Assembly (NCBI GenBank): GCA_951394045.1
Contig: OX595991.1
Location: 868,001 to 932,000 of the forward strand
Length of the DNA: 64,000 nt
Source: Nitzschia sp. DOCU1
Lineage: Eukaryota > Bacillariophyta > Bacillariophyceae > Bacillariales > Bacillariaceae
Reading direction: 5' to 3'
Shown here: positions 1 to 64,000 of the stretch, one piece after another
Layout of the letters: each line of letters begins with the position of its first letter
Position numbering within the stretch: the first letter of the stretch is position 1
Program-made: the position numbers and the translations under genes
Notes under the pieces: model-generated
The model's input: only the letters and a program-made list of their open reading frames with translations
The model's database searches: none
Told to the model about the DNA's origin: nothing

Positions 1-571
1 TGTAAATATGGTTGGCGCCGAGGGAGGAGCAACCGGTAGCAGTAGACGAGGAGAATTCGCCGCTGAATTTTCTCCTTCCCCAAGCCACAGATACAACGGA
101 GAAGGAGCGCTGCCGCTTGAGAAAGTGCGAATGTTCCATTGTGAAATATTTCTTCCCTCCCGTCGGACCAGAGAAGTAAGCGATGATATCATTTTTTGCT
201 GGCGTTCAGAAGAAGAATTCGCTTTAATGAGAAGTACTTCCTGCCTATAGGACTTTGATGTTGTGGCGATCACAAGAAACTTGGACTTCTCCACAAGATC
301 CTTCGTCCGCAATTCTTTGACAATGGACTGGTTCTTCCTTTTTATCGTTTGTCTCTGACCTTCATGTGCGGGGCGAAGGTTAATTGCTGTTGACGATCCT
401 CGAGATAGCTGGAGCGCGACGAAGGTATGCCTCCGCCAGTTCAATCGAAGAAGTCATCCCGCCAAAATTTGCCGCCGACGGACGAAAAGCGCCACTTTCG
501 CGCGCTCGGTCCCCGCTGGGTCGGTCGATCCCGCCATAAAATTCCCAAATGCAAAATCAGAAAAGGTGACA
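1..571. other. Upstream non-coding region of SDHAF4
   Basis: No convincing gene is seen. An open frame at 8-250 (+) and one starting at 427 (+) have no recognisable content. The second runs in another frame into the SDHAF4 first exon. The stretch probably holds the promoter and 5' UTR of the gene starting at 572. Confidence 0.4.
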
Positions 572-1188
572 ATGGCCCTTCGATCAATCGTTATTGCAAG
601 ACTACAACTGCAGTTGGTCAGGTCCTCCAGAATACGACCGGATCCTGTTTTTCGAATGCTATCTTCGTCATCTAAAAACTCATTGGGACCCACTGTGGAA
701 GTGTCGCGAAGCACGGGCAATGCGTCGAAAATTGCAGGTAAGGACCGGATGGTCGGGGCGGGCTTCGGACGTGAGGCAGGCGGCGTTTATCGAATCGTTT
801 GAGTCGCTCCTCCGTTTGTTCTCGTTTGTCCCTCGCTGGCGGCTTCGCCAACCGTCGACGTCCCGTCGTCCGCTTGAGGAATGACGAACCGTGGAAAGTC
901 TGACTCATTGCTTCTCTTGTCAACGTGGAACTACTATTTTGATCAAACTGCCCAGCTACCCAACCGCTAGCTACTACGGAAGAGGGCAAGGTCAAGCTTA
1001 GCGCTTGTGGTGATGACGATGCGGAGGATGATGACGATGAGATCGAGCAAGAAGAGATGTTTGTAGAACCCCATGCATCGTTCGGGCATGACATGCTAGA
1101 GTGGGGTGGACCTCGTCGTGGAGGCCGTTTACCGGAGCCAACCCGCTTCGGAGACTGGGAACGAAAAGGACGTTGCACCGACTTTTGA
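572..1188 (+). CDS. SDHAF4: Succinate dehydrogenase assembly factor 4 (SDHAF4/Sdh8-like), two exons
   Basis: Exons are 572-737 and 956-1188, with a GT-AG intron (donor GTAAGG at 738, acceptor CCCAG ending 955), giving 132 aa. The C-terminus reads GGPRRGGRLPEPTRFGDWER followed by KGRCTDF. This is the family signature of SDHAF4 (DUF1674), the mitochondrial factor that binds the flavinylated SdhA subunit and protects it before complex II assembly. The first ~40 residues are rich in Arg and Ser and nearly free of acidic residues, as in a mitochondrial presequence. The middle is a short acidic linker. Neither exon alone is an obvious gene; the identification rests on the joined frame (phase 1, G plus CT making Ala) and on the very strong C-terminal motif. 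The next gene, NIPP1-like, is convergent. Confidence 0.92.
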
Positions 1189-1714
1189 TCTAGTGCCCAA
1201 TGCCATGCTGCGTCTATAGGGCTCTAGTATATATACTCTGTAGTGATTGGTTTAAGCAAGCCAGTCACCTTCTAGCTACGAAACGTTGAGAGGCGGCCCT
1301 ACTCTAGAAGGCCGTACAATGAAACAAGTTCGTCTCGTCCTTTCTAGAGAGTAGCATAGATGTACAAGCACCTAGTCACAACCGAACACTCGGTAGTGGT
1401 CCGCCGACAAAGCATTCTCCCAACTCTCTGCTCTTGCTAGAGAGCGAGTAGCACCTCTGTGCTAGCTGCCAACGCTACCTCAGCGCACCCAACGTTTCGT
1501 GCGGCGATACTTTTGTTCCAACCGCATGTGCAGTGTGGCGTTTCCAACGTGCGATGATCTACGAAGTGAGACTAGAGTCAGAGAGATGATCTACGGCTAC
1601 GAACGCTCAAATACAAAAAGTCTGAATCGAGGTCGAAAAAGTTCTAATTGTTGACCTATGATACAGTATTTTTTCTGGGTTTGAGAGGGTTTAGAAAGAA
1701 AATGATCAGTCAGT
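1189..1714. other. Convergent intergenic region
   Basis: This lies between the 3' ends of SDHAF4 and the NIPP1-like gene. It is rich in CTAG-containing words. No gene, RNA or repeat family was recognised. Confidence 0.4.
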
Positions 1715-2839
1715 TCACATGTCATCGTTTTCATCACTTGAGAGATCTGGACTAATCAAATTGGGGTAGAACGCCTTGGGGGGCTCGCTGGAGAAGCTGA
1801 CGCGACGCCTCTTGCTCGGCTGTCCCATATCCGGGCTAACGAGGCGAACAAGCTGCGGCTCGGGAGATAGAGGAGGTGAAGAGCATCGCATTCGTTTGTT
1901 TTCGTAATCGCTTTCCACAGTCTCTACAGAGTCGAAACTTCGCTTGCTGCTCAGAGACATGAGGAGCGAGTCCTTAGCCGTCTTTCCTAATGAGTTCAGG
2001 CGGGTGTTGTGCTCAACCATGGCTCCCAACGTTGAGTTGGGAGATAGATGAGAGCTAAAGGTAGGGGGTTCTCGCAACTCTTCAAGTTCAAAGGTAAAAG
2101 ACTTGAGCATGAATTGCGGAGCACCAGGGCCACCGAATCTGATCATGGAGCCTCTTCGGACCTTGAAAGGCACTACCACTCCCCCGTTAGGGGGCGACGT
2201 CACGCGCTGCCCGTTGACATACGTGCCATGAGCACTCCCACAGTCAACAAGGTAGCATGAACCATTCGTATGGTGGAAGAGCATAGCATGTCTTCGAGAG
2301 GAAGTGTCATGAAACAGCTGAACATCAGATTGAGGGGAACGTCCTATACGGAACACCGCACGATCTGTTAGGTCCACTGATGACTGCTTGCCGAATGAAT
2401 CACAGACAGGCTGTAACAGGAAGAAAGAAGTTGTGAGTTAACTGCAGGAGACGATCAGCTCTGCATGGAGATAGAGTGACTCCATGCTCACCTCAAGTCG
2501 TGATTCCCCGGAAGCCGGTACTGCCCACACTGGTGCTTCAAACTCCGGGAGGGAGGGCCTGAGAGGCCCATTGTGTTGTTGTCGCTCGTCGATATTTGAT
2601 AATTGTGTGCAGAGCTGTTGCGCTGCCTTTTCATCCTCGATCATGTGATGCGTTGAGTTGAAGGAATCGCCGTACTTGCCCGCCAAATAAGAGTTCGTGT
2701 TGAGCGTTCGGGAGCTCAAGGGAGCCGGCTTCGTGATCGTTAATTCCGAAAGCTCTTGCCGAGGAACGGAGCCGCAAAGTCTGACATTAACCTTGACGGA
2801 AGAGAAAGCAGATGGTGCAGGAGCTGCCAATGTGGCCAT
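1715..2839 (-). CDS. NIPP1-type FHA-domain PP1 regulator, two exons
   Basis: Exon 1 is 2839-2492 and exon 2 is 2410-1715. The 81-bp intron has donor GTGAGC and acceptor TTACAG, phase 0, and the protein is 347 aa. Residues ~120-215 form a forkhead-associated domain with the phosphothreonine-binding core FRIGRS...SRRH...VDCGSAHGTYVNG. Near the C-terminus RVSF (residues 319-322, preceded by KRR) fits the RVxF docking motif for protein phosphatase 1. A Trp/Pro-containing segment (FEAPVWAVP) just before the FHA domain and an FHA domain with a downstream RVxF motif match NIPP1 (PPP1R8). NIPP1 is a nuclear regulator that targets PP1 to phosphorylated splicing and chromatin proteins. The region between FHA and RVxF contains a basic RMR/KRR stretch consistent with nuclear import. 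Family assignment is strong; partners are inferred. Confidence 0.88.
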
Positions 2840-4268
2840 GATGTTGGTGTTGAGTTGATATTATAGAAGGTTGGTAAAGTATTAGGGTGCTCTTACGCAA
2901 AAGAGACTTTAGAGCCCAAGAAGAGATAAGTTAAATAGGCCGCAAAGGCAGGGATAAACCCAGAGCGCAGCGTATTCAATCAATCTGTTGTCCAGTAGGT
3001 GAAACAGAGCAGCAGAGTTAGAGCAAAGTCCAACAAGAGCATCATGGTCTCAACACGGTGCGAGGAAACAGGAGAGGACTGCCAAATTTCCACAAATTGC
3101 CTCTAATTAAAAAAATCGAAGGTCTGGAGAGGAGGTAGAAAATGTACGAGAGGTTCGGGAGTAGGACATCATCGCGAAACACCGCACGAAACGCGGCAAC
3201 AAAAGCAGTGGAAACCTCGGCCATGGCACAACTCACCAATTATCTCTGAAATGTAAATCACTTATTGCATATTAGAGAGTGATGGAAGGTTATTTCTATT
3301 CTTGACGGATGTACCAGTCGATGAAAAGAGAGGAGCGATGGGGAAAAGAGGCGTTTTGGGTCGGTCCCTTGTTGGGCAGCGACAAGTTGTTTTTGTGAAA
3401 CTGCGGCAGAGGGCGGGCGGGTCGCCAGCGGAAAAAAGTTTTGGTGGGGGGTGGGGCTTGCTTGACGCCCGATGAGTGGACGAAGAACGGTTATGAAACA
3501 TCTGCTCCAATCAGAAACCACCGGTTGCCTCCTTCCTCGTGCCAACAAAAAGTAGTGAACTGTACTCAATGCTTGCTCCGATGAGAGGTCGTAATTTCAT
3601 TTTCCTCAAAATGCAACACATTCGACTAGATTTCTTTCCGTCAGCTAAATTTATCGATAGCTCGCATGGAGGTTCTCTACGCGCCGACTTCGTCGTACTT
3701 CCCACTACTTTCCATTCTATTTGGCAAACCGTCGAGGCATATGAGTGAAAAAGATGTCTATTCTACCCAAACGGTCCTGTATCATCTCTACAGATTTAAC
3801 TGGTCCAACGCAGGGGAGAGGAACTACAAGTACAGTTCACTACATGTTCGAGTTGCTGTACGCAGTTTCTACTTAGTTCTACGTCGAACGTTTTGCGAGC
3901 GGAAGGTGGGCTTCGTGGGATTGCAGGTTGCTAGCAAACTTTGGGACGACCAAAATTCCGAGTTCCTTTGGCGGGCAAAACCGAAAATGGCTAGTACCGG
4001 TATGCTTTCATAATGGTACTACACATAGAATAAAACATACATTGCCTCACCACAAAATCGTTCGTACTGTCTGTGACGTCAGTTTCCCTCCATCTTTCGT
4101 AAAAATCCAAATATCTCTCTCTATCCAATAACATCGAGGGGACGTCGCGGCAATGTGAAGCCAAACCATGAGGCACAACTTCGAGCGCTTTGCATTCCAG
4201 ACATTCGAAAGAGTGCTAAAGGTTTTAAGTCAAGAGCAGAAGAGCAATTACCAACGAAAAGTTTAGAA
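2840..4268. other. Long intergenic region, no supported gene
   Basis: This lies between the divergent NIPP1-like and Psb31-like genes. Several short open frames overlap on both strands (for example 3258-3569 minus and 3666-4013 plus), but none shows a domain, sensible composition or splice partners. A TACCGGTA palindrome is at 3995-4002. Confidence 0.4.
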
Positions 4269-5068
4269 ATGAAGCTTTCAATTTCGATTTTGATTGCATT
4301 GCTCGCATCTTGCAGCCACGCGTTCAGTGTGGAGCAAGTGGCAGGAAAATCGAGCCGACGGGAAATTTTCCAAGGGTTTGCAGGGATTGCTGCGACCACT
4401 ATCTTGTCGTCCGCTCTTCCAACTCCAGCATTGGCTAGCGGTGGTGCGACGGCCGGAAAGTATACGTGAGTATCATCTCGATCATAGGAGTAAAGTGACA
4501 TTGCCAGGTCAGGATTCTCAATCATCTTGATCCCTGCAGAACGATTCCCATTGCCAAGCGCCGATATTATGGTCGAGTTCAAGCTGCCGTGCATGACTTT
4601 TTAAATATTGGGCCCGCTGTAGTGAAGGGAGACATGGCCGCGGCACAAATCCAAGCATTCTTTGACCCGAAAGGATTGGTTGTGGTGGAAGCTCGACGTC
4701 AAGATGTAAATGGTCAATGTACCAAGAAAAATGGAGACTGTAAGGGCGCCGAAGTCAGAGATTCGATTTACAATGACATGAAGACAAGCATGTATCTTTT
4801 GGCGAATGCTTTCCGATTGAACCAGACCAAAGCACCAGATAACCTACCTACCGTCAAAGCTGCCAAGGCCTTTTTCAAGGAAATGGATGCGATGGAAAAA
4901 CGTGTTTCAAAGAAAAAGGATGGAGACAAGGAGGCCATCGGCCACTACGCTGCTGCACTTGATATCTTGGATGAATACCTAGATTTGGTCGAACTGCCTC
5001 CTATCAACTCTGGGTACTATGAGAAGGAGTTTAGTCGGGCTGTCGGAGAGTCCGCACGCCTTACCTAA
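4269..5068 (+). CDS. PSII extrinsic protein, Psb31/PsbQ-like (thylakoid lumen)
   Basis: Exons are 4269-4465 and 4540-5068, with a 74-bp GT-AG intron (GTGAGT...CTGCAG), giving 241 aa. The presequence is tripartite. It has an ER-type signal ending in SHAF, which matches the diatom ASAF-like plastid entry site. A short basic segment follows, then a lumen-targeting signal with SRREIFQGF (Tat-like twin arginine), a hydrophobic stretch and ALA-SGG cleavage. The mature part is helical and ends in a segment ALDILDEYLDLVELPP typical of diatom four-helix-bundle PSII extrinsic subunits (Psb31, PsbQ'). These shield the oxygen-evolving Mn cluster on the lumen side. I separate Psb31 from PsbQ' only weakly, since the two are related. 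The start was chosen because it gives a clean signal peptide; the upstream in-frame stretch from 4155 has none. Confidence 0.8.
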
Positions 5069-5834
5069 AATAGCTGTGATCTGAGCGATCAAAGCTATGT
5101 TCTATGTATACATTGACAACCAATTGCCTTCTCGCAGAACCCTGCCGTTACTACAACTCTGGACGATGATCAGGTCCACCAGCGTCGGACACGAAAGCTA
5201 TCCTTCTTAGTACAGAATATTTATCGCCTTACTCTAGCTGAGACGACTTGCGTGGAGGCTGCCATTTTGAAGCGTACTACCGTAGAAGCGGTGCGGCCCG
5301 TCGTCGCATCCGTTCTTCTAATGTTTGCTCTTACTAGAAACGACGACTATTTCTTGTCGTCGTTAGGACGACGTCGGCGCCGTGGTCCACGAAACCAGCA
5401 AGAAATGGCAAGGAAGGAGTAGAGACAGAGAATCTTTTATCCTAGGTCAACGGTCTTATCTGTACTTTAGCAGCTCATCGAGCTAGAGTAGCAAGAGAAA
5501 AGGGTACCATCGAAAGTGTGAAGATAGTTCGATGATGGTGACCTAGCAGCAATTTGCTGTTCACGACTCACAAGACCAAAAATGGGCGTCTACGGGAGCG
5601 ATCAACGGCGTGCCCGCTCGCTCGCGACGCTCTGCGGGGAAAACACGACACATGTTCTCTCGCCTGCTTCGAATTCTGTTTCTGCGGTGCGCCGCTTTTG
5701 AGCGATCGACCCGTGGCATCACGATTCATACATTCATTGCATTTCCTTCATCAAATTCATAGCAGTGTCTCTCCTCAGTCTCTCTCAATCGAGTTCAAAG
5801 CAAGCTATCCATCCCAAGCTAAAGCAAATTGAAA
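5069..5834. other. Intergenic region and 5' UTR of the PROPPIN gene
   Basis: No gene was recognised. The stretch lies 3' of the PSII gene and 5' of the WD40 gene. The 3' half is CT-rich toward the following ATG. Confidence 0.4.
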
Positions 5835-7298
5835 ATGGACGACGACTTCGGGGAATCATCGTCGACGACGCCGGCCAGCAGCTTGTTGACTTGCGCCTTC
5901 AACCAGGACGGAGGTTGCTTGGCCGTCGGGACAACGAGTGGATTTTCCGTGCACAATCTGCACCCACAATATTCATTATCGGTCGACCGCCCGTTACGAG
6001 GTGGAATAGGGAGGGTGGAAATGTTATTTCGGTGCAATTTGATGGCTCTGGTAGGAGGTGGCCCTACGCCGCATTCAGCGCCACATCGAGTGCTCATTTG
6101 GGACGATCATTTGCCCAAAGAAATTGGAGAGCTAAGCTTTCGCCAGGCAGTTCTGCAAGTGAAATTGCGCAAGGATGCCATTGCTGTGGCTTTGCGTGAT
6201 AGGGTCTATGTCTATCATCTGGCGGATTTGAGTTTGCGAGACAAGATTTATACGGCGGACAACCCACATGGCTTACTGGCACTAAGTACACAAGTGCAAG
6301 ATATGGTCCTAGCGTGTCCCTCCGTGACGACAGGTCATGTACGAGTCGAGCTGTACGGAATGCGCAAAACAGTGGTACGTCTAGGCATGATTTCGTGGTA
6401 ATCTCGCTTATTTTTGCGGAGGCTGACCGCTTTCATTCTCCTGTAGCTATTAGAAGCACACGACAGTCAGCTTCGTGGCCTATGTTTGACGGCTTCAGGC
6501 AGCTTGCTGGCAACAGCTAGTGCAAAGGGTACAGTGTTGAGGGTGTGGAATATCGCCACACAAACTTGCATTCATGAATTCCGACGGGGAGTAGAGCGTG
6601 CTACCATTACTTGCCTAGCTTTCAGCTGGGATGATCAGTGGTTGTCATGTTGTTCCGACAAGGGCACTGCTCATGTCTTCTATTGCGAACAGAAGCAGGA
6701 GGAGAAAAAGTCGTCATCTCTTACGAAACGATTCTTCTCATCGTCGTCCAAATCACAACCAAAGAGTGTTTGCCAGATACGAGGTGTCCCCCACCCACTT
6801 GCCTGTGCTTTTGTCGGCGATGCTCCGAATATTCTAGCCGTCGCTGGGTGGGACGCGGATGGCAACGGCGTCCTTTTGGTCTCTGAATTCGCGGCTCATC
6901 AAGAGGCTCGTCGTATTGCGTATCACGTACTGGTAAAGAATGGTGTCGAGGAAACGGAAGAAGAGCGAAGAAGGCGTAGAGCTCGAGGGTGGAAGCCAAG
7001 CATCCCCTCTACTCCCGACCACGGATTCGGCAACTTACAAATAACAGAACCCACCATGAATCATTTATCAACCAACGACGTGGAGGATGAGGATTTTTGC
7101 GAGGTCCTGGTAGCGACGACGCCGGCACCCATTATTGAGACCAAAGAGACCCCGCTAGATTCTTCTGTTCCTGGCGAATCTGGGCAACGCGCCGATGGCA
7201 ACGCGCCGACCGAAAAGGCCACAGGTCTGCAGGACTCAATCCAAACGGAACCTTTAGATGAGTCGGAACCCGCCGAAGACTTGGAAGCCACTCAATAA
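5835..7298 (+). CDS. PROPPIN autophagy protein (Atg18/WIPI/WDR45 family)
   Basis: Exons are 5835-6374 and 6447-7298, with a 72-bp phase-0 intron (GTACGT...CTGTAG), giving 463 aa. The N-terminal motif LLTCAFNQDGGCLAVGT and the blade SKGT-like repeats (ATASAKGTVLRVWN, CSDKGTAHVF) are those of the seven-bladed WD40 PROPPINs. The FRRG motif at residues 225-228 is the conserved PI3P/PI(3,5)P2-binding site of Atg18/WIPI proteins. These proteins act at the phagophore and on endosomes or vacuoles, recruiting Atg2 and Atg16-type partners. The form FRRGVERATI followed by SDKGT is closest to WIPI3/WIPI4 (WDR45). The last ~150 residues are an acidic, low-complexity tail not needed for the propeller. The ATG at 5835 is used; an in-frame TTG lies two codons upstream. 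Confidence 0.88.
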
Positions 7299-7538
7299 AA
7301 TGGATCCATAGTATGCAGTTAGTACAATCCAATTCAGGCTTCAGTCCCTGCTTCGTGTTGCTTCGTTGATCGAAAGTTACATTGGGTGGTTCTGAAGCGA
7401 CGGCTATTGGCAGCCGTAGTGTCACAGGTAGTACAACGAATGCTACGGGCAAGTTGCCCAAGCGTAGTGTAGGAAAAACTATTAGAAGCTGAATGAATCA
7501 TTCGATTTAGTCGACTTTCGTATCTTTTTCCCCGCGCC

Positions 7539-7851
7539 TGTACGAATAGTCGAGTTCTCAGGCTCGGCTATCGGGCGAAGTAGTAATAAAAGTAAAATAG
7601 CGTTGTTAATGCCAAATTATAAGTTGTGTTTGTGGGGCTCCGGAGAGCCTCCACTTACTCTATTACTTCCTTTTGTAGAAGGAACTATCGTTAGATCGTC
7701 GCTGACCACCCGTTGTGTCGTCCGTATTTTGTCTCTATGTGCCGTTTGACCGGCCCGCTCAGAGTCCACCGGGTGGGTCCCGACATGAGTCCTGTTAGCC
7801 GATTCACTCGAATGGCTCTCAAATACTCCGTCGGTATGACTTAATCGAACA
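7539..7851 (-). repeat. 3' LTR of the copia element
   Basis: 313 bp, identical to the copy at 13766-14078. In element orientation it starts TGTTCGATTAAG and ends TATTCGTACA. It is followed outside by the target duplication CGCGCC at 7533-7538 (plus-strand reading). Confidence 0.95.
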
Positions 7852-7862
7852 CTCCCTCTTTT
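7852..7862 (-). other. Polypurine tract of the copia element
   Basis: On the minus strand AAAAGAGGGAG directly abuts the 3' LTR. This is the expected primer site for plus-strand DNA synthesis and fixes the LTR edge at 7851/7852. Confidence 0.85.
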
Positions 7863-7886
7863 GATTGCTCTATGTTGTGAATCGTC

Positions 7887-10800
7887 TTACCATCCCATTA
7901 TCATCTTGCGGAACTTTTCAACCGCATCCTCGTTTAGAGGTTTAGTCAGAATGTCCGCTGGTTGCTCGAGTGTGTCGATCTTGTGGATCGAGACCTCTTC
8001 GCTGTCAACGTAAGAACGGAAGTGGTGGAGCCGGCAATTTAGGTGCTTTGTTCTTGGTCTGAACTTGGCTACCCTTGCAATTTCCAATGCACCCGAGTTG
8101 TCTTCGAAAACTTTGCAATGAACCAGAGCTTTCGACGACTTGATCGGGATGCCGACTTCCATCATTTCCTTGAATAGATTGATGATTGGGATAGCGTCTC
8201 GTAATGCATACGAGAGCCCTGTGTACTCGCTCTCGGTACTTGATAGGGCGACCTCCGTTTGTAGTTGCGACTTCCATAGTATCGGACATCCTGCGAACAT
8301 GATCAGGTAACCATGTCGTGATCGCGCGGTGTCTCTATCCTCCGTCTCTTCTGGATCCCAATTACCCGCAAAATCAGCATCGACGAACACCTCGAGGCCT
8401 CGCTTGCCGTTGGGGCTTAATATCATCCCCTTGTTTCGTGTTCCCTTTAAGTAACGGGCTAACCATCTTATCGCCTCACCATGCTCCTTTTTAGGGCAGG
8501 TCGAGAATCGTGCGCACTGGTGCGTGATATAAGCGATATCCGGTCGTGACCCCTTCTCCAAGTAGTTAAGCTTTCCGATGACAGACCTGTAATGGAAGGA
8601 GTTGTCAAAGTCTTGCGAACTCGAGTGCCTTGAGAGTAGTCGTGATGACGCTGCTGGTGTAGTCTTAGGCACCGTTCCCTCGGGCATCGACAAATCTTGT
8701 AGTATTTGGTCGATTAGATGTGGTTGCGTCAAGTGCACCGTTCCATCTTCCTTTCTATCGATGTTTACCCCAAGGAAGTCTTGTATATCACCTTCAATTG
8801 TGATATCGAGCTTTGCGCTCTTGATATCCTCGATCGCTTGGTTGATCTCGTCTTCATCTGGGCCTGCCAGTATCGAGTCGTCGGTGTACAACACGTACAT
8901 GACGTTCCCACGATAGAAGACACACTCGTCGACGTTTGATTGCCGAAAGCCCACCTTGTTGATGAGTATGTCGGTGAGATACTTGTTCCAGACTCTGGAG
9001 GCCTGACATTGGCCATAAACGTTTCTATGTAGCTGCAACACATAGTCTTTTGTGTTTCCTTGCTCGATCCGAAAGCCCTTGGGGATTTCCATGAAGAGCT
9101 CCCTCTCGACAGGTGCTTGGGGAAAGGCAAGGACGTAGTCGATTTGCTTTGTGTGCCACTTGTGTAGCGCTGCCATTATTAGTACGGTGCGAATTGAGTT
9201 CCAACTCGCGACCGGCGCATAAGTTTGGTCATAGTGTTGGCCGTACTTCATGCGCGATCCATCGATGTTCAATCGCGCCTTATACTTTTTAATATGGCGT
9301 GTGCGGATGTCGCGCTTGCGTTTCATCTGCCACACAGCTGGTAGTACCGCCGCTCCCTCTCGAACTTTCGATCGGTGGATTACGGTGAAGTTACCGTTGT
9401 TGATCTGGTCGTCCCACTCCTTCTGCATCGCCTTCTTGAACTCTGGTGCATCCGGTTGCTTCATAGCTTGATGTAGGTACATCGTATCCGGGTCCGAAGT
9501 TGCCTTGAAAACTTGTAGTGGGTCCATCTCTTCGTTCCCGGCGTAGTCCGGAAACATTGCCTCTAGTACGTAAATTTCTCCGTCTATATCCCCAGCAGTG
9601 GTCCTGGATAGTTCGGCCACCATCACGTTCGTGATCCTCTGCGTCGGCGTTAGAGTCTGCTGGTCCCCGTCGGCTCGGGATTTGCTTGGAGATTGGCCTT
9701 GACTGGCGTCTTGTTCCATGCTGTCGCCATCTAGTGGCTGGGTTTCTTTGTTTCCCGATTGGCTATCATTGGGTGGTATCTCGAGATTCTCCCCTTGTCT
9801 TTGGGAGGTTCCAGCGTTACTCGCTGTAGCTGACGTCTTTGACCGCTTTGCGCCCTGTTGTGCACTAGCTTGGTCTCCCTCTGGCTTCTTGGCGTTGTTC
9901 CTTATAAATATTGTCTCGGATGTAGCGCGTTTCTTCGTCTTGTTTCCGATATCGTTCCCTTTACTTAGGAACCCCGTTCTGATTTGCCACGAGGTATCGA
10001 AGCTGTCTTCCTTAACTGTTCGGAAGCTCGGATCGAATGCCACGTGAAATTGCGGTGATACGAGACCAGTTACTCGGTCAAGCACCATGGCAATGTTCCG
10101 CCCGTGGTTTGGGGAACGACCGAGATATATGCCCACTCTCGATCTGTACTCCCATTTATTGTGGATGCGCGAGGCACCCTGAAGCTGATCCTCCAGCACA
10201 TAGACCGGGCACCCGAAAGGCATCCAGTGCTTTGTGTGGGTCTGCACCGTCGAACTCGAAAACAGCTGCAACGGAGAAAGTCCCTCCTTATATTTTAAAT
10301 TAGGGGATTCGTTAATTGCGTCGTTTGCCATTCTTATGGCGTACGGCCACAAATTCACCGTCGCGTCCATCTTCCATCGTCGATTTGCATGAATCAGTTG
10401 GGAGCGAGTCAGGTCCTGGAGCGACCTGATTCTTCTTTCGGCTAGTCCGTTGGTATGATGAGCATTAACTGCAGCAAAGGTGAGGACTTGCTGGTTGTTT
10501 CTGCATTCATCAACCCACTTATTAGCTCGAAATATCCCGTTGTCGGCGTGGTAAGATTTTACCTTTACGCCATGCTGCCATGCCATTGCCTCGAAGGCTT
10601 TCTTCCCTGCTATCGTCTCTTCGGCATCTGCTGTCTTCTGCAGGTAAACGTATGAGAATCCAGAGTACTGGTCGACGTAGACCGTAGCATACTTGTAGCG
10701 CTTAGTCGTCAGTCTTCCAGTGCCTTGTGCCACCAGCCCCATCGTCGGGGACACTAATTGGTCCACCGACACGACTTCACCTGGTTTAGTCGCTTGGTTC

Positions 10801-12185
10801 TTGGTGGTCCAATCGAGTCTCCTCTTGGATCTCCAATTTCTTCTTGTTGCCTTGGCGAATAGGCATGCGCTGCATGCTGGCACGGCACAGTCGGCCAATG
10901 CCCTTGGGAGAATGTTCTGCTTGGCCATGTTTTGGAGCTTGGCGAAGCTGATGTGCCCGAAGCGTTGGTGATATCGGAGTAGTTGAGCGGCGGCTGTTGT
11001 AGGCTGCCTGTCCTCTTCCTCTTTGATTACCACCGGCCTTTGCTCGCCCGCCGCCATTGGTCCATCTAGGTTGAACGCGGTCGACGTTGGGCCCTCTTGT
11101 TCTTGCTTTTCCTCCGCCTCAGCCCTCTCTCGAGTGATGGGCAATCCGGTGATACGTGACCACCAAGTTGACCGTTGCCTAGGAGGCGCTGGTGGCTCGG
11201 GAGGCGGCGATGCATCGATGTCGTCATCCTCATCATCGCTTACTACTTGAGTATCGCATGCCATGATGGGATCGTCCATAGATTCGCCGTAGTCAACGTT
11301 GCATGTCTGGCAGAACACCGAGAACTTGTTGAATCCTGGTGCCATAAAGAACGTTGCGCAGTTGTCTCTTTCTCCAATCGCGACGTCGAGTTCATTCTTT
11401 CCATTGTTCCAAAATAATTTCGTTGTAGTAGCAGTCGTCGTCTCGCCGGTTCCAAGGACGTTCTTCATGCGCGATCCTATCTGCGTCTTCGCCCAGTGTT
11501 GGGGGCTTAGCAGTCTCATCCGTCCCTTCGGAATGTAGTAGCTGTTTGGAATACGAAACTTGTGCACTGCGCCCAAATTATCGCACCAACGCCACACAAT
11601 TGTTCCTTGGTACACGTCGAAATTGCTTTCACCTCCGAATCCCTTAATTGAGCGATTGACTTTCTTTACGGGTCCATCGAAATCCTTGATGTCGTGCGAT
11701 ATACACGCACTGCATCTGTTATCAATGCCGATGGCTGCCGAATCGCAGTCGAACTTAGCCACGTTTACGTGGATTGGTTCTCCCTCTGAGTTCGTTTCCC
11801 TTTCGGCCACTGTATTGAAAATATCGAGTGATCCGTTAGTTCTCCAACTCAGGGAAATAGGCTCATCGATACTTATGGCACCGATTGCCTCCCTGTATTT
11901 AGACCTGGTCTTGAGTTCTTTCCACGTCGTCTCGTATGGCTCGAACTTTCCGCTCACACAAAATATCCCGGCTATCAAAATTCCCAAAATCGCCCGCACG
12001 CGAGTCCATCGTTTGGACTTGGGAACATAGTAGTAGTTGGGATCGTCGCTACTTGCAATATCAGGGGTTAGGATCGCTAGTATAGAGTAAATGTAACACA
12101 TAAGCCACTTCGCTAATATGATTAGGAGTGGTCTTAAAGTCATCATCGACATTTTCAATACGTAAGTGAGCCCAACCCGTTCTCG
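7887..12185 (-). CDS. Copia Pol polyprotein (protease, integrase, RT, RNase H)
   Basis: An open frame of ~1430 codons follows the gag stop in the same frame. Counting from the TTG at 12158, two hydrophobic segments lie at ~8-34 and ~54-70. The aspartic protease site DSA is at 139-141. Then come an HHCC integrase zinc finger (HQRFGH...CSACLFAKA) and an integrase core with D (VSVDQL), D (YHADNG) and E (NGLAERRI). The reverse transcriptase has YTDD at 8877-8888. The RNase H has FVDADFAGNW and STESEYTGL and a conserved ADILTKPL near the end. No frameshift or internal stop is seen, so all enzymes could be functional. There is no ATG between the gag stop and position ~12152, so the natural way to make Pol is as a Gag-Pol fusion by stop-codon readthrough. 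Confidence 0.95.
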   Translation of the reverse strand, partial: RERVGLTYVLKMSMMTLRPLLIILAKWLMCYIYSILAILTPDIASSDDPNYYYVPKSKRWTRVRAILGILIAGIFCVSGKFEPYETTWKELKTRSKYREAIGAISIDEPISLSWRTNGSLDIFNTVAERETNSEGEPIHVNVAKFDCDSAAIGIDNRCSACISHDIKDFDGPVKKVNRSIKGFGGESNFDVYQGTIVWRWCDNLGAVHKFRIPNSYYIPKGRMRLLSPQHWAKTQIGSRMKNVLGTGETTTATTTKLFWNNGKNELDVAIGERDNCATFFMAPGFNKFSVFCQTCNVDYGESMDDPIMACDTQVVSDDEDDDIDASPPPEPPAPPRQRSTWWSRITGLPITRERAEAEEKQEQEGPTSTAFNLDGPMAAGEQRPVVIKEEEDRQPTTAAAQLLRYHQRFGHISFAKLQNMAKQNILPRALADCAVPACSACLFAKATRRNWRSKRRLDWTTKNQATKPGEVVSVDQLVSPTMGLVAQGTGRLTTKRYKYATVYVDQYSGFSYVYLQKTADAEETIAGKKAFEAMAWQHGVKVKSYHADNGIFRANKWVDECRNNQQVLTFAAVNAHHTNGLAERRIRSLQDLTRSQLIHANRRWKMDATVNLWPYAIRMANDAINESPNLKYKEGLSPLQLFSSSTVQTHTKHWMPFGCPVYVLEDQLQGASRIHNKWEYRSRVGIYLGRSPNHGRNIAMVLDRVTGLVSPQFHVAFDPSFRTVKEDSFDTSWQIRTGFLSKGNDIGNKTKKRATSETIFIRNNAKKPEGDQASAQQGAKRSKTSATASNAGTSQRQGENLEIPPNDSQSGNKETQPLDGDSMEQDASQGQSPSKSRADGDQQTLTPTQRITNVMVAELSRTTAGDIDGEIYVLEAMFPDYAGNEEMDPLQVFKATSDPDTMYLHQAMKQPDAPEFKKAMQKEWDDQINNGNFTVIHRSKVREGAAVLPAVWQMKRKRDIRTRHIKKYKARLNIDGSRMKYGQHYDQTYAPVASWNSIRTVLIMAALHKWHTKQIDYVLAFPQAPVERELFMEIPKGFRIEQGNTKDYVLQLHRNVYGQCQASRVWNKYLTDILINKVGFRQSNVDECVFYRGNVMYVLYTDDSILAGPDEDEINQAIEDIKSAKLDITIEGDIQDFLGVNIDRKEDGTVHLTQPHLIDQILQDLSMPEGTVPKTTPAASSRLLSRHSSSQDFDNSFHYRSVIGKLNYLEKGSRPDIAYITHQCARFSTCPKKEHGEAIRWLARYLKGTRNKGMILSPNGKRGLEVFVDADFAGNWDPEETEDRDTARSRHGYLIMFAGCPILWKSQLQTEVALSSTESEYTGLSYALRDAIPIINLFKEMMEVGIPIKSSKALVHCKVFEDNSGALEIARVAKFRPRTKHLNCRLHHFRSYVDSEEVSIHKIDTLEQPADILTKPLNEDAVEKFRKMIMGW

Positions 12186-12188
12186 TCA
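12186..12188 (-). other. In-frame UGA between gag and pol (candidate readthrough site)
   Basis: The gag stop is TGA followed by CGA GAA CGG, and the frame continues without another stop through the whole of pol. UGA followed by C is known as a leaky stop context in eukaryotes. No frameshift site is needed, so readthrough is the simplest way to produce Gag-Pol. Confidence 0.65.
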
Positions 12189-13727
12189 GTTGCTCTGATA
12201 CCCTCCGGTTAGATCGTTGCTGTCCTGCATCGATGCAACTTGGACTGCGTTGATCACTACCTGGTTTCCCTTCTTTCCGCCGCCGCCACCTTGATCGTTC
12301 GCGGGGCGCTTGCCGGTGGCCTTCGACGCGGTTCCCTTACACTCCTCGGGTTTGTGGCAGCGCCAAATGCCTCCACATTTCCCTCCGGTAGTCGGGCCGC
12401 ACCAGTACCACGGCTTTCCATTGTGGGTCTTGGACTTCCTGAGTGCGTCGCCGGTCGGCTCAATTGACTTGGCCATCCAGTCCGGTCGCTCGGGGAACTT
12501 TCCCTTCTTGGTCGAAACCGCTCCTTTCTTCTTCGTAGTTCCCTCGGCAGCACGACCATCGTACTTCTTCTTGAGGGTATTGAACCTGGCTGCGAGAGCG
12601 ATGAGCGTCTCTTGCTCCTTCGTCGGAGTCATCCAGATCTCCTTTTCCTTCAAGATCTTGTACTTGGTCAGCGCCAAGTTCATCAAGTGGACTGGCTTCA
12701 TGTCGACCCCTTCCTCCCATTCAGTTTGCTTGTCGGCTATGTAGTTGACAAACGTAGTATCCGTACAAGCTGCGTAACCTTGGAACAAGTTGGTGAGGAG
12801 GTCTTCGGTCTTCTCTCCTCTCGCATAGAGTGCTTCGACCATGGTGTAGACGTAGGCGTTGAACTTGGATATGTCGTTGCCAAGGACTGACATCTGAGCA
12901 GCCAAGTTTCCTAGCTTCATCCTGATCATCCCGGTCGTTGCATGCGTATCGAGGTAGGATTCCCGAATGAGGAGCTTCAAATAAGCTACTCCGCAAGGGA
13001 TGCGGAGATCTCCTTGCATGAAGGTGTAGGCTCGACGATGTACGTTGAGCTTTGCCTTCGCACCCACAGTCAATGAGTTTTGGATGCACTCATATAGCAT
13101 CCGATCGTCCTGTGCCATTCTTCCCTGGGAGAACATCCACGCTTGGGCATCCATGTAAATCTTCTGGATGTTAAGTCGTCCGTAGTTCTCCAGGATGTTT
13201 ACTGGCGGTTCGTTCAGGCTTGGGACGTACCAGAATATGCCTCCTGGAACATCCCATCCGAACTCGTTGGCCCTCTCTGCAATCGCTTTCAAGAATTGGA
13301 AGAATCCGTCGGGTCCTCCATCGTAGAGTTCCTCCTGGAGCTTCTTGATCGCGTTGTTGTAGTGGGAGATGCCTTGTTTAGAGTCATAGTCCAGCACTCC
13401 TGGTTTCAACAACCCGGGAGTCAAGCTGAATCTGACGCCAGCCGTGCCAGTTTCCGCCGCCGCTTGGTTCGCGGCTGGTTCGTTTGCGGCAGGTGGAGCT
13501 GCCGCATTGACCGCCGCTACTGGAGCTGCAACAACGACTGGTGGTTGGACTTGTGGCTCCGGTTGCGCCTGCGGAGCTTGTACCATCGGTGGTAGTTGCA
13601 CCTGCTGGACAACCGGTGGTGCTTGCGCCGGTGGTTGAACCGCCGGCGGCGCTGGATTTCCAGCGGCTGCTGCGGGCTGAGCTGCTGCTCTCCTCGCTGT
13701 TGCACCTCGAGTACCTGCTCGAGCCAT
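12186..13727 (-). CDS. Copia Gag protein
   Basis: 513 aa. The N-terminal ~75 residues are a Pro/Ala/Gln/Val-rich low-complexity region. A helical Gag domain follows. The C-terminal basic region has a Cys/His cluster WCGPTTGGKCGGIWRCHKPE followed by EC (spacing C-x7-C-x5-C-H-x4-C), in the place of the usual CCHC knuckle. Gag forms the virus-like particle and packages element RNA. It ends with TGA at 12188-12186, in the same frame as pol. Confidence 0.93.
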   Translation of the reverse strand: MARAGTRGATARRAAAQPAAAAGNPAPPAVQPPAQAPPVVQQVQLPPMVQAPQAQPEPQVQPPVVVAAPVAAVNAAAPPAANEPAANQAAAETGTAGVRFSLTPGLLKPGVLDYDSKQGISHYNNAIKKLQEELYDGGPDGFFQFLKAIAERANEFGWDVPGGIFWYVPSLNEPPVNILENYGRLNIQKIYMDAQAWMFSQGRMAQDDRMLYECIQNSLTVGAKAKLNVHRRAYTFMQGDLRIPCGVAYLKLLIRESYLDTHATTGMIRMKLGNLAAQMSVLGNDISKFNAYVYTMVEALYARGEKTEDLLTNLFQGYAACTDTTFVNYIADKQTEWEEGVDMKPVHLMNLALTKYKILKEKEIWMTPTKEQETLIALAARFNTLKKKYDGRAAEGTTKKKGAVSTKKGKFPERPDWMAKSIEPTGDALRKSKTHNGKPWYWCGPTTGGKCGGIWRCHKPEECKGTASKATGKRPANDQGGGGGKKGNQVVINAVQVASMQDSNDLTGGYQSN

Positions 13728-13747
13728 CTTTAGTTCTATCTTCGTCT

Positions 13748-13765
13748 ATTAGCGCAGAGGAAGCG
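13748..13765 (-). other. Expected primer-binding-site position
   Basis: On the minus strand the bases directly after the 5' LTR are CGCTTCCTCTGCGCTAAT. They do not resemble the usual copia initiator-tRNA 3' end complement. The primer tRNA, or an internal tRNA fragment, was not identified. Confidence 0.35.
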
Positions 13766-14078
13766 TGTACGAATAGTCGAGTTCTCAGGCTCGGCTATCG
13801 GGCGAAGTAGTAATAAAAGTAAAATAGCGTTGTTAATGCCAAATTATAAGTTGTGTTTGTGGGGCTCCGGAGAGCCTCCACTTACTCTATTACTTCCTTT
13901 TGTAGAAGGAACTATCGTTAGATCGTCGCTGACCACCCGTTGTGTCGTCCGTATTTTGTCTCTATGTGCCGTTTGACCGGCCCGCTCAGAGTCCACCGGG
14001 TGGGTCCCGACATGAGTCCTGTTAGCCGATTCACTCGAATGGCTCTCAAATACTCCGTCGGTATGACTTAATCGAACA
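13766..14078 (-). repeat. 5' LTR of the copia element
   Basis: 313 bp, identical to 7539-7851. It carries the element's promoter and polyadenylation signals by position. It is bordered on the right by the target duplication at 14079-14084. Confidence 0.95.
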
Positions 14079-14084
14079 CGCGCC

Positions 14085-14758
14085 TCCTCTTGGGATCTTT
14101 GGTAAAATTGCCATCCTGTCACACGCTGATGAACAGCAACCACCATGACAAAACGTGGATACTCCTTGGAGCATGTGCTCGTCGCTACTGATGGCCTGCA
14201 TTGTCTATATGTCGCATCTGTTCGTCCATGATCGCAATGGGTCCTGGCAGAGTCCCGTCGTGTTTCTCTTGCTCAGCCGTGGGAGTTTTGGGTTTCCAAG
14301 GAGCGCGAGTCGGCATTAATCCGCGAGCTGTTCCCGGCTGCAATCAAACTTGCCATGACTCTCATCATTCGGGCAAATGTGGGACCGAAGAAAGGTTCTT
14401 TTAAGTGGAGTAGTGCCATCAAATCTTCCATTCCCGGACGACTTCAAGGTACAAGATGATTGCCCCCAGAAGGTTGCTACAGTCGCCTCGCTTCTAGTGC
14501 GGATAGGGCCATATTTGCCAATGATTCAAAGCGAGGAGAAGGAGTCGTATCGAGTGGGGGACTGACATTTGGGTTTCGCGTTCCAATCTGGGAGTGAAAA
14601 TAGGTTCCTTCCATGCCAGCGAGGCAACTCCTTTGGATGGGAAGAGTCCGTGGCAAACAAAACAAAACCAAAACAGAGATTGGCCTTCGATTCATGTTCT
14701 CACAAATTCCGATCAGGACAAGCTTTCAAGTCATCCAGCATTTTGTTCGTAATCAAAC
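14085..14758. other. Intergenic region upstream of the LRR gene
   Basis: No gene was recognised. It presumably contains the LRR promoter, now with the retrotransposon LTR at its far end. Confidence 0.4.
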
Positions 14759-16254
14759 ATGAAGCTCGCATTTACCATTTCCATTCAACTTTTGGCCGGT
14801 GTCTCGGTCGCCAGGGCTGGACTCCGCCATAATGTTGGCCATGTCCGCAGCGTTCATTCATCCGGTACCTGGAGCACGTTCGAAGCGACGTCGGGAGGTG
14901 TTGATGTCGTCGCAGCCTTGGAAGCGGAAGAGCAGAAGCTTGAGGAAGAAGAGGCTTCTATTAATGAGCTTGTCCAGGCTTTGGAGGCCCTTGAAACTGG
15001 TATGAGTATGGCTCCTACGGCTGCCGTCGTCACTGTGGTGCCAACCCCGGCTCCAACATTGATCCCCACTCCTATGCAGTCAAGCCCGGCTCCTTCTTCT
15101 GGTGGCTCCGTCGTTGACACGGTCGCCCCTACCGTCCCAGTTACTGGAAGTCCCACTGCTGCCCCAACTGTCAGCGCCGCTCCAAGTACCAGCCCCACGA
15201 TCGCCCCAACCTTTCCGATTAGTGCAAACCCCACCATTTCCCCTGCTCCTACCACGCCTCCCACTGCTGCCCCAACTGTCAGCACTGCTCCAAGTACCAG
15301 CCCCACCCTTCCGGAGTGTGGCATTACTCCCGAAGAACGCCGAGCTGGGATCCTGGGAATTCTCGACCAAGTTGCTGACTCCAACTTGATCCGCGATGAT
15401 TCCACCCCCCAGGGGCAGGCCACCGAGTGGCTCATCTCCGACGACGCTCGCCGCCTATGCCCGGATGAGCTAAAGATCGTCCAGCGCTGGGTTCTTGCCG
15501 TGATGTACTTCTCCACTGGTGGTGATTCTTGGTTCCAATGCTTTGATGGCGACTTGGATTGCGGTGACTTTTTACCATTCGTTGGCGACGATGCATTTTT
15601 GAGCTCATCCAATGAATGCGTATGGGCTGGAATCTCCTGTAATGCGGATGCCTGCGTAACTGAGATTGAATTTGAAGAAAATAACTTGGCCGGGACCATT
15701 CCAACTGAGCTTGGCTTGTTGGATGAGCTTGTAAGTTTTTGATCCGATCGGATTCGTTAACAAAAATCTGGTTTCCTTTTCTGACTTTCTGTTCCTTTCA
15801 TTTTTATTATAAGGTCATCTGGGGGATGGAGCGCGGTAATCTTACAGGAACTATCCCGACGGAGATTGGCGGCCTCGAGAAGTTGATCTTCATTGATTTG
15901 GATTTCAACGAGTTGACTGGAAGCCTTCCCACGGAACTGTACAATCTAGTTGACTTGACACAATTGGATCTCAACAACAACTTCTTGTCCGGTGATGTTA
16001 GCGGTCTTGGTGTCTTTACGAAACTTGAATTCCTTCAACTGCATTCCAACCTTTTTACAGGAACTATTCCAGACGCTCTCGGAACCTTCACTCTCCTCAG
16101 CACCTTTACCCTCCACGAAGCGAACTTTATCGGAAGTGTTCCATCCGGTCTCTGCGATTTGGTTGACAGTGGAATGTTGACGAGTTTGATTGCGGATTGT
16201 GGGGGTGACGTCCCTGAGATCAGCTGCGAGTGTTGCTCTGATTGTCGCGAATAG
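14759..16254 (+). CDS. Secreted leucine-rich-repeat protein with Pro/Thr linker
   Basis: Exons are 14759-15730 and 15814-16254, with an 83-bp phase-0 intron (GTAAGT...TATAAG), giving 470 aa. A signal peptide covers residues 1 to ~20 (MKLAFTISIQLLAGVSVARA). A short Glu-rich helix follows, then a ~110-residue linker of repeated APT/APTVS/APSTSPT units that looks like a cell-wall or O-glycosylated stalk. Next is a Cys-containing LRR cap (CVWAGISCNAD) and about five plant-type LRRs (NNLAGTIPTELG, GNLTGTIPTEIG, NELTGSLPTELY, NLFTGTIPDALG). The C-terminus is Cys-rich (CECCSDC). There is no transmembrane segment, so it is probably secreted or wall-bound. This architecture is a common diatom family; ligand and role are unknown. 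Confidence 0.87.
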
Positions 16255-16565
16255 GCAAACCCATGAATTTGTATTGGGCGACCATGACGATCTACCGACT
16301 GTTGCACTTGCACCAACTTGTGCGTAGAGGATCCTCTACAACTGTTGCGATTCCAAATGGAATAAAAGTTTTCTCAGCAAATATCTATAACGTAAATGTG
16401 AAATCAACCAATCACGCCACTAAGTTTGTTCTAATGTTGTTTGTACTCGTAGTAATGAAATGATTGATACCCGCCCGAATGCTTTCGAGATTTTTCGGGC
16501 TTTCCCCGGAAATACTCGTGGCCCGCTTGATCGCATTCTTGTAAGTAACCTACCCCGCTCTGATT
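16255..16565. other. Convergent intergenic region
   Basis: This lies between the 3' ends of the LRR and HSF genes. Nothing was recognised apart from A/T-rich stretches consistent with 3' processing signals. Confidence 0.35.
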
Positions 16566-17516
16566 CTACACCCCGGCCCGTCGCATCAGCTCAGCTTCTT
16601 CTTGCCGAATCACATCAAGAGCTGCAGTGGCGGTGTTGATGGCTGAGATTAGCCGATTAGCCACTGGAGTCTGCTGTAGAAGGGACGGTGCAGTAAACAC
16701 ACTCGCCCAGTGCCGCACGCCAAGATGAGAAGGAAGCCATCTATTTGCAGTACTTTGTGATAGAGCAGCCTGGGAGGCGCTACCTAGCAAGCCTTGCTGA
16801 AGGCCAGCCAGCAAAAGCGGTGAAGGCTTCTGAGCGGCAGCTAGCCGCTGGATCAGTGCGGCTTCAAGCATTGCATCAGAAGCACGAGGGCTTGCTTTTG
16901 AACGAAGGAAGTCCGAAATAACGGGCTTGTTAGCGTTCAAGGTACTGGCAGGTCCAAAACCAACAGCAGCCAGTCGATTCTGCGTCGGTACCAGCGGAAC
17001 TGACGCTAACGTGGGACGAGGCGACGTCTTGGGTGACCCGTGGCTGTGAAGAGGGCGCGGGTATGCCCCCTTGATCTTGACTCGAGTCATAGTCTTGCAG
17101 AGCTCAGGAAGCCCTCGAACGAAGGCATCGTGTCTTATCGCTCCCTTGGCGGGACCCCTTACAATACTTTCGAATCCCCAAAGGTTCAGAGAACGTTGCC
17201 AGGTCTTGTACTTGTTACTATTGAAGTATTTTGGCATGATGGAAGCGCAAAACTCTTCCTTCTTATGAACCTTGAAAGACTTACCATCAGGTAGCCATGA
17301 GATGATGTGATCATTGCCCTCATTCTCTGCCCTCTCCAGGAGAGAGTGAAGCTTCCAAGGAAACTGAACTCCGCGGCGTCCTTCCTTTTGCAAGTCAATG
17401 GACTTCTCGTCTGCCTCTATTTCAGTATCTTCGGTTTCTCCGGATGCCTTTTCAGAATTTGGACTCATCGTTGCTTCTATTCTGGACACAATGCCTTGCT
17501 GACCCTTGTTACTCAT
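16566..17516 (-). CDS. Heat shock factor-type transcription factor
   Basis: 316 aa, intronless. The HSF DNA-binding domain spans residues ~50-143: FPWKLHSLLERAE, then IISWLPDGKSFKVH, FCASIMPKYF, and the recognition-helix region KYKTWQRSLNLWGFESI. The latter is the diatom version of the canonical FxSFxRQLNxYGF segment. The domain is a winged helix that binds nGAAn repeats. No clear leucine-zipper trimerisation region follows, which is usual for the greatly expanded HSF family of diatoms, so heat-shock function cannot be assumed. The Ser/Ala/Leu-rich C-terminal half is probably regulatory. TACCGGTA palindromes occur at 17536 and 17773, within 300 bp upstream of the start codon. Confidence 0.93.
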   Translation of the reverse strand: MSNKGQQGIVSRIEATMSPNSEKASGETEDTEIEADEKSIDLQKEGRRGVQFPWKLHSLLERAENEGNDHIISWLPDGKSFKVHKKEEFCASIMPKYFNSNKYKTWQRSLNLWGFESIVRGPAKGAIRHDAFVRGLPELCKTMTRVKIKGAYPRPLHSHGSPKTSPRPTLASVPLVPTQNRLAAVGFGPASTLNANKPVISDFLRSKASPRASDAMLEAALIQRLAAAQKPSPLLLAGLQQGLLGSASQAALSQSTANRWLPSHLGVRHWASVFTAPSLLQQTPVANRLISAINTATAALDVIRQEEAELMRRAGV

Positions 17517-19134
17517 CGTTTCAACGCAAGCAGAGTACCGGTAGATTTGTTATGCAACGGGGTGGGAAACGCTGGGAGGGAGAGTTCGCTGTATGTCTGA
17601 TGTATTGTAGGAAACTCTGAATGCGCATTCTGATTTCGGTTGAAGTACGATGAGAATCGAGAACATGGGAGCGCTAACGAACCGAGAAGGAGACGAAAAA
17701 TCTGACCCCAGAGCCCCATGTGATGTCGTGGCTGAGGCCTATTTATTGGTCAGTATGGCTTAATCCTTCCTCTACCGGTAGCTTTTAATTACACACTCCG
17801 ATAGTGCAACTACTAATAATAGTGTGCCATCTGGCGGCGGTGGCGACCCCATAGTGTGGTTGCGTTTCGGTCGATGTTTTGTACATTTCACAGGAATCTA
17901 TGACCACACAACGCGAACTTGGCGAATTTCAACATACCGGTAGTGGGACCCGACATAAAGCTCCTCAGAAACCGTCACCCAGTCCAAGCTTCGCCGTGCC
18001 CCGCTATCGTTGGGAGTGCCCTATTCTGCACACACTCTTGCTTTGCACCGGGATTGTGAATTGATTTACTGTACCAGGTACTTACTGCAACTACCTACCG
18101 GTAATTTTCTGCATTCTAGTAGAACCCATTTGAATTATTGCTCGTCTTGAAGTTGTTGCTGAATAGTGAACCCGTTTAAAAATGTCTCTTCCAGAAAATT
18201 TGTAACAGATTCCAGTTTGAAGCACTAATATTGAAATTAATATCGGACAGAGGCCAGTCGTATTATTACTTTTTGTTTACTAGTAATTGAAATGAACTCA
18301 TTTTAGAAGGATTTGCTGAATATATCTCCGAAAGCATTCCGCCTCTCTACGGCGGGTTCGTCGATTCGTCTTCAAGTAAATACTATAGCCCTTGTTAAAG
18401 TCTTCGCTCGTGGTTGATTCGTCGCTCCGTTTGTGATCGTGCCACAAGATTTTCGCATTCTCGTCCTTTCTTCAACCACAGGCTCTCCTTCTCGTTGCCA
18501 TCATCACCATGGCTCACGATGAGAACGAGAGAGACAAGAAGGCGCTAATACCTTCCACTGTAGGTAGCCGAGGGGCCGGCTTTTCCATCATCCAGTTCCA
18601 TCACTGAAACACACATCCAGGAGAAATCCTGCATGTGACGAATGTACCTGCTGGCTTCGGGTGCGTCGGCCGGTGTCAGCCATTACCGTGTCGTGCTCTC
18701 GTCCTTCCTAAACTAAAAGCCTATTGTTTCTACTTGGGGTGAAAGTGCTGATGTGAGGAGATGATATTTCGGTGGTCTGTCAAACACTGTTCCCGCTTTG
18801 TAGAATAAAAGTAGTCGTCAGAGGATTCGGAGGAAGGCCCCACTCGCGTTCTTGCTTGGTGCGTAGATTGCTTGGTCCCTAAAGAAGTGTTTCAACATGG
18901 TAGGCCTGAGACAAGTATACTGCCGATCGGGCATTTCATCACGACCAAGCAAATGCACTGTGTGGTCGATAGGACGGGGGTTACTGATTAATGGGAATAC
19001 CAGCCAGAGCTGCATGCTACTGTACCAATGACATTTGGGCGGGCGTCTTGGACAAACTGAAACTGGCTTGGGTCACAAGCCTCGCAATTCGACACCAAGG
19101 CGTCGTGCATGCAGAGAAAAACAATCATCCGATA
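17517..19134. other. Long intergenic region with TACCGGTA palindromes
   Basis: No supported gene. Four TACCGGTA palindromes (17536, 17773, 17935, 18096) and one TACCAGGTA (18072) cluster in 570 bp. A short ATG frame at 18510, MAHDENERDKKALIPST, has a good start context but ends soon, and no spliced continuation could be fixed. It may be a tiny or decayed gene. Confidence 0.4.
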
Positions 19135-20421
19135 TCACAGCTCCTTGTCACTTTCGCCTGTCTTCATAACAAACGCAAAAAGATGCCCTCGCACTGGCGC
19201 ACCTCGTTCTGTCCGTGGGACTATCTCTTCGTAATGTACAAGCTGATACCCGACCGCCATAGCAATATCCACTGCATGTTTCTTTGTGTGCGCAAAACGG
19301 CCGCTTGGAAGTAATCGCCAGCCCAACGGAGCCTCGTCATCCGTCGTAAGCTCGCAGCTAAATATGAGGTGCCCCCCAGGCTTAGAAATGGTAGCAAACG
19401 TTTGGATTAAGGTGTCCAGATTTCCGAAGTATACCAGTACATCTGCAGCAACGATTAAATCAAAGCCTGTGAGGCTTTGTACCGTAGTAACTTGGGCGAG
19501 TGATTTAATTGTCATTTCCTCGAGATCCATTTTGACAAGACCATCGTACAGAGGCAATGAATCTGGTTCTTTGACTTCCAGCCCACATCCTGATGTTAGT
19601 GTACAATATTTTGCTTTATCCAACATCTTTTGCGACGCATCGACGCCAATAATGACTCCGTTAGGAACCATTGGCCGGATATACCGGCCAGCCAAACCCG
19701 TGCCACACCCTGCGTCCAAGACTGCTTTGTACTCTGTCGAAAGCGAAGCCGCCAACTCTCCTACAAGCCTCGGCACCTTGTATTCAAGTGAATTCAGAAG
19801 CTTTTCATCAAACGTATCGGCAAAGCTGTCAAACAACTCAGCCACGAATTCTTTGGGTTTGCGACGGTGAACGGTTTCTTTGTTTCCTGTAATCTCAAAA
19901 ATAAGCTTCTCGGCTTCTTGATTCGTACCATCCAAGGATGCAGCATTGCGAAGACTGTTCTCGGCGTTTTCGATGCAAAGATGAGTACTTGGATTGTTCT
20001 TGTCAATAGTCTCCGCCCCAATCAGAAGAGTATGAGGATCCATCGCCAATGCCAAGCACTCACTAGCCTCGAGTTTGGCTAATGTTTTGGCATACGCCGT
20101 ATATAATTTTGACAGTGCGACATCCCGGCTTGGATTGGCGCCTTGTCCTTGCTGAAAAATGACTCGTTCAATGGCAAGTATACCTTCTTCAAAAGCGCCA
20201 ACAATCTCAAGTCGATGATCCCCCACTGCTGTCGAAAGAAAGCGCTGCCAAAGCTCGTCACAGAAGCTGTGCCAAGGGGTCCAATCGTTTTTCGACGCCA
20301 ACGCTTGCCATGATGAAACTGTCCGGTGGAAGACGGCTTCGGGGCTTTCTTGTCCCACGGAGAACCAAAAGCATAGAGAGACAAGCCACAAAGTTGGGAT
20401 CGCGAGCACGGTGGGCCTCAT
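19135..20421 (-). CDS. Secretory-pathway SAM-dependent methyltransferase
   Basis: 428 aa from the ATG at 20421. That start exposes a hydrophobic signal sequence MRPTVLAIPTLWLVSLCFWF; an in-frame ATG 14 codons upstream would bury it. The C-terminal half is a class I Rossmann methyltransferase. Motif I is VLDAGCGTGLAGRYI, motif II is GVDASQKMLDKAK, an acidic motif is LVKMDLEEM, and motif IV is FDLIVAADVLVYFG. It is preceded by FDSFADTFDEKLLNSLEYKVP, a lead-in typical of the TPR-methyltransferase type family. The N-terminal ~190 residues are helical and have no recognised domain. Substrate is unknown; ER/Golgi or plastid entry is inferred from the signal. Confidence 0.82.
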   Translation of the reverse strand: MRPTVLAIPTLWLVSLCFWFSVGQESPEAVFHRTVSSWQALASKNDWTPWHSFCDELWQRFLSTAVGDHRLEIVGAFEEGILAIERVIFQQGQGANPSRDVALSKLYTAYAKTLAKLEASECLALAMDPHTLLIGAETIDKNNPSTHLCIENAENSLRNAASLDGTNQEAEKLIFEITGNKETVHRRKPKEFVAELFDSFADTFDEKLLNSLEYKVPRLVGELAASLSTEYKAVLDAGCGTGLAGRYIRPMVPNGVIIGVDASQKMLDKAKYCTLTSGCGLEVKEPDSLPLYDGLVKMDLEEMTIKSLAQVTTVQSLTGFDLIVAADVLVYFGNLDTLIQTFATISKPGGHLIFSCELTTDDEAPLGWRLLPSGRFAHTKKHAVDIAMAVGYQLVHYEEIVPRTERGAPVRGHLFAFVMKTGESDKEL

Positions 20422-21169
20422 CGTTCGACCGTCCAAGAATTCCGTACACCTCTCGGCCGGCAAAGCTCAACTGTAGTGTGACTTTTTCGGCTTTGAAATC
20501 GACTCCATTCAAGTCGGTCCTCCACAGACGTCCACTGCAATTAACGCTTGGATAAGAGTTGAGTCGATGCAACCTGGTAGTCCTCGTCGTTTGTCATCAC
20601 CGAACAAGTTGGTCTGGTGGCTTGGTGCGAGAGGCTGATGATTTGACTCCACACATCAAAAACGTCACTCGCAAGAACAGAATGTCATCTCTCTCGCTTT
20701 TTCGCGCGCTTTTCGCCAATGGACACGTTAGTCGCCCGAGTCATGCCAGCGATGAACCTAGCTAAATCTTCGAAGCGTTTTCAAGCCACGCACTACTAGT
20801 TAAGCGATGGGGGGCTAGCTCAGGAACAGAGATCCCTTACCAGAACAGAGAAAGAGAAGAGAGATGTTAGTAAGTTGGGGGGCTTGAGCATGAATTATTC
20901 TTCAACTCAAGTCCCACGACGCCAGCACATCGAAGTTCGTTGAACACTCGGAACTGGTGGTAGTCGTCGTTCGCGGATCGTGTTTGATATCTGTCTTCGT
21001 CTACACTTGAGCGTCTTCCGACTCTCTACAAATATAATGCAAGATTTCGCTATCCACACGGAATGCAAAAGGGATTCGAAATGCATGCCCACAAACCTAG
21101 AACAACAAGCGGTGGAGTCATGCTGGAAGCAAGCGAACACCTCGATGGTGTTGCTGGTTCTCATCCTCC
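20422..21169. other. Intergenic region
   Basis: This lies between the divergent methyltransferase gene and the small two-exon gene. No gene was recognised. Confidence 0.35.
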
Positions 21170-21577
21170 ATGGAAACGGGACCCAGTTCCGTAGAATCGA
21201 TGTTACGAAGCACGAGTCAAGAAGTTGCTGCTAACCATGCCCATTTATTCCCATAACTTTAGATCCACCCCAATCCTCAGCAACCGATAAACGTTCCTCC
21301 AAGAATAAAGAAGATGATTACTCCGCAAACTTCACCATCTCAGGCCAACTATCCCAAAAAGAAAGTCAGTGCTGTGACTGGCTCCCCGAATGTAACCACC
21401 AAGCTCGACTTGTCGTCAACGTCCGACCATGACGAAACGGGACGACCCCAGATCCGTCAAGAACATCGAACGTCGTCCATCCGAATGATCATCCCAGACG
21501 AGTCCGAGGAAGTTAACTGGATTCTTAACGTGTTTGATCCCAACGTGGCCAACATGAAGGATGTAATCCAGCGCTAA
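21170..21577 (+). CDS. Small hypothetical protein, two exons with a 21-bp first exon
   Basis: The proposed exons are 21170-21190 (METGPSS) and 21263-21577, joined over a 72-bp intron with donor GTAGAA, a CTAAC branch-like element and acceptor CTTTAG, giving 111 aa. The model is supported because the reading frame is closed by TAG exactly at the acceptor, and the residues just after it (IHPNPQQPINVPPR) read as coding. The protein is Ser/Thr/Pro- and Lys-rich and probably disordered. It ends in a more ordered segment SEEVNWILNVFDPNVANMKD. No family was recognised. A simpler model starts at the ATG at 21314 (87 aa). The gene is convergent with the MORN gene, 66 bp away. Confidence 0.5.
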
Positions 21578-21643
21578 TAAGTGTTTAGGCAAAACCATAG
21601 ACCCAATTCCTGAATAGCGTACTATCAGAAGCGCTAGCGCCAA

Positions 21644-22885
21644 CTACAAGTTCTTCAACGCCCAATCGATGCGATGACGCATATAGACTTGACGCGGCAA
21701 AGGTCCAACCAGGGTGCCTCCTCCATGCGGTGCTACCGAGTTTCGATACAACAGGAATTGTCCTGATGACTTTTGTGCGTGTCGCATGCTACTTGCTTCA
21801 ATCGGCTCACCGTTGGAGTACATGCCTTCGAACAGCAAGTCTCCCTTAGGATCAACCTTCATGCCCAATCCGTTGGGCAATCCATCACACCACTCCCCAA
21901 GGTACCAGGTTCCGTCAGGAAAGGTCATACGACCATGACCAGAGATGACACCTTGGTCGAACTCGCCATCGTAGATCTTGCCGTCAGGGTATTCCTTCTT
22001 TCCGCGGCCGTGGGGGACGCCCTCCTTGCTCCAATAACCCCAAAACTTAGTTCCATCCACTTCCGTGAGTCGACCCTTGCCTTCTAGCTTGTCTAGCATA
22101 AACATTCCATCATAGACACGACCATCCGCGTACTGCATCACACCAAGACCGTGTTTCATGTTGTCGAAGAAACCACCCTGATACACGTCGCCCGTAACGA
22201 TATCGGTGAGGCGTCCAAAACCACACCAGTCTCCATTGACCCACTGACCCTCATAGATAGCATCAGAATAAACCATCGTGCCCTGACCGTGAGGTTTGAT
22301 TGTTCTTTTATTGAGAGAGCCTGTGTATAGACCCTTTTGATTTGTATTATCAACCATTTCAATGTTCTGAACCGTGGTCTTAAAGAATTCAGAGCTCCCT
22401 GATGTCGCAGAGCATACCGACTTGAGGTCATCCGTACTACGTTCCGTTCCTTCTTCCATTTCTAGTTCAGCCAAGTCTTTGGCGCCAAACATAAATCCCG
22501 CAAGGCTGGGTCGATGTTCCCGTTCTCCTTCTCTTGGTTCCTGTTTGGGTTTGAGCGATTCCTGCTTCCCTTCGTCTACTACTGGCGGATGCTTCTTGCC
22601 TCTTCGAAGGGCACTCCTGGCACCACGTTTACTGTCTATACTGGCAAGAGGCTGGAGGGGTGGTGGCGAGACCTCGGGTGCCGAAACCCCCATATGCAAC
22701 GGCCTGGTAGCAGGCTTTCCTTCCGTAAGGGTGTGCACACAGGCGTTAATTTCACACTCCCAATGATCACACTTTCGTTCTTTATAATACGAGTGGCGTA
22801 TCCGTCTTGGACGACGTGCTTTCATGGCGGAGATGGGAGATAGCAGAGGGTCGTTGGCTCTGTTGGTTTTGTTAGAGGGCTCCAT
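21644..22885 (-). CDS. MORN-repeat protein
   Basis: 413 aa, intronless. The C-terminal half holds about seven MORN repeats with the Y-G/E-G-x-W/F-x-x-G-x-x-H/P-G-x-G pattern. Examples are YEGQWVNGDWCGFGRL, YQGGFFDNMKHGLGVM, YDGMFMLDKLEGKGRL, YDGEFDQGVISGHGRM and YLGEWCDGLPNGLGMK. MORN arrays form elongated beta-meander plates that bind lipids or act as scaffolds at membranes and the cytoskeleton. The N-terminal ~150 residues are basic and low-complexity. No catalytic domain such as a PIP-kinase is fused to it. Specific role unknown. Confidence 0.9.
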   Translation of the reverse strand: MEPSNKTNRANDPLLSPISAMKARRPRRIRHSYYKERKCDHWECEINACVHTLTEGKPATRPLHMGVSAPEVSPPPLQPLASIDSKRGARSALRRGKKHPPVVDEGKQESLKPKQEPREGEREHRPSLAGFMFGAKDLAELEMEEGTERSTDDLKSVCSATSGSSEFFKTTVQNIEMVDNTNQKGLYTGSLNKRTIKPHGQGTMVYSDAIYEGQWVNGDWCGFGRLTDIVTGDVYQGGFFDNMKHGLGVMQYADGRVYDGMFMLDKLEGKGRLTEVDGTKFWGYWSKEGVPHGRGKKEYPDGKIYDGEFDQGVISGHGRMTFPDGTWYLGEWCDGLPNGLGMKVDPKGDLLFEGMYSNGEPIEASSMRHAQKSSGQFLLYRNSVAPHGGGTLVGPLPRQVYMRHRIDWALKNL

Positions 22886-24238
22886 GATGTTGTTGCGTGT
22901 AATTTCACGAGGCCTTCACTAACGTGGGATGAAGATGTTCCTTGGTGTTCCAAGCAGTCCTCGCTAAAAAACTCCACTCAACTCAACTCTGATTTCTCCT
23001 TCCTTCCTCTTCTGTGGTTGTTTCCTCGGCTGCGACGGGTACTTCCTGGGAGATCGCTAGCTACCGAGTGATAGGAGTCTACCGGTAGAATCAATCAATC
23101 AAAGTAGAAAAATAGAGGCTTTCTCGGTTCGTTCTCTTGGGGTCTCGATGAGACTGTGGTAGACCGCGTGCGGGAACGCATGAATTTTAGAGTCCGTCGG
23201 TCTCCTTTTCACTCCGTCAAATTGTTTGGCGGCGGGACGACGCAGAAGGTTGGGCCGAACGCACAAAACGCTTTGTGCGCCGAGAAACTTATCTGGTATT
23301 TACTTATGGAATGTGAACGCGAAAATGTCTCTCCCTCTAAGTAGAAGGCGAACCCGAGAACACTTGCGGGGAAATTGTGTCCCATCTATAACTAAAAAAA
23401 TTGACCTTTAGTCCGTCATGGAAGAACAACAATGGAACTGCGATGCTGCACAGAGGAAGATAGGTATTGGTGTACTCTATTCACATACTTGATTACATAG
23501 TAAAGCATTTGCGAATTGCGAACAAACAGCGACAATCACTGGTGACGTATCTCAGGGGAAAAGAACTAGAAAGAAGTCCCCTATTTGAACATCTGTAAGT
23601 GCGAACAATTCTTGACAATTTAGGGCTTATTATTTACTTGAAGATTTACGTTCAAGGGGGTGTTCGGGCTCTCCAATATTAACAGATCGTTCCTGTTGCA
23701 TTACAACTGGCCGGGCTCGTAAGTCAGACAAATCTATCAAGCGTGAAAGACGACGATTAAATTACGGGATACACGTGTCCCACTCCTTCTCTGGTTCTTC
23801 AGATCCAAGTGGCGCTTTTATCTGGCCTGACCAAGGAACAGTAGAGATCAGTACCGCCAGCATTGCACTAAAGGTGGCTGCAAGATGGTGGCATATATAA
23901 ATTTCATGGGGCTATATTGAGCGTTCGCTTTCGAACGAATCGAATCACAACGTCGAACTGCAGCCTGCGTTTGTTCCTTTCATCCTCCACAATCCGTTGA
24001 CGCTATTGACCTTTCCCCACGAGGTTCAAGCTATCCCTGACCACGTCCATTGGAGGCGAGCTAAAAGATTGTTCCCCCATCCATCCACCATCACACCAGA
24101 CCAGAAACTCGAAACTGGGGAGAGGACGGCATCGAAAATTAACTTGCGAGAGGAATTAAAACAAGAAGTCCAACATCGTTGGAAGCATAATAATCCGTTT
24201 CCTTTGATACAAAGTCGCTACCATTGCTCTTTTCCACA
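22886..24238. other. Divergent promoter region between MORN and histidine kinase genes
   Basis: No gene was recognised in 1.35 kb. A TACCGGTA palindrome lies at 23090-23097, about 200 bp upstream of the MORN start. Confidence 0.4.
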
Positions 24239-27031
24239 ATGATCAGGTCTTATTTCAGGAGAAAAGGCTATATCAGAAAGAAGGTGTCAAAGTCTTCCCT
24301 CGAGAAAGGAGGAGGCCCGGCACTGTCCGACGAAAGCGATGTCAGTACGTCCGTTGACGCCAAGATCGATGAACTGCAGCTCCAAATAGAAGCGTTGAGG
24401 CAGCAGATCATAGACAGCCAAGCAGAGAACGATTTTAAGGATAAGAAGATCGAGTCACTGGAAAAGCAAATCGATCAAAGGGAGAAGATGCTGGGGCGGA
24501 ATGAGGGACTTGAAGACAAGTTGGCGAACTACCTATTGACCCGCAGCGCCGAGGCATGTTTGTCGGGCCAAACGCAACTTCCTGTATCGAAATCGGTAAA
24601 TCGAGTCTCACCGTTTCCACTTCAGGCGAGCAGCCGGAGGATTAATGAAGAGATTGCAGTTGCAATTGATGATTCACTGGAATCGGATATCGCATTGCAG
24701 ATCCAGCATTTCCTTATAACTGAAGGTGGCAAGCTTCGCAACATTGAGTCTCTTCTATCGCGATACGCAGATGTTTGTCTGGAGAAAGGGATCCCTCTTG
24801 ACCGGCTTGTTGTGTCTGGAATCGTGCTTCATCCTAGGCTGTCATCATTTATCTGGAAGTGGGAATTTGGCAAGGAGTTTCGGGAGAAGGAGGTCCCGCA
24901 CAGCGTCTTCCACGAAAAGAGGCAGAACACTGAGGAGCCATTTGGGCTCTTGATGGAAGGAAAGGCTGCAGAATATCGACTGAAACGAAGTGACAAGGAG
25001 GGTCCCCCGGGCTGCAAGTGGTTCTATGCTGACAACTATAGTGACTACTTTGCCCTGCCCATTTATCACAATGGCGAGTTCAAGGGTGCTGTTGCTTGGA
25101 GCACCAAGTCAGCCGGTGAGTTCCCCGATGAGCATGTCGGGGTCTTCAGGAAGTCTATGGATGCATTTTCTACTGTTCTTCGCTGCCATACAAATGACCT
25201 TGTCGTAAGCGCATTGATGGACAGTCTTGAAGATGAGATCGAAATTCGTACGATGGAACTCGCTGCTGCAAACAAGTCGTTGGCAAAGGCAAACGCGAAG
25301 ATAGTGCAGCAGGCAGAGAGTCAGTTGCGAAACTTCGCGATGATGTCACACGAGATTCGCACTCCATTGAACTGCATCATTGGAGTGTCCAACCTGCTTT
25401 TGAGCTCGGATCTAGATCCTGCGGTTGTAGAGAGCATCCAGATGATCACCAATAGTGGTGACCTTCTTTTGGCAGTTGTCGATGATGTCCTCGACTATAG
25501 CAAGCTCGCATCAGGAAAGGTGGATACCAGAATAGAAGCTGTGCAACTTGAGCAGACTATTGGCGCAGTGGTTGCGGGCGTGGGTGTTCGGGCCCAGTCT
25601 AATGGGGTGGAACTGAAAACGAATTTCTCGAAGGACCTACCTCAACAGGTGGAAACTGACGGTCGGCGATTACAACAGATTCTCTACAACTTGCTGGGAA
25701 ACGCCATCAAGTTTGGTCTAGAAGGTAAAACGGTTGAGTTTGACGTGGGAGTTGTCAAGAGAGCGGACAATTCTTCCTCTCCTGATGATCTCATCATCTT
25801 TACTATCCAGGACTATGGGAAGGGTATCCACTCCTCCGAAATCCATAAGATTTTTCAGCCTTTCCAACAGGCGGCCACCAACGAACCTGCCCACGGTGGC
25901 ACTGGGCTGGGGCTGGCGATTACCAAGCAGCTTGTTCGCGTGCTTGGTGGATCCATCAAAGTGGAGAGTGAGTTCGGCTCTTGGTGTAAGTTCACTGTCT
26001 TACTACCACAGAATCCGGAACGCCCCATTGCTGCTGCTTTCCACGACGAAACGGCTGTTGATACGGAGGAACCACTAGGACAAGAGTACTCCAGAAAGCC
26101 CTCTGATGGTAGTGAACTCGAAATGTCGCGCTATAGTCATCATGGATCGAATTGCAGCAGCTATTCGCAGGACGAATTTTCGGACTCGGACGATGACGGA
26201 TCCATTACCTCCAGTACATCGTCATTCTCGAGTATGCAGCAAGAGGGTCATCGCAGACAGAACTCTAATATCAGCTTTCCGTCTTTCCCTGTTCATTTCC
26301 GGGGCCACAATGGGGAAGTGAAACCACAGTGTGGTGGTGTCGAAACGAGCGCTGACCCGACGAAAGAAGACCCTATATTCACTCTGGAGCAGGCTCAGCA
26401 ATTTTTTTCGCAAGCACGACTTGCACCGGTACCTAAGGTCACTGTCGATTCAACTGTGCCGCTTGCAGATGCTTCCAACACGAGCCCTTCACCGCAGCCT
26501 GCCAAAGGTTCTGCCCCCGAATCAAAAGCAACTTTGAAAATAGAAGCTCCGTCTCCCCCGTCGAACGACGACGCTCCTGCTGAAAAACCTTATGTCGTAC
26601 TGACCGCTCCACCCGCGGCTACTCCGCCGGAGGGCGAACCAGTCGATTTTGCGACTCTCAAGATACTGGTGGCCGAGGACAACAAGATCAACCAAAAAGT
26701 GCTCCACCGTACGCTGTTAAGGCTGGGTCTAACCGACATTGACATTGTGGACAATGGCCAGCAAGCGGTGGATGCCCATGAAAAGAAACATTACGATATT
26801 ATATTAATGGACTTGCAGATGCCGGTCTTGGATGGTCTCGAAGCGACCACAATCATTTCTTCGCGGCGCAAGGAACGCAATCAAATGTATCCCAAGATTG
26901 CTTTCTTGACTGCGCACGCACTGAAAGACTACCAAGACAAAGCAGCAGTAGCTGGTGGCGACGGATTCATTAGTAAGCCGTTCAAGATTGAGATCATCAA
27001 GGAGCTTATCATCCGATTCATGTCAGGCTAA
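24239..27031 (+). CDS. Hybrid histidine kinase (coiled coil-GAF-like-HisKA-HATPase-REC)
   Basis: 930 aa, intronless. A coiled coil covers ~45-85. A GAF-like sensor region follows at ~150-330, with HPRLSSFIWKWE and YFALPIYHNGEFKGAVAW. The HisKA domain has H-box SHEIRTPLN, with phosphoacceptor His371. The HATPase has N-box NLLGNAIKFG (~480), G1 DYGKGIHSSEI and G2 GGTGLGLAI (~553). A ~230-residue Ser/Pro-rich linker leads to a receiver domain with acidic pair ED in ILVAEDNKINQ, phosphoacceptor Asp858 in LMDLQMP, and the KPF lysine. All catalytic residues are present. There is no transmembrane segment, so it senses an intracellular cue. It should autophosphorylate and pass phosphate to its own receiver, and then probably to an HPt protein encoded elsewhere. 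The ATG at 24239 is used; the upstream frame begins with TTG. Confidence 0.94.
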   Translation: MIRSYFRRKGYIRKKVSKSSLEKGGGPALSDESDVSTSVDAKIDELQLQIEALRQQIIDSQAENDFKDKKIESLEKQIDQREKMLGRNEGLEDKLANYLLTRSAEACLSGQTQLPVSKSVNRVSPFPLQASSRRINEEIAVAIDDSLESDIALQIQHFLITEGGKLRNIESLLSRYADVCLEKGIPLDRLVVSGIVLHPRLSSFIWKWEFGKEFREKEVPHSVFHEKRQNTEEPFGLLMEGKAAEYRLKRSDKEGPPGCKWFYADNYSDYFALPIYHNGEFKGAVAWSTKSAGEFPDEHVGVFRKSMDAFSTVLRCHTNDLVVSALMDSLEDEIEIRTMELAAANKSLAKANAKIVQQAESQLRNFAMMSHEIRTPLNCIIGVSNLLLSSDLDPAVVESIQMITNSGDLLLAVVDDVLDYSKLASGKVDTRIEAVQLEQTIGAVVAGVGVRAQSNGVELKTNFSKDLPQQVETDGRRLQQILYNLLGNAIKFGLEGKTVEFDVGVVKRADNSSSPDDLIIFTIQDYGKGIHSSEIHKIFQPFQQAATNEPAHGGTGLGLAITKQLVRVLGGSIKVESEFGSWCKFTVLLPQNPERPIAAAFHDETAVDTEEPLGQEYSRKPSDGSELEMSRYSHHGSNCSSYSQDEFSDSDDDGSITSSTSSFSSMQQEGHRRQNSNISFPSFPVHFRGHNGEVKPQCGGVETSADPTKEDPIFTLEQAQQFFSQARLAPVPKVTVDSTVPLADASNTSPSPQPAKGSAPESKATLKIEAPSPPSNDDAPAEKPYVVLTAPPAATPPEGEPVDFATLKILVAEDNKINQKVLHRTLLRLGLTDIDIVDNGQQAVDAHEKKHYDIILMDLQMPVLDGLEATTIISSRRKERNQMYPKIAFLTAHALKDYQDKAAVAGGDGFISKPFKIEIIKELIIRFMSG

Positions 27032-27870
27032 TGATCTCATTCGTGAATAATTCAAGGGCGGCAAAGTACTTAACTTGTAAAAAGCTTTTTGGAATTTTGA
27101 ATCACCAGCACGATCATCCCGTCTTACTGTCTCACTCGTGTGATCTTGTAGAAAAAGTAAGCAAGTGGAAGGCTCCAATGTCGTATTCTGTTGCTGGAGT
27201 CACTACTCTAGCAAGTGAGTATAGAACTGCGCTACTGTATAATGCTGCTACTTCCACGCTATGCTACTCGAGTCGAAAGGTTTGGGAGACTCTCGTAGCA
27301 GATGGCACCAGGTATGCTCCGACCAACAACGAATAGATCGATTATCTCGCTCGTCAAGGTAGTTGCTAACTGGATGGTGCGTACTATTCGCTGCTTTAAC
27401 TATACTCTCTAGCAGCTAGAGTATCCCAAGTAGCCACTGCAGTTGCGATTGTTTGTCAACGATTTGATTTTTGACTATGACTCCATTCGACGACGAATCA
27501 TCGAATGAATGAGAAGAAGAATAGTTCTCTCATCGACTCGACTCGTCCGACTTTTTGGATTTTTTGGCGCGCAAAAATCACGCTTCGTCTCGGCGTTTCA
27601 CCCGCCAAAAAATGACACGTAGGAATCAGTACGAGTTCTACGGGATCGGTGAAGGGTTCGGCACAGCGTCGGCAGCAAAAAGCGGGAAGCGAAACAATGA
27701 CATTGCTCTCATCCATCACACGGTATCTTTGCTAGTTACCAAGCTCGTGAATAGTTTGCTGGACTGTCTTCTTCTTTCTCCTTCTCCATCCAAAGCGCTA
27801 GTGCTGCAGTCAGTCATCCACTACAAGCAAGTCGTCGTCTTCTTCATCCTTGGAGCAAGAGATAGAAACC
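27032..27870. other. Intergenic region
   Basis: This holds the 3' end of the kinase gene and the upstream region of the next gene. An open frame at 27031-27336 overlaps the kinase stop and has no recognisable content. Confidence 0.4.
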
Positions 27871-29720
27871 ATGAAGACGTCGCCGTCTCGACTCCAAACA
27901 AAAAACAAGAAAACTAAGAACCGTTCTGGCAAGGGTTCGTCGTCGGTCACCAAGAAGAAGAACAACAAGCGTCCACCTCCGGTGGCGGCAACCACGGACA
28001 TTGAAGCAATACTGTCCGAATGTCAAAACGCCTTGAAAGGGGAATTGTCCGTTGCAGCTACTACTACACCCACGACACCCAAACTTTGCGAAGAAGTTGA
28101 AAGCAGCAACCAGAATGCCCCCGACGAGGCCAGGTTGGTGAGATCCCCAAGAAAAAAGATTCGGCAGAATGCGTCGAGTCCCAAGGTCATTTTGCACTCT
28201 CGTGTGGCAAAATACTTTGACAAGGAGCTATACTTTGGCGATATTGTTGGCCGCAATGACGACAGTGGCTGGTACGAAGTCTCGTATGACGATGGAGATG
28301 CTGAAGAGTGGGATTTTGCCGAAGCAGAACAAGGCATGCAGCTGTGTCACAAGAATGCTTCGAACACGGAATCTAACTTGTGGGAGATTTATCATATCGA
28401 CGCCAAACACCTCAAGAAAGATTGGGCTGCAACAGCGTCCACGAAGAAGAAGGGCTTTTTGCTGCCCACGGCCATGGTCCAGCATTGCCCGACTGTTGCC
28501 AAATTTTTCTTGTTTCTCTTGGAGAGGCAACGAGCTTGGTTACGTCGCAAGCATCACAACAAGGAACACCCCGAGCTTTGGACGAATGATCCCGTCTTTC
28601 GAAACTATTACTTTTGCAACGTCTATCGACAGCTAGACCGTGGGACAGCCTATTTTCGGGCCCATGTCCTCAAACTCTGGGCGGAGCATGTCAAAGAAGG
28701 TGATACTGTTGTTTCTCGACCAAAGTGGTTGGTTCAAGTGCTCTGGGCTTCGTATTGCTACCGTCTCATCAATAAGATTGAATCCTTTCAATCGGATCCG
28801 GATTGCACGGATCCAAACCCCACCACCAACATGGGTGGCATTCCTTCCATGGACCAGTGGCCTCAGTTTCGAAAACTAGTTCAGCAGGCCAAAGAGGAAA
28901 ACAAGGTGGTCTTCACCAATGCTCATCAAACGTGTGGTTTTGATCGCTACATCGAGCAGCTCGATCAGGTCCACAAGGAACCACAAAAACTAGAGGCTGT
29001 GGCAGCCAAATCTTGCCAAGGCTTGGAAGCCTGTTTTCGAGCCATTCGGTCGGAATTGCCAGGATGTGGACAGTTCATGGCTTGGCAGATTCTCTGCGAT
29101 TTGACAGAAGCAAACTGCCTTCCTAAGGAACTGCCTGACGCTGACTTTTGCGTGTTGGGGAATGGAGCGGAAGGTATGTACGAGAAGGAGACTTGCTTGC
29201 TTCGCCTTGCCAGAGCACCAGGCTTTGTTCTAACATATTTTACTTCTTGTTTTCAGCCGGCATTCAAGAAATCTTCTTCCCCGGTGTCGCCAAGCCGTCT
29301 TTAAACAAAAAGGAGTATCTAGCTTTTACCAAGATGCTCGTGGAGCATCAAGGAGACGTCTACAGTCGCCTCAAACCTGAGGGGTTTTCCATCCACTTTC
29401 CGTACTGGCAAGGTCAGCTGTTGACTACCAAAGAGATTGAGCACGCATTGTGCGAATTCTCCAAATATCAGCGCATCGAACGAGCTTTGAAAGATAAGGC
29501 TAGAACGGGACAGCGCTTGCGCAAGTCCCGTGCTCAGTTGGATCAAAAGCATGCGACCCATCACAAGTGCGGTGCATGTGCCGCGGCAACCAGTCAAGTT
29601 CTGGTGCTTTGCGACACTTGTAACCTTGGATATTGCTCCAAGTGCGATGCAACCAAACGCAATGCCGATGAATGGGTCTGCAAGCGGTGTGATGCATTGA
29701 ACAACCATTCGTGGAAGTGA
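27871..29720 (+). CDS. Tudor-like / alphaGPT-PPlase (HMUDK-helical-like) / PHD-type protein
   Basis: Exons are 27871-29173 and 29257-29720, with an 83-bp phase-1 intron (GTATGT...TTTCAG), giving 588 aa. The N-terminus is Lys-rich and nuclear-like. Residues ~105-150 form a Tudor/SAWADEE-like reader (RVAKYFDKELYFGDIVG, then WYEVSYDDGDAEE). The core (~205-510) has FRNYYFCNVYRQLDRGTAYF, ACFRAIRSELPGCGQFMAWQ, GNGAEAGIQEIFFPG and IEHALCEFSKYQR. This order and these motifs match the all-helical alpha-glutamyl/putrescinyl-thymine pyrophosphorylase family, related to the helical domain of 5-hmdU DNA kinases. That family is linked in phages to hypermodified thymine. The C-terminus (~538-582) is a PHD-like zinc module (CGAC...CDTC...YCSKC...CKRC) with Cys where PHD fingers usually have His. 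I infer a chromatin-bound protein acting on or reading modified bases. Activity is unproven. Confidence 0.75.
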
Positions 29721-29812
29721 AAAAGCAGGGGTGACAATTGAAACCATAAGTCCGGAACGGGCCAGGCAATCAATTGCAACAGAACACAAGAGAAGCAAGT
29801 AATACCCCAATC

Positions 29813-31346
29813 TCACTGGGCTTCAAGATCTTCTGAGTCGTAAAGCTCAAACTGGATCCGCCGCTGGAGTTCCGGATGCGTCCAGTTGTAGGTGCGAAAG
29901 ATAGGCTTGCCATTATTTGAATACTTTTCTCGCGTCCACGTGCTGTTTACCGAATACAACCGAGCCACCCCCTGAGCGTTTCCCAGCAGAGCTGCCCACA
30001 CTACAAACGTTGATCGCACCGTTCCTACTAGTTCTTTCGTTCGACGCATGGCGCAAAAGTCGTGCATAGCGGCTGGAGGCGAAGAGTCGTCGTCTTTGAT
30101 CGTTAGCCACTGCGGTTGGAAGCCATGTTGGTTGAGTTTGTCATAGTATTCCTTCGAAGCCTTGCGCCCAGGAAATCGAGTAGCAATGGCGACTCCTTTG
30201 GCTGTGGAGTTCGCAAAGACTTCTGATGAAACCTTGTGCGCGCTCAATTCTTCCAGTCCAGTCTTTTTGCCTTTCCTCAGTTCGCCTAGAAAGTTTCGAA
30301 AGTGCTGTAGTAGGATGGTGACAAACTTGTTAGCAACAACCTACTACATGGCACCCGCCCACCAAACACCTATCAAAAATGACCTCCCTGTTACTTACAA
30401 AAACTGCCACTTCTGGATCCGGAAGGTCGGCCACGTTGCAGCATGCCTCCTCATCAAACTCGAAAAAGCCACGAAAGTCGTCATAGAACTTGTCCATCAT
30501 ATCTCGATTCACCATGGAGCCAGTGCGGACAAATGGGATTGAAAGCCCATGGACTTCTTGGGACAAGGAGAGGTCGGCTACATCATCTGTTGTTGTATTT
30601 CTTTCTGCGCGTCGTGTCTGCAGCAAATCCACCAACGCTTCCACAGACGCTTGCGTCGCAGTGAAGGTGCTACCGCCGTTCAAAATGAGTGCCTGCGCAC
30701 GTTGGTCGTCGCCCAGAATGGTACTTTGAATGCCTTCCAACACCTTTTGGGACGGAAGGGACGTAGTAGGTTGAGGACCATGAAAGTTCAGGGACCGTAG
30801 ATTCGGGAAACACTTCTTGAGCTGGCGTTGCGTCCGCAAATACTTCTCATCGTTCGATTCACGCCGCAGCACTAGGTGGGAGGCGATGCCATGATCTTGC
30901 CATAACAACGTTTGAAGGACCCTTCCGTGAGCAATATGGTGCAAATGATTGCCAAACTCTCCAGTCAAGTCCACCACTATGGAAATGCTCTGGTTGGAAG
31001 CCTTCATCTCGGATTCATCCCAAGCACCGTAATAGTGGTGTGGAACAGTAGTAGCCTCTTGTTGAAGCATGTTGCTAGTAGTACTCTTGGCTAAAACCCT
31101 CGAAGAAGAGTGCACGCCCTGCTGCTGCGGTCGCAAAGCATCATCGATCTGATTCGACTGAACTTCCTGTGCAGTGTTCTTACTCGGGTTATCGAATGGA
31201 TCAACTGTTGCGCCAAATGTTGTCTTGGACGAGAATTCAAAAAGAACCCTCCACGGAGGATTCACTGCGGAGCTCACAAATAGCAAGAGACCATGGAGCC
31301 CCAGGCCAAAGAATATACAAGCCTTGGCTATTTGAGGCAGCTTCAT
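29813..31346 (-). CDS. Type II membrane protein, fucosyltransferase-like
   Basis: Exon 1 is 31346-30399 and exon 2 is 30304-29813. The 94-bp phase-0 intron has donor GTAAGT and acceptor CTACAG, and the protein is 479 aa. A hydrophobic segment at residues ~8-27 near the N-terminus, followed by a Ser/Thr-rich stem, gives the topology of Golgi glycosyltransferases. VVDLTGEFGNHLHHIAHGRV recalls the donor-binding G-x-G-N motif of GDP-fucose-using enzymes, and a later RSTFVVWAALLGNAQGV resembles their conserved SxFxxWAA-type segment. The name is therefore a cautious motif-level guess. A diatom-specific membrane family of other function is equally possible. Start ATG 31346 is chosen because the upstream frame begins with TTG. 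Confidence 0.55.
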
Positions 31347-31451
31347 CGTCGTCTCCCGAATCAACTTTTGAAGTACCCAGATGGCTGAACGTTGATGAAG
31401 TATTTGACGGTACGCTCTGATGGAACTTTCGGCTGATGCTCTACTTTTCAG

Positions 31452-31897
31452 GATGAGGAAAGGTGTGCTTTGGTTTGCTAGCGTAGGAAGCAGAGAGGCT
31501 GCCTTCGTTTTTTATTTGCAAAGTTCGCGAAAGAGATACATCTACCAGTGGAAACGTCGCTTCGCTTCTCTTGTGATCTCGGTCCACTCGGGGACAACAA
31601 AATTGTTCTCAGATATTGGCATGGCACTATTGCCCGAATCCCCAGTATCTGACTTTATTAAGGGTTGCCAACAACACACAAATGTGCCCTAGGAGAATAT
31701 ATGCTGTGACATCTATCGTAATTCGTGACACACGGGATTGCTTATTGCCATCCACAAGACTACCGGCGGTATTACAATTATGCAAGGCGAAAAGGTGCGT
31801 ACAATGATGTGACCGATCTACCGGTATGGGAATTACCGGTAGTGTCACACGGGATTACTAATTATGCCATCACATCATGGCAGGGCGGAAAGGTGCT
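31452..31897. repeat. Intergenic duplicated block C (left copy)
   Basis: Diverged copy of 32769-33639. Shared words include GATGAGGAAAGGTG followed by CTTTGGTT, GGCTGCCTTC, GACAACAAAATTG versus GACAACGAAATTG, GGCATGGCACTATTG versus GCCATGGCACTATTG, and ACACGGGATTACTAATTATG. The last unit also occurs in decayed form at ~31728. TACCGGTA palindromes lie at 31819 and 31834. No coding content was seen. Confidence 0.7.
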
Positions 31898-31929
31898 GCG
31901 CTGACGAGACTACGGTATCTTCGCAAGTG

Positions 31930-32755
31930 GCTCCCGAGCATCTGACCACTTTTTACCAAACACTCTCCCAGTACAGTGATCCTACGATGCCTCAGGGGGG
32001 TAGAGAGTCTAACAAGGTAAAATCGGTAGCTGGTGGTGTAATAGTAGTTCATGCCTTGAAGGACTAAAGGTACTACGAGTTCGTAATAGCCGTTGTGATC
32101 CTCGTAGGAGGACGACAGATTGCTACCACAACTCGCAAGCCTTCCTCACAGTGCAATAGTACTATTGCAGTAAACGCAGCAAAGAGTGACAGTCTACTAA
32201 ATTACAAACTACCTCGACCTCCCAAAGTTGTGGTAGTAGCTGCTAGCTAGACTCAGGCTAAAACAATTTCCTCAACATTCCTTGCAATTAGTACCAACAG
32301 TTTTGCCTGCTGGGACGACTCCACCCCCAAATACAATACTCACACGTTACGAGTCTTTTCGATATTTCAAGAGATAGCACAAGAGAATCGACCCATCAGG
32401 ATGCTCTTGGGCAATGTGCATCCCCAGCAGATAGGCCAGGGCGGGAATATTCAAAGTGGTCTCGTCGTCATCAGTGGACATGTGTTCTCCTTGCAATTCT
32501 ACCAGATCCATGTGCATAAAGTATTCGTTGACATGGTATTGCCGCAACGAACGATTGAATCGCACCAATCCCTTCTTTTGAACTGGGTCCAGGATTCCAT
32601 CCCCTGAGAAAAACACTATCACATTCGGCGAAACATCTGAGCACCCCGCGGCCTTTAGCATCTCGACGGCCTTGGCAACGACTTCTTCCTTGGCTGTCCC
32701 TGCCTTGGCGGGGCGACTTTCTGAAAACCACACTTCATCAGATGTTTGTTTGGTG
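31930..32755 (-). repeat. Truncated duplicate of the 3' end of the 670-aa gene (left copy)
   Basis: This ~830-bp segment matches 35217-36108 in the same orientation: very closely over the coding part, and with indels in the flanking part. It covers the downstream region and the last ~128 codons of the 670-aa hypothetical gene. Homology stops near 32755, a few codons upstream of the VWFSESRPAKAG segment. Confidence 0.9.
32347..32736 (-). pseudogene. 3' fragment of the 670-aa hypothetical gene
   Basis: It encodes the C-terminal ~128 residues of the gene at 35696-37708 with few changes (for example Glu to Lys in GTAEEEVV, and Arg to Cys in ILLRYLLK), but has no start codon and no upstream exons. 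The frame is still open, so the duplication is recent or mildly constrained. It is probably not expressed as a functional protein. Confidence 0.88.
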
Positions 32756-32854
32756 TTAGTAGCGCATCGATGAGGAAAGGTGAGCTTTGGTTAGCTATGA
32801 AGCAGGCTGCCTTCATTTTATTTGCGTTTTATTTGCGAAGTTTGGGAAAGAGAG

Positions 32855-33465
32855 AGAGAGAGAGTGCACGCCTATTTTAGTACTATTTCAGCCACGCCAG
32901 TACCTCCAGGTTCTGTGTTCTTGTGTACTTTTGTGTTCTTCGGAGTTTTTGGTCCTTGTGTGGGGTTTCATTCATCGGAGTTTGTACCGTTTGTACGTGC
33001 CTTTCGCGAGGTCAAGCTAGTGTTCGACGCGTTGTGCCCAATTCTCGTGGTTTCGCGCCTCTGGTATCCATACTTTCAGCTGTGAGCTGATATTCAGTTC
33101 TTTTTCCAACATGCGTGCGTAGGCATGTTGGATTGTTTGTGCAGGTCTACCAGTGGGTCGGGGGTTGGGTGTCCACGCAACGAGTATTTTCCGGGGGTTC
33201 CGTGTTTCGGGCATGTTGGCAAGCTTTTCCAGGCACCTGGCTCTCCGCAGTTCCATCGATTGTGCTGTCAGGGTGTTGCATCCGAGTTCTTCCCTGATTT
33301 GAGCATTGCTGATGTGTAAATCTTTCACATCATAAATGCTCAGGTTCGGCATGGATGGCAGGAACCGGTGGTGGGTTGCTTCCAATTTCTTCCGGTCTTG
33401 GATTTTCAGGGCCCAGCTTTAGCATCCACAAAGAAGGATATTCAGCACCGTTGCTTCATAAGAGA
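32855..33465 (-). mobile_element. 5'-truncated LINE (non-LTR retrotransposon) remnant
   Basis: Minus-strand translation gives the C-terminal end of a LINE reverse transcriptase. VLNILLCGC, a stop, then SWALKIQDRKKLEATHHRF corresponds to the usual VL..LLYGSE.WAL....KRLE.FH.R segment. Farther on come IREELG, LANMPETRNPRKIL and RPTGRPAQTIQ (the GHV.RMP.....K.L / GRP....W region). The sequence ends at a (CT)n tract (GA run at 32849-32866 on the plus strand), a typical LINE tail. AAGAGA-type words on both sides may be the target duplication. The nonsense codon and 5' truncation mark it as dead. Confidence 0.75.
33017..33450 (-). pseudogene. LINE reverse-transcriptase C-terminal fragment
   Basis: The open part is about 122 codons, ending in WAQRVEH. 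The frame extends upstream through one in-frame stop to about 33450. See the enclosing mobile element; no RT catalytic core is left. Confidence 0.72.
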
Positions 33466-33725
33466 TTTAGAGTAAATGCTTGGCTTCGCTCTTGTTCCTT
33501 GTTGATCTTGGACAACGAAATTGCTCTCAATTGCCATGGCACTATTGACATTTATTGCTCTCTGGGAATAAATTATGTGAGGGATCTATGGTAATTGGTG
33601 ACACACGGGGTTACTAATTATGCCATGGGCGGAAAGGTTTCACCCCCCTGCCATAATTGTAAGTATGGTTTTGGGTCACCTGTCAGTCTCAGGTTCGAAT
33701 ATATAGGTTTTTGCATCATAAAACC

Positions 33726-35033
33726 ATGGCTTCCAGAAACCAAATTAAAACATTCAACATGGATTTCGGTAGCTCTCATCACTCCCGAGAAGGAAGCCGA
33801 AGTAGGAAACCAGGGCGACTTGCTCCTTCCCCACCGCGTCCCTTCTTGGCTTCTCCCGGTGCTGGTTCAGCACCACATCGTGGTTCCGACGACAACCTGG
33901 ACGTTCTTGCTCTAAGAGCCGGACATGTGGCCTGTGAACGGGGCATTGAGCTTCATAGGACGTCCAAGCTCTCTCAACAGGGTGATTTGGCGCAACTTAA
34001 CTGGGAAGATATTTCTCTTGAGGACATGCTTGGAGTTGGAGGTTTTGCCTCGGTTTGCCTGGTAACATGTCCAAAGCTTCGACCAAAGGGTGGACGATCA
34101 GGCAAAGGATTCAACGACGGAGCGACAAGCGTTATCTCTTTTGATCCCTCGTGGGGAAGTAGCTACATGTCGATGGACATGGATGAGCCCGAAGAGCTAC
34201 GCGATTGCTATGCGCTCAAGTGCCTGAGCAACAGAACCATGGCTAATCCCAGACAGTTTGTCACTGGAGCTGCCGATCTGGTCGGGGAAGCTTTCTTGTT
34301 GAGCCGCTTGAGCCACCCAAATATTATCCAACTCCATGCGGTTACTGCTGGAACCATTGCTGAAGCCTTTACAAAGAAAGGTGGCTATTTCTTGGTGCTT
34401 GAGGCTCTGGAGACTACATTGAGCAGCAAGCTGCAGAAATGGCGAAAAGATCCCCTTGCTTCCATGGACGACTTCCTTTCTCGATCGAGACATGGCTCTC
34501 GTCCTTCTGTCGAGGAAAGACTCAGTATCGCCATGAGTATCGCCAAGGGCATGGAGTACCTCCACTCGAAGAACGTGATCTTCCGAGACCTCAAGCCTGA
34601 TAACGTTGGCTTTGATGAAGATGGAATGGTAAAGCTCTTTGACTTTGGACTTGCAAGAGAAACCCCTCACGATCGTCTCCCAGGTATGGCTGGAAGTATG
34701 CTCTACCTATCACCTGAAACGATTCTCGAAAAGTTCAATTGCAAAGCGAGTGACGTCTACTCGTTTGGTATTTTGACGTGGGAGCTCGTTTCGTTGCTTA
34801 GACCCTACCCCGAATTCCACCAGCCAAATCAGCTACAAAAGGCTGTAGCGATTGATGGTCATCGACCAGACCCGAGGGTAGTCACTCATCCGATCAAGGA
34901 CTTGATTGAGAGCTGTTGGCAGATGAACTACGCCGCCAGGCCCACTTTCACTCAGGTCCTTCGGTGCTTGGAAGAGCTCCGAGACAATGGCAACAAGCCG
35001 AGAAGAACCAAATCTGCGCTAACAAGACATTAG
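33726..35033 (+). CDS. Protein kinase, Ser/Thr or TKL type
   Basis: 435 aa, intronless. The N-terminal ~85 residues are Ser/Pro/Arg-rich. The kinase domain starts at LEDMLGVGGFASVCLV (glycine loop). It has the VAIK-type lysine in CYALKCLSN after a ~55-residue insert, and a helix-C Glu in LVGEAFLLSRL. The catalytic loop is VIFRDLKPDNVGFD, so Phe replaces His of HRD while the catalytic Asp and Asn remain. DFGLA is intact and the APE region reads LYLSPETI. All phosphotransfer residues are present, so it should be active. FRD loops occur in many stramenopile kinases. The gene lies between two direct repeats derived from another gene, in a rearranged segment. Substrates are unknown. Confidence 0.88.
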   Translation: MASRNQIKTFNMDFGSSHHSREGSRSRKPGRLAPSPPRPFLASPGAGSAPHRGSDDNLDVLALRAGHVACERGIELHRTSKLSQQGDLAQLNWEDISLEDMLGVGGFASVCLVTCPKLRPKGGRSGKGFNDGATSVISFDPSWGSSYMSMDMDEPEELRDCYALKCLSNRTMANPRQFVTGAADLVGEAFLLSRLSHPNIIQLHAVTAGTIAEAFTKKGGYFLVLEALETTLSSKLQKWRKDPLASMDDFLSRSRHGSRPSVEERLSIAMSIAKGMEYLHSKNVIFRDLKPDNVGFDEDGMVKLFDFGLARETPHDRLPGMAGSMLYLSPETILEKFNCKASDVYSFGILTWELVSLLRPYPEFHQPNQLQKAVAIDGHRPDPRVVTHPIKDLIESCWQMNYAARPTFTQVLRCLEELRDNGNKPRRTKSALTRH

Positions 35034-35695
35034 AATGTATCATCACTTACGTAACAGTATAGATACCCATAGAACACACAGCGCCGTACTCCTCTTTCAG
35101 AAGAATTATCCCTCTCCTAGCTACCGGTATACCCAAAGCTAATGCTATACCGTAAGCACGCCCGTACCGCAGTCGGCGGCATTTTGGCCCCCGGTGAACA
35201 AGTCCCGTAGGACACACAAGTATCTGACCACTTGTAACTAGAAACACTCTCCACAGAGCATAGTATTACCAGGTACTAGTACAGTGATACTACGATAAAC
35301 AAATGCGATACCTCAGGCGGTAGAGAGTCTAAAATCGGTTGCTGGTGATGTTGTCATAGTATGATACTAGCTCATGCCTTGAAGGACTACAGGTACTACG
35401 AGTTCGTAATAGCCGTTGTGATCCTCGTAGGAGGAGGAGAGCTGCAGCAGCATTGTACCTGGTAAGACGACAGATTGCTACCACAACTCGCAAGCCTTCC
35501 TCCCAGTGCGATAGTACTATTGCAGTAAACGCAGCAAAGAGTGACAGTCTACTAAATTACAAACTACCTCGACCTCCCAAAGTTGTGGTAGTAGCTGCTA
35601 GCTAGACTCAGGCTAAAACAATTTCCTCAACATTCTTTGCAATTAGTACCAACAGTTTTGCCCGGGACTCCAGCCCCAAATACAATACTCACACG
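35034..35695. other. Intergenic region including the right copy of the duplication
   Basis: From about 35217 it duplicates 31930-32346. It contains TACCGGTA at 35124 and the spaced forms TACCAGGTA (35267) and TACCTGGTA (35456). Confidence 0.6.
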
Positions 35696-36108
35696 TTACG
35701 AGTCTTTTCGATATTTCAAGAGATAGCGCAAGAGAATCGACCCATCAGGATGCTCTTGGGCAATGTGCATCCCCAGCAGATAGGCCAGGGCGGGAATATT
35801 CAAAGTGGTCTCGTCGTCATCAGTGGACATGTGTTCTCCTTGCAATTCTACCAGATCCATGTGCATAAAGTATTCGTTGACATGGTATTGCCGCAACGAA
35901 CGATTGAATCGCACCAATCCCTTCTTTTGAACTGGGTCCAGGATTCCATCCCCTGAGAAAAACACTATCACATTCGGCGAAACATCTGAGCACCCCGCGG
36001 CCTTCAGCATCTCGACGGCCTTGGCAACGACTTCTTCCTCGGCTGTCCCTGCCTTGGCGGGGCGACTTTCTGAAAACCACACTTCGTCAGATGTTCGTTT
36101 CGTGTCAA
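35217..36108 (-). repeat. Right copy of the 3'-end duplication (within the intact gene)
   Basis: Same-orientation partner of 31930-32755. It carries two extra segments relative to the left copy (around 35250-35275 and 35435-35465), both containing TACC-N-GGTA words. Confidence 0.88.
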
Positions 36109-37708
36109 AGTAGCCTCCTCTTCGCAACACATTGATTACACGTTGCGGCACGGCCACCGGCACCCGACCCGGCAAGCGGTCCTTGACCCAGTCAATTTCG
36201 TGAGCGAGGCACGGAAATCCTGCGTCTGTGTACTCCATTTTAAATTTGGTGGCCAGGGCCTTGGCCGAAATGCCGACGGGGTCGAATTTAGTGGATTGCA
36301 TTACTTGCGATTCCAAGCAATCCAAATCTGTGTTGACGCGAGGCTTTTCATCGTCCTCATTGTCGTCGTCGTCATCGTCAAGATCCAAATCACTACCATC
36401 CCCGTCGTCGTCGTCATCATCATCATCTTCGTCCCTGATTGGATCTCGACCATTGATCAATCGACTCAATAGTCGACCACCAATATTCATTCCCATGAGT
36501 CGGGCATCAATCAACACTTCTTGCCACAATTGCGCGTAATTCCGTTTGAGCATGTCATAATCAAATATACGACCATGCCAGTACGGAATAGAATGCAAAT
36601 CCATCCCAAACAATGCCGGAACATGCGACCCAATACGCGGATCATGTCCCCACGTTGTCACGTATCGCCCATTAATGTACACTTTTCCAGCCTCATCGGG
36701 ATCTAACAAGAGTGTGTGACCCGACGGTATCGCCGTTGCCATGGCCGGTGGTGCATGATTCAAACTCAAAAAGGTTTCTTGAATCTTTTTGGCAATGTAA
36801 TGAGGTTCGGGTACTTCTTCTGGTTTGGTACGAAGATTACCTTCCATGGTCAAATGGATGCGTGTGACTGCATATTGCCGTTCTTCGGCTTGGACGGTAT
36901 CATGATCCGTGACAGTCACACAGAGCGACTTGACAAAAGGGTCGGTACTGTTGGGGTCATCGGATCCATTTCTCGACGGCAATCGCGGGACGGTTCCATC
37001 GCTCAAGGTACTATCCATCAAGTCAAATTTGTATTTCTTGCCGCGAACACTATAAATTTCCAATACATACTTGGCGTTTGGATCATATAAACTCGCCAAG
37101 GCTCCATACTTGACATCGTCGTCGACACTTCCTCCAAAACTCAGCATGGATAGTTCTTCCGCTTGCACTGCTACCTTTTTGCCCGTTGCCGGTAGGGACC
37201 GATATTCCACTAGCACTTTATAGAGTACACATTTGGGAGTATCCTCGTCCTTTTCAGTGCCATTCAATTCTTCCAGGGTCATTAACGCCGTAGTAGCATA
37301 CAAGAGACTGACGCGTCCCAAAATACTCTTTTGTTGTTGTGCCCAGTCTGCGACATAGCCAAGTTCTTCGTCTCGTGTCAAATCCGCTTTGAGTCCAGCT
37401 TTCAAATAAATCAAGGCCGTTCGATGATATTGATGTTTGAATCCAGCCTTGGTCAAACTCGGAGGCAAATGTTTGGGCCCTCCTCCCGCACCTTCATGAG
37501 GTTCCCAGGCGTAGGCGGAAGTTCCCAAATCTCGAAAACTCCAATGATGGGGAGCATGAATGGCGCGAGCATAATTGACACAACTTAGGAGAGTGTGTTG
37601 AAGGATTTGCTTGACGCCATCCAAGACTCCATCTTCCAAGGGCATGGTCATGTGGGCCATGCTGCTGAGCGAGAGAGGCACAGCCTCGGTAAATCCTCGA
37701 TTCGACAT
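35696..37708 (-). CDS. Hypothetical protein, 670 aa, with acidic tract
   Basis: This is a single long intronless frame starting at ATG 37708. I do not recognise a named domain. Visible features are a conserved-looking N-terminal half (YARAIHAPHHWSFRDLGTSA, GYVADWAQQQKSILGRVSLL), then a segment with DPDEAGKVYINGRYVTTWG and FDYDMLKRNYAQLWQEVL. An Asp-rich tract of ~40 residues follows near residues 420-460. The basic/hydrophobic C-terminal region is the part duplicated at 32347. Composition is that of a soluble folded protein with an acidic insert. No signal peptide or membrane segment is seen. It is probably a stramenopile-specific protein; function unknown. Confidence 0.8.
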   Translation of the reverse strand: MSNRGFTEAVPLSLSSMAHMTMPLEDGVLDGVKQILQHTLLSCVNYARAIHAPHHWSFRDLGTSAYAWEPHEGAGGGPKHLPPSLTKAGFKHQYHRTALIYLKAGLKADLTRDEELGYVADWAQQQKSILGRVSLLYATTALMTLEELNGTEKDEDTPKCVLYKVLVEYRSLPATGKKVAVQAEELSMLSFGGSVDDDVKYGALASLYDPNAKYVLEIYSVRGKKYKFDLMDSTLSDGTVPRLPSRNGSDDPNSTDPFVKSLCVTVTDHDTVQAEERQYAVTRIHLTMEGNLRTKPEEVPEPHYIAKKIQETFLSLNHAPPAMATAIPSGHTLLLDPDEAGKVYINGRYVTTWGHDPRIGSHVPALFGMDLHSIPYWHGRIFDYDMLKRNYAQLWQEVLIDARLMGMNIGGRLLSRLINGRDPIRDEDDDDDDDDGDGSDLDLDDDDDDNEDDEKPRVNTDLDCLESQVMQSTKFDPVGISAKALATKFKMEYTDAGFPCLAHEIDWVKDRLPGRVPVAVPQRVINVLRRGGYFDTKRTSDEVWFSESRPAKAGTAEEEVVAKAVEMLKAAGCSDVSPNVIVFFSGDGILDPVQKKGLVRFNRSLRQYHVNEYFMHMDLVELQGEHMSTDDDETTLNIPALAYLLGMHIAQEHPDGSILLRYLLKYRKDS

Positions 37709-38546
37709 TTTTGTGTCAGTAATAATCAGAATTGAAGAATGGTGATGTTGTTAATGGCGAATCGAGTTTAACCCCACGACACAGCAGAATAATGCGTCTA
37801 GAAGAAGAAGAAGAGAAAATACAAGGTCTCTGGCCTGCCGTTGGATTTGGTGGATGATATGTTCAGAGGATGCCGATCGATGACGCACTTGAGGAATGAA
37901 CTGATAGCCGAGCTTTTATCGCCTCTCTGCTTTCTTGCCTCCAACAAAATGGTCTTGAGATGGAAGAACACTGGATTTCTTGGATGAAAGATGAGGATGA
38001 GGATGCGGAACGTATGGCATCAAGGGTGGGTCTGATCGAAGTTGAGAGAGAGAGAGTTGAAAGTCTTTTGGGAAGGAGAACAACAATGGATACCAACCGT
38101 GGGAAGCCCGGCCCGGCCAACTGCGGGCGCAAAAGTCGAAAACCGACCAGAGGTATGGTGGTATGCCATTATTGTACCTAAACAAATACGTTGATCTACT
38201 GGACGGAAAGGTGCGCGTACAGCCGTAAAATTAGCCAATCAAATCGCGCCGTTGTTTCGCGGCATTGCTTTCGTTTCCCGCCATGTTCCTCGTCGCGGTT
38301 TTCTCAACGGGTCGCAAGATCTTGTTCTCTCGAGTCCCACCGTCGACCACTCTTTGCTGTTCCTATCGACAGTAGCAAGAGGAAAGACAGTTTTGACTCC
38401 CACCGACTCTTTTGCTCTCCTGGTTGCTCTATTGTGACCTTTCTCAAGTGACCCTTTCGTGTGCTTGATTCTTACCTTGGCATTTCCGCAGTTACGAAAT
38501 CTTCTTGTTGTTGTTATTGGATCCTGATCCTGTTCTCATTGTAACC
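37709..38546. other. Divergent promoter region
   Basis: This lies between the 670-aa gene and the sorting-receptor-like gene. Short frames at 37863-38185 on both strands lack recognisable content. A GAGAGA run lies near 38045. Confidence 0.4.
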
Positions 38547-40019
38547 ATGACGTTTCGTATCCCGTTCCTTGCCGCGCTATTGTTGTTGGCAACTCCAGCC
38601 AAGGCCGAATTCATGGCCAATATATCGAGTTACATTAACGTTCAAATCCCTGCCAATCTTCACGTTCATAATGTGAGTGGTGGTATGGAACACGTCCGAG
38701 CTCATTTTGGTGCTCACTGGGATTTGTGGCACCAAGACGGTCACATGGCGTTAGTGACTCGTGACGCCCAAGGGACCTTGTGTGACATGCCCAACGCCAA
38801 CATCACCAAGACCTTTGGAGAACCTCCCTTTTTTCTCATGGCGGAATTAGGAGGATGTACTCCCGTATCCAAAGCTCGTCGCGCCCAAGCGTTGGGGGCG
38901 GCCGGGTTGATTTTGGTGAACAGTCATTGTTTGTGCCATGAGAATTGTACCGATGAAAAGCACTGTGAAGAAAGCTTGCCGTATTTGTGGGATGATGGAT
39001 CCGGCTCTACCATTGGTATTCCGACCATGATGATTGGCAAAGGCCAGGGTCTACACATGCAAGCTGCTTTGCGCAAACAAGAAACGGTCCTGGTGGAAAT
39101 GGCCTGGCACATGCCCCAGATGGAACATAATGTTTCGATGGCTCTGTGGTACATGCCCACGCATGAACCTACCGAAGAGTTTTTGGCCAACTTTTCAAGT
39201 TTGGCTTTGGTACTCAAAGATCATTTGGAGTTTCATCCATTTCCCTACATCTTGGATGGTACCAAACTCCAATGTCATGATCATGCCGATCATCCTACCA
39301 GTGCTTGCTATGAGATGTGCACCAACAAGGGACGTTATTGTTCCGTGACTCATCGTGGCATTAAAGGCAAGGATGTTGTGGTGGAAAGTCTTCGTCGCAT
39401 GTGTGTGTGGAAACATCACTCGACGGGATTCTGGGAGTATATCAATCACTTTCAGAATCTTTGTCAATCGATGGATTACTTTTCGAACCCCAAGTGTATC
39501 AAGGATGTCTTTGAACACATTCCCAATATCAAAGAACATGATATTGAAGAATGCATGAAAGATTCGGGCGATGTCGAAGCGGATGATACCAACTCGTTGT
39601 TGGCAGAAGCGGCGGCGTATAGTTCGCATGTGGTGGAAACGCCCACCTTGTTAATCAACTGGTTGCCCATGAAGTGGCCTTTGCATACCAAATCGGTCTT
39701 TGAAAGCTTTTGCATGGGATTTGCGACTGGAAAAGCACCTCATGTGTGTTACAAGTGTGGCTCTTGTGGAGATCCTGTAGCCTGTGCATCGAGGTCTCCC
39801 ATGCACTGCAATCCAGAAGATGGACAAACCCCCGAACCTAGTAAAGGAAGTAGTGGAGGCGGCAAAAAGAAAAAGGGTGGCTTTTGGAAGTTCATGTTGG
39901 TGGTCTTTATTCTGACAGGTATCGGTGGATATGTCTATTACAAGAAATACATGGAAGATGGTGGACATGGATTGAGTGGATACTCGCTAGGAGAAGCTCT
40001 CATGTCGGATTCGGGCTAA
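38547..40019 (+). CDS. Vacuolar-sorting-receptor-like protein with PA domain
   Basis: 490 aa, single exon. The signal peptide is MTFRIPFLAALLLLATPAKA. A protease-associated (PA) domain lies at ~40-160 (VTRDAQGTLCDMPNANI, KARRAQALGAAGLILVNSH, IGIPTMMIGKGQG). A Cys-rich luminal region follows (CVWKHHSTGFWEYINHFQNLC, FCMGFATGKAPHVC), then a Ser/Gly/Lys linker. A single transmembrane helix (FWKFMLVVFILTGIGGYVYY) precedes a ~25-residue cytosolic tail. This is the layout of plant-type vacuolar sorting receptors (BP-80/VSR), which carry hydrolases from the Golgi to the vacuole. EGF repeats are not evident. Several N-glycosylation sites (NIS, NVS, NIT, NCT) fit luminal exposure. The start is the ATG giving the signal peptide. 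Confidence 0.82.
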   Translation: MTFRIPFLAALLLLATPAKAEFMANISSYINVQIPANLHVHNVSGGMEHVRAHFGAHWDLWHQDGHMALVTRDAQGTLCDMPNANITKTFGEPPFFLMAELGGCTPVSKARRAQALGAAGLILVNSHCLCHENCTDEKHCEESLPYLWDDGSGSTIGIPTMMIGKGQGLHMQAALRKQETVLVEMAWHMPQMEHNVSMALWYMPTHEPTEEFLANFSSLALVLKDHLEFHPFPYILDGTKLQCHDHADHPTSACYEMCTNKGRYCSVTHRGIKGKDVVVESLRRMCVWKHHSTGFWEYINHFQNLCQSMDYFSNPKCIKDVFEHIPNIKEHDIEECMKDSGDVEADDTNSLLAEAAAYSSHVVETPTLLINWLPMKWPLHTKSVFESFCMGFATGKAPHVCYKCGSCGDPVACASRSPMHCNPEDGQTPEPSKGSSGGGKKKKGGFWKFMLVVFILTGIGGYVYYKKYMEDGGHGLSGYSLGEALMSDSG

Positions 40020-40261
40020 ACAACAGTGCCATGGTCCTTCTTTGGCATACATGACTACCTACATTACATATACATCATTATTAGGGAATGTCTTCAACTT
40101 CCCAATTATCCAATTCCATGTTAACTTTCTACTACCGTCTTTTATGCTTGTCTCGGTCGAAGAATACCTAATCAAGAATTTGGGCCCAGCATTCAAATTG
40201 GCAGACTAGTAGTTATTTTAGTCAAAGCTGGAACTCCTACTAGAGGTGACTATTGGAACTA

Positions 40262-42364
<2,103 letters not shown>

Positions 42365-43175
42365 TGCTTTATGTATGCGTTTTCCTCCACTAGCTCAGCC
42401 CCTTTCAAGTTGTATCACAATCCTGTGCCGATAAATGCTCAACGAGTGACCCGACTTCGCCACAAGATCCGATCGTGTCGAACGTCGCTCGAGTGCAAAT
42501 TGCTTCCAACAAATCACGCCAGTGTCCGACGTCACTTCAGTAACAGACCACTCACTACCGATAGAGAACTGGGGGAGTCGATCCTAGTCTAGAGTGCAGT
42601 TGCCAAGCAGTCGGGGGCGTTCGAAGTAGAAAGATTGTATCGGTTTTGGTGTTTCCGTTGCGCCTAACTCATGCGGGTATCCAGATTTCAAAGAAAAAAG
42701 ATCTCGAAGATTTGGTGGAACTCGAGAGGCTGCAACCCAACAAAAGCTCTTGGCCGATCTTGGCGATGACGCCCTCTCCTTCACCATCCGCGAAGATCTT
42801 CGTGCTTCGCCCATTTATTGGGCGCTATTACCTTCTCTGAGTTCCGACGGATAACGACAGACCTTTTCTGTACCAATGTGTACAGCCGTAGAGTGCCCTA
42901 GAGTCTCTACCTGGTACGAGAATACAGAACTCACCACTGACCGTGATGCGCCGGCGAACCCACATTTCTCTCTATGCGTCATACAGGGTACAAATGACGT
43001 CACATTCGTAGGAAAACTTAACGCCTGTTTACTCGTAACATTTTAGCGATCATCAAGTCGCCGCTAAAAAACAGAAAATTCTCCCTCCGACCGCCAAACT
43101 GCGATGATCCCAATGGTTGACTAGCCACGACGGCAACAATAGCTGTTCATTGCAGTCTCATCGAACGACGGAACC
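42365..43175. other. Divergent intergenic region
   Basis: This lies between the MAPK-like gene and the coiled-coil gene. Short frames only, none convincing. The spaced palindrome TACCTGGTA is at 42908. Confidence 0.4.
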
Positions 43176-46100
43176 ATGAGGACGCCTTTCCTCAGAAAGG
43201 TTTCCAAGAAAGCATCATCGCATTATCATTGTGTTGAAAAACAGGAGCGGGAAGATGTCATTTTGAGAGAATCCTACTACAATGCGCGTGGTGGAAGTGG
43301 ATACCCCAAGGTCGAGGAAGATTCCAAGATTCTCTCTCGTCGTGCCGAAGATAACGCAAGAAAAAGTTTTCTTTTCCCAAAAGCCGGTCGATTTCTTAGT
43401 ACATCAACACGACGCAGTGCTGATGAAAAGGAATTCCCCAGAGATGGTGCTCCCCCCGGACCTACATTTGTTGATGTGTTGGAGTCAAGCCTTGACCGTC
43501 CTAGCACGAGCGTAGATCGTCACGCAGACCAAGAAGGATCACGACGCGTGTGTGCTCGTGCGCTAAGCAAGACTGAGGGTTCTGTTGAACGAAGGACTGC
43601 AGTAGGAGAGCGTCGCGATGACCCACCAGATACAATGTCCGTGACATCAATCTTCTACGATGAAAGCTTCGTTGGCGATCATTCCAGGCAAGGTGCACTC
43701 ACCGATGATGACGATGTAGACACATTATACTCAGCAGAATACCAGCAGTATCAGAATCCTCGTACGTCCCAAACCTTGCAAGAAATGGATGCTATTTTCC
43801 CAGACACACCGTCGTTGTGGACGGGTGTTAAATCCCAGGCGGACGAAAACCAGCCTGTTTCCGCGTCGCAATCCTTCGGCCTAGAGACAGGGCTTCTTTC
43901 TTTTGGCACTGAGGTTCTTGACGAGCTAGTAAGTACACAATCGGAGGAAGGGACGGAGATTTTCCAGGATAACCTGTGGGCATCAGGTGACGATGATGAG
44001 TTGAGTCAAAGTCACACTTACAATGACGAAAGCACTCTCGAAACAACACCGACTATGGAGCAAGAACTCGCGCACCAGAAGAATCCTTTTGACATGAGTC
44101 ATGATGAAGAAGACGACGACACTGGCGCTGTCTTTATGGATGACATTTTTCCACAGGATCCTTTGTGGACAGAAGGCCCGGACTCTAAAGGAGGAGCGCA
44201 CGAGTGCAAAGCCAACGAGAAAACACACAAAGGAACGACTGTAGAGACTCAAGCTGTGCAAAGTACCACCAAGAGCTCGTCCGAGTGTGTCATGTTTGTC
44301 CAGGCCGTCTTCCCAGCAGATCCATTTTGGTCCGAGTCGCCATGCGCTGATGGCTCTGGTACTAACGGCTGCGACATGGACAAGGCCGCCACTAAAAAGG
44401 AGGAAAAGCATCCTGAGTTTGTCTCAGCTGCCGTTTTCAAGACCAAAGTGGGAAGTGACACGACGAACGAAATTTTTCCTATGGATTTGTTGCCGTCGTC
44501 TGAGCCCTGTCAAGTTGCCCCAGCCTCTACCGACATCGATTTGATTCAATTTGATTGCAACGTTGAAAATACTTCAAGCTGTAATCGCCACCCATTGAAG
44601 CCATCAACTAGCGACGAGGACGAAAGCCTGTACACGACGGAAAGCAATACTGTGGACGAAGCTACAATTTCTCGGGATGACGCGGTCAACGAGACTGCTC
44701 CCATAGTTGAAACAAAGGCTGATAACTGCAACGTGAAATTGGTCCCTGGTTGTGTAAATTTGCACTCGGTACCTTCTTCTGGCTCTGCATCGGCAAAATC
44801 CACCAATCATGTGTCTGCCGCCGATGAATCGTCATCGACGGCGTCGGCAAACGCCAAATGCCCACATTGTATGGCACTAGAAGAAGAACTCATGGTCCTT
44901 CGAGCTCAACACAAGACGGATCTCTTGGAGCGCGATCTTCAAGATGAAGACCTCTTTCGCAACATGGAAATGATGAAAGAGTACATTGAGCTTCTGGATT
45001 CCGAATCCAGTTTGTACTCAAATGAATATGAATCGTTTTCAGATGACTATGAAGAAACTCAGCAGACCACCACTCGGAACAAAACAGAGCTTGAAGCGAA
45101 GCTTCGTATTTTTGACGAAGAGCTGGAGTGTCGAGCAAACAGCTTCAAAGCCATCGAAATGGAAGCTCGATTGAAGGATCTGGAAGCAGAAAACGCTAGA
45201 TGGAAGGCGGTGCTTGGCAAGGGCGAAGTTCAGATGGGCAAGGAAAACCAGGATCTAAAACATCGAGTAGAAGAATTGGAAGAAGAACGTTCCTTGCTTC
45301 TCACCAAGATCCAGTCGCAAGAGGCTGCTGTTGCCCTGATGGCGCAAGAGGAAGAGAGTTTGAGGCAACAATTGCAAAAGTTGGAGATTGAATTACAACG
45401 CGTGGTCTCCAAGAGCGTCTCTGAGCACAGTGATGACAACGAGAAGGCTTCAGAAAGTAGTACGACCGAAACGTGCAGGTCGGAAAAGGTCGAAGAGCCT
45501 ACTTGTAAGATCTCAAATGATGCTCAAAAGGATTTGATCCAAAAGCTAAGAGATGAGCTTGGCCAGAGCAATGATCTTTGTCTATCACAGGAAGAAACAA
45601 TTGCAAAACTTGTAGAGCAAGTGCAGCAATCTTTGTCAATGGGCGAAAATGTGAAATTTCAAGCTGCTGCCGAGGTCGCCAACGTGGGCGACGTTCGAGA
45701 TACCGATCAAGAATTGCAAGCCAAGATCCGAGCTTTGGAGATTGAAAGGAATCGCCTACGAACCAAATGTATCGCCCAAGGTCGTACTATTTCCAAGATG
45801 CAGAATGCGTCTGGATCTTTTCTAATGCCTCCTATTCACGAAGATCGGCAGTTTTCTTCCATCATCGCACCGGCGAGCGAAGAGAGTGCCGACGAAAGCG
45901 ATCATGCTATTTTTGAGGAAACAGAGGAGGACGTACAAGTTCTCAAACAAAGCGTGTCAGAGAAGAAGAAAAAGGCGGTTACAAGCCTTCGAGAATGCAG
46001 GAAGACTAGCGCCGAAGCCGCTCGTTCGAAAGAAGAGCGGGACGAACGCGATGCTCGCTTGCGGTACCTGGAAGATATCATCAGGAGCATGACAGACAGT

Positions 46101-46334
46101 GATAGCGATGGGTCAAGTGGTCGCGATGCACCTGATGGCGACGGTGCTGCTGTTATGGATGCTCCGTCCAGCGAAACCGTTAGTGATGATGACGACGACG
46201 CCCACGCAAGTCGAGCGGCTCGTTGGAAGGAGAAGATTCGCCGTCCAATTCAAGAGTTTACAGCAACAATCATGTTTGCTGGCAAGTCAAAGGATGACGA
46301 AGAGGTGGTACGCGGTGATGGAATCTTGTGCTAG
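43176..46334 (+). CDS. Large acidic coiled-coil protein with repeated FPxDPxW-type motifs
   Basis: 1052 aa, single exon, no recognised family. The N-terminal ~590 residues are acidic and disordered. They carry a short motif repeated with spacing: IFPDTPSLW (~205), IFPQDPLW (~325), VFPADPFW (~380) and a decayed IFPMDLLP (~434). From ~570 a CxxC-containing lead (CPHCMALEEELMVLRAQH) runs into long coiled coils (~575-910), with heptad Leu/Glu/Lys patterns such as LKHRVEELEEERSLLLTKI. The C-terminal ~150 residues are again charged, ending near a basic REIRRP-like stretch. The architecture suggests a scaffold or cytoskeleton/centrosome-type protein that uses the aromatic motifs as docking sites. 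This is inference only. Confidence 0.75.
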   Translation: MRTPFLRKVSKKASSHYHCVEKQEREDVILRESYYNARGGSGYPKVEEDSKILSRRAEDNARKSFLFPKAGRFLSTSTRRSADEKEFPRDGAPPGPTFVDVLESSLDRPSTSVDRHADQEGSRRVCARALSKTEGSVERRTAVGERRDDPPDTMSVTSIFYDESFVGDHSRQGALTDDDDVDTLYSAEYQQYQNPRTSQTLQEMDAIFPDTPSLWTGVKSQADENQPVSASQSFGLETGLLSFGTEVLDELVSTQSEEGTEIFQDNLWASGDDDELSQSHTYNDESTLETTPTMEQELAHQKNPFDMSHDEEDDDTGAVFMDDIFPQDPLWTEGPDSKGGAHECKANEKTHKGTTVETQAVQSTTKSSSECVMFVQAVFPADPFWSESPCADGSGTNGCDMDKAATKKEEKHPEFVSAAVFKTKVGSDTTNEIFPMDLLPSSEPCQVAPASTDIDLIQFDCNVENTSSCNRHPLKPSTSDEDESLYTTESNTVDEATISRDDAVNETAPIVETKADNCNVKLVPGCVNLHSVPSSGSASAKSTNHVSAADESSSTASANAKCPHCMALEEELMVLRAQHKTDLLERDLQDEDLFRNMEMMKEYIELLDSESSLYSNEYESFSDDYEETQQTTTRNKTELEAKLRIFDEELECRANSFKAIEMEARLKDLEAENARWKAVLGKGEVQMGKENQDLKHRVEELEEERSLLLTKIQSQEAAVALMAQEEESLRQQLQKLEIELQRVVSKSVSEHSDDNEKASESSTTETCRSEKVEEPTCKISNDAQKDLIQKLRDELGQSNDLCLSQEETIAKLVEQVQQSLSMGENVKFQAAAEVANVGDVRDTDQELQAKIRALEIERNRLRTKCIAQGRTISKMQNASGSFLMPPIHEDRQFSSIIAPASEESADESDHAIFEETEEDVQVLKQSVSEKKKKAVTSLRECRKTSAEAARSKEERDERDARLRYLEDIIRSMTDSDSDGSSGRDAPDGDGAAVMDAPSSETVSDDDDDAHASRAARWKEKIRRPIQEFTATIMFAGKSKDDEEVVRGDGILC

Positions 46335-46949
46335 AGAGATTATTCAGTTACGTCAAAAGTCTTTCCCGAGTGTGCAGCACAATACAAGCCATAGCCACTC
46401 TCGTGATTCAGAAACATCAGTAAAAATTTATAAGCACACTTTAGTCATCGCAAAGATCTGATGTATACTGCTACTAGGCTAGCGTATAGCAGTCGCAAAG
46501 ATCTGATGTATGCTCTTACTAGGCTGGCGCTGATGACGAAAGTTGTCGTTCTGCCGCTCGCGAGCTGTCTTCTCTGCTTTTACCTATTACTGTTATTGCT
46601 ACTATATAGTTATAGTCAAAGCAGCGAAGATCCGCACTATCCAGTTAGCAACTACCGTGACGATCAAAGAGGATCGATCCCCTAGCTAGACTGAATGCTT
46701 TCCTCCGCATTTCGCGAGTAGTTCTTTGGTAGCTAACGTAAGTCGAGGTAGTCATGACCCAGCGACGCGGTAGACGCACAGACCAGCGCCGCGCCGACCT
46801 ATCGTGAGATAATCTCAACGATGGGGTGCGATGATGGCGGCGTCTCCACTCTGTGGTTGTGACTGATAGACACAATCTTTTCCCTCTCCATTGAATCTCA
46901 TCGTCAACTACACTAGCTCTAGCTGAAGCCGTGAAGACTACGCTCAATC
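46335..46949. other. Intergenic region with a 45-bp tandem repeat
   Basis: It contains two imperfect direct copies of a 45-bp unit (46449-46493 and 46494-46535) sharing CGCAAAGATCTGATGTAT and CTACTAGGCT/TTACTAGGCT. No gene was recognised. Confidence 0.6.
46449..46535. repeat. Two-copy 45-bp tandem repeat
   Basis: Each unit begins CGCAAAGATCTGATGTAT. The second copy is slightly diverged and shorter. It lies in the 3' flank of the coiled-coil gene. Confidence 0.75.
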
Positions 46950-47984
46950 ATGTCCAGAAGACGACAGGTCCTTTTGACGACCCCGCGGGGTAAAACAGCT
47001 ACAGTGAATTTTTCACCATCCTCCGTCGCAAACGCCGACGCGATATTGGAGTCGCTGTGCACGGCCGCTCGGGACCGAGAGAATGGCAACCACAAGAACA
47101 AGCGTTCTGTGGAAGATAATTCTCCTACTCGCAAGAAACAAAAGCGTTGTCACTGTCCTCTTCAAGTGTGGCATCAGGGTCGTCATGTCAGCGTTGACAC
47201 TCTGCGGCAAATGTTGTTGAGCGAGGACGCTGACTACTTTGCGGCATCGCCCATTCACTTGTCACTACGGGTTCCGATCGTCGGTGGTATTGATCGTCAA
47301 AATCGAGTTGGAAGTAAATTTGGAGGAGGCGGTGTGAGTAGTGCGCAGCAGTCGGAACGTGAACGCAAAGAACGCCTCAAACAATTGGCGTTGGAAAGCA
47401 TTGACTTGGCGAAAGATCCCTATTTGATGCGAAATCACCTTGGAACCTATGAGTGCAAACTTTGTTTGACGCTCCACACCAATGAAGCCAATTACTTGGC
47501 GCATACTCAAGGGAAGAAACATCAACAGGGCCTCGCTCGTCGTGCGCACATGGAAAAGCTGCGCGCCGAAAAAGAAGGGACCGCTTTGCCCACAGGACCG
47601 ACCACTGCAGCGACAGGACCCTCCGTCTCTGCCCCCAAGGTTCGCATTGGACGTCCTGCCTATCAAGTCTTTAAGAGTAGAGACGCCGAAACGCATCAGC
47701 GGTGTCTCTCCTTTGAATTGAGCTTTCCTGAAATTGAAGCTGACTTGCAACCGAGGCATCGATTCATGAGTGCCTTTGAACAACGTGTCGAAAGTCCTCC
47801 AGATCGTCGATATCAATATTTGCTCTTTGCGGCAGATCCATATGAGACTGTGGCATTTAAGATTCCCAACGAACCGATTGACAAGGAACCGGGGCGATTT
47901 GTCACTCACTGGAATGCCGATGAAAAGAAGTTTACCTTGACGCTCTATTTTGTCGAGTCAGACAGTACCAAGAATACAAATTAA
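46950..47984 (+). CDS. SF3A2: Ubiquitin-like domain fused to splicing factor 3A subunit 2 (SF3A2/Prp11)
   Basis: 344 aa, single exon. Residues ~115-344 are SF3A2: SERERKERLKQLALESIDLA, RNHLGTYECKLCLTLHTNEA, and a matrin-type zinc finger with C169, C172, H185 and H191. The conserved C-terminal domain follows (RYQYLLFAADPYETVAFKIP, FVTHWNADEKKFTL). SF3A2 is part of U2 snRNP and helps it bind the branch site. Residues ~5-113 are additional and read like ubiquitin. There is a first hairpin LLTTPRGKTATVNFSP and helix NADAILESL. A basic insert follows, then LQVWHQGRHVSVDT and a last strand IHLSLRVPIVGG. The Gly-Gly (112-113) falls directly before IDRQNRVGSKFGGGG, the equivalent of the normal SF3A2 start MDFQHRPGGK. 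I infer synthesis as a processed ubiquitin-like precursor, as known for Sde2. Confidence 0.9.
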   Translation: MSRRRQVLLTTPRGKTATVNFSPSSVANADAILESLCTAARDRENGNHKNKRSVEDNSPTRKKQKRCHCPLQVWHQGRHVSVDTLRQMLLSEDADYFAASPIHLSLRVPIVGGIDRQNRVGSKFGGGGVSSAQQSERERKERLKQLALESIDLAKDPYLMRNHLGTYECKLCLTLHTNEANYLAHTQGKKHQQGLARRAHMEKLRAEKEGTALPTGPTTAATGPSVSAPKVRIGRPAYQVFKSRDAETHQRCLSFELSFPEIEADLQPRHRFMSAFEQRVESPPDRRYQYLLFAADPYETVAFKIPNEPIDKEPGRFVTHWNADEKKFTLTLYFVESDSTKNTN

Positions 47985-48157
47985 ATCTTGAAAGAATGCA
48001 CTACTGAGCTCTCAAAGAGTTATCTATGATTTTTACAACTCTAGGTGTACGAGATGGAAAGAGTTGCATTCCCTTGGTGCTGGAATCGTTGCTGTTGTGT
48101 CGAGGAACGATTCATTGATCTCTGTGTACCGTTACTGACATCACTCGCATCGCTCTA

Positions 48158-49057
48158 TTACCCAGCAACAATACTTGCAATCATTTGCATGATCTGGTAG
48201 TACCAATAGCATTGCAAGGCTCCCAACGCAAAGTCTAGCCCCTGGAAGAGTCGAAGGAAATACGCCTTGCCTGGCCGATATTTCTCAATCGTACCTGATT
48301 CAATCACTGCTTGACAGTCCTTCCACAAGGGAAAACTGTATCGGATCCATCCATAGACCCGATAAAATGAGAAGCTCAAGAAGAACAAGACCTGGCAAAT
48401 CTGAACCCACTGATCCAAGAAACTCCCCTTGGGGACGGGAATCACTTGGTTCTTGTCCAGAAAGACCAAGAAAATGGAAGAAAACTCCGAACAACCTCCA
48501 TAAAAGATTGAATAGTATGATACCATTTGATATTCCAGGGAGCAATAGGCAGTCAACAACGCCAGAACATGGTGGATCAAAAAGATCGGATCACGGTGAT
48601 CTGGAATAGCTAAGGAAATAACAATATCCCAGAGCTGATAGCAGAAAATAACCGAATTGAGATAGTCGGAAGCCTTCACGTATCCAAACAGACGATCCTC
48701 GGGCGTTGCATCCTTGGATCCAAGACGCTTGAATTCTGGAGTAAAGTGCCATGTGTAGACTCCAAGCAAACCCATCGTTGTCATGGAAAGAAGCGCAACA
48801 ACCTTGTACCCGATCAAATCCGGTCGCCGACAATCCCCGTCCGCTACATCTTGGGAGCAAAGCTCTGGGTTGGTGGGAATATCGGGGTTGTAATAATAGA
48901 TCGAGCCATACAAAACCGACATGATAGTGAAAATACTCTCAATCAGGCGTCGATTCTGGTCGAATCCAGAAGGTATCTTTAGTTCTCCATCCGAGATTGT
49001 TGAGTAGGAGGCGGTGGAAGAGCTAGTAGATTCCGTTTTCAGAGATCCTTTGCACAT
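48158..49057 (-). CDS. TLC-domain multi-pass membrane protein
   Basis: 299 aa, single exon. After a Ser/Thr-rich N-terminus there are about six or seven hydrophobic segments (around IFTIMSVLYGSIYYY, VVALLSMTTMGLLGVY, YLNSVIFCYQLWDIVISLAI, FLIHHVLALLTAYCSL, VQICQVLFFLSFSFY, LDFALGALQCYWYYQI). FLIHHVLALLTAYCSLEYQM followed by FYGGCSEFSSIFLVFLD carries the paired His and acidic pattern of the TRAM-LAG1-CLN8 (TLC) fold. It lacks the fuller Lag1 motif of ceramide synthases. It therefore groups with the TMEM56/FAM57-type TLC proteins, thought to act in ER lipid metabolism or trafficking. Specific substrate unknown. Confidence 0.82.
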   Translation of the reverse strand: MCKGSLKTESTSSSTASYSTISDGELKIPSGFDQNRRLIESIFTIMSVLYGSIYYYNPDIPTNPELCSQDVADGDCRRPDLIGYKVVALLSMTTMGLLGVYTWHFTPEFKRLGSKDATPEDRLFGYVKASDYLNSVIFCYQLWDIVISLAIPDHRDPIFLIHHVLALLTAYCSLEYQMVSYYSIFYGGCSEFSSIFLVFLDKNQVIPVPKGSFLDQWVQICQVLFFLSFSFYRVYGWIRYSFPLWKDCQAVIESGTIEKYRPGKAYFLRLFQGLDFALGALQCYWYYQIMQMIASIVAG

Positions 49058-49505
49058 CTTAATCCTTTGTGTTAGTTGCTTCAGTAGTTGTGGATGTGTC
49101 AGAATATGATGTCAATGCATGAATGAGGTCGATCTTATGGTGTTCTCAGCGCACCCTTTTCGGCAAACCAGGTTGAAGAATCCATCGAATGTCGTACTGC
49201 TTCGAGAACGCGTCCAACGCACTCTTTGTGGTGGTGACGCCCTCCATTTTCGAATTCTCGTGCAGATTCTCGCACGTACTCAACTGCGAATGGCTTGCGC
49301 TCGGCTCGAAGTTTTACGCGGCGCGAAAAGGGATGGGGAATGGCGCGCTCGCTCGCAGTGAAAATTCGACTACTTTGATCTTTTGTTTCGGACCGCTGGC
49401 CGTTGGAATAGAGCAATATGACCTGCCGTCACAATCAAACATACATGACAATACTGGTTGACAATCACAGTACAATCGTCGCCTACATCCCATTCGGATC
49501 GGAAC
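49058..49505. other. Divergent promoter region
   Basis: This lies between the TLC and RraA-like genes. No gene was recognised; the long minus-strand frame at 49314-49841 is antisense to the RraA-like gene. Confidence 0.4.
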
Positions 49506-50447
49506 ATGAGCAATCCTCCTGCTGATGAAATGCCTCCTATTGGTATCGCCAACGATGGCGCCATTGAGGGTATCCCTCTCCCAGCCGATGCAACTGCCAC
49601 AGCCGCACCCGACTATGATGCCAACAGAGCGCGGCTTGAAAGGGTATACGGTCTGGCGAAATTCTTCGAGGATGAATACCAGGATCCCGAAACCAGCATC
49701 GAGATTGTTCCACCAGATGGCAAGGAAATTCCCTGTGGTGGAGGTCAGACTTCTCGCCTTATTTCTCTTTGTGGAATGGCGGTCAAAAAGATCGACTCCC
49801 AGGCCATGGGGAAGTTCTGTCGCATTGCAGGCGTGAGACAATGGACAAGAAAGACCAAGAAGGAAATGTGCGATATCATTGTAAAATTTAAAGAAGACGG
49901 ATCTGAGTTCACAGCGGGTCCTCGGAAGAGATCGGTCTCGAGAATGAGCACTTCGGCCAAGTTTGCTTCGACGCCTGACTTGTGTGACGAGTTTGAAGAC
50001 ACTATTCGAATTGTGGATCCATCGCTCGGATTCAGTAACTATGGTGGGAAAACTCGGTTTGGTGGAGAAATCGTAACGGTCAAATGCTTTGAAGACAACT
50101 CAATGGTCAAGCAGCTAGCCAAAACGGACGGAACCGGCAAAGTCATGGTCGTGGACGGAGGCGGATCTCGAAGGCGCGCCTTGTTAGGCGATCAAGTAGC
50201 CTTGGACTGCGTCAATAGTAACTGGGAGGGGTTGGTGATCTATGGGTCGATTCGAGATGTCGACGAAATAGCCAATTTAAACCTCGGTGTCCAAACGTTA
50301 GGCCCAAGTCCCATGAAGACGATCAAACGAAACGAAGGGCAAACGGGTATCCCAGTCACTTTCGGTGGAGTCACGTTTCACAATGGAGAGTGCGTCGTTT
50401 GTGACAATAATGGAATCGTGGTCAACGAGATGCACATGAGTACATAG
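49506..50447 (+). CDS. RraA-like (HMG/CHA aldolase-fold) protein with extra N-terminal domain
   Basis: 313 aa, single exon; the upstream in-frame TTG at 49458 is not used. The C-terminal ~165 residues form the RraA fold: DEFEDTIRIVDPSLGFSNYG, VMVVDGGGSRRRALLGDQVA, LVIYGSIRDVDEIANLNLGV, and GIPVTFGGVTFHNGECVVCD followed by NNGIVV. The GDQVA and SIRDVDE motifs match the Arg/Asp metal site of HMG/CHA aldolases and of RraA, the protein inhibitor of RNase E. Family members differ in function, so aldolase, regulatory and other roles are all open. The N-terminal ~100 residues (RLERVYGLAKFFEDEYQ, VKKIDSQAMGKFCRIAGVRQ) form an unrecognised helical domain resembling a small modifier or binding module. 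There is no targeting signal, so it is probably cytosolic. Confidence 0.82.
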   Translation: MSNPPADEMPPIGIANDGAIEGIPLPADATATAAPDYDANRARLERVYGLAKFFEDEYQDPETSIEIVPPDGKEIPCGGGQTSRLISLCGMAVKKIDSQAMGKFCRIAGVRQWTRKTKKEMCDIIVKFKEDGSEFTAGPRKRSVSRMSTSAKFASTPDLCDEFEDTIRIVDPSLGFSNYGGKTRFGGEIVTVKCFEDNSMVKQLAKTDGTGKVMVVDGGGSRRRALLGDQVALDCVNSNWEGLVIYGSIRDVDEIANLNLGVQTLGPSPMKTIKRNEGQTGIPVTFGGVTFHNGECVVCDNNGIVVNEMHMST

Positions 50448-50644
50448 ACTTGGACGACCTTGAGCTGTTCTCCGTTCTAATCATGATGCCATTGTATTCT
50501 CTCGTATCTGACTTCTGTCAGCCAACTATAGCTCTAAAGCCTCAAGCTAGTCGTGCACCTGCAGTCATTTTCCAATGCTTCATGCTACTAGAGGCTAACG
50601 CCCGTGTTTTCGGGAGGCCCTCTAATTGATTTATCACTCGATGA

Positions 50645-52600
50645 TCATTGTGTGCTAAGAAAACTTGATCTTTTCGGGAAACCAAAGCGCTCATTCTCCA
50701 GGTCTTCTCGGAACATTTCGTTCAACCAGCTATCCATTGTTGGCGTATAATTAGACAATACAGCCGTAATTGCGTCCTTCTCGTGTCCGGTCGGCGCAAA
50801 AATATGCTTTGTACCATCCGCTCCCCAGCCAGAGGCTCCAACCTCCTCCCAAGCTCCAATGTTTTCCAGTAGGCGTTTTGAATCTTCTTCGATGGATTCC
50901 ATGCTTCCAACGAAGTTTACGTGATCCCAATACTTTGGTTCCATTCGATGGCTTTGAAGTTCCCACTGGTCGCTTTTGCAACTCTGTGTAAGATTGACAA
51001 AGAGTGTGAGGGTCTTGGCGTGCTTTGCACATTTTCTTTTTATCGGACAGCATTGTTTCTGAACCTCCTCATCGTTCGTGGACATATGCGCAAAGATTTC
51101 CAAGAAACGTTCCTTGGGATTCCGAACAAAAATGGCCTTTGTCCAGGTTTTGTTTTTAATAAGCTGCTCCGCGTAATCTGCATCGATTTGATTTAGATAA
51201 GTGAGACCGTTGTATTCGGGATCATGGGGAAGACCCTTGGGACCTCCCGTTTCCTTCCAATCCGGCAAGCCTTGCATCCGTCGGAGAGCTTGTTTCCAAA
51301 TTTCGTCACCTACTCGAGGTATCGTGAAAAATATGAGCTTGTACTTTTCCACAACAATGGGAGCGCCGTCCCACCGTCCTTTAGACCAAATCTTATCGTC
51401 ACCTTGGATCCAGAAATCCTTGGTAAGATTGACGCCCCTTTCGTAGCCAAAGTCTGGGTTCGCGTAGTCAGCACCATAGAATTCTTCGATCCTTCGCTCC
51501 AAGCCCGGAGTGAACCATTCCCATATCTTGTATGTCGATCCCGTTGCGTGCTTTTGATCCGTTGGTTGACTTTTAAATAGTGTACCATTTCCGTGCTTGC
51601 CCCATCCTGTCAAACCATATTCCTCCCAGGCTCCGATGCGTTTCATGAGTTCCAGCCCGTCTTTGTCAAGATGTTCAAAATGGCCGATGAAATTGATATA
51701 CTTCCAATACTTCGCCTCCATTCGTTCCATTTGTGGGGTCCAATGCGGATCCGAACAATTGTGGATTAAATCCAAAAAACCGGAACTAGTCTGAGCGGGC
51801 TTGACACAGTCACGCGTTCTACGACAGCACTTGGATCGGACGTGAATTCCAAAATTTCCCAGCGCCTTGTCTAAAAAGGCACTCAAGAACCGAAACTTGG
51901 GGTCTCGAACAAAAATAGCACGTGTCCAATCTGGCCGAGTCATAAGATCATTGGCTTCCTCCACAGTATAGTTCCAAAGATATTTCAATCCATTGACATC
52001 TGGATTGTGGGGCATCCATACCTTGTGATCTTGCGATTTCCAGTCTGGGTAATGCATCATGCGGCGAAAAAGCTGTTTGAAGGTAGTACAAGCAACCTTG
52101 GGGATGGTGAAAAAGATTAATTTGTAGTCTTCAATGACAATGGGAGCCGTATCCCAATCATCGCCCATGCGCCTGTAAATGGAATCAGTAGGCTTAACCA
52201 GCAAGGAACGTTTTTTCGCCTTGCCCCTGCCATGTGGTACTTTCTCCGCCACAACACTGCCTTGAACGGTATCATGGTTGCTGGAAAACTTGGAGGCTTC
52301 GGCCATTTCCTGGTCGCTTGACAGGGAGCGTTTTTTAGCCTTGTTACCAACCTTCTCTGCCATAGCAATACTTGCTTTACTTGTCAGTGGTGAATCCTGG
52401 ACGGCATTCTTATTGCTGGTGAGTCTGGGGGCGTCGAGAGTTTCCTGGTCGAGTAATGATAACGTTGAAGATTGTTGTCCTGCATACAGGACACTGCTGA
52501 AAAGGGTGGCGACCACTGCTATAACAAGAATGTACCATATTAACAATGGGCGACGTTGTGACGGCGGAATATCAGAGGTTCGGGATGGACGTGGCACCAT
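50645..52600 (-). CDS. Double-domain carbohydrate sulfotransferase-like type II membrane protein
   Basis: 651 aa from ATG 52600, chosen because it places a single transmembrane anchor (LLIWYILVIAVVATLFSSVL) near the N-terminus. Two sulfotransferase-2-type domains follow. Domain 1 has the 5'-phosphosulfate loop FFTIPKVACTTFKQLFRRM and the 3'-phosphate motif IFVRDPKFRFLSAFLDKA. Domain 2 repeats both (FFTIPRVGDEIWKQALRRM and IFVRNPKERFLEIFAHM), but CTT becomes DEI and the 3'-site Ser becomes Glu, so PAPS binding is probably lost there. Both domains contain a shared CC...C pattern (SKCCRRTRDC, KQCCPIKRKC) and a MEAKYW/MEPKYW motif. By family it would sulfate glycans in the Golgi. The second domain looks structural or acceptor-binding. 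Confidence 0.85.
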   Translation of the reverse strand: MVPRPSRTSDIPPSQRRPLLIWYILVIAVVATLFSSVLYAGQQSSTLSLLDQETLDAPRLTSNKNAVQDSPLTSKASIAMAEKVGNKAKKRSLSSDQEMAEASKFSSNHDTVQGSVVAEKVPHGRGKAKKRSLLVKPTDSIYRRMGDDWDTAPIVIEDYKLIFFTIPKVACTTFKQLFRRMMHYPDWKSQDHKVWMPHNPDVNGLKYLWNYTVEEANDLMTRPDWTRAIFVRDPKFRFLSAFLDKALGNFGIHVRSKCCRRTRDCVKPAQTSSGFLDLIHNCSDPHWTPQMERMEAKYWKYINFIGHFEHLDKDGLELMKRIGAWEEYGLTGWGKHGNGTLFKSQPTDQKHATGSTYKIWEWFTPGLERRIEEFYGADYANPDFGYERGVNLTKDFWIQGDDKIWSKGRWDGAPIVVEKYKLIFFTIPRVGDEIWKQALRRMQGLPDWKETGGPKGLPHDPEYNGLTYLNQIDADYAEQLIKNKTWTKAIFVRNPKERFLEIFAHMSTNDEEVQKQCCPIKRKCAKHAKTLTLFVNLTQSCKSDQWELQSHRMEPKYWDHVNFVGSMESIEEDSKRLLENIGAWEEVGASGWGADGTKHIFAPTGHEKDAITAVLSNYTPTMDSWLNEMFREDLENERFGFPKRSSFLSTQ

Positions 52601-53169
52601 CAGAGCTTCGTTGGAATTCTTTCTGCCAATTAACCAAGCTGGACAGTGGCACCGTAGCAATCGTAATCGTGGTCGCCCTCTTGCGCTTCTTCTATTCAAT
52701 CTGGCTGGGTCAAGTCTCAGGAGATACAGAGATGCATTCCACTCTGCTGGGATCCGGTGCGATCGATTATCCCAATGGCGACCTCTCTATCGCGCAATGA
52801 CCGACCGCAAAGGTCATCGTTGTGCCGCAGCAAAAAGTGAGAAAAATGATACGTGGTGGCGGGTCCCGTTCACACACAGACACACAGACACAGACAGACA
52901 GTGACAACGGATGATGATTGATTCCCCCGACTGCAAGGATCTACGTACGTCGCATGGACGCAAAACAAAAAGATCGCCATGTGTTTCTAGTGTATCTTTT
53001 TCGATCTGTGCAGCGTCCTTGATCTATCCACCGACGCCCCGCATTTTGTCTGTTGCGAGGAAAATGTGGTTGGGGTTTGGCATCCACCACAGCTACCTAT
53101 AGTCGTCTACTAGCTAACAGGCTGGTTGATTATGTAAGGAGACCACTGGATCGATCTTTGTCTTTTGCC
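52601..53169. other. Divergent promoter region with CACAGA microsatellite
   Basis: It contains a CACAGA/CAGACA-rich simple repeat at about 52870-52902. An open minus-strand frame continues upstream of the sulfotransferase ATG but starts with TTG. No separate gene. Confidence 0.45.
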
Positions 53170-54636
53170 ATGATTTTACGACAACTTGGCTCTCGGCGCC
53201 CCACCAGTGTTCACTACCATTTTCGTCGTTGTTTCACAACCGTATGCGATTCTGCCACGAGGCAGTTTCACCAACCAGCTGCTGCTTTGGACGCCTTGGT
53301 CACTTGCCTTCCTGGACTGGAGCCCATTTTGTCCTCCGAACTACGATGCATGGGGATTCTCCACCATAGCCTGCCTCATGGTGCCAAGTTGACGCAAGCG
53401 TCGATTGCCGATATATTCCGCTCCAACTTGTACCTAGGAAGTGCTTCTACGATCCTCCTTCAGTGCGGCAAAAGTTTCTCTGCCAAAGGCCTCGCCGAAC
53501 TACGTCGAAAGACGGCGAAACTTGCGTGGGGCGAAGTACTTGCCAACAACAACAATGTGCGTCTACAAGCCAGAGTTACTGCATCCAAGAGCAAATTGTA
53601 TCATTCAGAAGCGATAGAAAGTCGCGTGATTGCTGGAGTATATGAAGCCCTTGGGTACGATATCCCTGACGATCGCACGACGGTGGAGTATCCCTCATCC
53701 ATATCGGAGGACGCCCCGATGGTGAAATTGGAAGTGCAAATCGTGAGAGACCACGTCGATATTTGGCTCAATGCCTCCACTACGCCACTTCATCGCCGAG
53801 GATATCGCCTGCAAACTGGCAAAGCTCCTCTACGAGAGGATCTTGCCTATTCCATGCTATATGCGGCTGGGTGGATTCCAGCATGGGAAAACAAGACGCG
53901 ACAAGAGGGATCGTCACTGACTCGAAGCAGCAACGCAATGCTGTTCGACCCGCTATGTGGATCCGGAACCATTGCCATTGAAGGTGCGGCTATGCTTGCG
54001 AGTCTCCCTCCGGGCCGACTTCGACCACCACCACTTCAAGGCACTCAATTTCAAAACAATTTGCTTCACGAGGAGTTGCTAGCTGATGCGCAACAATCAT
54101 CACCGTTCACAAACCTAGGAGCAACAACAGCGTCTCCATCTCCCCTTGTCTTTGCTTCCGATCGCGACGCTGGCGCTGTTTCCGCAACAAGAGCCAATGC
54201 CGAACGCGCTGGAGTACTATCCTATATGGATATTCAATGCACTGCCGTATCCGCTCACCCACTCTGGTCTACAGTAGACGAAGGGCACGATATTGCGGAT
54301 CCATTGGTAATTCCCCAAATGTTGGTGGCCACAAATCCTCCCTTTGGCAAGCGCGTGTCTAAAGCAGCCGCCTCTCCGACGACTATTAATACGAGGGAGA
54401 ATACGAAGCAACTGCTCCCCCTTTATCAGTCATTGTGGAATCTTACTACAAGTCGGCCGAATACGGATGCGGTTCTGCTTACCCATCGGAAGGACCTGAT
54501 GAAAATGGCGGGATGGAAAGTCAAGGAATTGTTTCGATCCACGCACGGCGGTCTATCAGTATGGGTTGTCGGAACGCAAGCAAGCGCATTCTCCTCCCCT
54601 GCCAACATAGACGAACCGGAACTCGGAACATTCTAG
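53170..54636 (+). CDS. THUMP-domain RNA (guanine-N2) methyltransferase, organellar
   Basis: 488 aa from ATG 53170, single exon. The first ~35 residues (MILRQLGSRRPTSVHYHFRR) are Arg-rich and lack acidic residues, as in a mitochondrial presequence. A THUMP-type RNA-binding region follows at ~45-200, beginning DALVTCLPGLEPILSSELRC and including RLQARVTASKSKLYHSEAIE. The Rossmann methyltransferase has the family bridge LHRRGYRLQTGKAPLREDLA, motif I FDPLCGSGTIAIEGA, SDRDAGAVSATRANAE and catalytic NPPFGKRV. This is the RlmL/RlmK N-half (YcbY, COG0116) family, which makes m2G in large-subunit rRNA in bacteria; related eukaryotic Trm14/THUMPD enzymes modify tRNA. Organelle rRNA is the likely substrate here by targeting; this is inferred. 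Confidence 0.88.
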   Translation: MILRQLGSRRPTSVHYHFRRCFTTVCDSATRQFHQPAAALDALVTCLPGLEPILSSELRCMGILHHSLPHGAKLTQASIADIFRSNLYLGSASTILLQCGKSFSAKGLAELRRKTAKLAWGEVLANNNNVRLQARVTASKSKLYHSEAIESRVIAGVYEALGYDIPDDRTTVEYPSSISEDAPMVKLEVQIVRDHVDIWLNASTTPLHRRGYRLQTGKAPLREDLAYSMLYAAGWIPAWENKTRQEGSSLTRSSNAMLFDPLCGSGTIAIEGAAMLASLPPGRLRPPPLQGTQFQNNLLHEELLADAQQSSPFTNLGATTASPSPLVFASDRDAGAVSATRANAERAGVLSYMDIQCTAVSAHPLWSTVDEGHDIADPLVIPQMLVATNPPFGKRVSKAAASPTTINTRENTKQLLPLYQSLWNLTTSRPNTDAVLLTHRKDLMKMAGWKVKELFRSTHGGLSVWVVGTQASAFSSPANIDEPELGTF

Positions 54637-54693
54637 CTTGTATAGCGGACTGTATTTTTTAAAGTGCTAGATTGCAGACTTTTCCTCATATCT

Positions 54694-56256
54694 TCATCCC
54701 AAACTGAGTAGAGGCGTGCTTTCCGATGCATGTTCCGCGGCGGACAGTGCTGGTTCCTGTGGAGGTTGTTGGGTTGCGGAAAGCCTTCGCTTAGCAGCAG
54801 TCTTACGAGCAAACCTCTGAAGCTTCTCCGCGGCCCATTTGGTCAGGGTTGCGACAGCCCGATCTCTATCCCTGATATCGATTTCGTCGTATATCCTGGT
54901 TTGTAATATTGATTCGAGAACGTCTTCCAAAGTGACAATGCCCATGAAACCACTCTCCACGGGGATGTGTTTATTTGCCAGAAGCGCTCTATTTGCCAAG
55001 TCCGGACGAGCACATACAAATGCCATCAAACTACCCCCACTCCGCAAAAGCTTTAGCAAATCTACCAAATTGCTACGCGGCGAAACACAGTCTGGCCGCA
55101 CTAGCGGCAGCGTGCTTACTTCACGTTCATGATCCCAGTCAATAAGCATGAGTTGACGTGTCATGAGGAACCCAAGTATACAATCTCGATTGGTTTCTTC
55201 ATCCCTGTCAGGATTATTTCGGTACACTGGTACTCTCGAGTACCCCTTGGCGTAGATTATGGTCACTCCAGCTCTGTCGAGGACGAGGTCATCAGGGATA
55301 GCATAGACTTTTTGACGTGGCGTGTAAACATCTGTCGCAACCTTGGTCTTCATTTGCAAGGCTCCGACAACCACATCGACTTCTTGCTTGTCCATTGGAG
55401 CTGTCAGTTCTCGTTCCAGTGCCGGGGCTTCCTCGTCTGCAGTGGCATCTCTATCCCCCAGACGCTCATTGACCGCTTCGAGCATTTCATGCTTGAGGGC
55501 TCCCCAGTGAGATGTCATTCGTACAGGATATTTTCTCGTCTCATGAGCAGTCATGGGTCGCCCTGAATTCTTTTTGACACGTTGTTCATATTGAATGTTA
55601 ACCAGAGCTGAGAGCTCGTCTCGGTTGTACTCTTCGACTGGTTCGTCGTGTGGCTCGTTGCCATGAACTAGGTAATCGAGCAACATGCTACATGGTTTGG
55701 CGATCGGCCATAAAACAACCAGTAGTATCTTGACAAACGGCACCATATGAGCTGCCAGCATGAGTTGTTGCGGTCCTATAAAGATTGCCGATGGAACAAT
55801 TTCACCAAACAACAATACAAGTGTCGTCGAGAGGACAATGACTAACCACGTCGGGACCATCTTATCGAGAAAGAGTGGTAGAGCCTCATATGCCGATGCA
55901 TTGAGAATCAACAAAGTCACCAGCAAAAAATGCCGATCGTGTAAGATGGGAATGATCGTCGCGGCATATTCCCGTTCGGCTTCATCCAGCGAGCTCCGCT
56001 CAATGATTCGCAAATTGAAAACATCCAGTGTCATGAGGCCCAGAAAGAGACCAGCCACAACAGCGACGCAAAATATCACCACAATAGTCATCATGATATT
56101 GTAAAAGTAAAACCAGTCTTCTTCCTGTTGAGTTTCAAAGTTTTGTTCGAGGAGAAATTCCAAGAGGTCTCGGTGGTGAGTGGCACCGCCGCCGTCGGCA
56201 AAGTGGTTCTCTAGTACAGCCAAGCATTCTTCAACTTGAGATAATGGTTGCGACAT
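54694..56256 (-). CDS. CNNM/CorC-type DUF21-CBS transporter (copy 1)
   Basis: 520 aa, single exon. A short N-terminal region is followed by the CNNM transmembrane domain (DUF21). Its helices are MMTIVVIFCVAVVAGLFLGLM, LLVTLLILNASAYEALPLFL, WLVIVLSTTLVLLFGEIVPS and VKILLVVLWPIAKP, including the conserved small-residue/Pro elements GLFLGLMTLD and GEIVPSA. A CBS pair spans about 300-450 (VYTPRQKVYAIPDDL...YSRVPVYRN, and MTRQLMLIDW...SLMAFVCARPDLANRAL...GFMGIVTLEDVLESIL). The tail is Arg/Lys-rich. CNNM and CorC proteins export or sense Mg2+, with ATP-Mg bound by the CBS module. It forms a direct tandem pair with the next gene; the CBS regions are nearly identical in places. Confidence 0.9.
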   Translation of the reverse strand: MSQPLSQVEECLAVLENHFADGGGATHHRDLLEFLLEQNFETQQEEDWFYFYNIMMTIVVIFCVAVVAGLFLGLMTLDVFNLRIIERSSLDEAEREYAATIIPILHDRHFLLVTLLILNASAYEALPLFLDKMVPTWLVIVLSTTLVLLFGEIVPSAIFIGPQQLMLAAHMVPFVKILLVVLWPIAKPCSMLLDYLVHGNEPHDEPVEEYNRDELSALVNIQYEQRVKKNSGRPMTAHETRKYPVRMTSHWGALKHEMLEAVNERLGDRDATADEEAPALERELTAPMDKQEVDVVVGALQMKTKVATDVYTPRQKVYAIPDDLVLDRAGVTIIYAKGYSRVPVYRNNPDRDEETNRDCILGFLMTRQLMLIDWDHEREVSTLPLVRPDCVSPRSNLVDLLKLLRSGGSLMAFVCARPDLANRALLANKHIPVESGFMGIVTLEDVLESILQTRIYDEIDIRDRDRAVATLTKWAAEKLQRFARKTAAKRRLSATQQPPQEPALSAAEHASESTPLLSLG

Positions 56257-56750
56257 GATGATAATGTGTTGTTGATTACAACGATATTACCACAGCAAAC
56301 AAGACAGAAAGGATTATTGTAGATCAGGTCTTGGAATGGCGTCATGGATGGTCGTTCGTAAGTGTAACACCAAACATCATCATGCTGGGCGGTCGGATTT
56401 CTCGCTCGTTTTTGTCGCTTTTGCGGAAGAAGCTCTCAGAGAAACGGAAACGGGAGAATAAGGGAAAAGATATCTCCGTATCTTTTGATTGGCTCGACCG
56501 AAATCGTCCTCGACGATGATGACGTGAAAATTAAGGACTCATTCGAATACATACGAATGCTCTCGACTCGATGGACCACAAGTCGCCGTCCCAAGGAAAA
56601 ATAGCTACGATGGGCGAGAGGAATCAAAGATCGGATTCTATGCTACTGTATTGATCTGTCCCTTTCAGAGTCACCACCCGTGCCTCCCTTCAGGTTCCAA
56701 GTGGTTGGGGCAAGTAGTACGTTGTTGTTCCTTCCTGATCGCCCGTTCTA
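56257..56750. other. Intergenic region between tandem transporter genes
   Basis: No gene was recognised. It presumably holds the promoter of copy 1 and the 3' end of copy 2. Confidence 0.4.
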
Positions 56751-58361
56751 TTAGACTATACTGCCATGGTCCCCATGTCGACTGTCGGCCTTGAGTATGG
56801 AGGTTTTCTTCTTGAGTAGCGGCGTCTTCTCGGAAATCATAGTCTTGACCAACTTGGTCGGCCTTCTTCTGGTTGGAGACACCGAATGCCTTCGCTTAGC
56901 AGCTGTCTTGCGAGCAAATCTTTGAAGCTTCAAGGCAGCCCATCGAGTCAGCGTGGCGACGGCGCGATCCCGATCCTTGATATCCCCTTCGTCGTATATC
57001 CTGGTTTGCAATATTGATTCGAGAACGTCTTCCAAAGTGACAATGCCCATGAAACCACTCTCGACCGGCAAGGGCATTTCCATCAACAATGCTCGATTCG
57101 CGAGATCAGGGCGTGCACAAACAAAGGCCATGAGACTTCCATTGCTACGCAACAGCTTCAAAAGATCTACAAGATTCATTCGAGGTGAAACACAATCTGG
57201 TCGGATCATGGGAAGAGTTTTGACTTCTCGTTCATGGTCCCAGTCGATCAACATGAGCTGCCTGGTCATGAGGTAGCCGATAACACACGACCGATTAATG
57301 TCACCGTCTCGTCCCTTTATATTTCGATACACAGGGACACGAGAATAACCATTAGCGTAAATATCCGTCATACCCCGTTGATCTAGGACAAGATCATCGG
57401 GAATGGCGTAAATTTTTCGGCGAGGAGTATAAACGTCGGCCGCAACTTTGGTCTTCATTTGCAAAGCACCAACCACGACGTCAACTTCTTGCTTTTCCAT
57501 CGGTGCGTTCAACTCACGCTCCATCGGCGCCCAAGAATCATCGTCTTCGTGGTCCGAATTGTTCGCATTGCGCTCGTTGACCACTTCCAGCATTTCTTTC
57601 TTGAGTGCCCCCCAGTGTGTGAGGGGTCGCACTTTCTCGTTGTATTCCACATTGTGGCGGCGAAACGGAAATTTCTTTCCATTTACTTTATACTTGGATG
57701 ATCCCTCTTGCCGCTCTTCGTACTGAATCTTGACTAGCGCAGACAGTTCCCCTCGGTGATATTCCTCTTGTGTGTGGTCTTCTCCTTCAGGCCCATGAAC
57801 TAAAAAATCAAGGAGCAAACTGCAGGGCTTCGTGACGGGATACAGTAACACCATGATGACTTTGACCAGAGGCACCATGTGATAGCCCAGTTCCAGTTGT
57901 TGCGGACCCATGCAAATTGCTGACGGAATAATTTCCCCAAAGAGCATCACCAATGTCGCCGACAACAAAATCACCACCCAGCCCGGCATGAGTTTGTCGA
58001 GAAACAGAGGCAACGTCTCATAGGCCAGCGCGTCTACAATCAGCAGCGTCACCAGAAGCAAATGCCGCTGCTCGACCACCGGATACAAGGCTTCTGCATA
58101 ACGCTTTTCGTCTTCATCCAGAGAACTTCGAATGATGATTTTCAAATCAAAGGCGTCCAATGTCATGAGACCCAAGAAAAAGCCAGAGCCCATGGCAATC
58201 AAGCCGACCGCAAAAATTGCGCCCAGAATATTGGTCCAGTAGAATCGCTCTTCCTCTTGAGAGTTGGCAAAATCGTGGTGGAGTAGAATTTCCACAAGTT
58301 CCCGGCGACCGCCTTCCCCCACCAAAGCTTGAAGCACTTGGACATCTTCGTCGGAAAGCAT
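56751..58361 (-). CDS. CNNM/CorC-type DUF21-CBS transporter (copy 2)
   Basis: 536 aa from ATG 58361; the frame upstream opens with TTG. It has the same order of domains as copy 1: DUF21 helices (AVGLIAMGSGFFLGLMTLDA, LLVTLLIVDALAYETLPLFL, WVVILLSATLVMLFGEIIPS, VIMVLLYPVTKPC), then the CBS pair with VYTPRRKIYAIPDDLVLDQR, YSRVPVYRN, MTRQLMLIDWDHEREV and GFMGIVTLEDVLESILQTR. Long blocks are identical to copy 1 while the extracellular/luminal loops and tails differ, so this is a tandem duplication followed by divergence. Role by family: Mg2+ (or other divalent cation) efflux across the plasma membrane or an organelle membrane. Confidence 0.9.
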   Translation of the reverse strand: MLSDEDVQVLQALVGEGGRRELVEILLHHDFANSQEEERFYWTNILGAIFAVGLIAMGSGFFLGLMTLDAFDLKIIIRSSLDEDEKRYAEALYPVVEQRHLLLVTLLIVDALAYETLPLFLDKLMPGWVVILLSATLVMLFGEIIPSAICMGPQQLELGYHMVPLVKVIMVLLYPVTKPCSLLLDFLVHGPEGEDHTQEEYHRGELSALVKIQYEERQEGSSKYKVNGKKFPFRRHNVEYNEKVRPLTHWGALKKEMLEVVNERNANNSDHEDDDSWAPMERELNAPMEKQEVDVVVGALQMKTKVAADVYTPRRKIYAIPDDLVLDQRGMTDIYANGYSRVPVYRNIKGRDGDINRSCVIGYLMTRQLMLIDWDHEREVKTLPMIRPDCVSPRMNLVDLLKLLRSNGSLMAFVCARPDLANRALLMEMPLPVESGFMGIVTLEDVLESILQTRIYDEGDIKDRDRAVATLTRWAALKLQRFARKTAAKRRHSVSPTRRRPTKLVKTMISEKTPLLKKKTSILKADSRHGDHGSIV

Positions 58362-59148
58362 GATTAATACTACGACCTCTCCTCCAAAAGTTAAAAGTGT
58401 CCTTTCCAATGACTGTCGTTACTCGCACTCAAATCCACACAAAGCTTATAGCAACACCTTTTGCGCTCTTTAGTTTCAAGTGACAAGGATTATTGTGAGT
58501 GCAATGACGCAATGCAAACGGGAAAATTTGTGGAATGTCCCACTATTTGAAATACTTTTGGTGTGCCGTGTCAGTCGTTTGACGTTTCGTGTGGTGATGG
58601 ATGGAGAGAAAGAGACGACTGTATGTCGTCTCCGCGAGGCGAGTCGGCAACTCTATGTAAAAAATCCATACTGATCCTACGTGAGAGGAGGTGGGGCAAC
58701 CAAATCGACCCGTTGGAATTGATAAATAATGGCAATATGATACGGGAACAGAAGAAGATGATTAGTGGTCCAGTGACGCCCTACTTCTGATGAGAAGGAA
58801 AGATTTGAAAGGTAAAAGAGTGAATGCACCGATTCTGTGCCTACTCTAGCAAGATAAACTACTACCGGTAGTGGCTGTGACATTTGACGGAGTTTGTAAC
58901 TGGAGGTGCGGACTTCATAAAAGCGAATTGGCGCACTTCTCCCAGCGGAACTAGACTATGATCTCGTTCGAGCAGACATCATGTGGGATAGTTTCGTTCT
59001 ATGATACATGTAAATGGTCTACAAGAAGAAGGCCATTTTCCAGTTTATCTAGTTCATCTGGCTACATCAATGGACATCGGGCAGGAACGTGCTGCCACTC
59101 TAGAACAATTCCATCTCTCCACCATTCCCCACCTCACAAAACACCCTT
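58362..59148. other. Intergenic region
   Basis: No gene was recognised. A TACCGGTA palindrome lies at 58863-58870. Confidence 0.4.
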
Positions 59149-60138
59149 CTAGTACATGTGCACTGATGCCGTTTTACTTCTCCACAAAGGCTCGTATGGC
59201 TCGTCCTTCAACACTTTGCGCAGGAAACGTTCCACATCGGGAATGTAAGACTCGCTGAAATCGGCAGGAGGTGCATTCGCAAGCTCGTGTCCAGCACCAC
59301 CAATGATAATCGTACGTGACGCCCAGGTGTCCACCAAATGTTGCGTCACTTGAGGTGGAACGTTGGCATCCGCACTCCCCAAAATGAGTAGCGTTGGTAC
59401 CTTGTGCACATTCTCGCTCACTTCCTCCGATGCAGCGGCCATTTCTTTGAAGCTAACAAAGAAATCCATTTGATTTTTAAGGATTTCTTCCGCCTTGAAC
59501 GCTGAGTGCCGAACTGGGTACAAGTCTTTCCCACTCGCGAGAGGCGTAGTTCCTTGAATACAATGGTTCAAGTACACCGCTCGGGCATGGGGGTGGGAAA
59601 CTGGACAGATCGGAATGCAGAACTTGATTGCACCAGAGTCCATTTCATTACACAAGGTAAGGGCAAAAAATCCTCCGCTACTGCTGCCGATAAGACCAAA
59701 AGGCTCATTGTAATAGCGTCTCTTCATGTACTTGGCGACCGAGATGAGATCGCTGACGCTCTTGCCCGTCGCGTATGTTGTCTCCGCTCCGTCCCGAAAC
59801 GTAGCTGTTATTATTGCTATCCCCGTCTGCGCAGCTAATGATTCTGAGATTAACGAATGACTCTCTTTGTCGCCTGTACTGAACATGCCCCCATGGATAA
59901 AAAGTGCGGCAGCCCGTATTCGACCCTTGGGCTTCCACACTTTACAGGGAATCTCGTACCCATCTTTGACGCTCTTGACTTTCACTTCTTCAGTGTTGAC
60001 GTAGTCGCTTGGTTTGCTTGGCTGGTCCCCCATGTCGATGCCTTCGATTGAATTGAATCGCCTTAGAAACAAGGGGGTGATCTTTGGTACCTCTCGATTG
60101 ATTCGGAAAGCGGAACGAAACGTTGCTTGTGAGATCAT
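59149..60138 (-). CDS. Alpha/beta hydrolase, probably mitochondrial
   Basis: 329 aa, single exon. The N-terminal ~28 residues (MISQATFRSAFRINREVPKI followed by TPLFLRRF) are basic and acid-poor, a likely mitochondrial or plastid presequence. The core has the oxyanion motif HGG (82-84) and nucleophile elbow GSSSGG (Ser153). It also has LLILGSADANVPPQ, carrying the acidic residue, and the catalytic His in GGAGHELANAP. This is the dienelactone hydrolase/prolyl-oligopeptidase-like subgroup of alpha/beta hydrolases, with a complete Ser-Asp-His triad. Substrate unknown (ester, lipid or peptide). Confidence 0.85.
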   Translation of the reverse strand: MISQATFRSAFRINREVPKITPLFLRRFNSIEGIDMGDQPSKPSDYVNTEEVKVKSVKDGYEIPCKVWKPKGRIRAAALFIHGGMFSTGDKESHSLISESLAAQTGIAIITATFRDGAETTYATGKSVSDLISVAKYMKRRYYNEPFGLIGSSSGGFFALTLCNEMDSGAIKFCIPICPVSHPHARAVYLNHCIQGTTPLASGKDLYPVRHSAFKAEEILKNQMDFFVSFKEMAAASEEVSENVHKVPTLLILGSADANVPPQVTQHLVDTWASRTIIIGGAGHELANAPPADFSESYIPDVERFLRKVLKDEPYEPLWRSKTASVHMY

Positions 60139-61601
60139 CGGCCACTGGCTACGATGTGGGAGTCATAGTCATGCCTTTTGTTCTGATGGCTGCTTCATCG
60201 CTCTGATGCGATGCCGACCTTCCCCGCGGACGTCATCGGCACAAAGTCAGAGTCGGATGTGTCAAAGATTTGTCGGCGCGAAATCCGACTGACCCGATCG
60301 ATCCTCCGGCATCAGATTAGCAGTAATAGAGGACAGTATCATACAATCTCAGTTAGCAACTACCGGTACCTTGACGGCCGAGAAGCATAGGTTTCTTCGC
60401 CCGCCAAAACAATCTTCGCCAAAGTCTGCTTCAGCTAATTTAGGAGTAATGCTTCTTCCCTCTCTCCTCTAGCTAGGAGAGGAGCAACCAGCAGCACACG
60501 ACAAATTGTACGATATTATATTTTCATGCTTCTTGGTGGTTACGGCTAAGTCCCTGCCTCTATATTCTATGTACGATAAGCCGCTGTAGAGGATTACCTG
60601 CAGTATTTACTCTTATCGTGTAACAAATCCTCGAGTTCGTAGCAAGAAAAGCGGACGGAGAGCGCTATCTACATCTACTAGACCTCCCACCCCACCCCCA
60701 CCACCTCTACCGATAGCATAGAGATAGATAGTCGATGCAAGTTGGATCGCCGAAAGAACAAGGTATGCCAGCCTACACATGTTTATATTTATGGATGGAA
60801 ATACGATCAGAGGGCCGTTGAGTGTGAGTCTCGGATAGAAAAACATTCAAACATGGTAATCCCAATTGAGCCTCTAAGTACCATGGCCAACCGGCGGAAA
60901 CGTCTAAGTAACAGTGTAATTACATACCCTGAACGGCGTTGTGCATACTGAAAACGGCTCGCCGGAGCGGGCAACGGATATTAACATTTGTCCCAAGGGG
61001 ACTGGAAAAGGGGCATGCATCCTGCCGTTTCGGTCGTTCCGAAGACGAGTCGCATACCAGGTACCTGGTATATCTCTACTGATAGTTTTTCAATGAACTC
61101 CGTATACCGACAAAATGTGATGATTCCACCCAATCAACTCCGGCGACGTATGGCGCACCTACTCGGAAGCCTTGTAGGTCGTCGTACGAGTGCCTATTTA
61201 CCGCTCCGAGTTCCCTTTTCGCCAATTCGTAACTAACGGCTTATTACTACTCACCTAAACATGCCTTACTCGGAGACAAGAAAACAGTCTTGGATGACGA
61301 TATTTCATAGAGTGAGAAAAGAGATCGCGTGATTGCGCGGGCTCGATAGAACGATCCCACTTTTTCAAAGAAGCACCAATACTTACATCGCCTCCAAAAC
61401 CCCAACCTATTGAAAGCGATTGCATTCAAACCTTATATACTCTGTTATTGGGGAATATTTACTCATTTTCAAACCCAGCCATTGTTTGCAAAAGAGTTGC
61501 CTCGGCGTTTCCCGTCTTCCGCTAGAGAGTGAGGGATCATTTGCTGGTATTTAGCAATTGCCAACACTTTCGTGATCTGCACCTCGGTTAGTAGGTCGAG
61601 G
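60139..61601. other. Long intergenic region with TACC-GGTA palindromes
   Basis: No supported gene in 1.46 kb. It contains TACCGGTA at 60361 and overlapping TACCAGGTA/TACCTGGTA at 61055-61070. Short open frames are present on both strands, without recognisable content. The left end carries the promoter of the hydrolase. Confidence 0.4.
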
Positions 61602-62216
61602 ATGAACCAACCAACGGGAAATCACGATATCACCGATGTTGATGATAAGAGTGATGTTTCTAGTCTTCAATGTGGCTCGATTCCACCCAACCCAGACTAT
61701 GATCCTGCAAGGGACCCCAGCACCTTCTCTTTCGTCCCTCCATTGGAAATCTTGGTGGAAGCAAAGGTCGAGATTCCAGATTGGCTCCGCCCAGATACAT
61801 GCGAACCTACAACTCGCCCAGCCCTTAGCCGAGTATCTTCGGCACCGTCCAATCTCTGTGTAAATACGACGGATATTCGGCGACAGGTCTCCTGGGATTC
61901 TCGATGCCTCGACTCTCGAGATATTTTGCGTATAACCCCAGGCCAGATGATGGAGCCCCGAATATACGAGAATGATCAAAAGCAGCAACACCAAGAAATT
62001 TTCCGATCTGCAAAGTCGACGACTAGTGCCTCTACGTTGCACACTAGTCTGACCGACGATCTCTCCTTTGATGAGAAGGATGGTGAATCGGCGGGTCTCG
62101 AGATTGTGCCCGAGCGCAAAACGATGGAAGTCAAGCTCTTTGTGGTTAGACTACCAATTTTTCACAAACGAAGAAGGAATGTAAACTTGAAGAGAGCCCG
62201 TGGATGCTTGACATGA
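61602..62216 (+). CDS. Hypothetical protein, Ser/Thr-rich
   Basis: 204 aa, single exon from ATG 61602. I recognise no family. Acidic and polar N-terminus, then a central segment that looks conserved (FVPPLEILVEAKVEIPDWLR) and a Ser/Arg-rich stretch. It ends with a basic hydrophobic tail (MEVKLFVVRLPIFHKRRRNV). No membrane helix or signal is seen. The tail may be the start of another exon, but no donor site could be fixed. Coding potential rests on length and composition only. Confidence 0.5.
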   Translation: MNQPTGNHDITDVDDKSDVSSLQCGSIPPNPDYDPARDPSTFSFVPPLEILVEAKVEIPDWLRPDTCEPTTRPALSRVSSAPSNLCVNTTDIRRQVSWDSRCLDSRDILRITPGQMMEPRIYENDQKQQHQEIFRSAKSTTSASTLHTSLTDDLSFDEKDGESAGLEIVPERKTMEVKLFVVRLPIFHKRRRNVNLKRARGCLT

Positions 62217-63050
62217 AGCATACCATGAAACTAGGCAAAAGACATCGCAGACATCTGTAGGATCGTCGGTGTATCATGGATCGTTGATATACTTTCAATC
62301 TTTGTTACGGATGGAATGGTTTTATTGTTCAAACAACTTCTGCGAGTGTTTGAGACTAAACCGGGGATTAAACCGTTAATGAGTTTATGCATCATCCTAT
62401 TCCTCTACTAGTTGCAGAAGTTGCAATAGCTTGTACCAGCGTACTGCAACTGCCCCCGACGTACACCTCTGTGCTACCGACAGTGATGTGCCGGCCTGCC
62501 TCGGCGTTGGCCACAGCAGGGAGCCCCCTTGGAGGCGAGGGCGAAAGATCACATACTGATTCTCAGGATTGACTCGACCTGGGCCAACATCTTGGCATGT
62601 GATGATCGCTTTCTAACTCTTCTACTACTCGATAGGTCACAAAATACAGTCATACTCTCCTCAAAGTGAGTGACTTGTCACAGAGGGCCTACAGCAGGTA
62701 ACAATTGAACGTGACCACAGTCCCTCGGTGCTGTAGTAGGACGACAACGCAACGTTTGCCCTACTAGCCTGTTTCCGTCTTGGTTGGAAAAATGTCGCGA
62801 CAAAAAGTGGGAGAAAGAGGGTGGTGGATCAACATTCCACACTATTGTGGGGTCCGACCTCCGAACTAGATAAAGAGTTCTACAACACATATAAGCAATA
62901 ATTTTGGTTATTTCGGGTGTCACTTTTCTTTTCGAGCATCGTTTGTCTTTCCAGCCACAAAGTGAGACGCGTTGTCTTTGATGTCTCGAATTCTTCCAAC
63001 ACCTGCGCCCAACGTTGTGGCGTACCGAAGCAAGTAGTCATTCCCAACAT
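62217..63050. other. Intergenic region
   Basis: This lies between convergent genes. No supported gene or repeat was seen in 830 bp. Confidence 0.4.
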
Positions 63051-63410
63051 TTACTCAAGGTAATAATGGTCGTTGTACTGGAACGGCATGGCTGCGCCTT
63101 TGGGGGCTTGGATCCATTCCGTGCCGCCCTTCTGCTGGACGTGAGAACAGAGGAGCCACTTCTCCCCCTCGCTTGTTGTTACCACTCGTCCTCTTAGCTT
63201 GGCGTCGTCTCGCGGCCAATTATTATTAGATTCCAATTGTGTAGCACCCGTTGGATCAGACCTCCAAAACATGCCAGTGCACCCTGGACGGTGTTTCTTG
63301 AGAGCGACTTCGACGATAACGGATTCCGGCGCAGATTCTGGTTGAGAGGCCATGGCGGAGGCAGGATCTTTGGTGGCGGTGGCAGCAGGTTCTGATTGAG
63401 CACAACCCAT
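63051..63410 (-). CDS. Small predicted acylated protein (MGC N-terminus)
   Basis: 119 aa, single exon. It begins MGCAQSEPAA: Gly2 with Ser6 fits the N-myristoylation consensus and Cys3 is a likely palmitoylation site, so the protein probably anchors to membranes. A disordered Ala/Pro/Ser stretch follows. The C-terminal ~85 residues look like a small globular domain rich in Trp and Tyr (VIVEVALKKHRPGCTGMFWR, EGEKWLLCSHVQQKGGTEWI). No named family was recognised. Confidence 0.68.
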   Translation of the reverse strand: MGCAQSEPAATATKDPASAMASQPESAPESVIVEVALKKHRPGCTGMFWRSDPTGATQLESNNNWPRDDAKLRGRVVTTSEGEKWLLCSHVQQKGGTEWIQAPKGAAMPFQYNDHYYLE

Positions 63411-63723
63411 GAGTCTCTTCTTATTCTTCTTTTTCGGTAATTATGATCCTATTCGTCATGAAATGCATTTGACGATCCAAGACGTTCCTCGTCAAACATC
63501 ATCATTGTCAGGCATGCATCGCTCGGGCATTCTTGCAACAGTGCGCAAGCAGAAAATGCGACGAGCCGAAAGAAATTTCTTCGACGTGCGCGCTCTCGCC
63601 GACGTGACGCGGTCAGACGTACCGGATGTCGCCGCGCAAGCGAAATGCGATTACCGCCAAGGGCAATAACAAAAGCGAGCCTGCCAGCTCTCATTGGTTG
63701 ACCTGACCATTGTGCTGTAGATT
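63411..63723. other. Intergenic region
   Basis: Nothing supported. Short frames on both strands lack recognisable content. It includes the promoter of the MGC-protein gene. Confidence 0.35.
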
Positions 63724-64000
63724 CTACATACGCTTCAATCTACCTTGTCTTTCTACAAGAGATGGTGCAGTCGCGATGGGCTTCTCCCTTTTCCGCCAGA
63801 AGAGTTCTGTAGTGGCAGTACCAGCACCCGCGTGTTCGTGACGCACCAACACGCCGGGGGGGCCATTGAACTTTCTGGGCCTGTTTGCGAGAGTTCGCAA
63901 GAATCGAAATGGAGGGGTCCCCTTCGTGTCGTACATCTTCCGTGCTTTGGTTTGACAGTCCCCTTTCTTGGATCCGGCTATCCGACTGCCCTCGAGACAT
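63724..64000 (-). CDS. 3' end of a hypothetical gene entering from the right edge
   Basis: A minus-strand frame is open from the window edge (in frame: LEGSRIAGSKKGDC...KARKMYDTKGTPPFRFLR) to the stop at 63724, about 91 codons, so the gene is partial. It has a basic composition and an aromatic/Arg pattern (PPFRFLRTLANRPRKFNGPP, TTELFWRKREKPI). No family was recognised. An internal ATG at 63936 is not necessarily the start. It is chosen over the 86-aa frame in the neighbouring phase because its composition is more protein-like. Confidence 0.5.
   Translation of the reverse strand, partial: CLEGSRIAGSKKGDCQTKARKMYDTKGTPPFRFLRTLANRPRKFNGPPGVLVRHEHAGAGTATTELFWRKREKPIATAPSLVERQGRLKRM

What the first reader, a model, noticed from the sequence alone, without database searches (positions are those of the whole stretch)
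46950..47984. Ubiquitin-like domain fused in frame to SF3A2, ending in Gly-Gly at the canonical SF3A2 start
Residues ~5-113 align by eye to ubiquitin: the first hairpin RGKTATVNFSP versus TGKTITLEVEP, the helix, then QVWHQGR versus LIFAGKQ, and the last strand LSLRVPIVGG versus LVLRLRGG. The Gly-Gly is followed at once by IDRQNRVGSK, equivalent to the normal N-terminus DFQHRPGGK. Sde2 is a known splicing factor activated by cleavage of a ubiquitin-like precursor. This gene suggests the same maturation for a core U2 snRNP subunit, with the free UBL (perhaps with its own role) as by-product. A basic ~30-residue insert sits inside the UBL.
Basis: partly seen in the sequence, partly recalled or inferred. 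Interest (0 to 1): 0.87.

Follow-up and report, generated by a model that had tools for sequence, protein, structure and literature searches.

The report
Ubiquitin-fused splicing factor SF3A2 in diatoms
In this diatom, and in many relatives, a core part of the RNA-splicing machine is encoded behind a worn-down copy of ubiquitin that ends in the classic Gly-Gly cutting site exactly where the splicing protein should begin, so the protein is probably made as a precursor that must be cut before it works.

Summary
The 344-aa ORF at 46950-47984 is SF3A2 with a 113-residue N-terminal extension, and it is the only SF3A2 place found in this genome. The extension has ubiquitin's fold order in an AlphaFold2 model. 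Its family profile matches ubiquitin itself well above shuffles, but not the UBLs of SDE2, SF3A1 or FUBI. It is conserved: of 201 sequences compared, 195 carry an extension (176 of 80 residues or more) and 194 of these end in Gly-Gly directly before (I/M/V/T/A or Mx)DRQNR, the usual SF3A2 start. The UBL otherwise evolves fast (median 24% identity to the window's, against 80% for the core). On a core tree of 164 GG-bearing leaves, P3 to P6 change 12 to 48 times each, and the reconstructed ancestral tail is LRLRGG, ubiquitin's own. Best reading: ubiquitin was fused upstream of the SF3A2 start codon early in diatom history, eroded into a UBL, and is still cut off after Gly113. Human SF3A2's N-terminus reaches the 5' splice site in the spliceosome, so cutting is plausibly needed. 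Cleavage is inferred, not shown. Sde2 is an analogue, not the source. Ubiquitin-fusion precursors are a known kind; a core U2 snRNP subunit as partner was not found in the papers searched.

The parts
46950..47984 (+). UBL-SF3A2 precursor ORF, 344 aa plus stop, single exon
   Evidence: the only PF16835 place found in the 52 Mb genome
46950..47288 (+). Ubiquitin-like domain, residues 1-113, ending Gly112-Gly113
   Evidence: AlphaFold2 model; profile matches to ubiquitin; conserved in relatives
46962..46979 (+). UBL strand 1 (residues 5-10)
46995..47012 (+). UBL strand 2 (residues 16-21)
47034..47081 (+). UBL main helix (residues 29-44)
47082..47162 (+). Basic insert between helix and strand 3 (residues 45-71), pLDDT under 50 at 52-67
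47100..47147 (+). Bipartite NLS-like stretch KRSVEDNSPTRKKQKR (residues 51-66) inside the insert
   Evidence: sequence, 75 of 162 family UBLs match a loose bipartite pattern, 19.4 expected from shuffles
47163..47174 (+). UBL strand 3 (residues 72-75)
47253..47270 (+). UBL last strand (residues 102-107)
47283..47288 (+). Gly112-Gly113, predicted cleavage after Gly113
   Evidence: GG in 194 of 195 extension-bearing sequences, 175 of the 176 with 80 residues or more
47289..47291 (+). Ile114 (ATT), predicted new N-terminus; probable site of the former ATG of SF3A2
   Evidence: codon; M, I, V or T (alone or Mx) in 192 of 194, window included
47289..47981 (+). Predicted mature SF3A2 (residues 114-344)
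   Evidence: aligns to human SF3A2 from its residue 2
47448..47522 (+). zf-met zinc finger (residues 167-191)
47646..47933 (+). PF16835 SF3A2 domain (residues 233-328)

Best explanation
The gene encodes a precursor: a ubiquitin-derived domain joined in frame to SF3A2, a core subunit of the U2 snRNP. A ubiquitin unit was fused just upstream of the SF3A2 start codon early in diatom history and has since diverged, keeping the fold and the terminal Gly-Gly. Shown: the fusion, its predicted fold, the near-invariance of Gly-Gly, the exact boundary, and the resemblance to ubiquitin rather than the other UBLs tested. Inferred: a ubiquitin-fusion-processing protease (most likely a USP-type deubiquitinase) cuts after Gly113, releasing SF3A2 with its ancestral N-terminus (now Ile114-Asp-Arg-Gln) and a free UBL. 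Also inferred: cutting is needed because the SF3A2 N-terminus must thread into the spliceosome active site, and before that the UBL (with its NLS-like loop in many species) helps folding or nuclear delivery, as ubiquitin is thought to help eL40 and eS31.
For: Gly-Gly in 194 of 195 extension-bearing sequences out of 201 compared, and in 175 of 176 with 80 or more extension residues. On a core tree of 164 GG-bearing leaves P3, P4, P5 and P6 need 39, 32, 12 and 48 changes and the reconstructed root tail is LRLRGG, identical to ubiquitin's. Median identity to the window is 24% in the UBL and 80% in the core, yet GG in 68 of 68. The residue after GG is M, I, V, T or A, or Mx; M, I, V and T are Met or single-base neighbours of ATG, as expected of a former start codon. 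Fold. Profile search of PDB: 10 of 34 rows are SF3A2, PRP11 or zinc-finger chains, the other 24 ubiquitin-type entries. The genome has other GG-fusions by eye (polyubiquitin, Ub-eL40, Ub-eS31, Ub-NiSOD-like) and 26 USP-type matches, some being pieces of one gene. [quoted passage not shown] Transcript-derived relatives hold UBL and SF3A2 in one frame: P0178, named 'type:complete', and P0006, name cut at 'type:com'.
Against: No cleavage data. In the window the residue matching ubiquitin Arg72 is Pro and Arg74 is Val; over 181 sequences P5 is R in 126 and P in 41, P3 is R in 73, so a general deubiquitinase may read this tail poorly. Gly-Gly alone does not prove cutting: SF3A1's UBL has a C-terminal RGGR and is an RNA-binding domain (PMC12203917). 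One relative (P0154) lacks GG, and five listed proteins start at the junction, which could be gene-call artefacts or UBL-less forms. The ancestral residue after GG is not settled as Met: parsimony leaves V, M or I. Pfam recognises no ubiquitin domain in the window sequence.
Confidence: 0.83

Rival explanations
1. The UBL is kept on the mature SF3A2 as a permanent docking or RNA-binding domain of the U2 snRNP, like the C-terminal UBL of SF3A1; Gly-Gly is a flexible hinge.
For: SF3A1's UBL is an RNA-binding UBL whose C-terminal RGGR motif contacts U1 snRNA stem-loop 4 (PMC12203917, passages). This genome's SF3A1 also ends ...TRGGRR. Part of the diatom tails end RGG (73 of 181 have R at P3).
Against: R at P3 is not kept (39 changes; Val in the window) while GG is kept in 194 of 195. 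The UBL sequence is highly divergent, unlike a conserved RNA-binding surface. The profile does not match the SF3A1 UBL better than shuffles. The domain would sit just before a tail that enters the active site (PMC5835773).
Confidence: 0.1
2. The extension is translated but SF3A2 is mostly made from a downstream start (leaky scanning or another transcript), so the UBL form is a minor isoform.
For: Five of 201 sequences begin at M(V)DRQNR. In 47 of the 194 GG-bearing sequences a Met still stands at the SF3A2 start.
Against: In the window there is no Met between residues 88 and 160, so no ATG start could give an intact SF3A2 N-terminus. The other 147 of 194 also lack Met there. Transcript-derived relatives P0006 and P0178 encode the whole fusion.
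Confidence: 0.04
3. The extension is a domesticated SDE2-type UBL acquired from SDE2, processed by the same dedicated protease.
For: Same logic: N-terminal UBL, Gly-Gly, splicing factor (PMC9508853). One of 59 members gives a weak Sde2_N match, E=0.16.
Against: The profile scores this genome's SDE2 N-terminus at -0.7 bits (97 shuffles reach it) and ubiquitin at 25.4 (none). SDE2 still has its own extension in the same genome, and its GG is followed by K, here by I.
Confidence: 0.03

Closest known systems
SDE2 (ubiquitin-fold-activated splicing regulator)
   Same: Splicing protein made with an N-terminal UBL ending Gly-Gly; in S. pombe cut by Ubp5 and Ubp15 before it enters the spliceosome (PMC9508853, passages).
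   Different: SDE2 is a regulator of some introns with a conserved GG-K; SF3A2 is a core U2 snRNP subunit with I/M/V/T/A after GG. The UBLs show no specific similarity.
Ubiquitin-eL40 and ubiquitin-eS31 precursors
   Same: Ubiquitin fused before an RNP subunit; cis-chaperone role suggested; uncut ubiquitin obstructs assembly (PMC8122580, passages). Both fusions seen by eye in this genome.
   Different: There the fused unit is true ubiquitin and feeds the ubiquitin pool (recalled); here it is a diverged UBL, and the partner is spliceosomal.
FUBI-eS30 (FAU)
   Same: Diverged UBL, C-terminal Gly-Gly, removed from an RNP subunit before assembly (PMC8122580).
   Different: Different partner; the SF3A2 UBL profile does not match FUBI above shuffles.
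Ubiquitin-NiSOD and ubiquitin-membrane-protein fusions of algae
   Same: Algal ubiquitin gene fusions, diatoms included for NiSOD (PMC6332867, passages).
   Different: Not splicing-related; that paper's text has 0 occurrences of 'splicing' or 'SF3'.
SF3A1 C-terminal UBL
   Same: UBL in the same SF3a complex.
   Different: C-terminal, RNA-binding, not known to be cut off (recalled); not specifically similar.

Membership tests
SF3A2 / Prp11 | PF16835 domain above cut-off and matrin-type zinc finger | tested here: met
   125.9 bits against cut-off 27, and zf-met 31.8 against 21.2
SF3A2 / Prp11 | Conserved N-terminal tail colinear with human SF3A2 | tested here: met
   window 115-334 aligns to human 2-212, E=3.8e-78
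Ubiquitin fold (beta-grasp) | Ubiquitin order of strands and helix, structural match to ubiquitin-like proteins | tested here: met
Ubiquitin family by sequence (Pfam PF00240) | Score over the curated cut-off | tested here: not met
   PF00240 not listed for the window nor among the 13 families found in 59 relatives; the link appears only with a family profile
GG-processed UBL precursors | Gly-Gly at the boundary with the partner | tested here: met
   194 of 195
GG-processed UBL precursors | Cleavage after Gly-Gly in the cell | not testable with these tools
   needs proteomics or blotting
GG-processed UBL precursors | Arg72/Arg74-like residues read by ubiquitin proteases (feature recalled; not required in all UBL precursors) | tested here: not met
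   window has Pro and Val there; in the family P5 is R in 126 of 181 and P3 is R in 73 of 181
SDE2 | Sde2 N-terminal ubiquitin model PF13019 | tested here: inconclusive
   not listed for the window protein, weak in 1 of 59 relatives (E=0.16); but the model also misses this genome's own SDE2
SDE2 | GG followed by Lys | tested here: not met
   Ile in the window; no Lys among 194

The most novel reading that the evidence does not exclude
Diatoms license their U2 snRNP by proteolysis: every SF3A2 molecule is born capped by a decayed ubiquitin, and a deubiquitinase must uncap it so that its N-terminus can reach the 5' splice site. This would make a deubiquitinase a core, potentially regulated, splicing-assembly factor in a whole algal class, with a nuclear, diatom-specific free UBL as second product.
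Probability: 0.4. Interest if true: 0.9.

Novelty: new variant of a known kind. Interest (0 to 1): 0.79.

Why it matters
It puts a core spliceosome subunit among the small set of proteins born behind a removable ubiquitin fold, in an ecologically major algal group. If cutting is required, assembly of a working U2 snRNP in diatoms depends on a protease step; Sde2 is the nearest case known to me, and it is a regulator, not a core subunit. It also gives an unusually clear record of ubiquitin decaying into a UBL while only the cutting site stays fixed, which asks directly what selection keeps such fusions.

Tried and rejected
Chance similarity: rejected by shuffles. Origin from the UBLs of SDE2, SF3A1, NEDD8 or FUBI: no score clearly above shuffles (NEDD8 4.5 bits, reached by 4 shuffles). 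Ubiquitin evolves very slowly, so a sister UBL that diverged could be missed by this test. A second, unfused SF3A2 in the genome: none found (six-frame search, introns ignored).

USP7-type deubiquitinase: family PF12436 rang nowhere, not in the controls either, so this says nothing about absence. VIA-align on the window model listed only rows that fall on the SF3A2 part; the UBL was barely tested there, and the compact relative P0121, also modelled, is what gave the clear UBL match. pTM is low (0.38 window, 0.48 P0121): domain placement means nothing.

Taxonomic reach: one search listed 120 of 3060 hits, one search listed 120 of 291, one search listed 45 of 45. Searches were seeded with UBL-bearing proteins, so neither universality in diatoms nor absence elsewhere is shown. 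Whether other stramenopiles lack the UBL was not settled. The species of the window was not identified; 'diatom' rests on these relatives. The bacterial promoter scan is irrelevant here.

Tree limits: the leaf labels require GG, so 0 changes at P1 and P2 there is by construction and is not used as evidence. The six leaves dropped were human and the five proteins that start at the junction; the one extension without GG, P0154, was too short for the tree. Deep branches have weak support.

Literature: searches found 0 papers; others (16 of 16 listed; 25 of 78; 15 of 20; 10 of 16; 12 of 41) listed none whose title or shown abstract reports a UBL on SF3A2. Beyond listings I saw passages only, of PMC9508853, PMC6332867, PMC8122580, PMC5835773, PMC12203917 and PMC9505925. 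Subscription papers and preprints are mostly not covered.

Full report
What is there. The ORF at 46950-47984 (+) encodes 344 residues in one exon. In-frame stops precede it, and no Met lies between residues 88 and 160. Residues 114-344 are SF3A2: PF16835 and zf-met score over their cut-offs, and human SF3A2 aligns from its residue 2 at Asp115. It is the only PF16835 place found in the 52 Mb genome. Residues 1-113 are extra.

It comes closest to ubiquitin itself. The UBL-family profile gives this genome's ubiquitin 25.4 bits; none of 1000 shuffles reached it (983 reported, maximum 4.7). NEDD8 (4.5 bits, 4 shuffles reach it), FUBI and the genome's own SDE2 and SF3A1 UBLs are at or near shuffle level. 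The window UBL alone against ubiquitin scores SW 45, and 0 of 500 shuffles reach that. The slow evolution of ubiquitin may favour it in such tests.

The boundary is conserved. Three protein searches gave 200 proteins. With the window, 201 were examined: 195 have an extension, 194 of them end in GG directly before one or two residues and then D(R/L)QNR; one lacks GG (P0154); five start at the junction; one has no junction motif. Of the 195, 176 extensions have 80 or more residues (175 with GG), 14 have 30-79 and 5 fewer, the short ones probably cut gene models. In a 68-sequence alignment the median identity to the window is 24% in the UBL and 80% in the core, yet both glycines are kept in 68 of 68; the next UBL column, G77, in 65. 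On a FastTree core tree rooted with human, 164 labelled leaves, all with GG, need 39, 32, 12 and 48 changes at P3, P4, P5 and P6. The root is reconstructed as L-R-L-R before GG, the tail of ubiquitin. The absence of changes at the glycines on this tree is by construction of the labels; the evidence for their constancy is the count 194 of 195. Deep branches have weak support, and the sequences are related and not a random sample.

The residue after GG is I 114, M 36, V 16, T 15, A 2, or MV 5, MA 5, MT 1. M, I, V and T are Met or single-base neighbours of ATG; parsimony leaves the root as V, M or I. In the window it is ATT. This fits a fusion made just upstream of the old SF3A2 start codon, which then no longer had to be ATG.

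Setting in the genome. SDE2 is separate and has its own extension ending RGG-KGGFG; the Pfam SDE2 domain starts at residue 81, at that point. SF3A1 keeps a C-terminal tail ending TRGGRR. Polyubiquitin, ubiquitin-eL40, ubiquitin-eS31 and a ubiquitin-NiSOD-like fusion are present (partner names by eye), and 26 USP-type matches, some of them pieces of one gene. Proteases that cut after GG therefore presumably exist here.

How it most likely works. A protease cuts after Gly113 and frees SF3A2 with its old N-terminus. [quoted passage not shown] that part was modelled from yeast Prp11 (PMC5835773, passages). A folded UBL just ahead of that tail would probably be in the way, so cutting is plausibly required; that is inference. 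Precedents are Sde2, whose processing is required before it works (PMC9508853), and ubiquitin-eL40 and ubiquitin-eS31, where ubiquitin is suggested to act as a chaperone in cis and obstructs assembly if uncut (PMC8122580). The insert in the UBL carries a bipartite NLS-like stretch in the window; a loose pattern matches 75 of 162 UBLs, window included, 19.4 expected, so nuclear delivery before cutting is a possible extra role.

Against. No cleavage has been seen. The tail positions that match ubiquitin Arg72 and Arg74 are Pro and Val in the window; in the family R stands there in 126 and 73 of 181. SF3A1 shows that a UBL with a GG at its end can serve as an RNA-binding domain (PMC12203917).

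Verdict. It is a new variant of a known kind, the ubiquitin-fusion precursor, with a core spliceosome subunit as partner. In the open papers searched it was not found (listings).

Noticed in passing
G000 contigs C4 (2941311-2946596), C5 (3216123-3220097), C9 (337424-341095), C11 (203894-206302), C14 (346342-353157), C16 (1025880-1027068); loci L012, L021, L022, L027: Several long open frames (589 to 2732 aa) with many diverged ubiquitin-like repeats; in the stretches read (four of the six) most units are not joined by Gly-Gly. They look like giant decayed polyubiquitin-like genes; function unknown.
   Followed up: partly
L032:1261-2973 (G000:C7 near 1608452): The SDE2 protein of this genome carries a SPRY domain between the SDE2 domain and the SDE2 C-terminal domain.
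   Followed up: partly
L007 (G000:C10:1097396-1097611): Ubiquitin fused to a protein beginning HCQVPCG, which looks like the algal ubiquitin-NiSOD fusion (assignment by eye, fusion type known from PMC6332867).
   Followed up: no
L008 (G000:C3:1872695-1873138): Two ubiquitin-like units behind a signal-peptide-like N-terminus and followed by a C-terminal part of about 130 aa of unknown kind; possibly a periplastid-targeted ubiquitin.
   Followed up: no
window 43176-46334 (+): Upstream neighbour: a 1052-aa ORF, rich in acidic and coiled-coil-like stretches by eye, with no Pfam family at E 0.01.
   Followed up: partly
P0082, P0090, P0103, P0105, P0114: Five relatives whose predicted proteins start exactly at M(V)DRQNR; the four that can be seen in the printed tree sit among UBL-bearing relatives. 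Gene-call artefacts, or lineages that lost the UBL.
   Followed up: no
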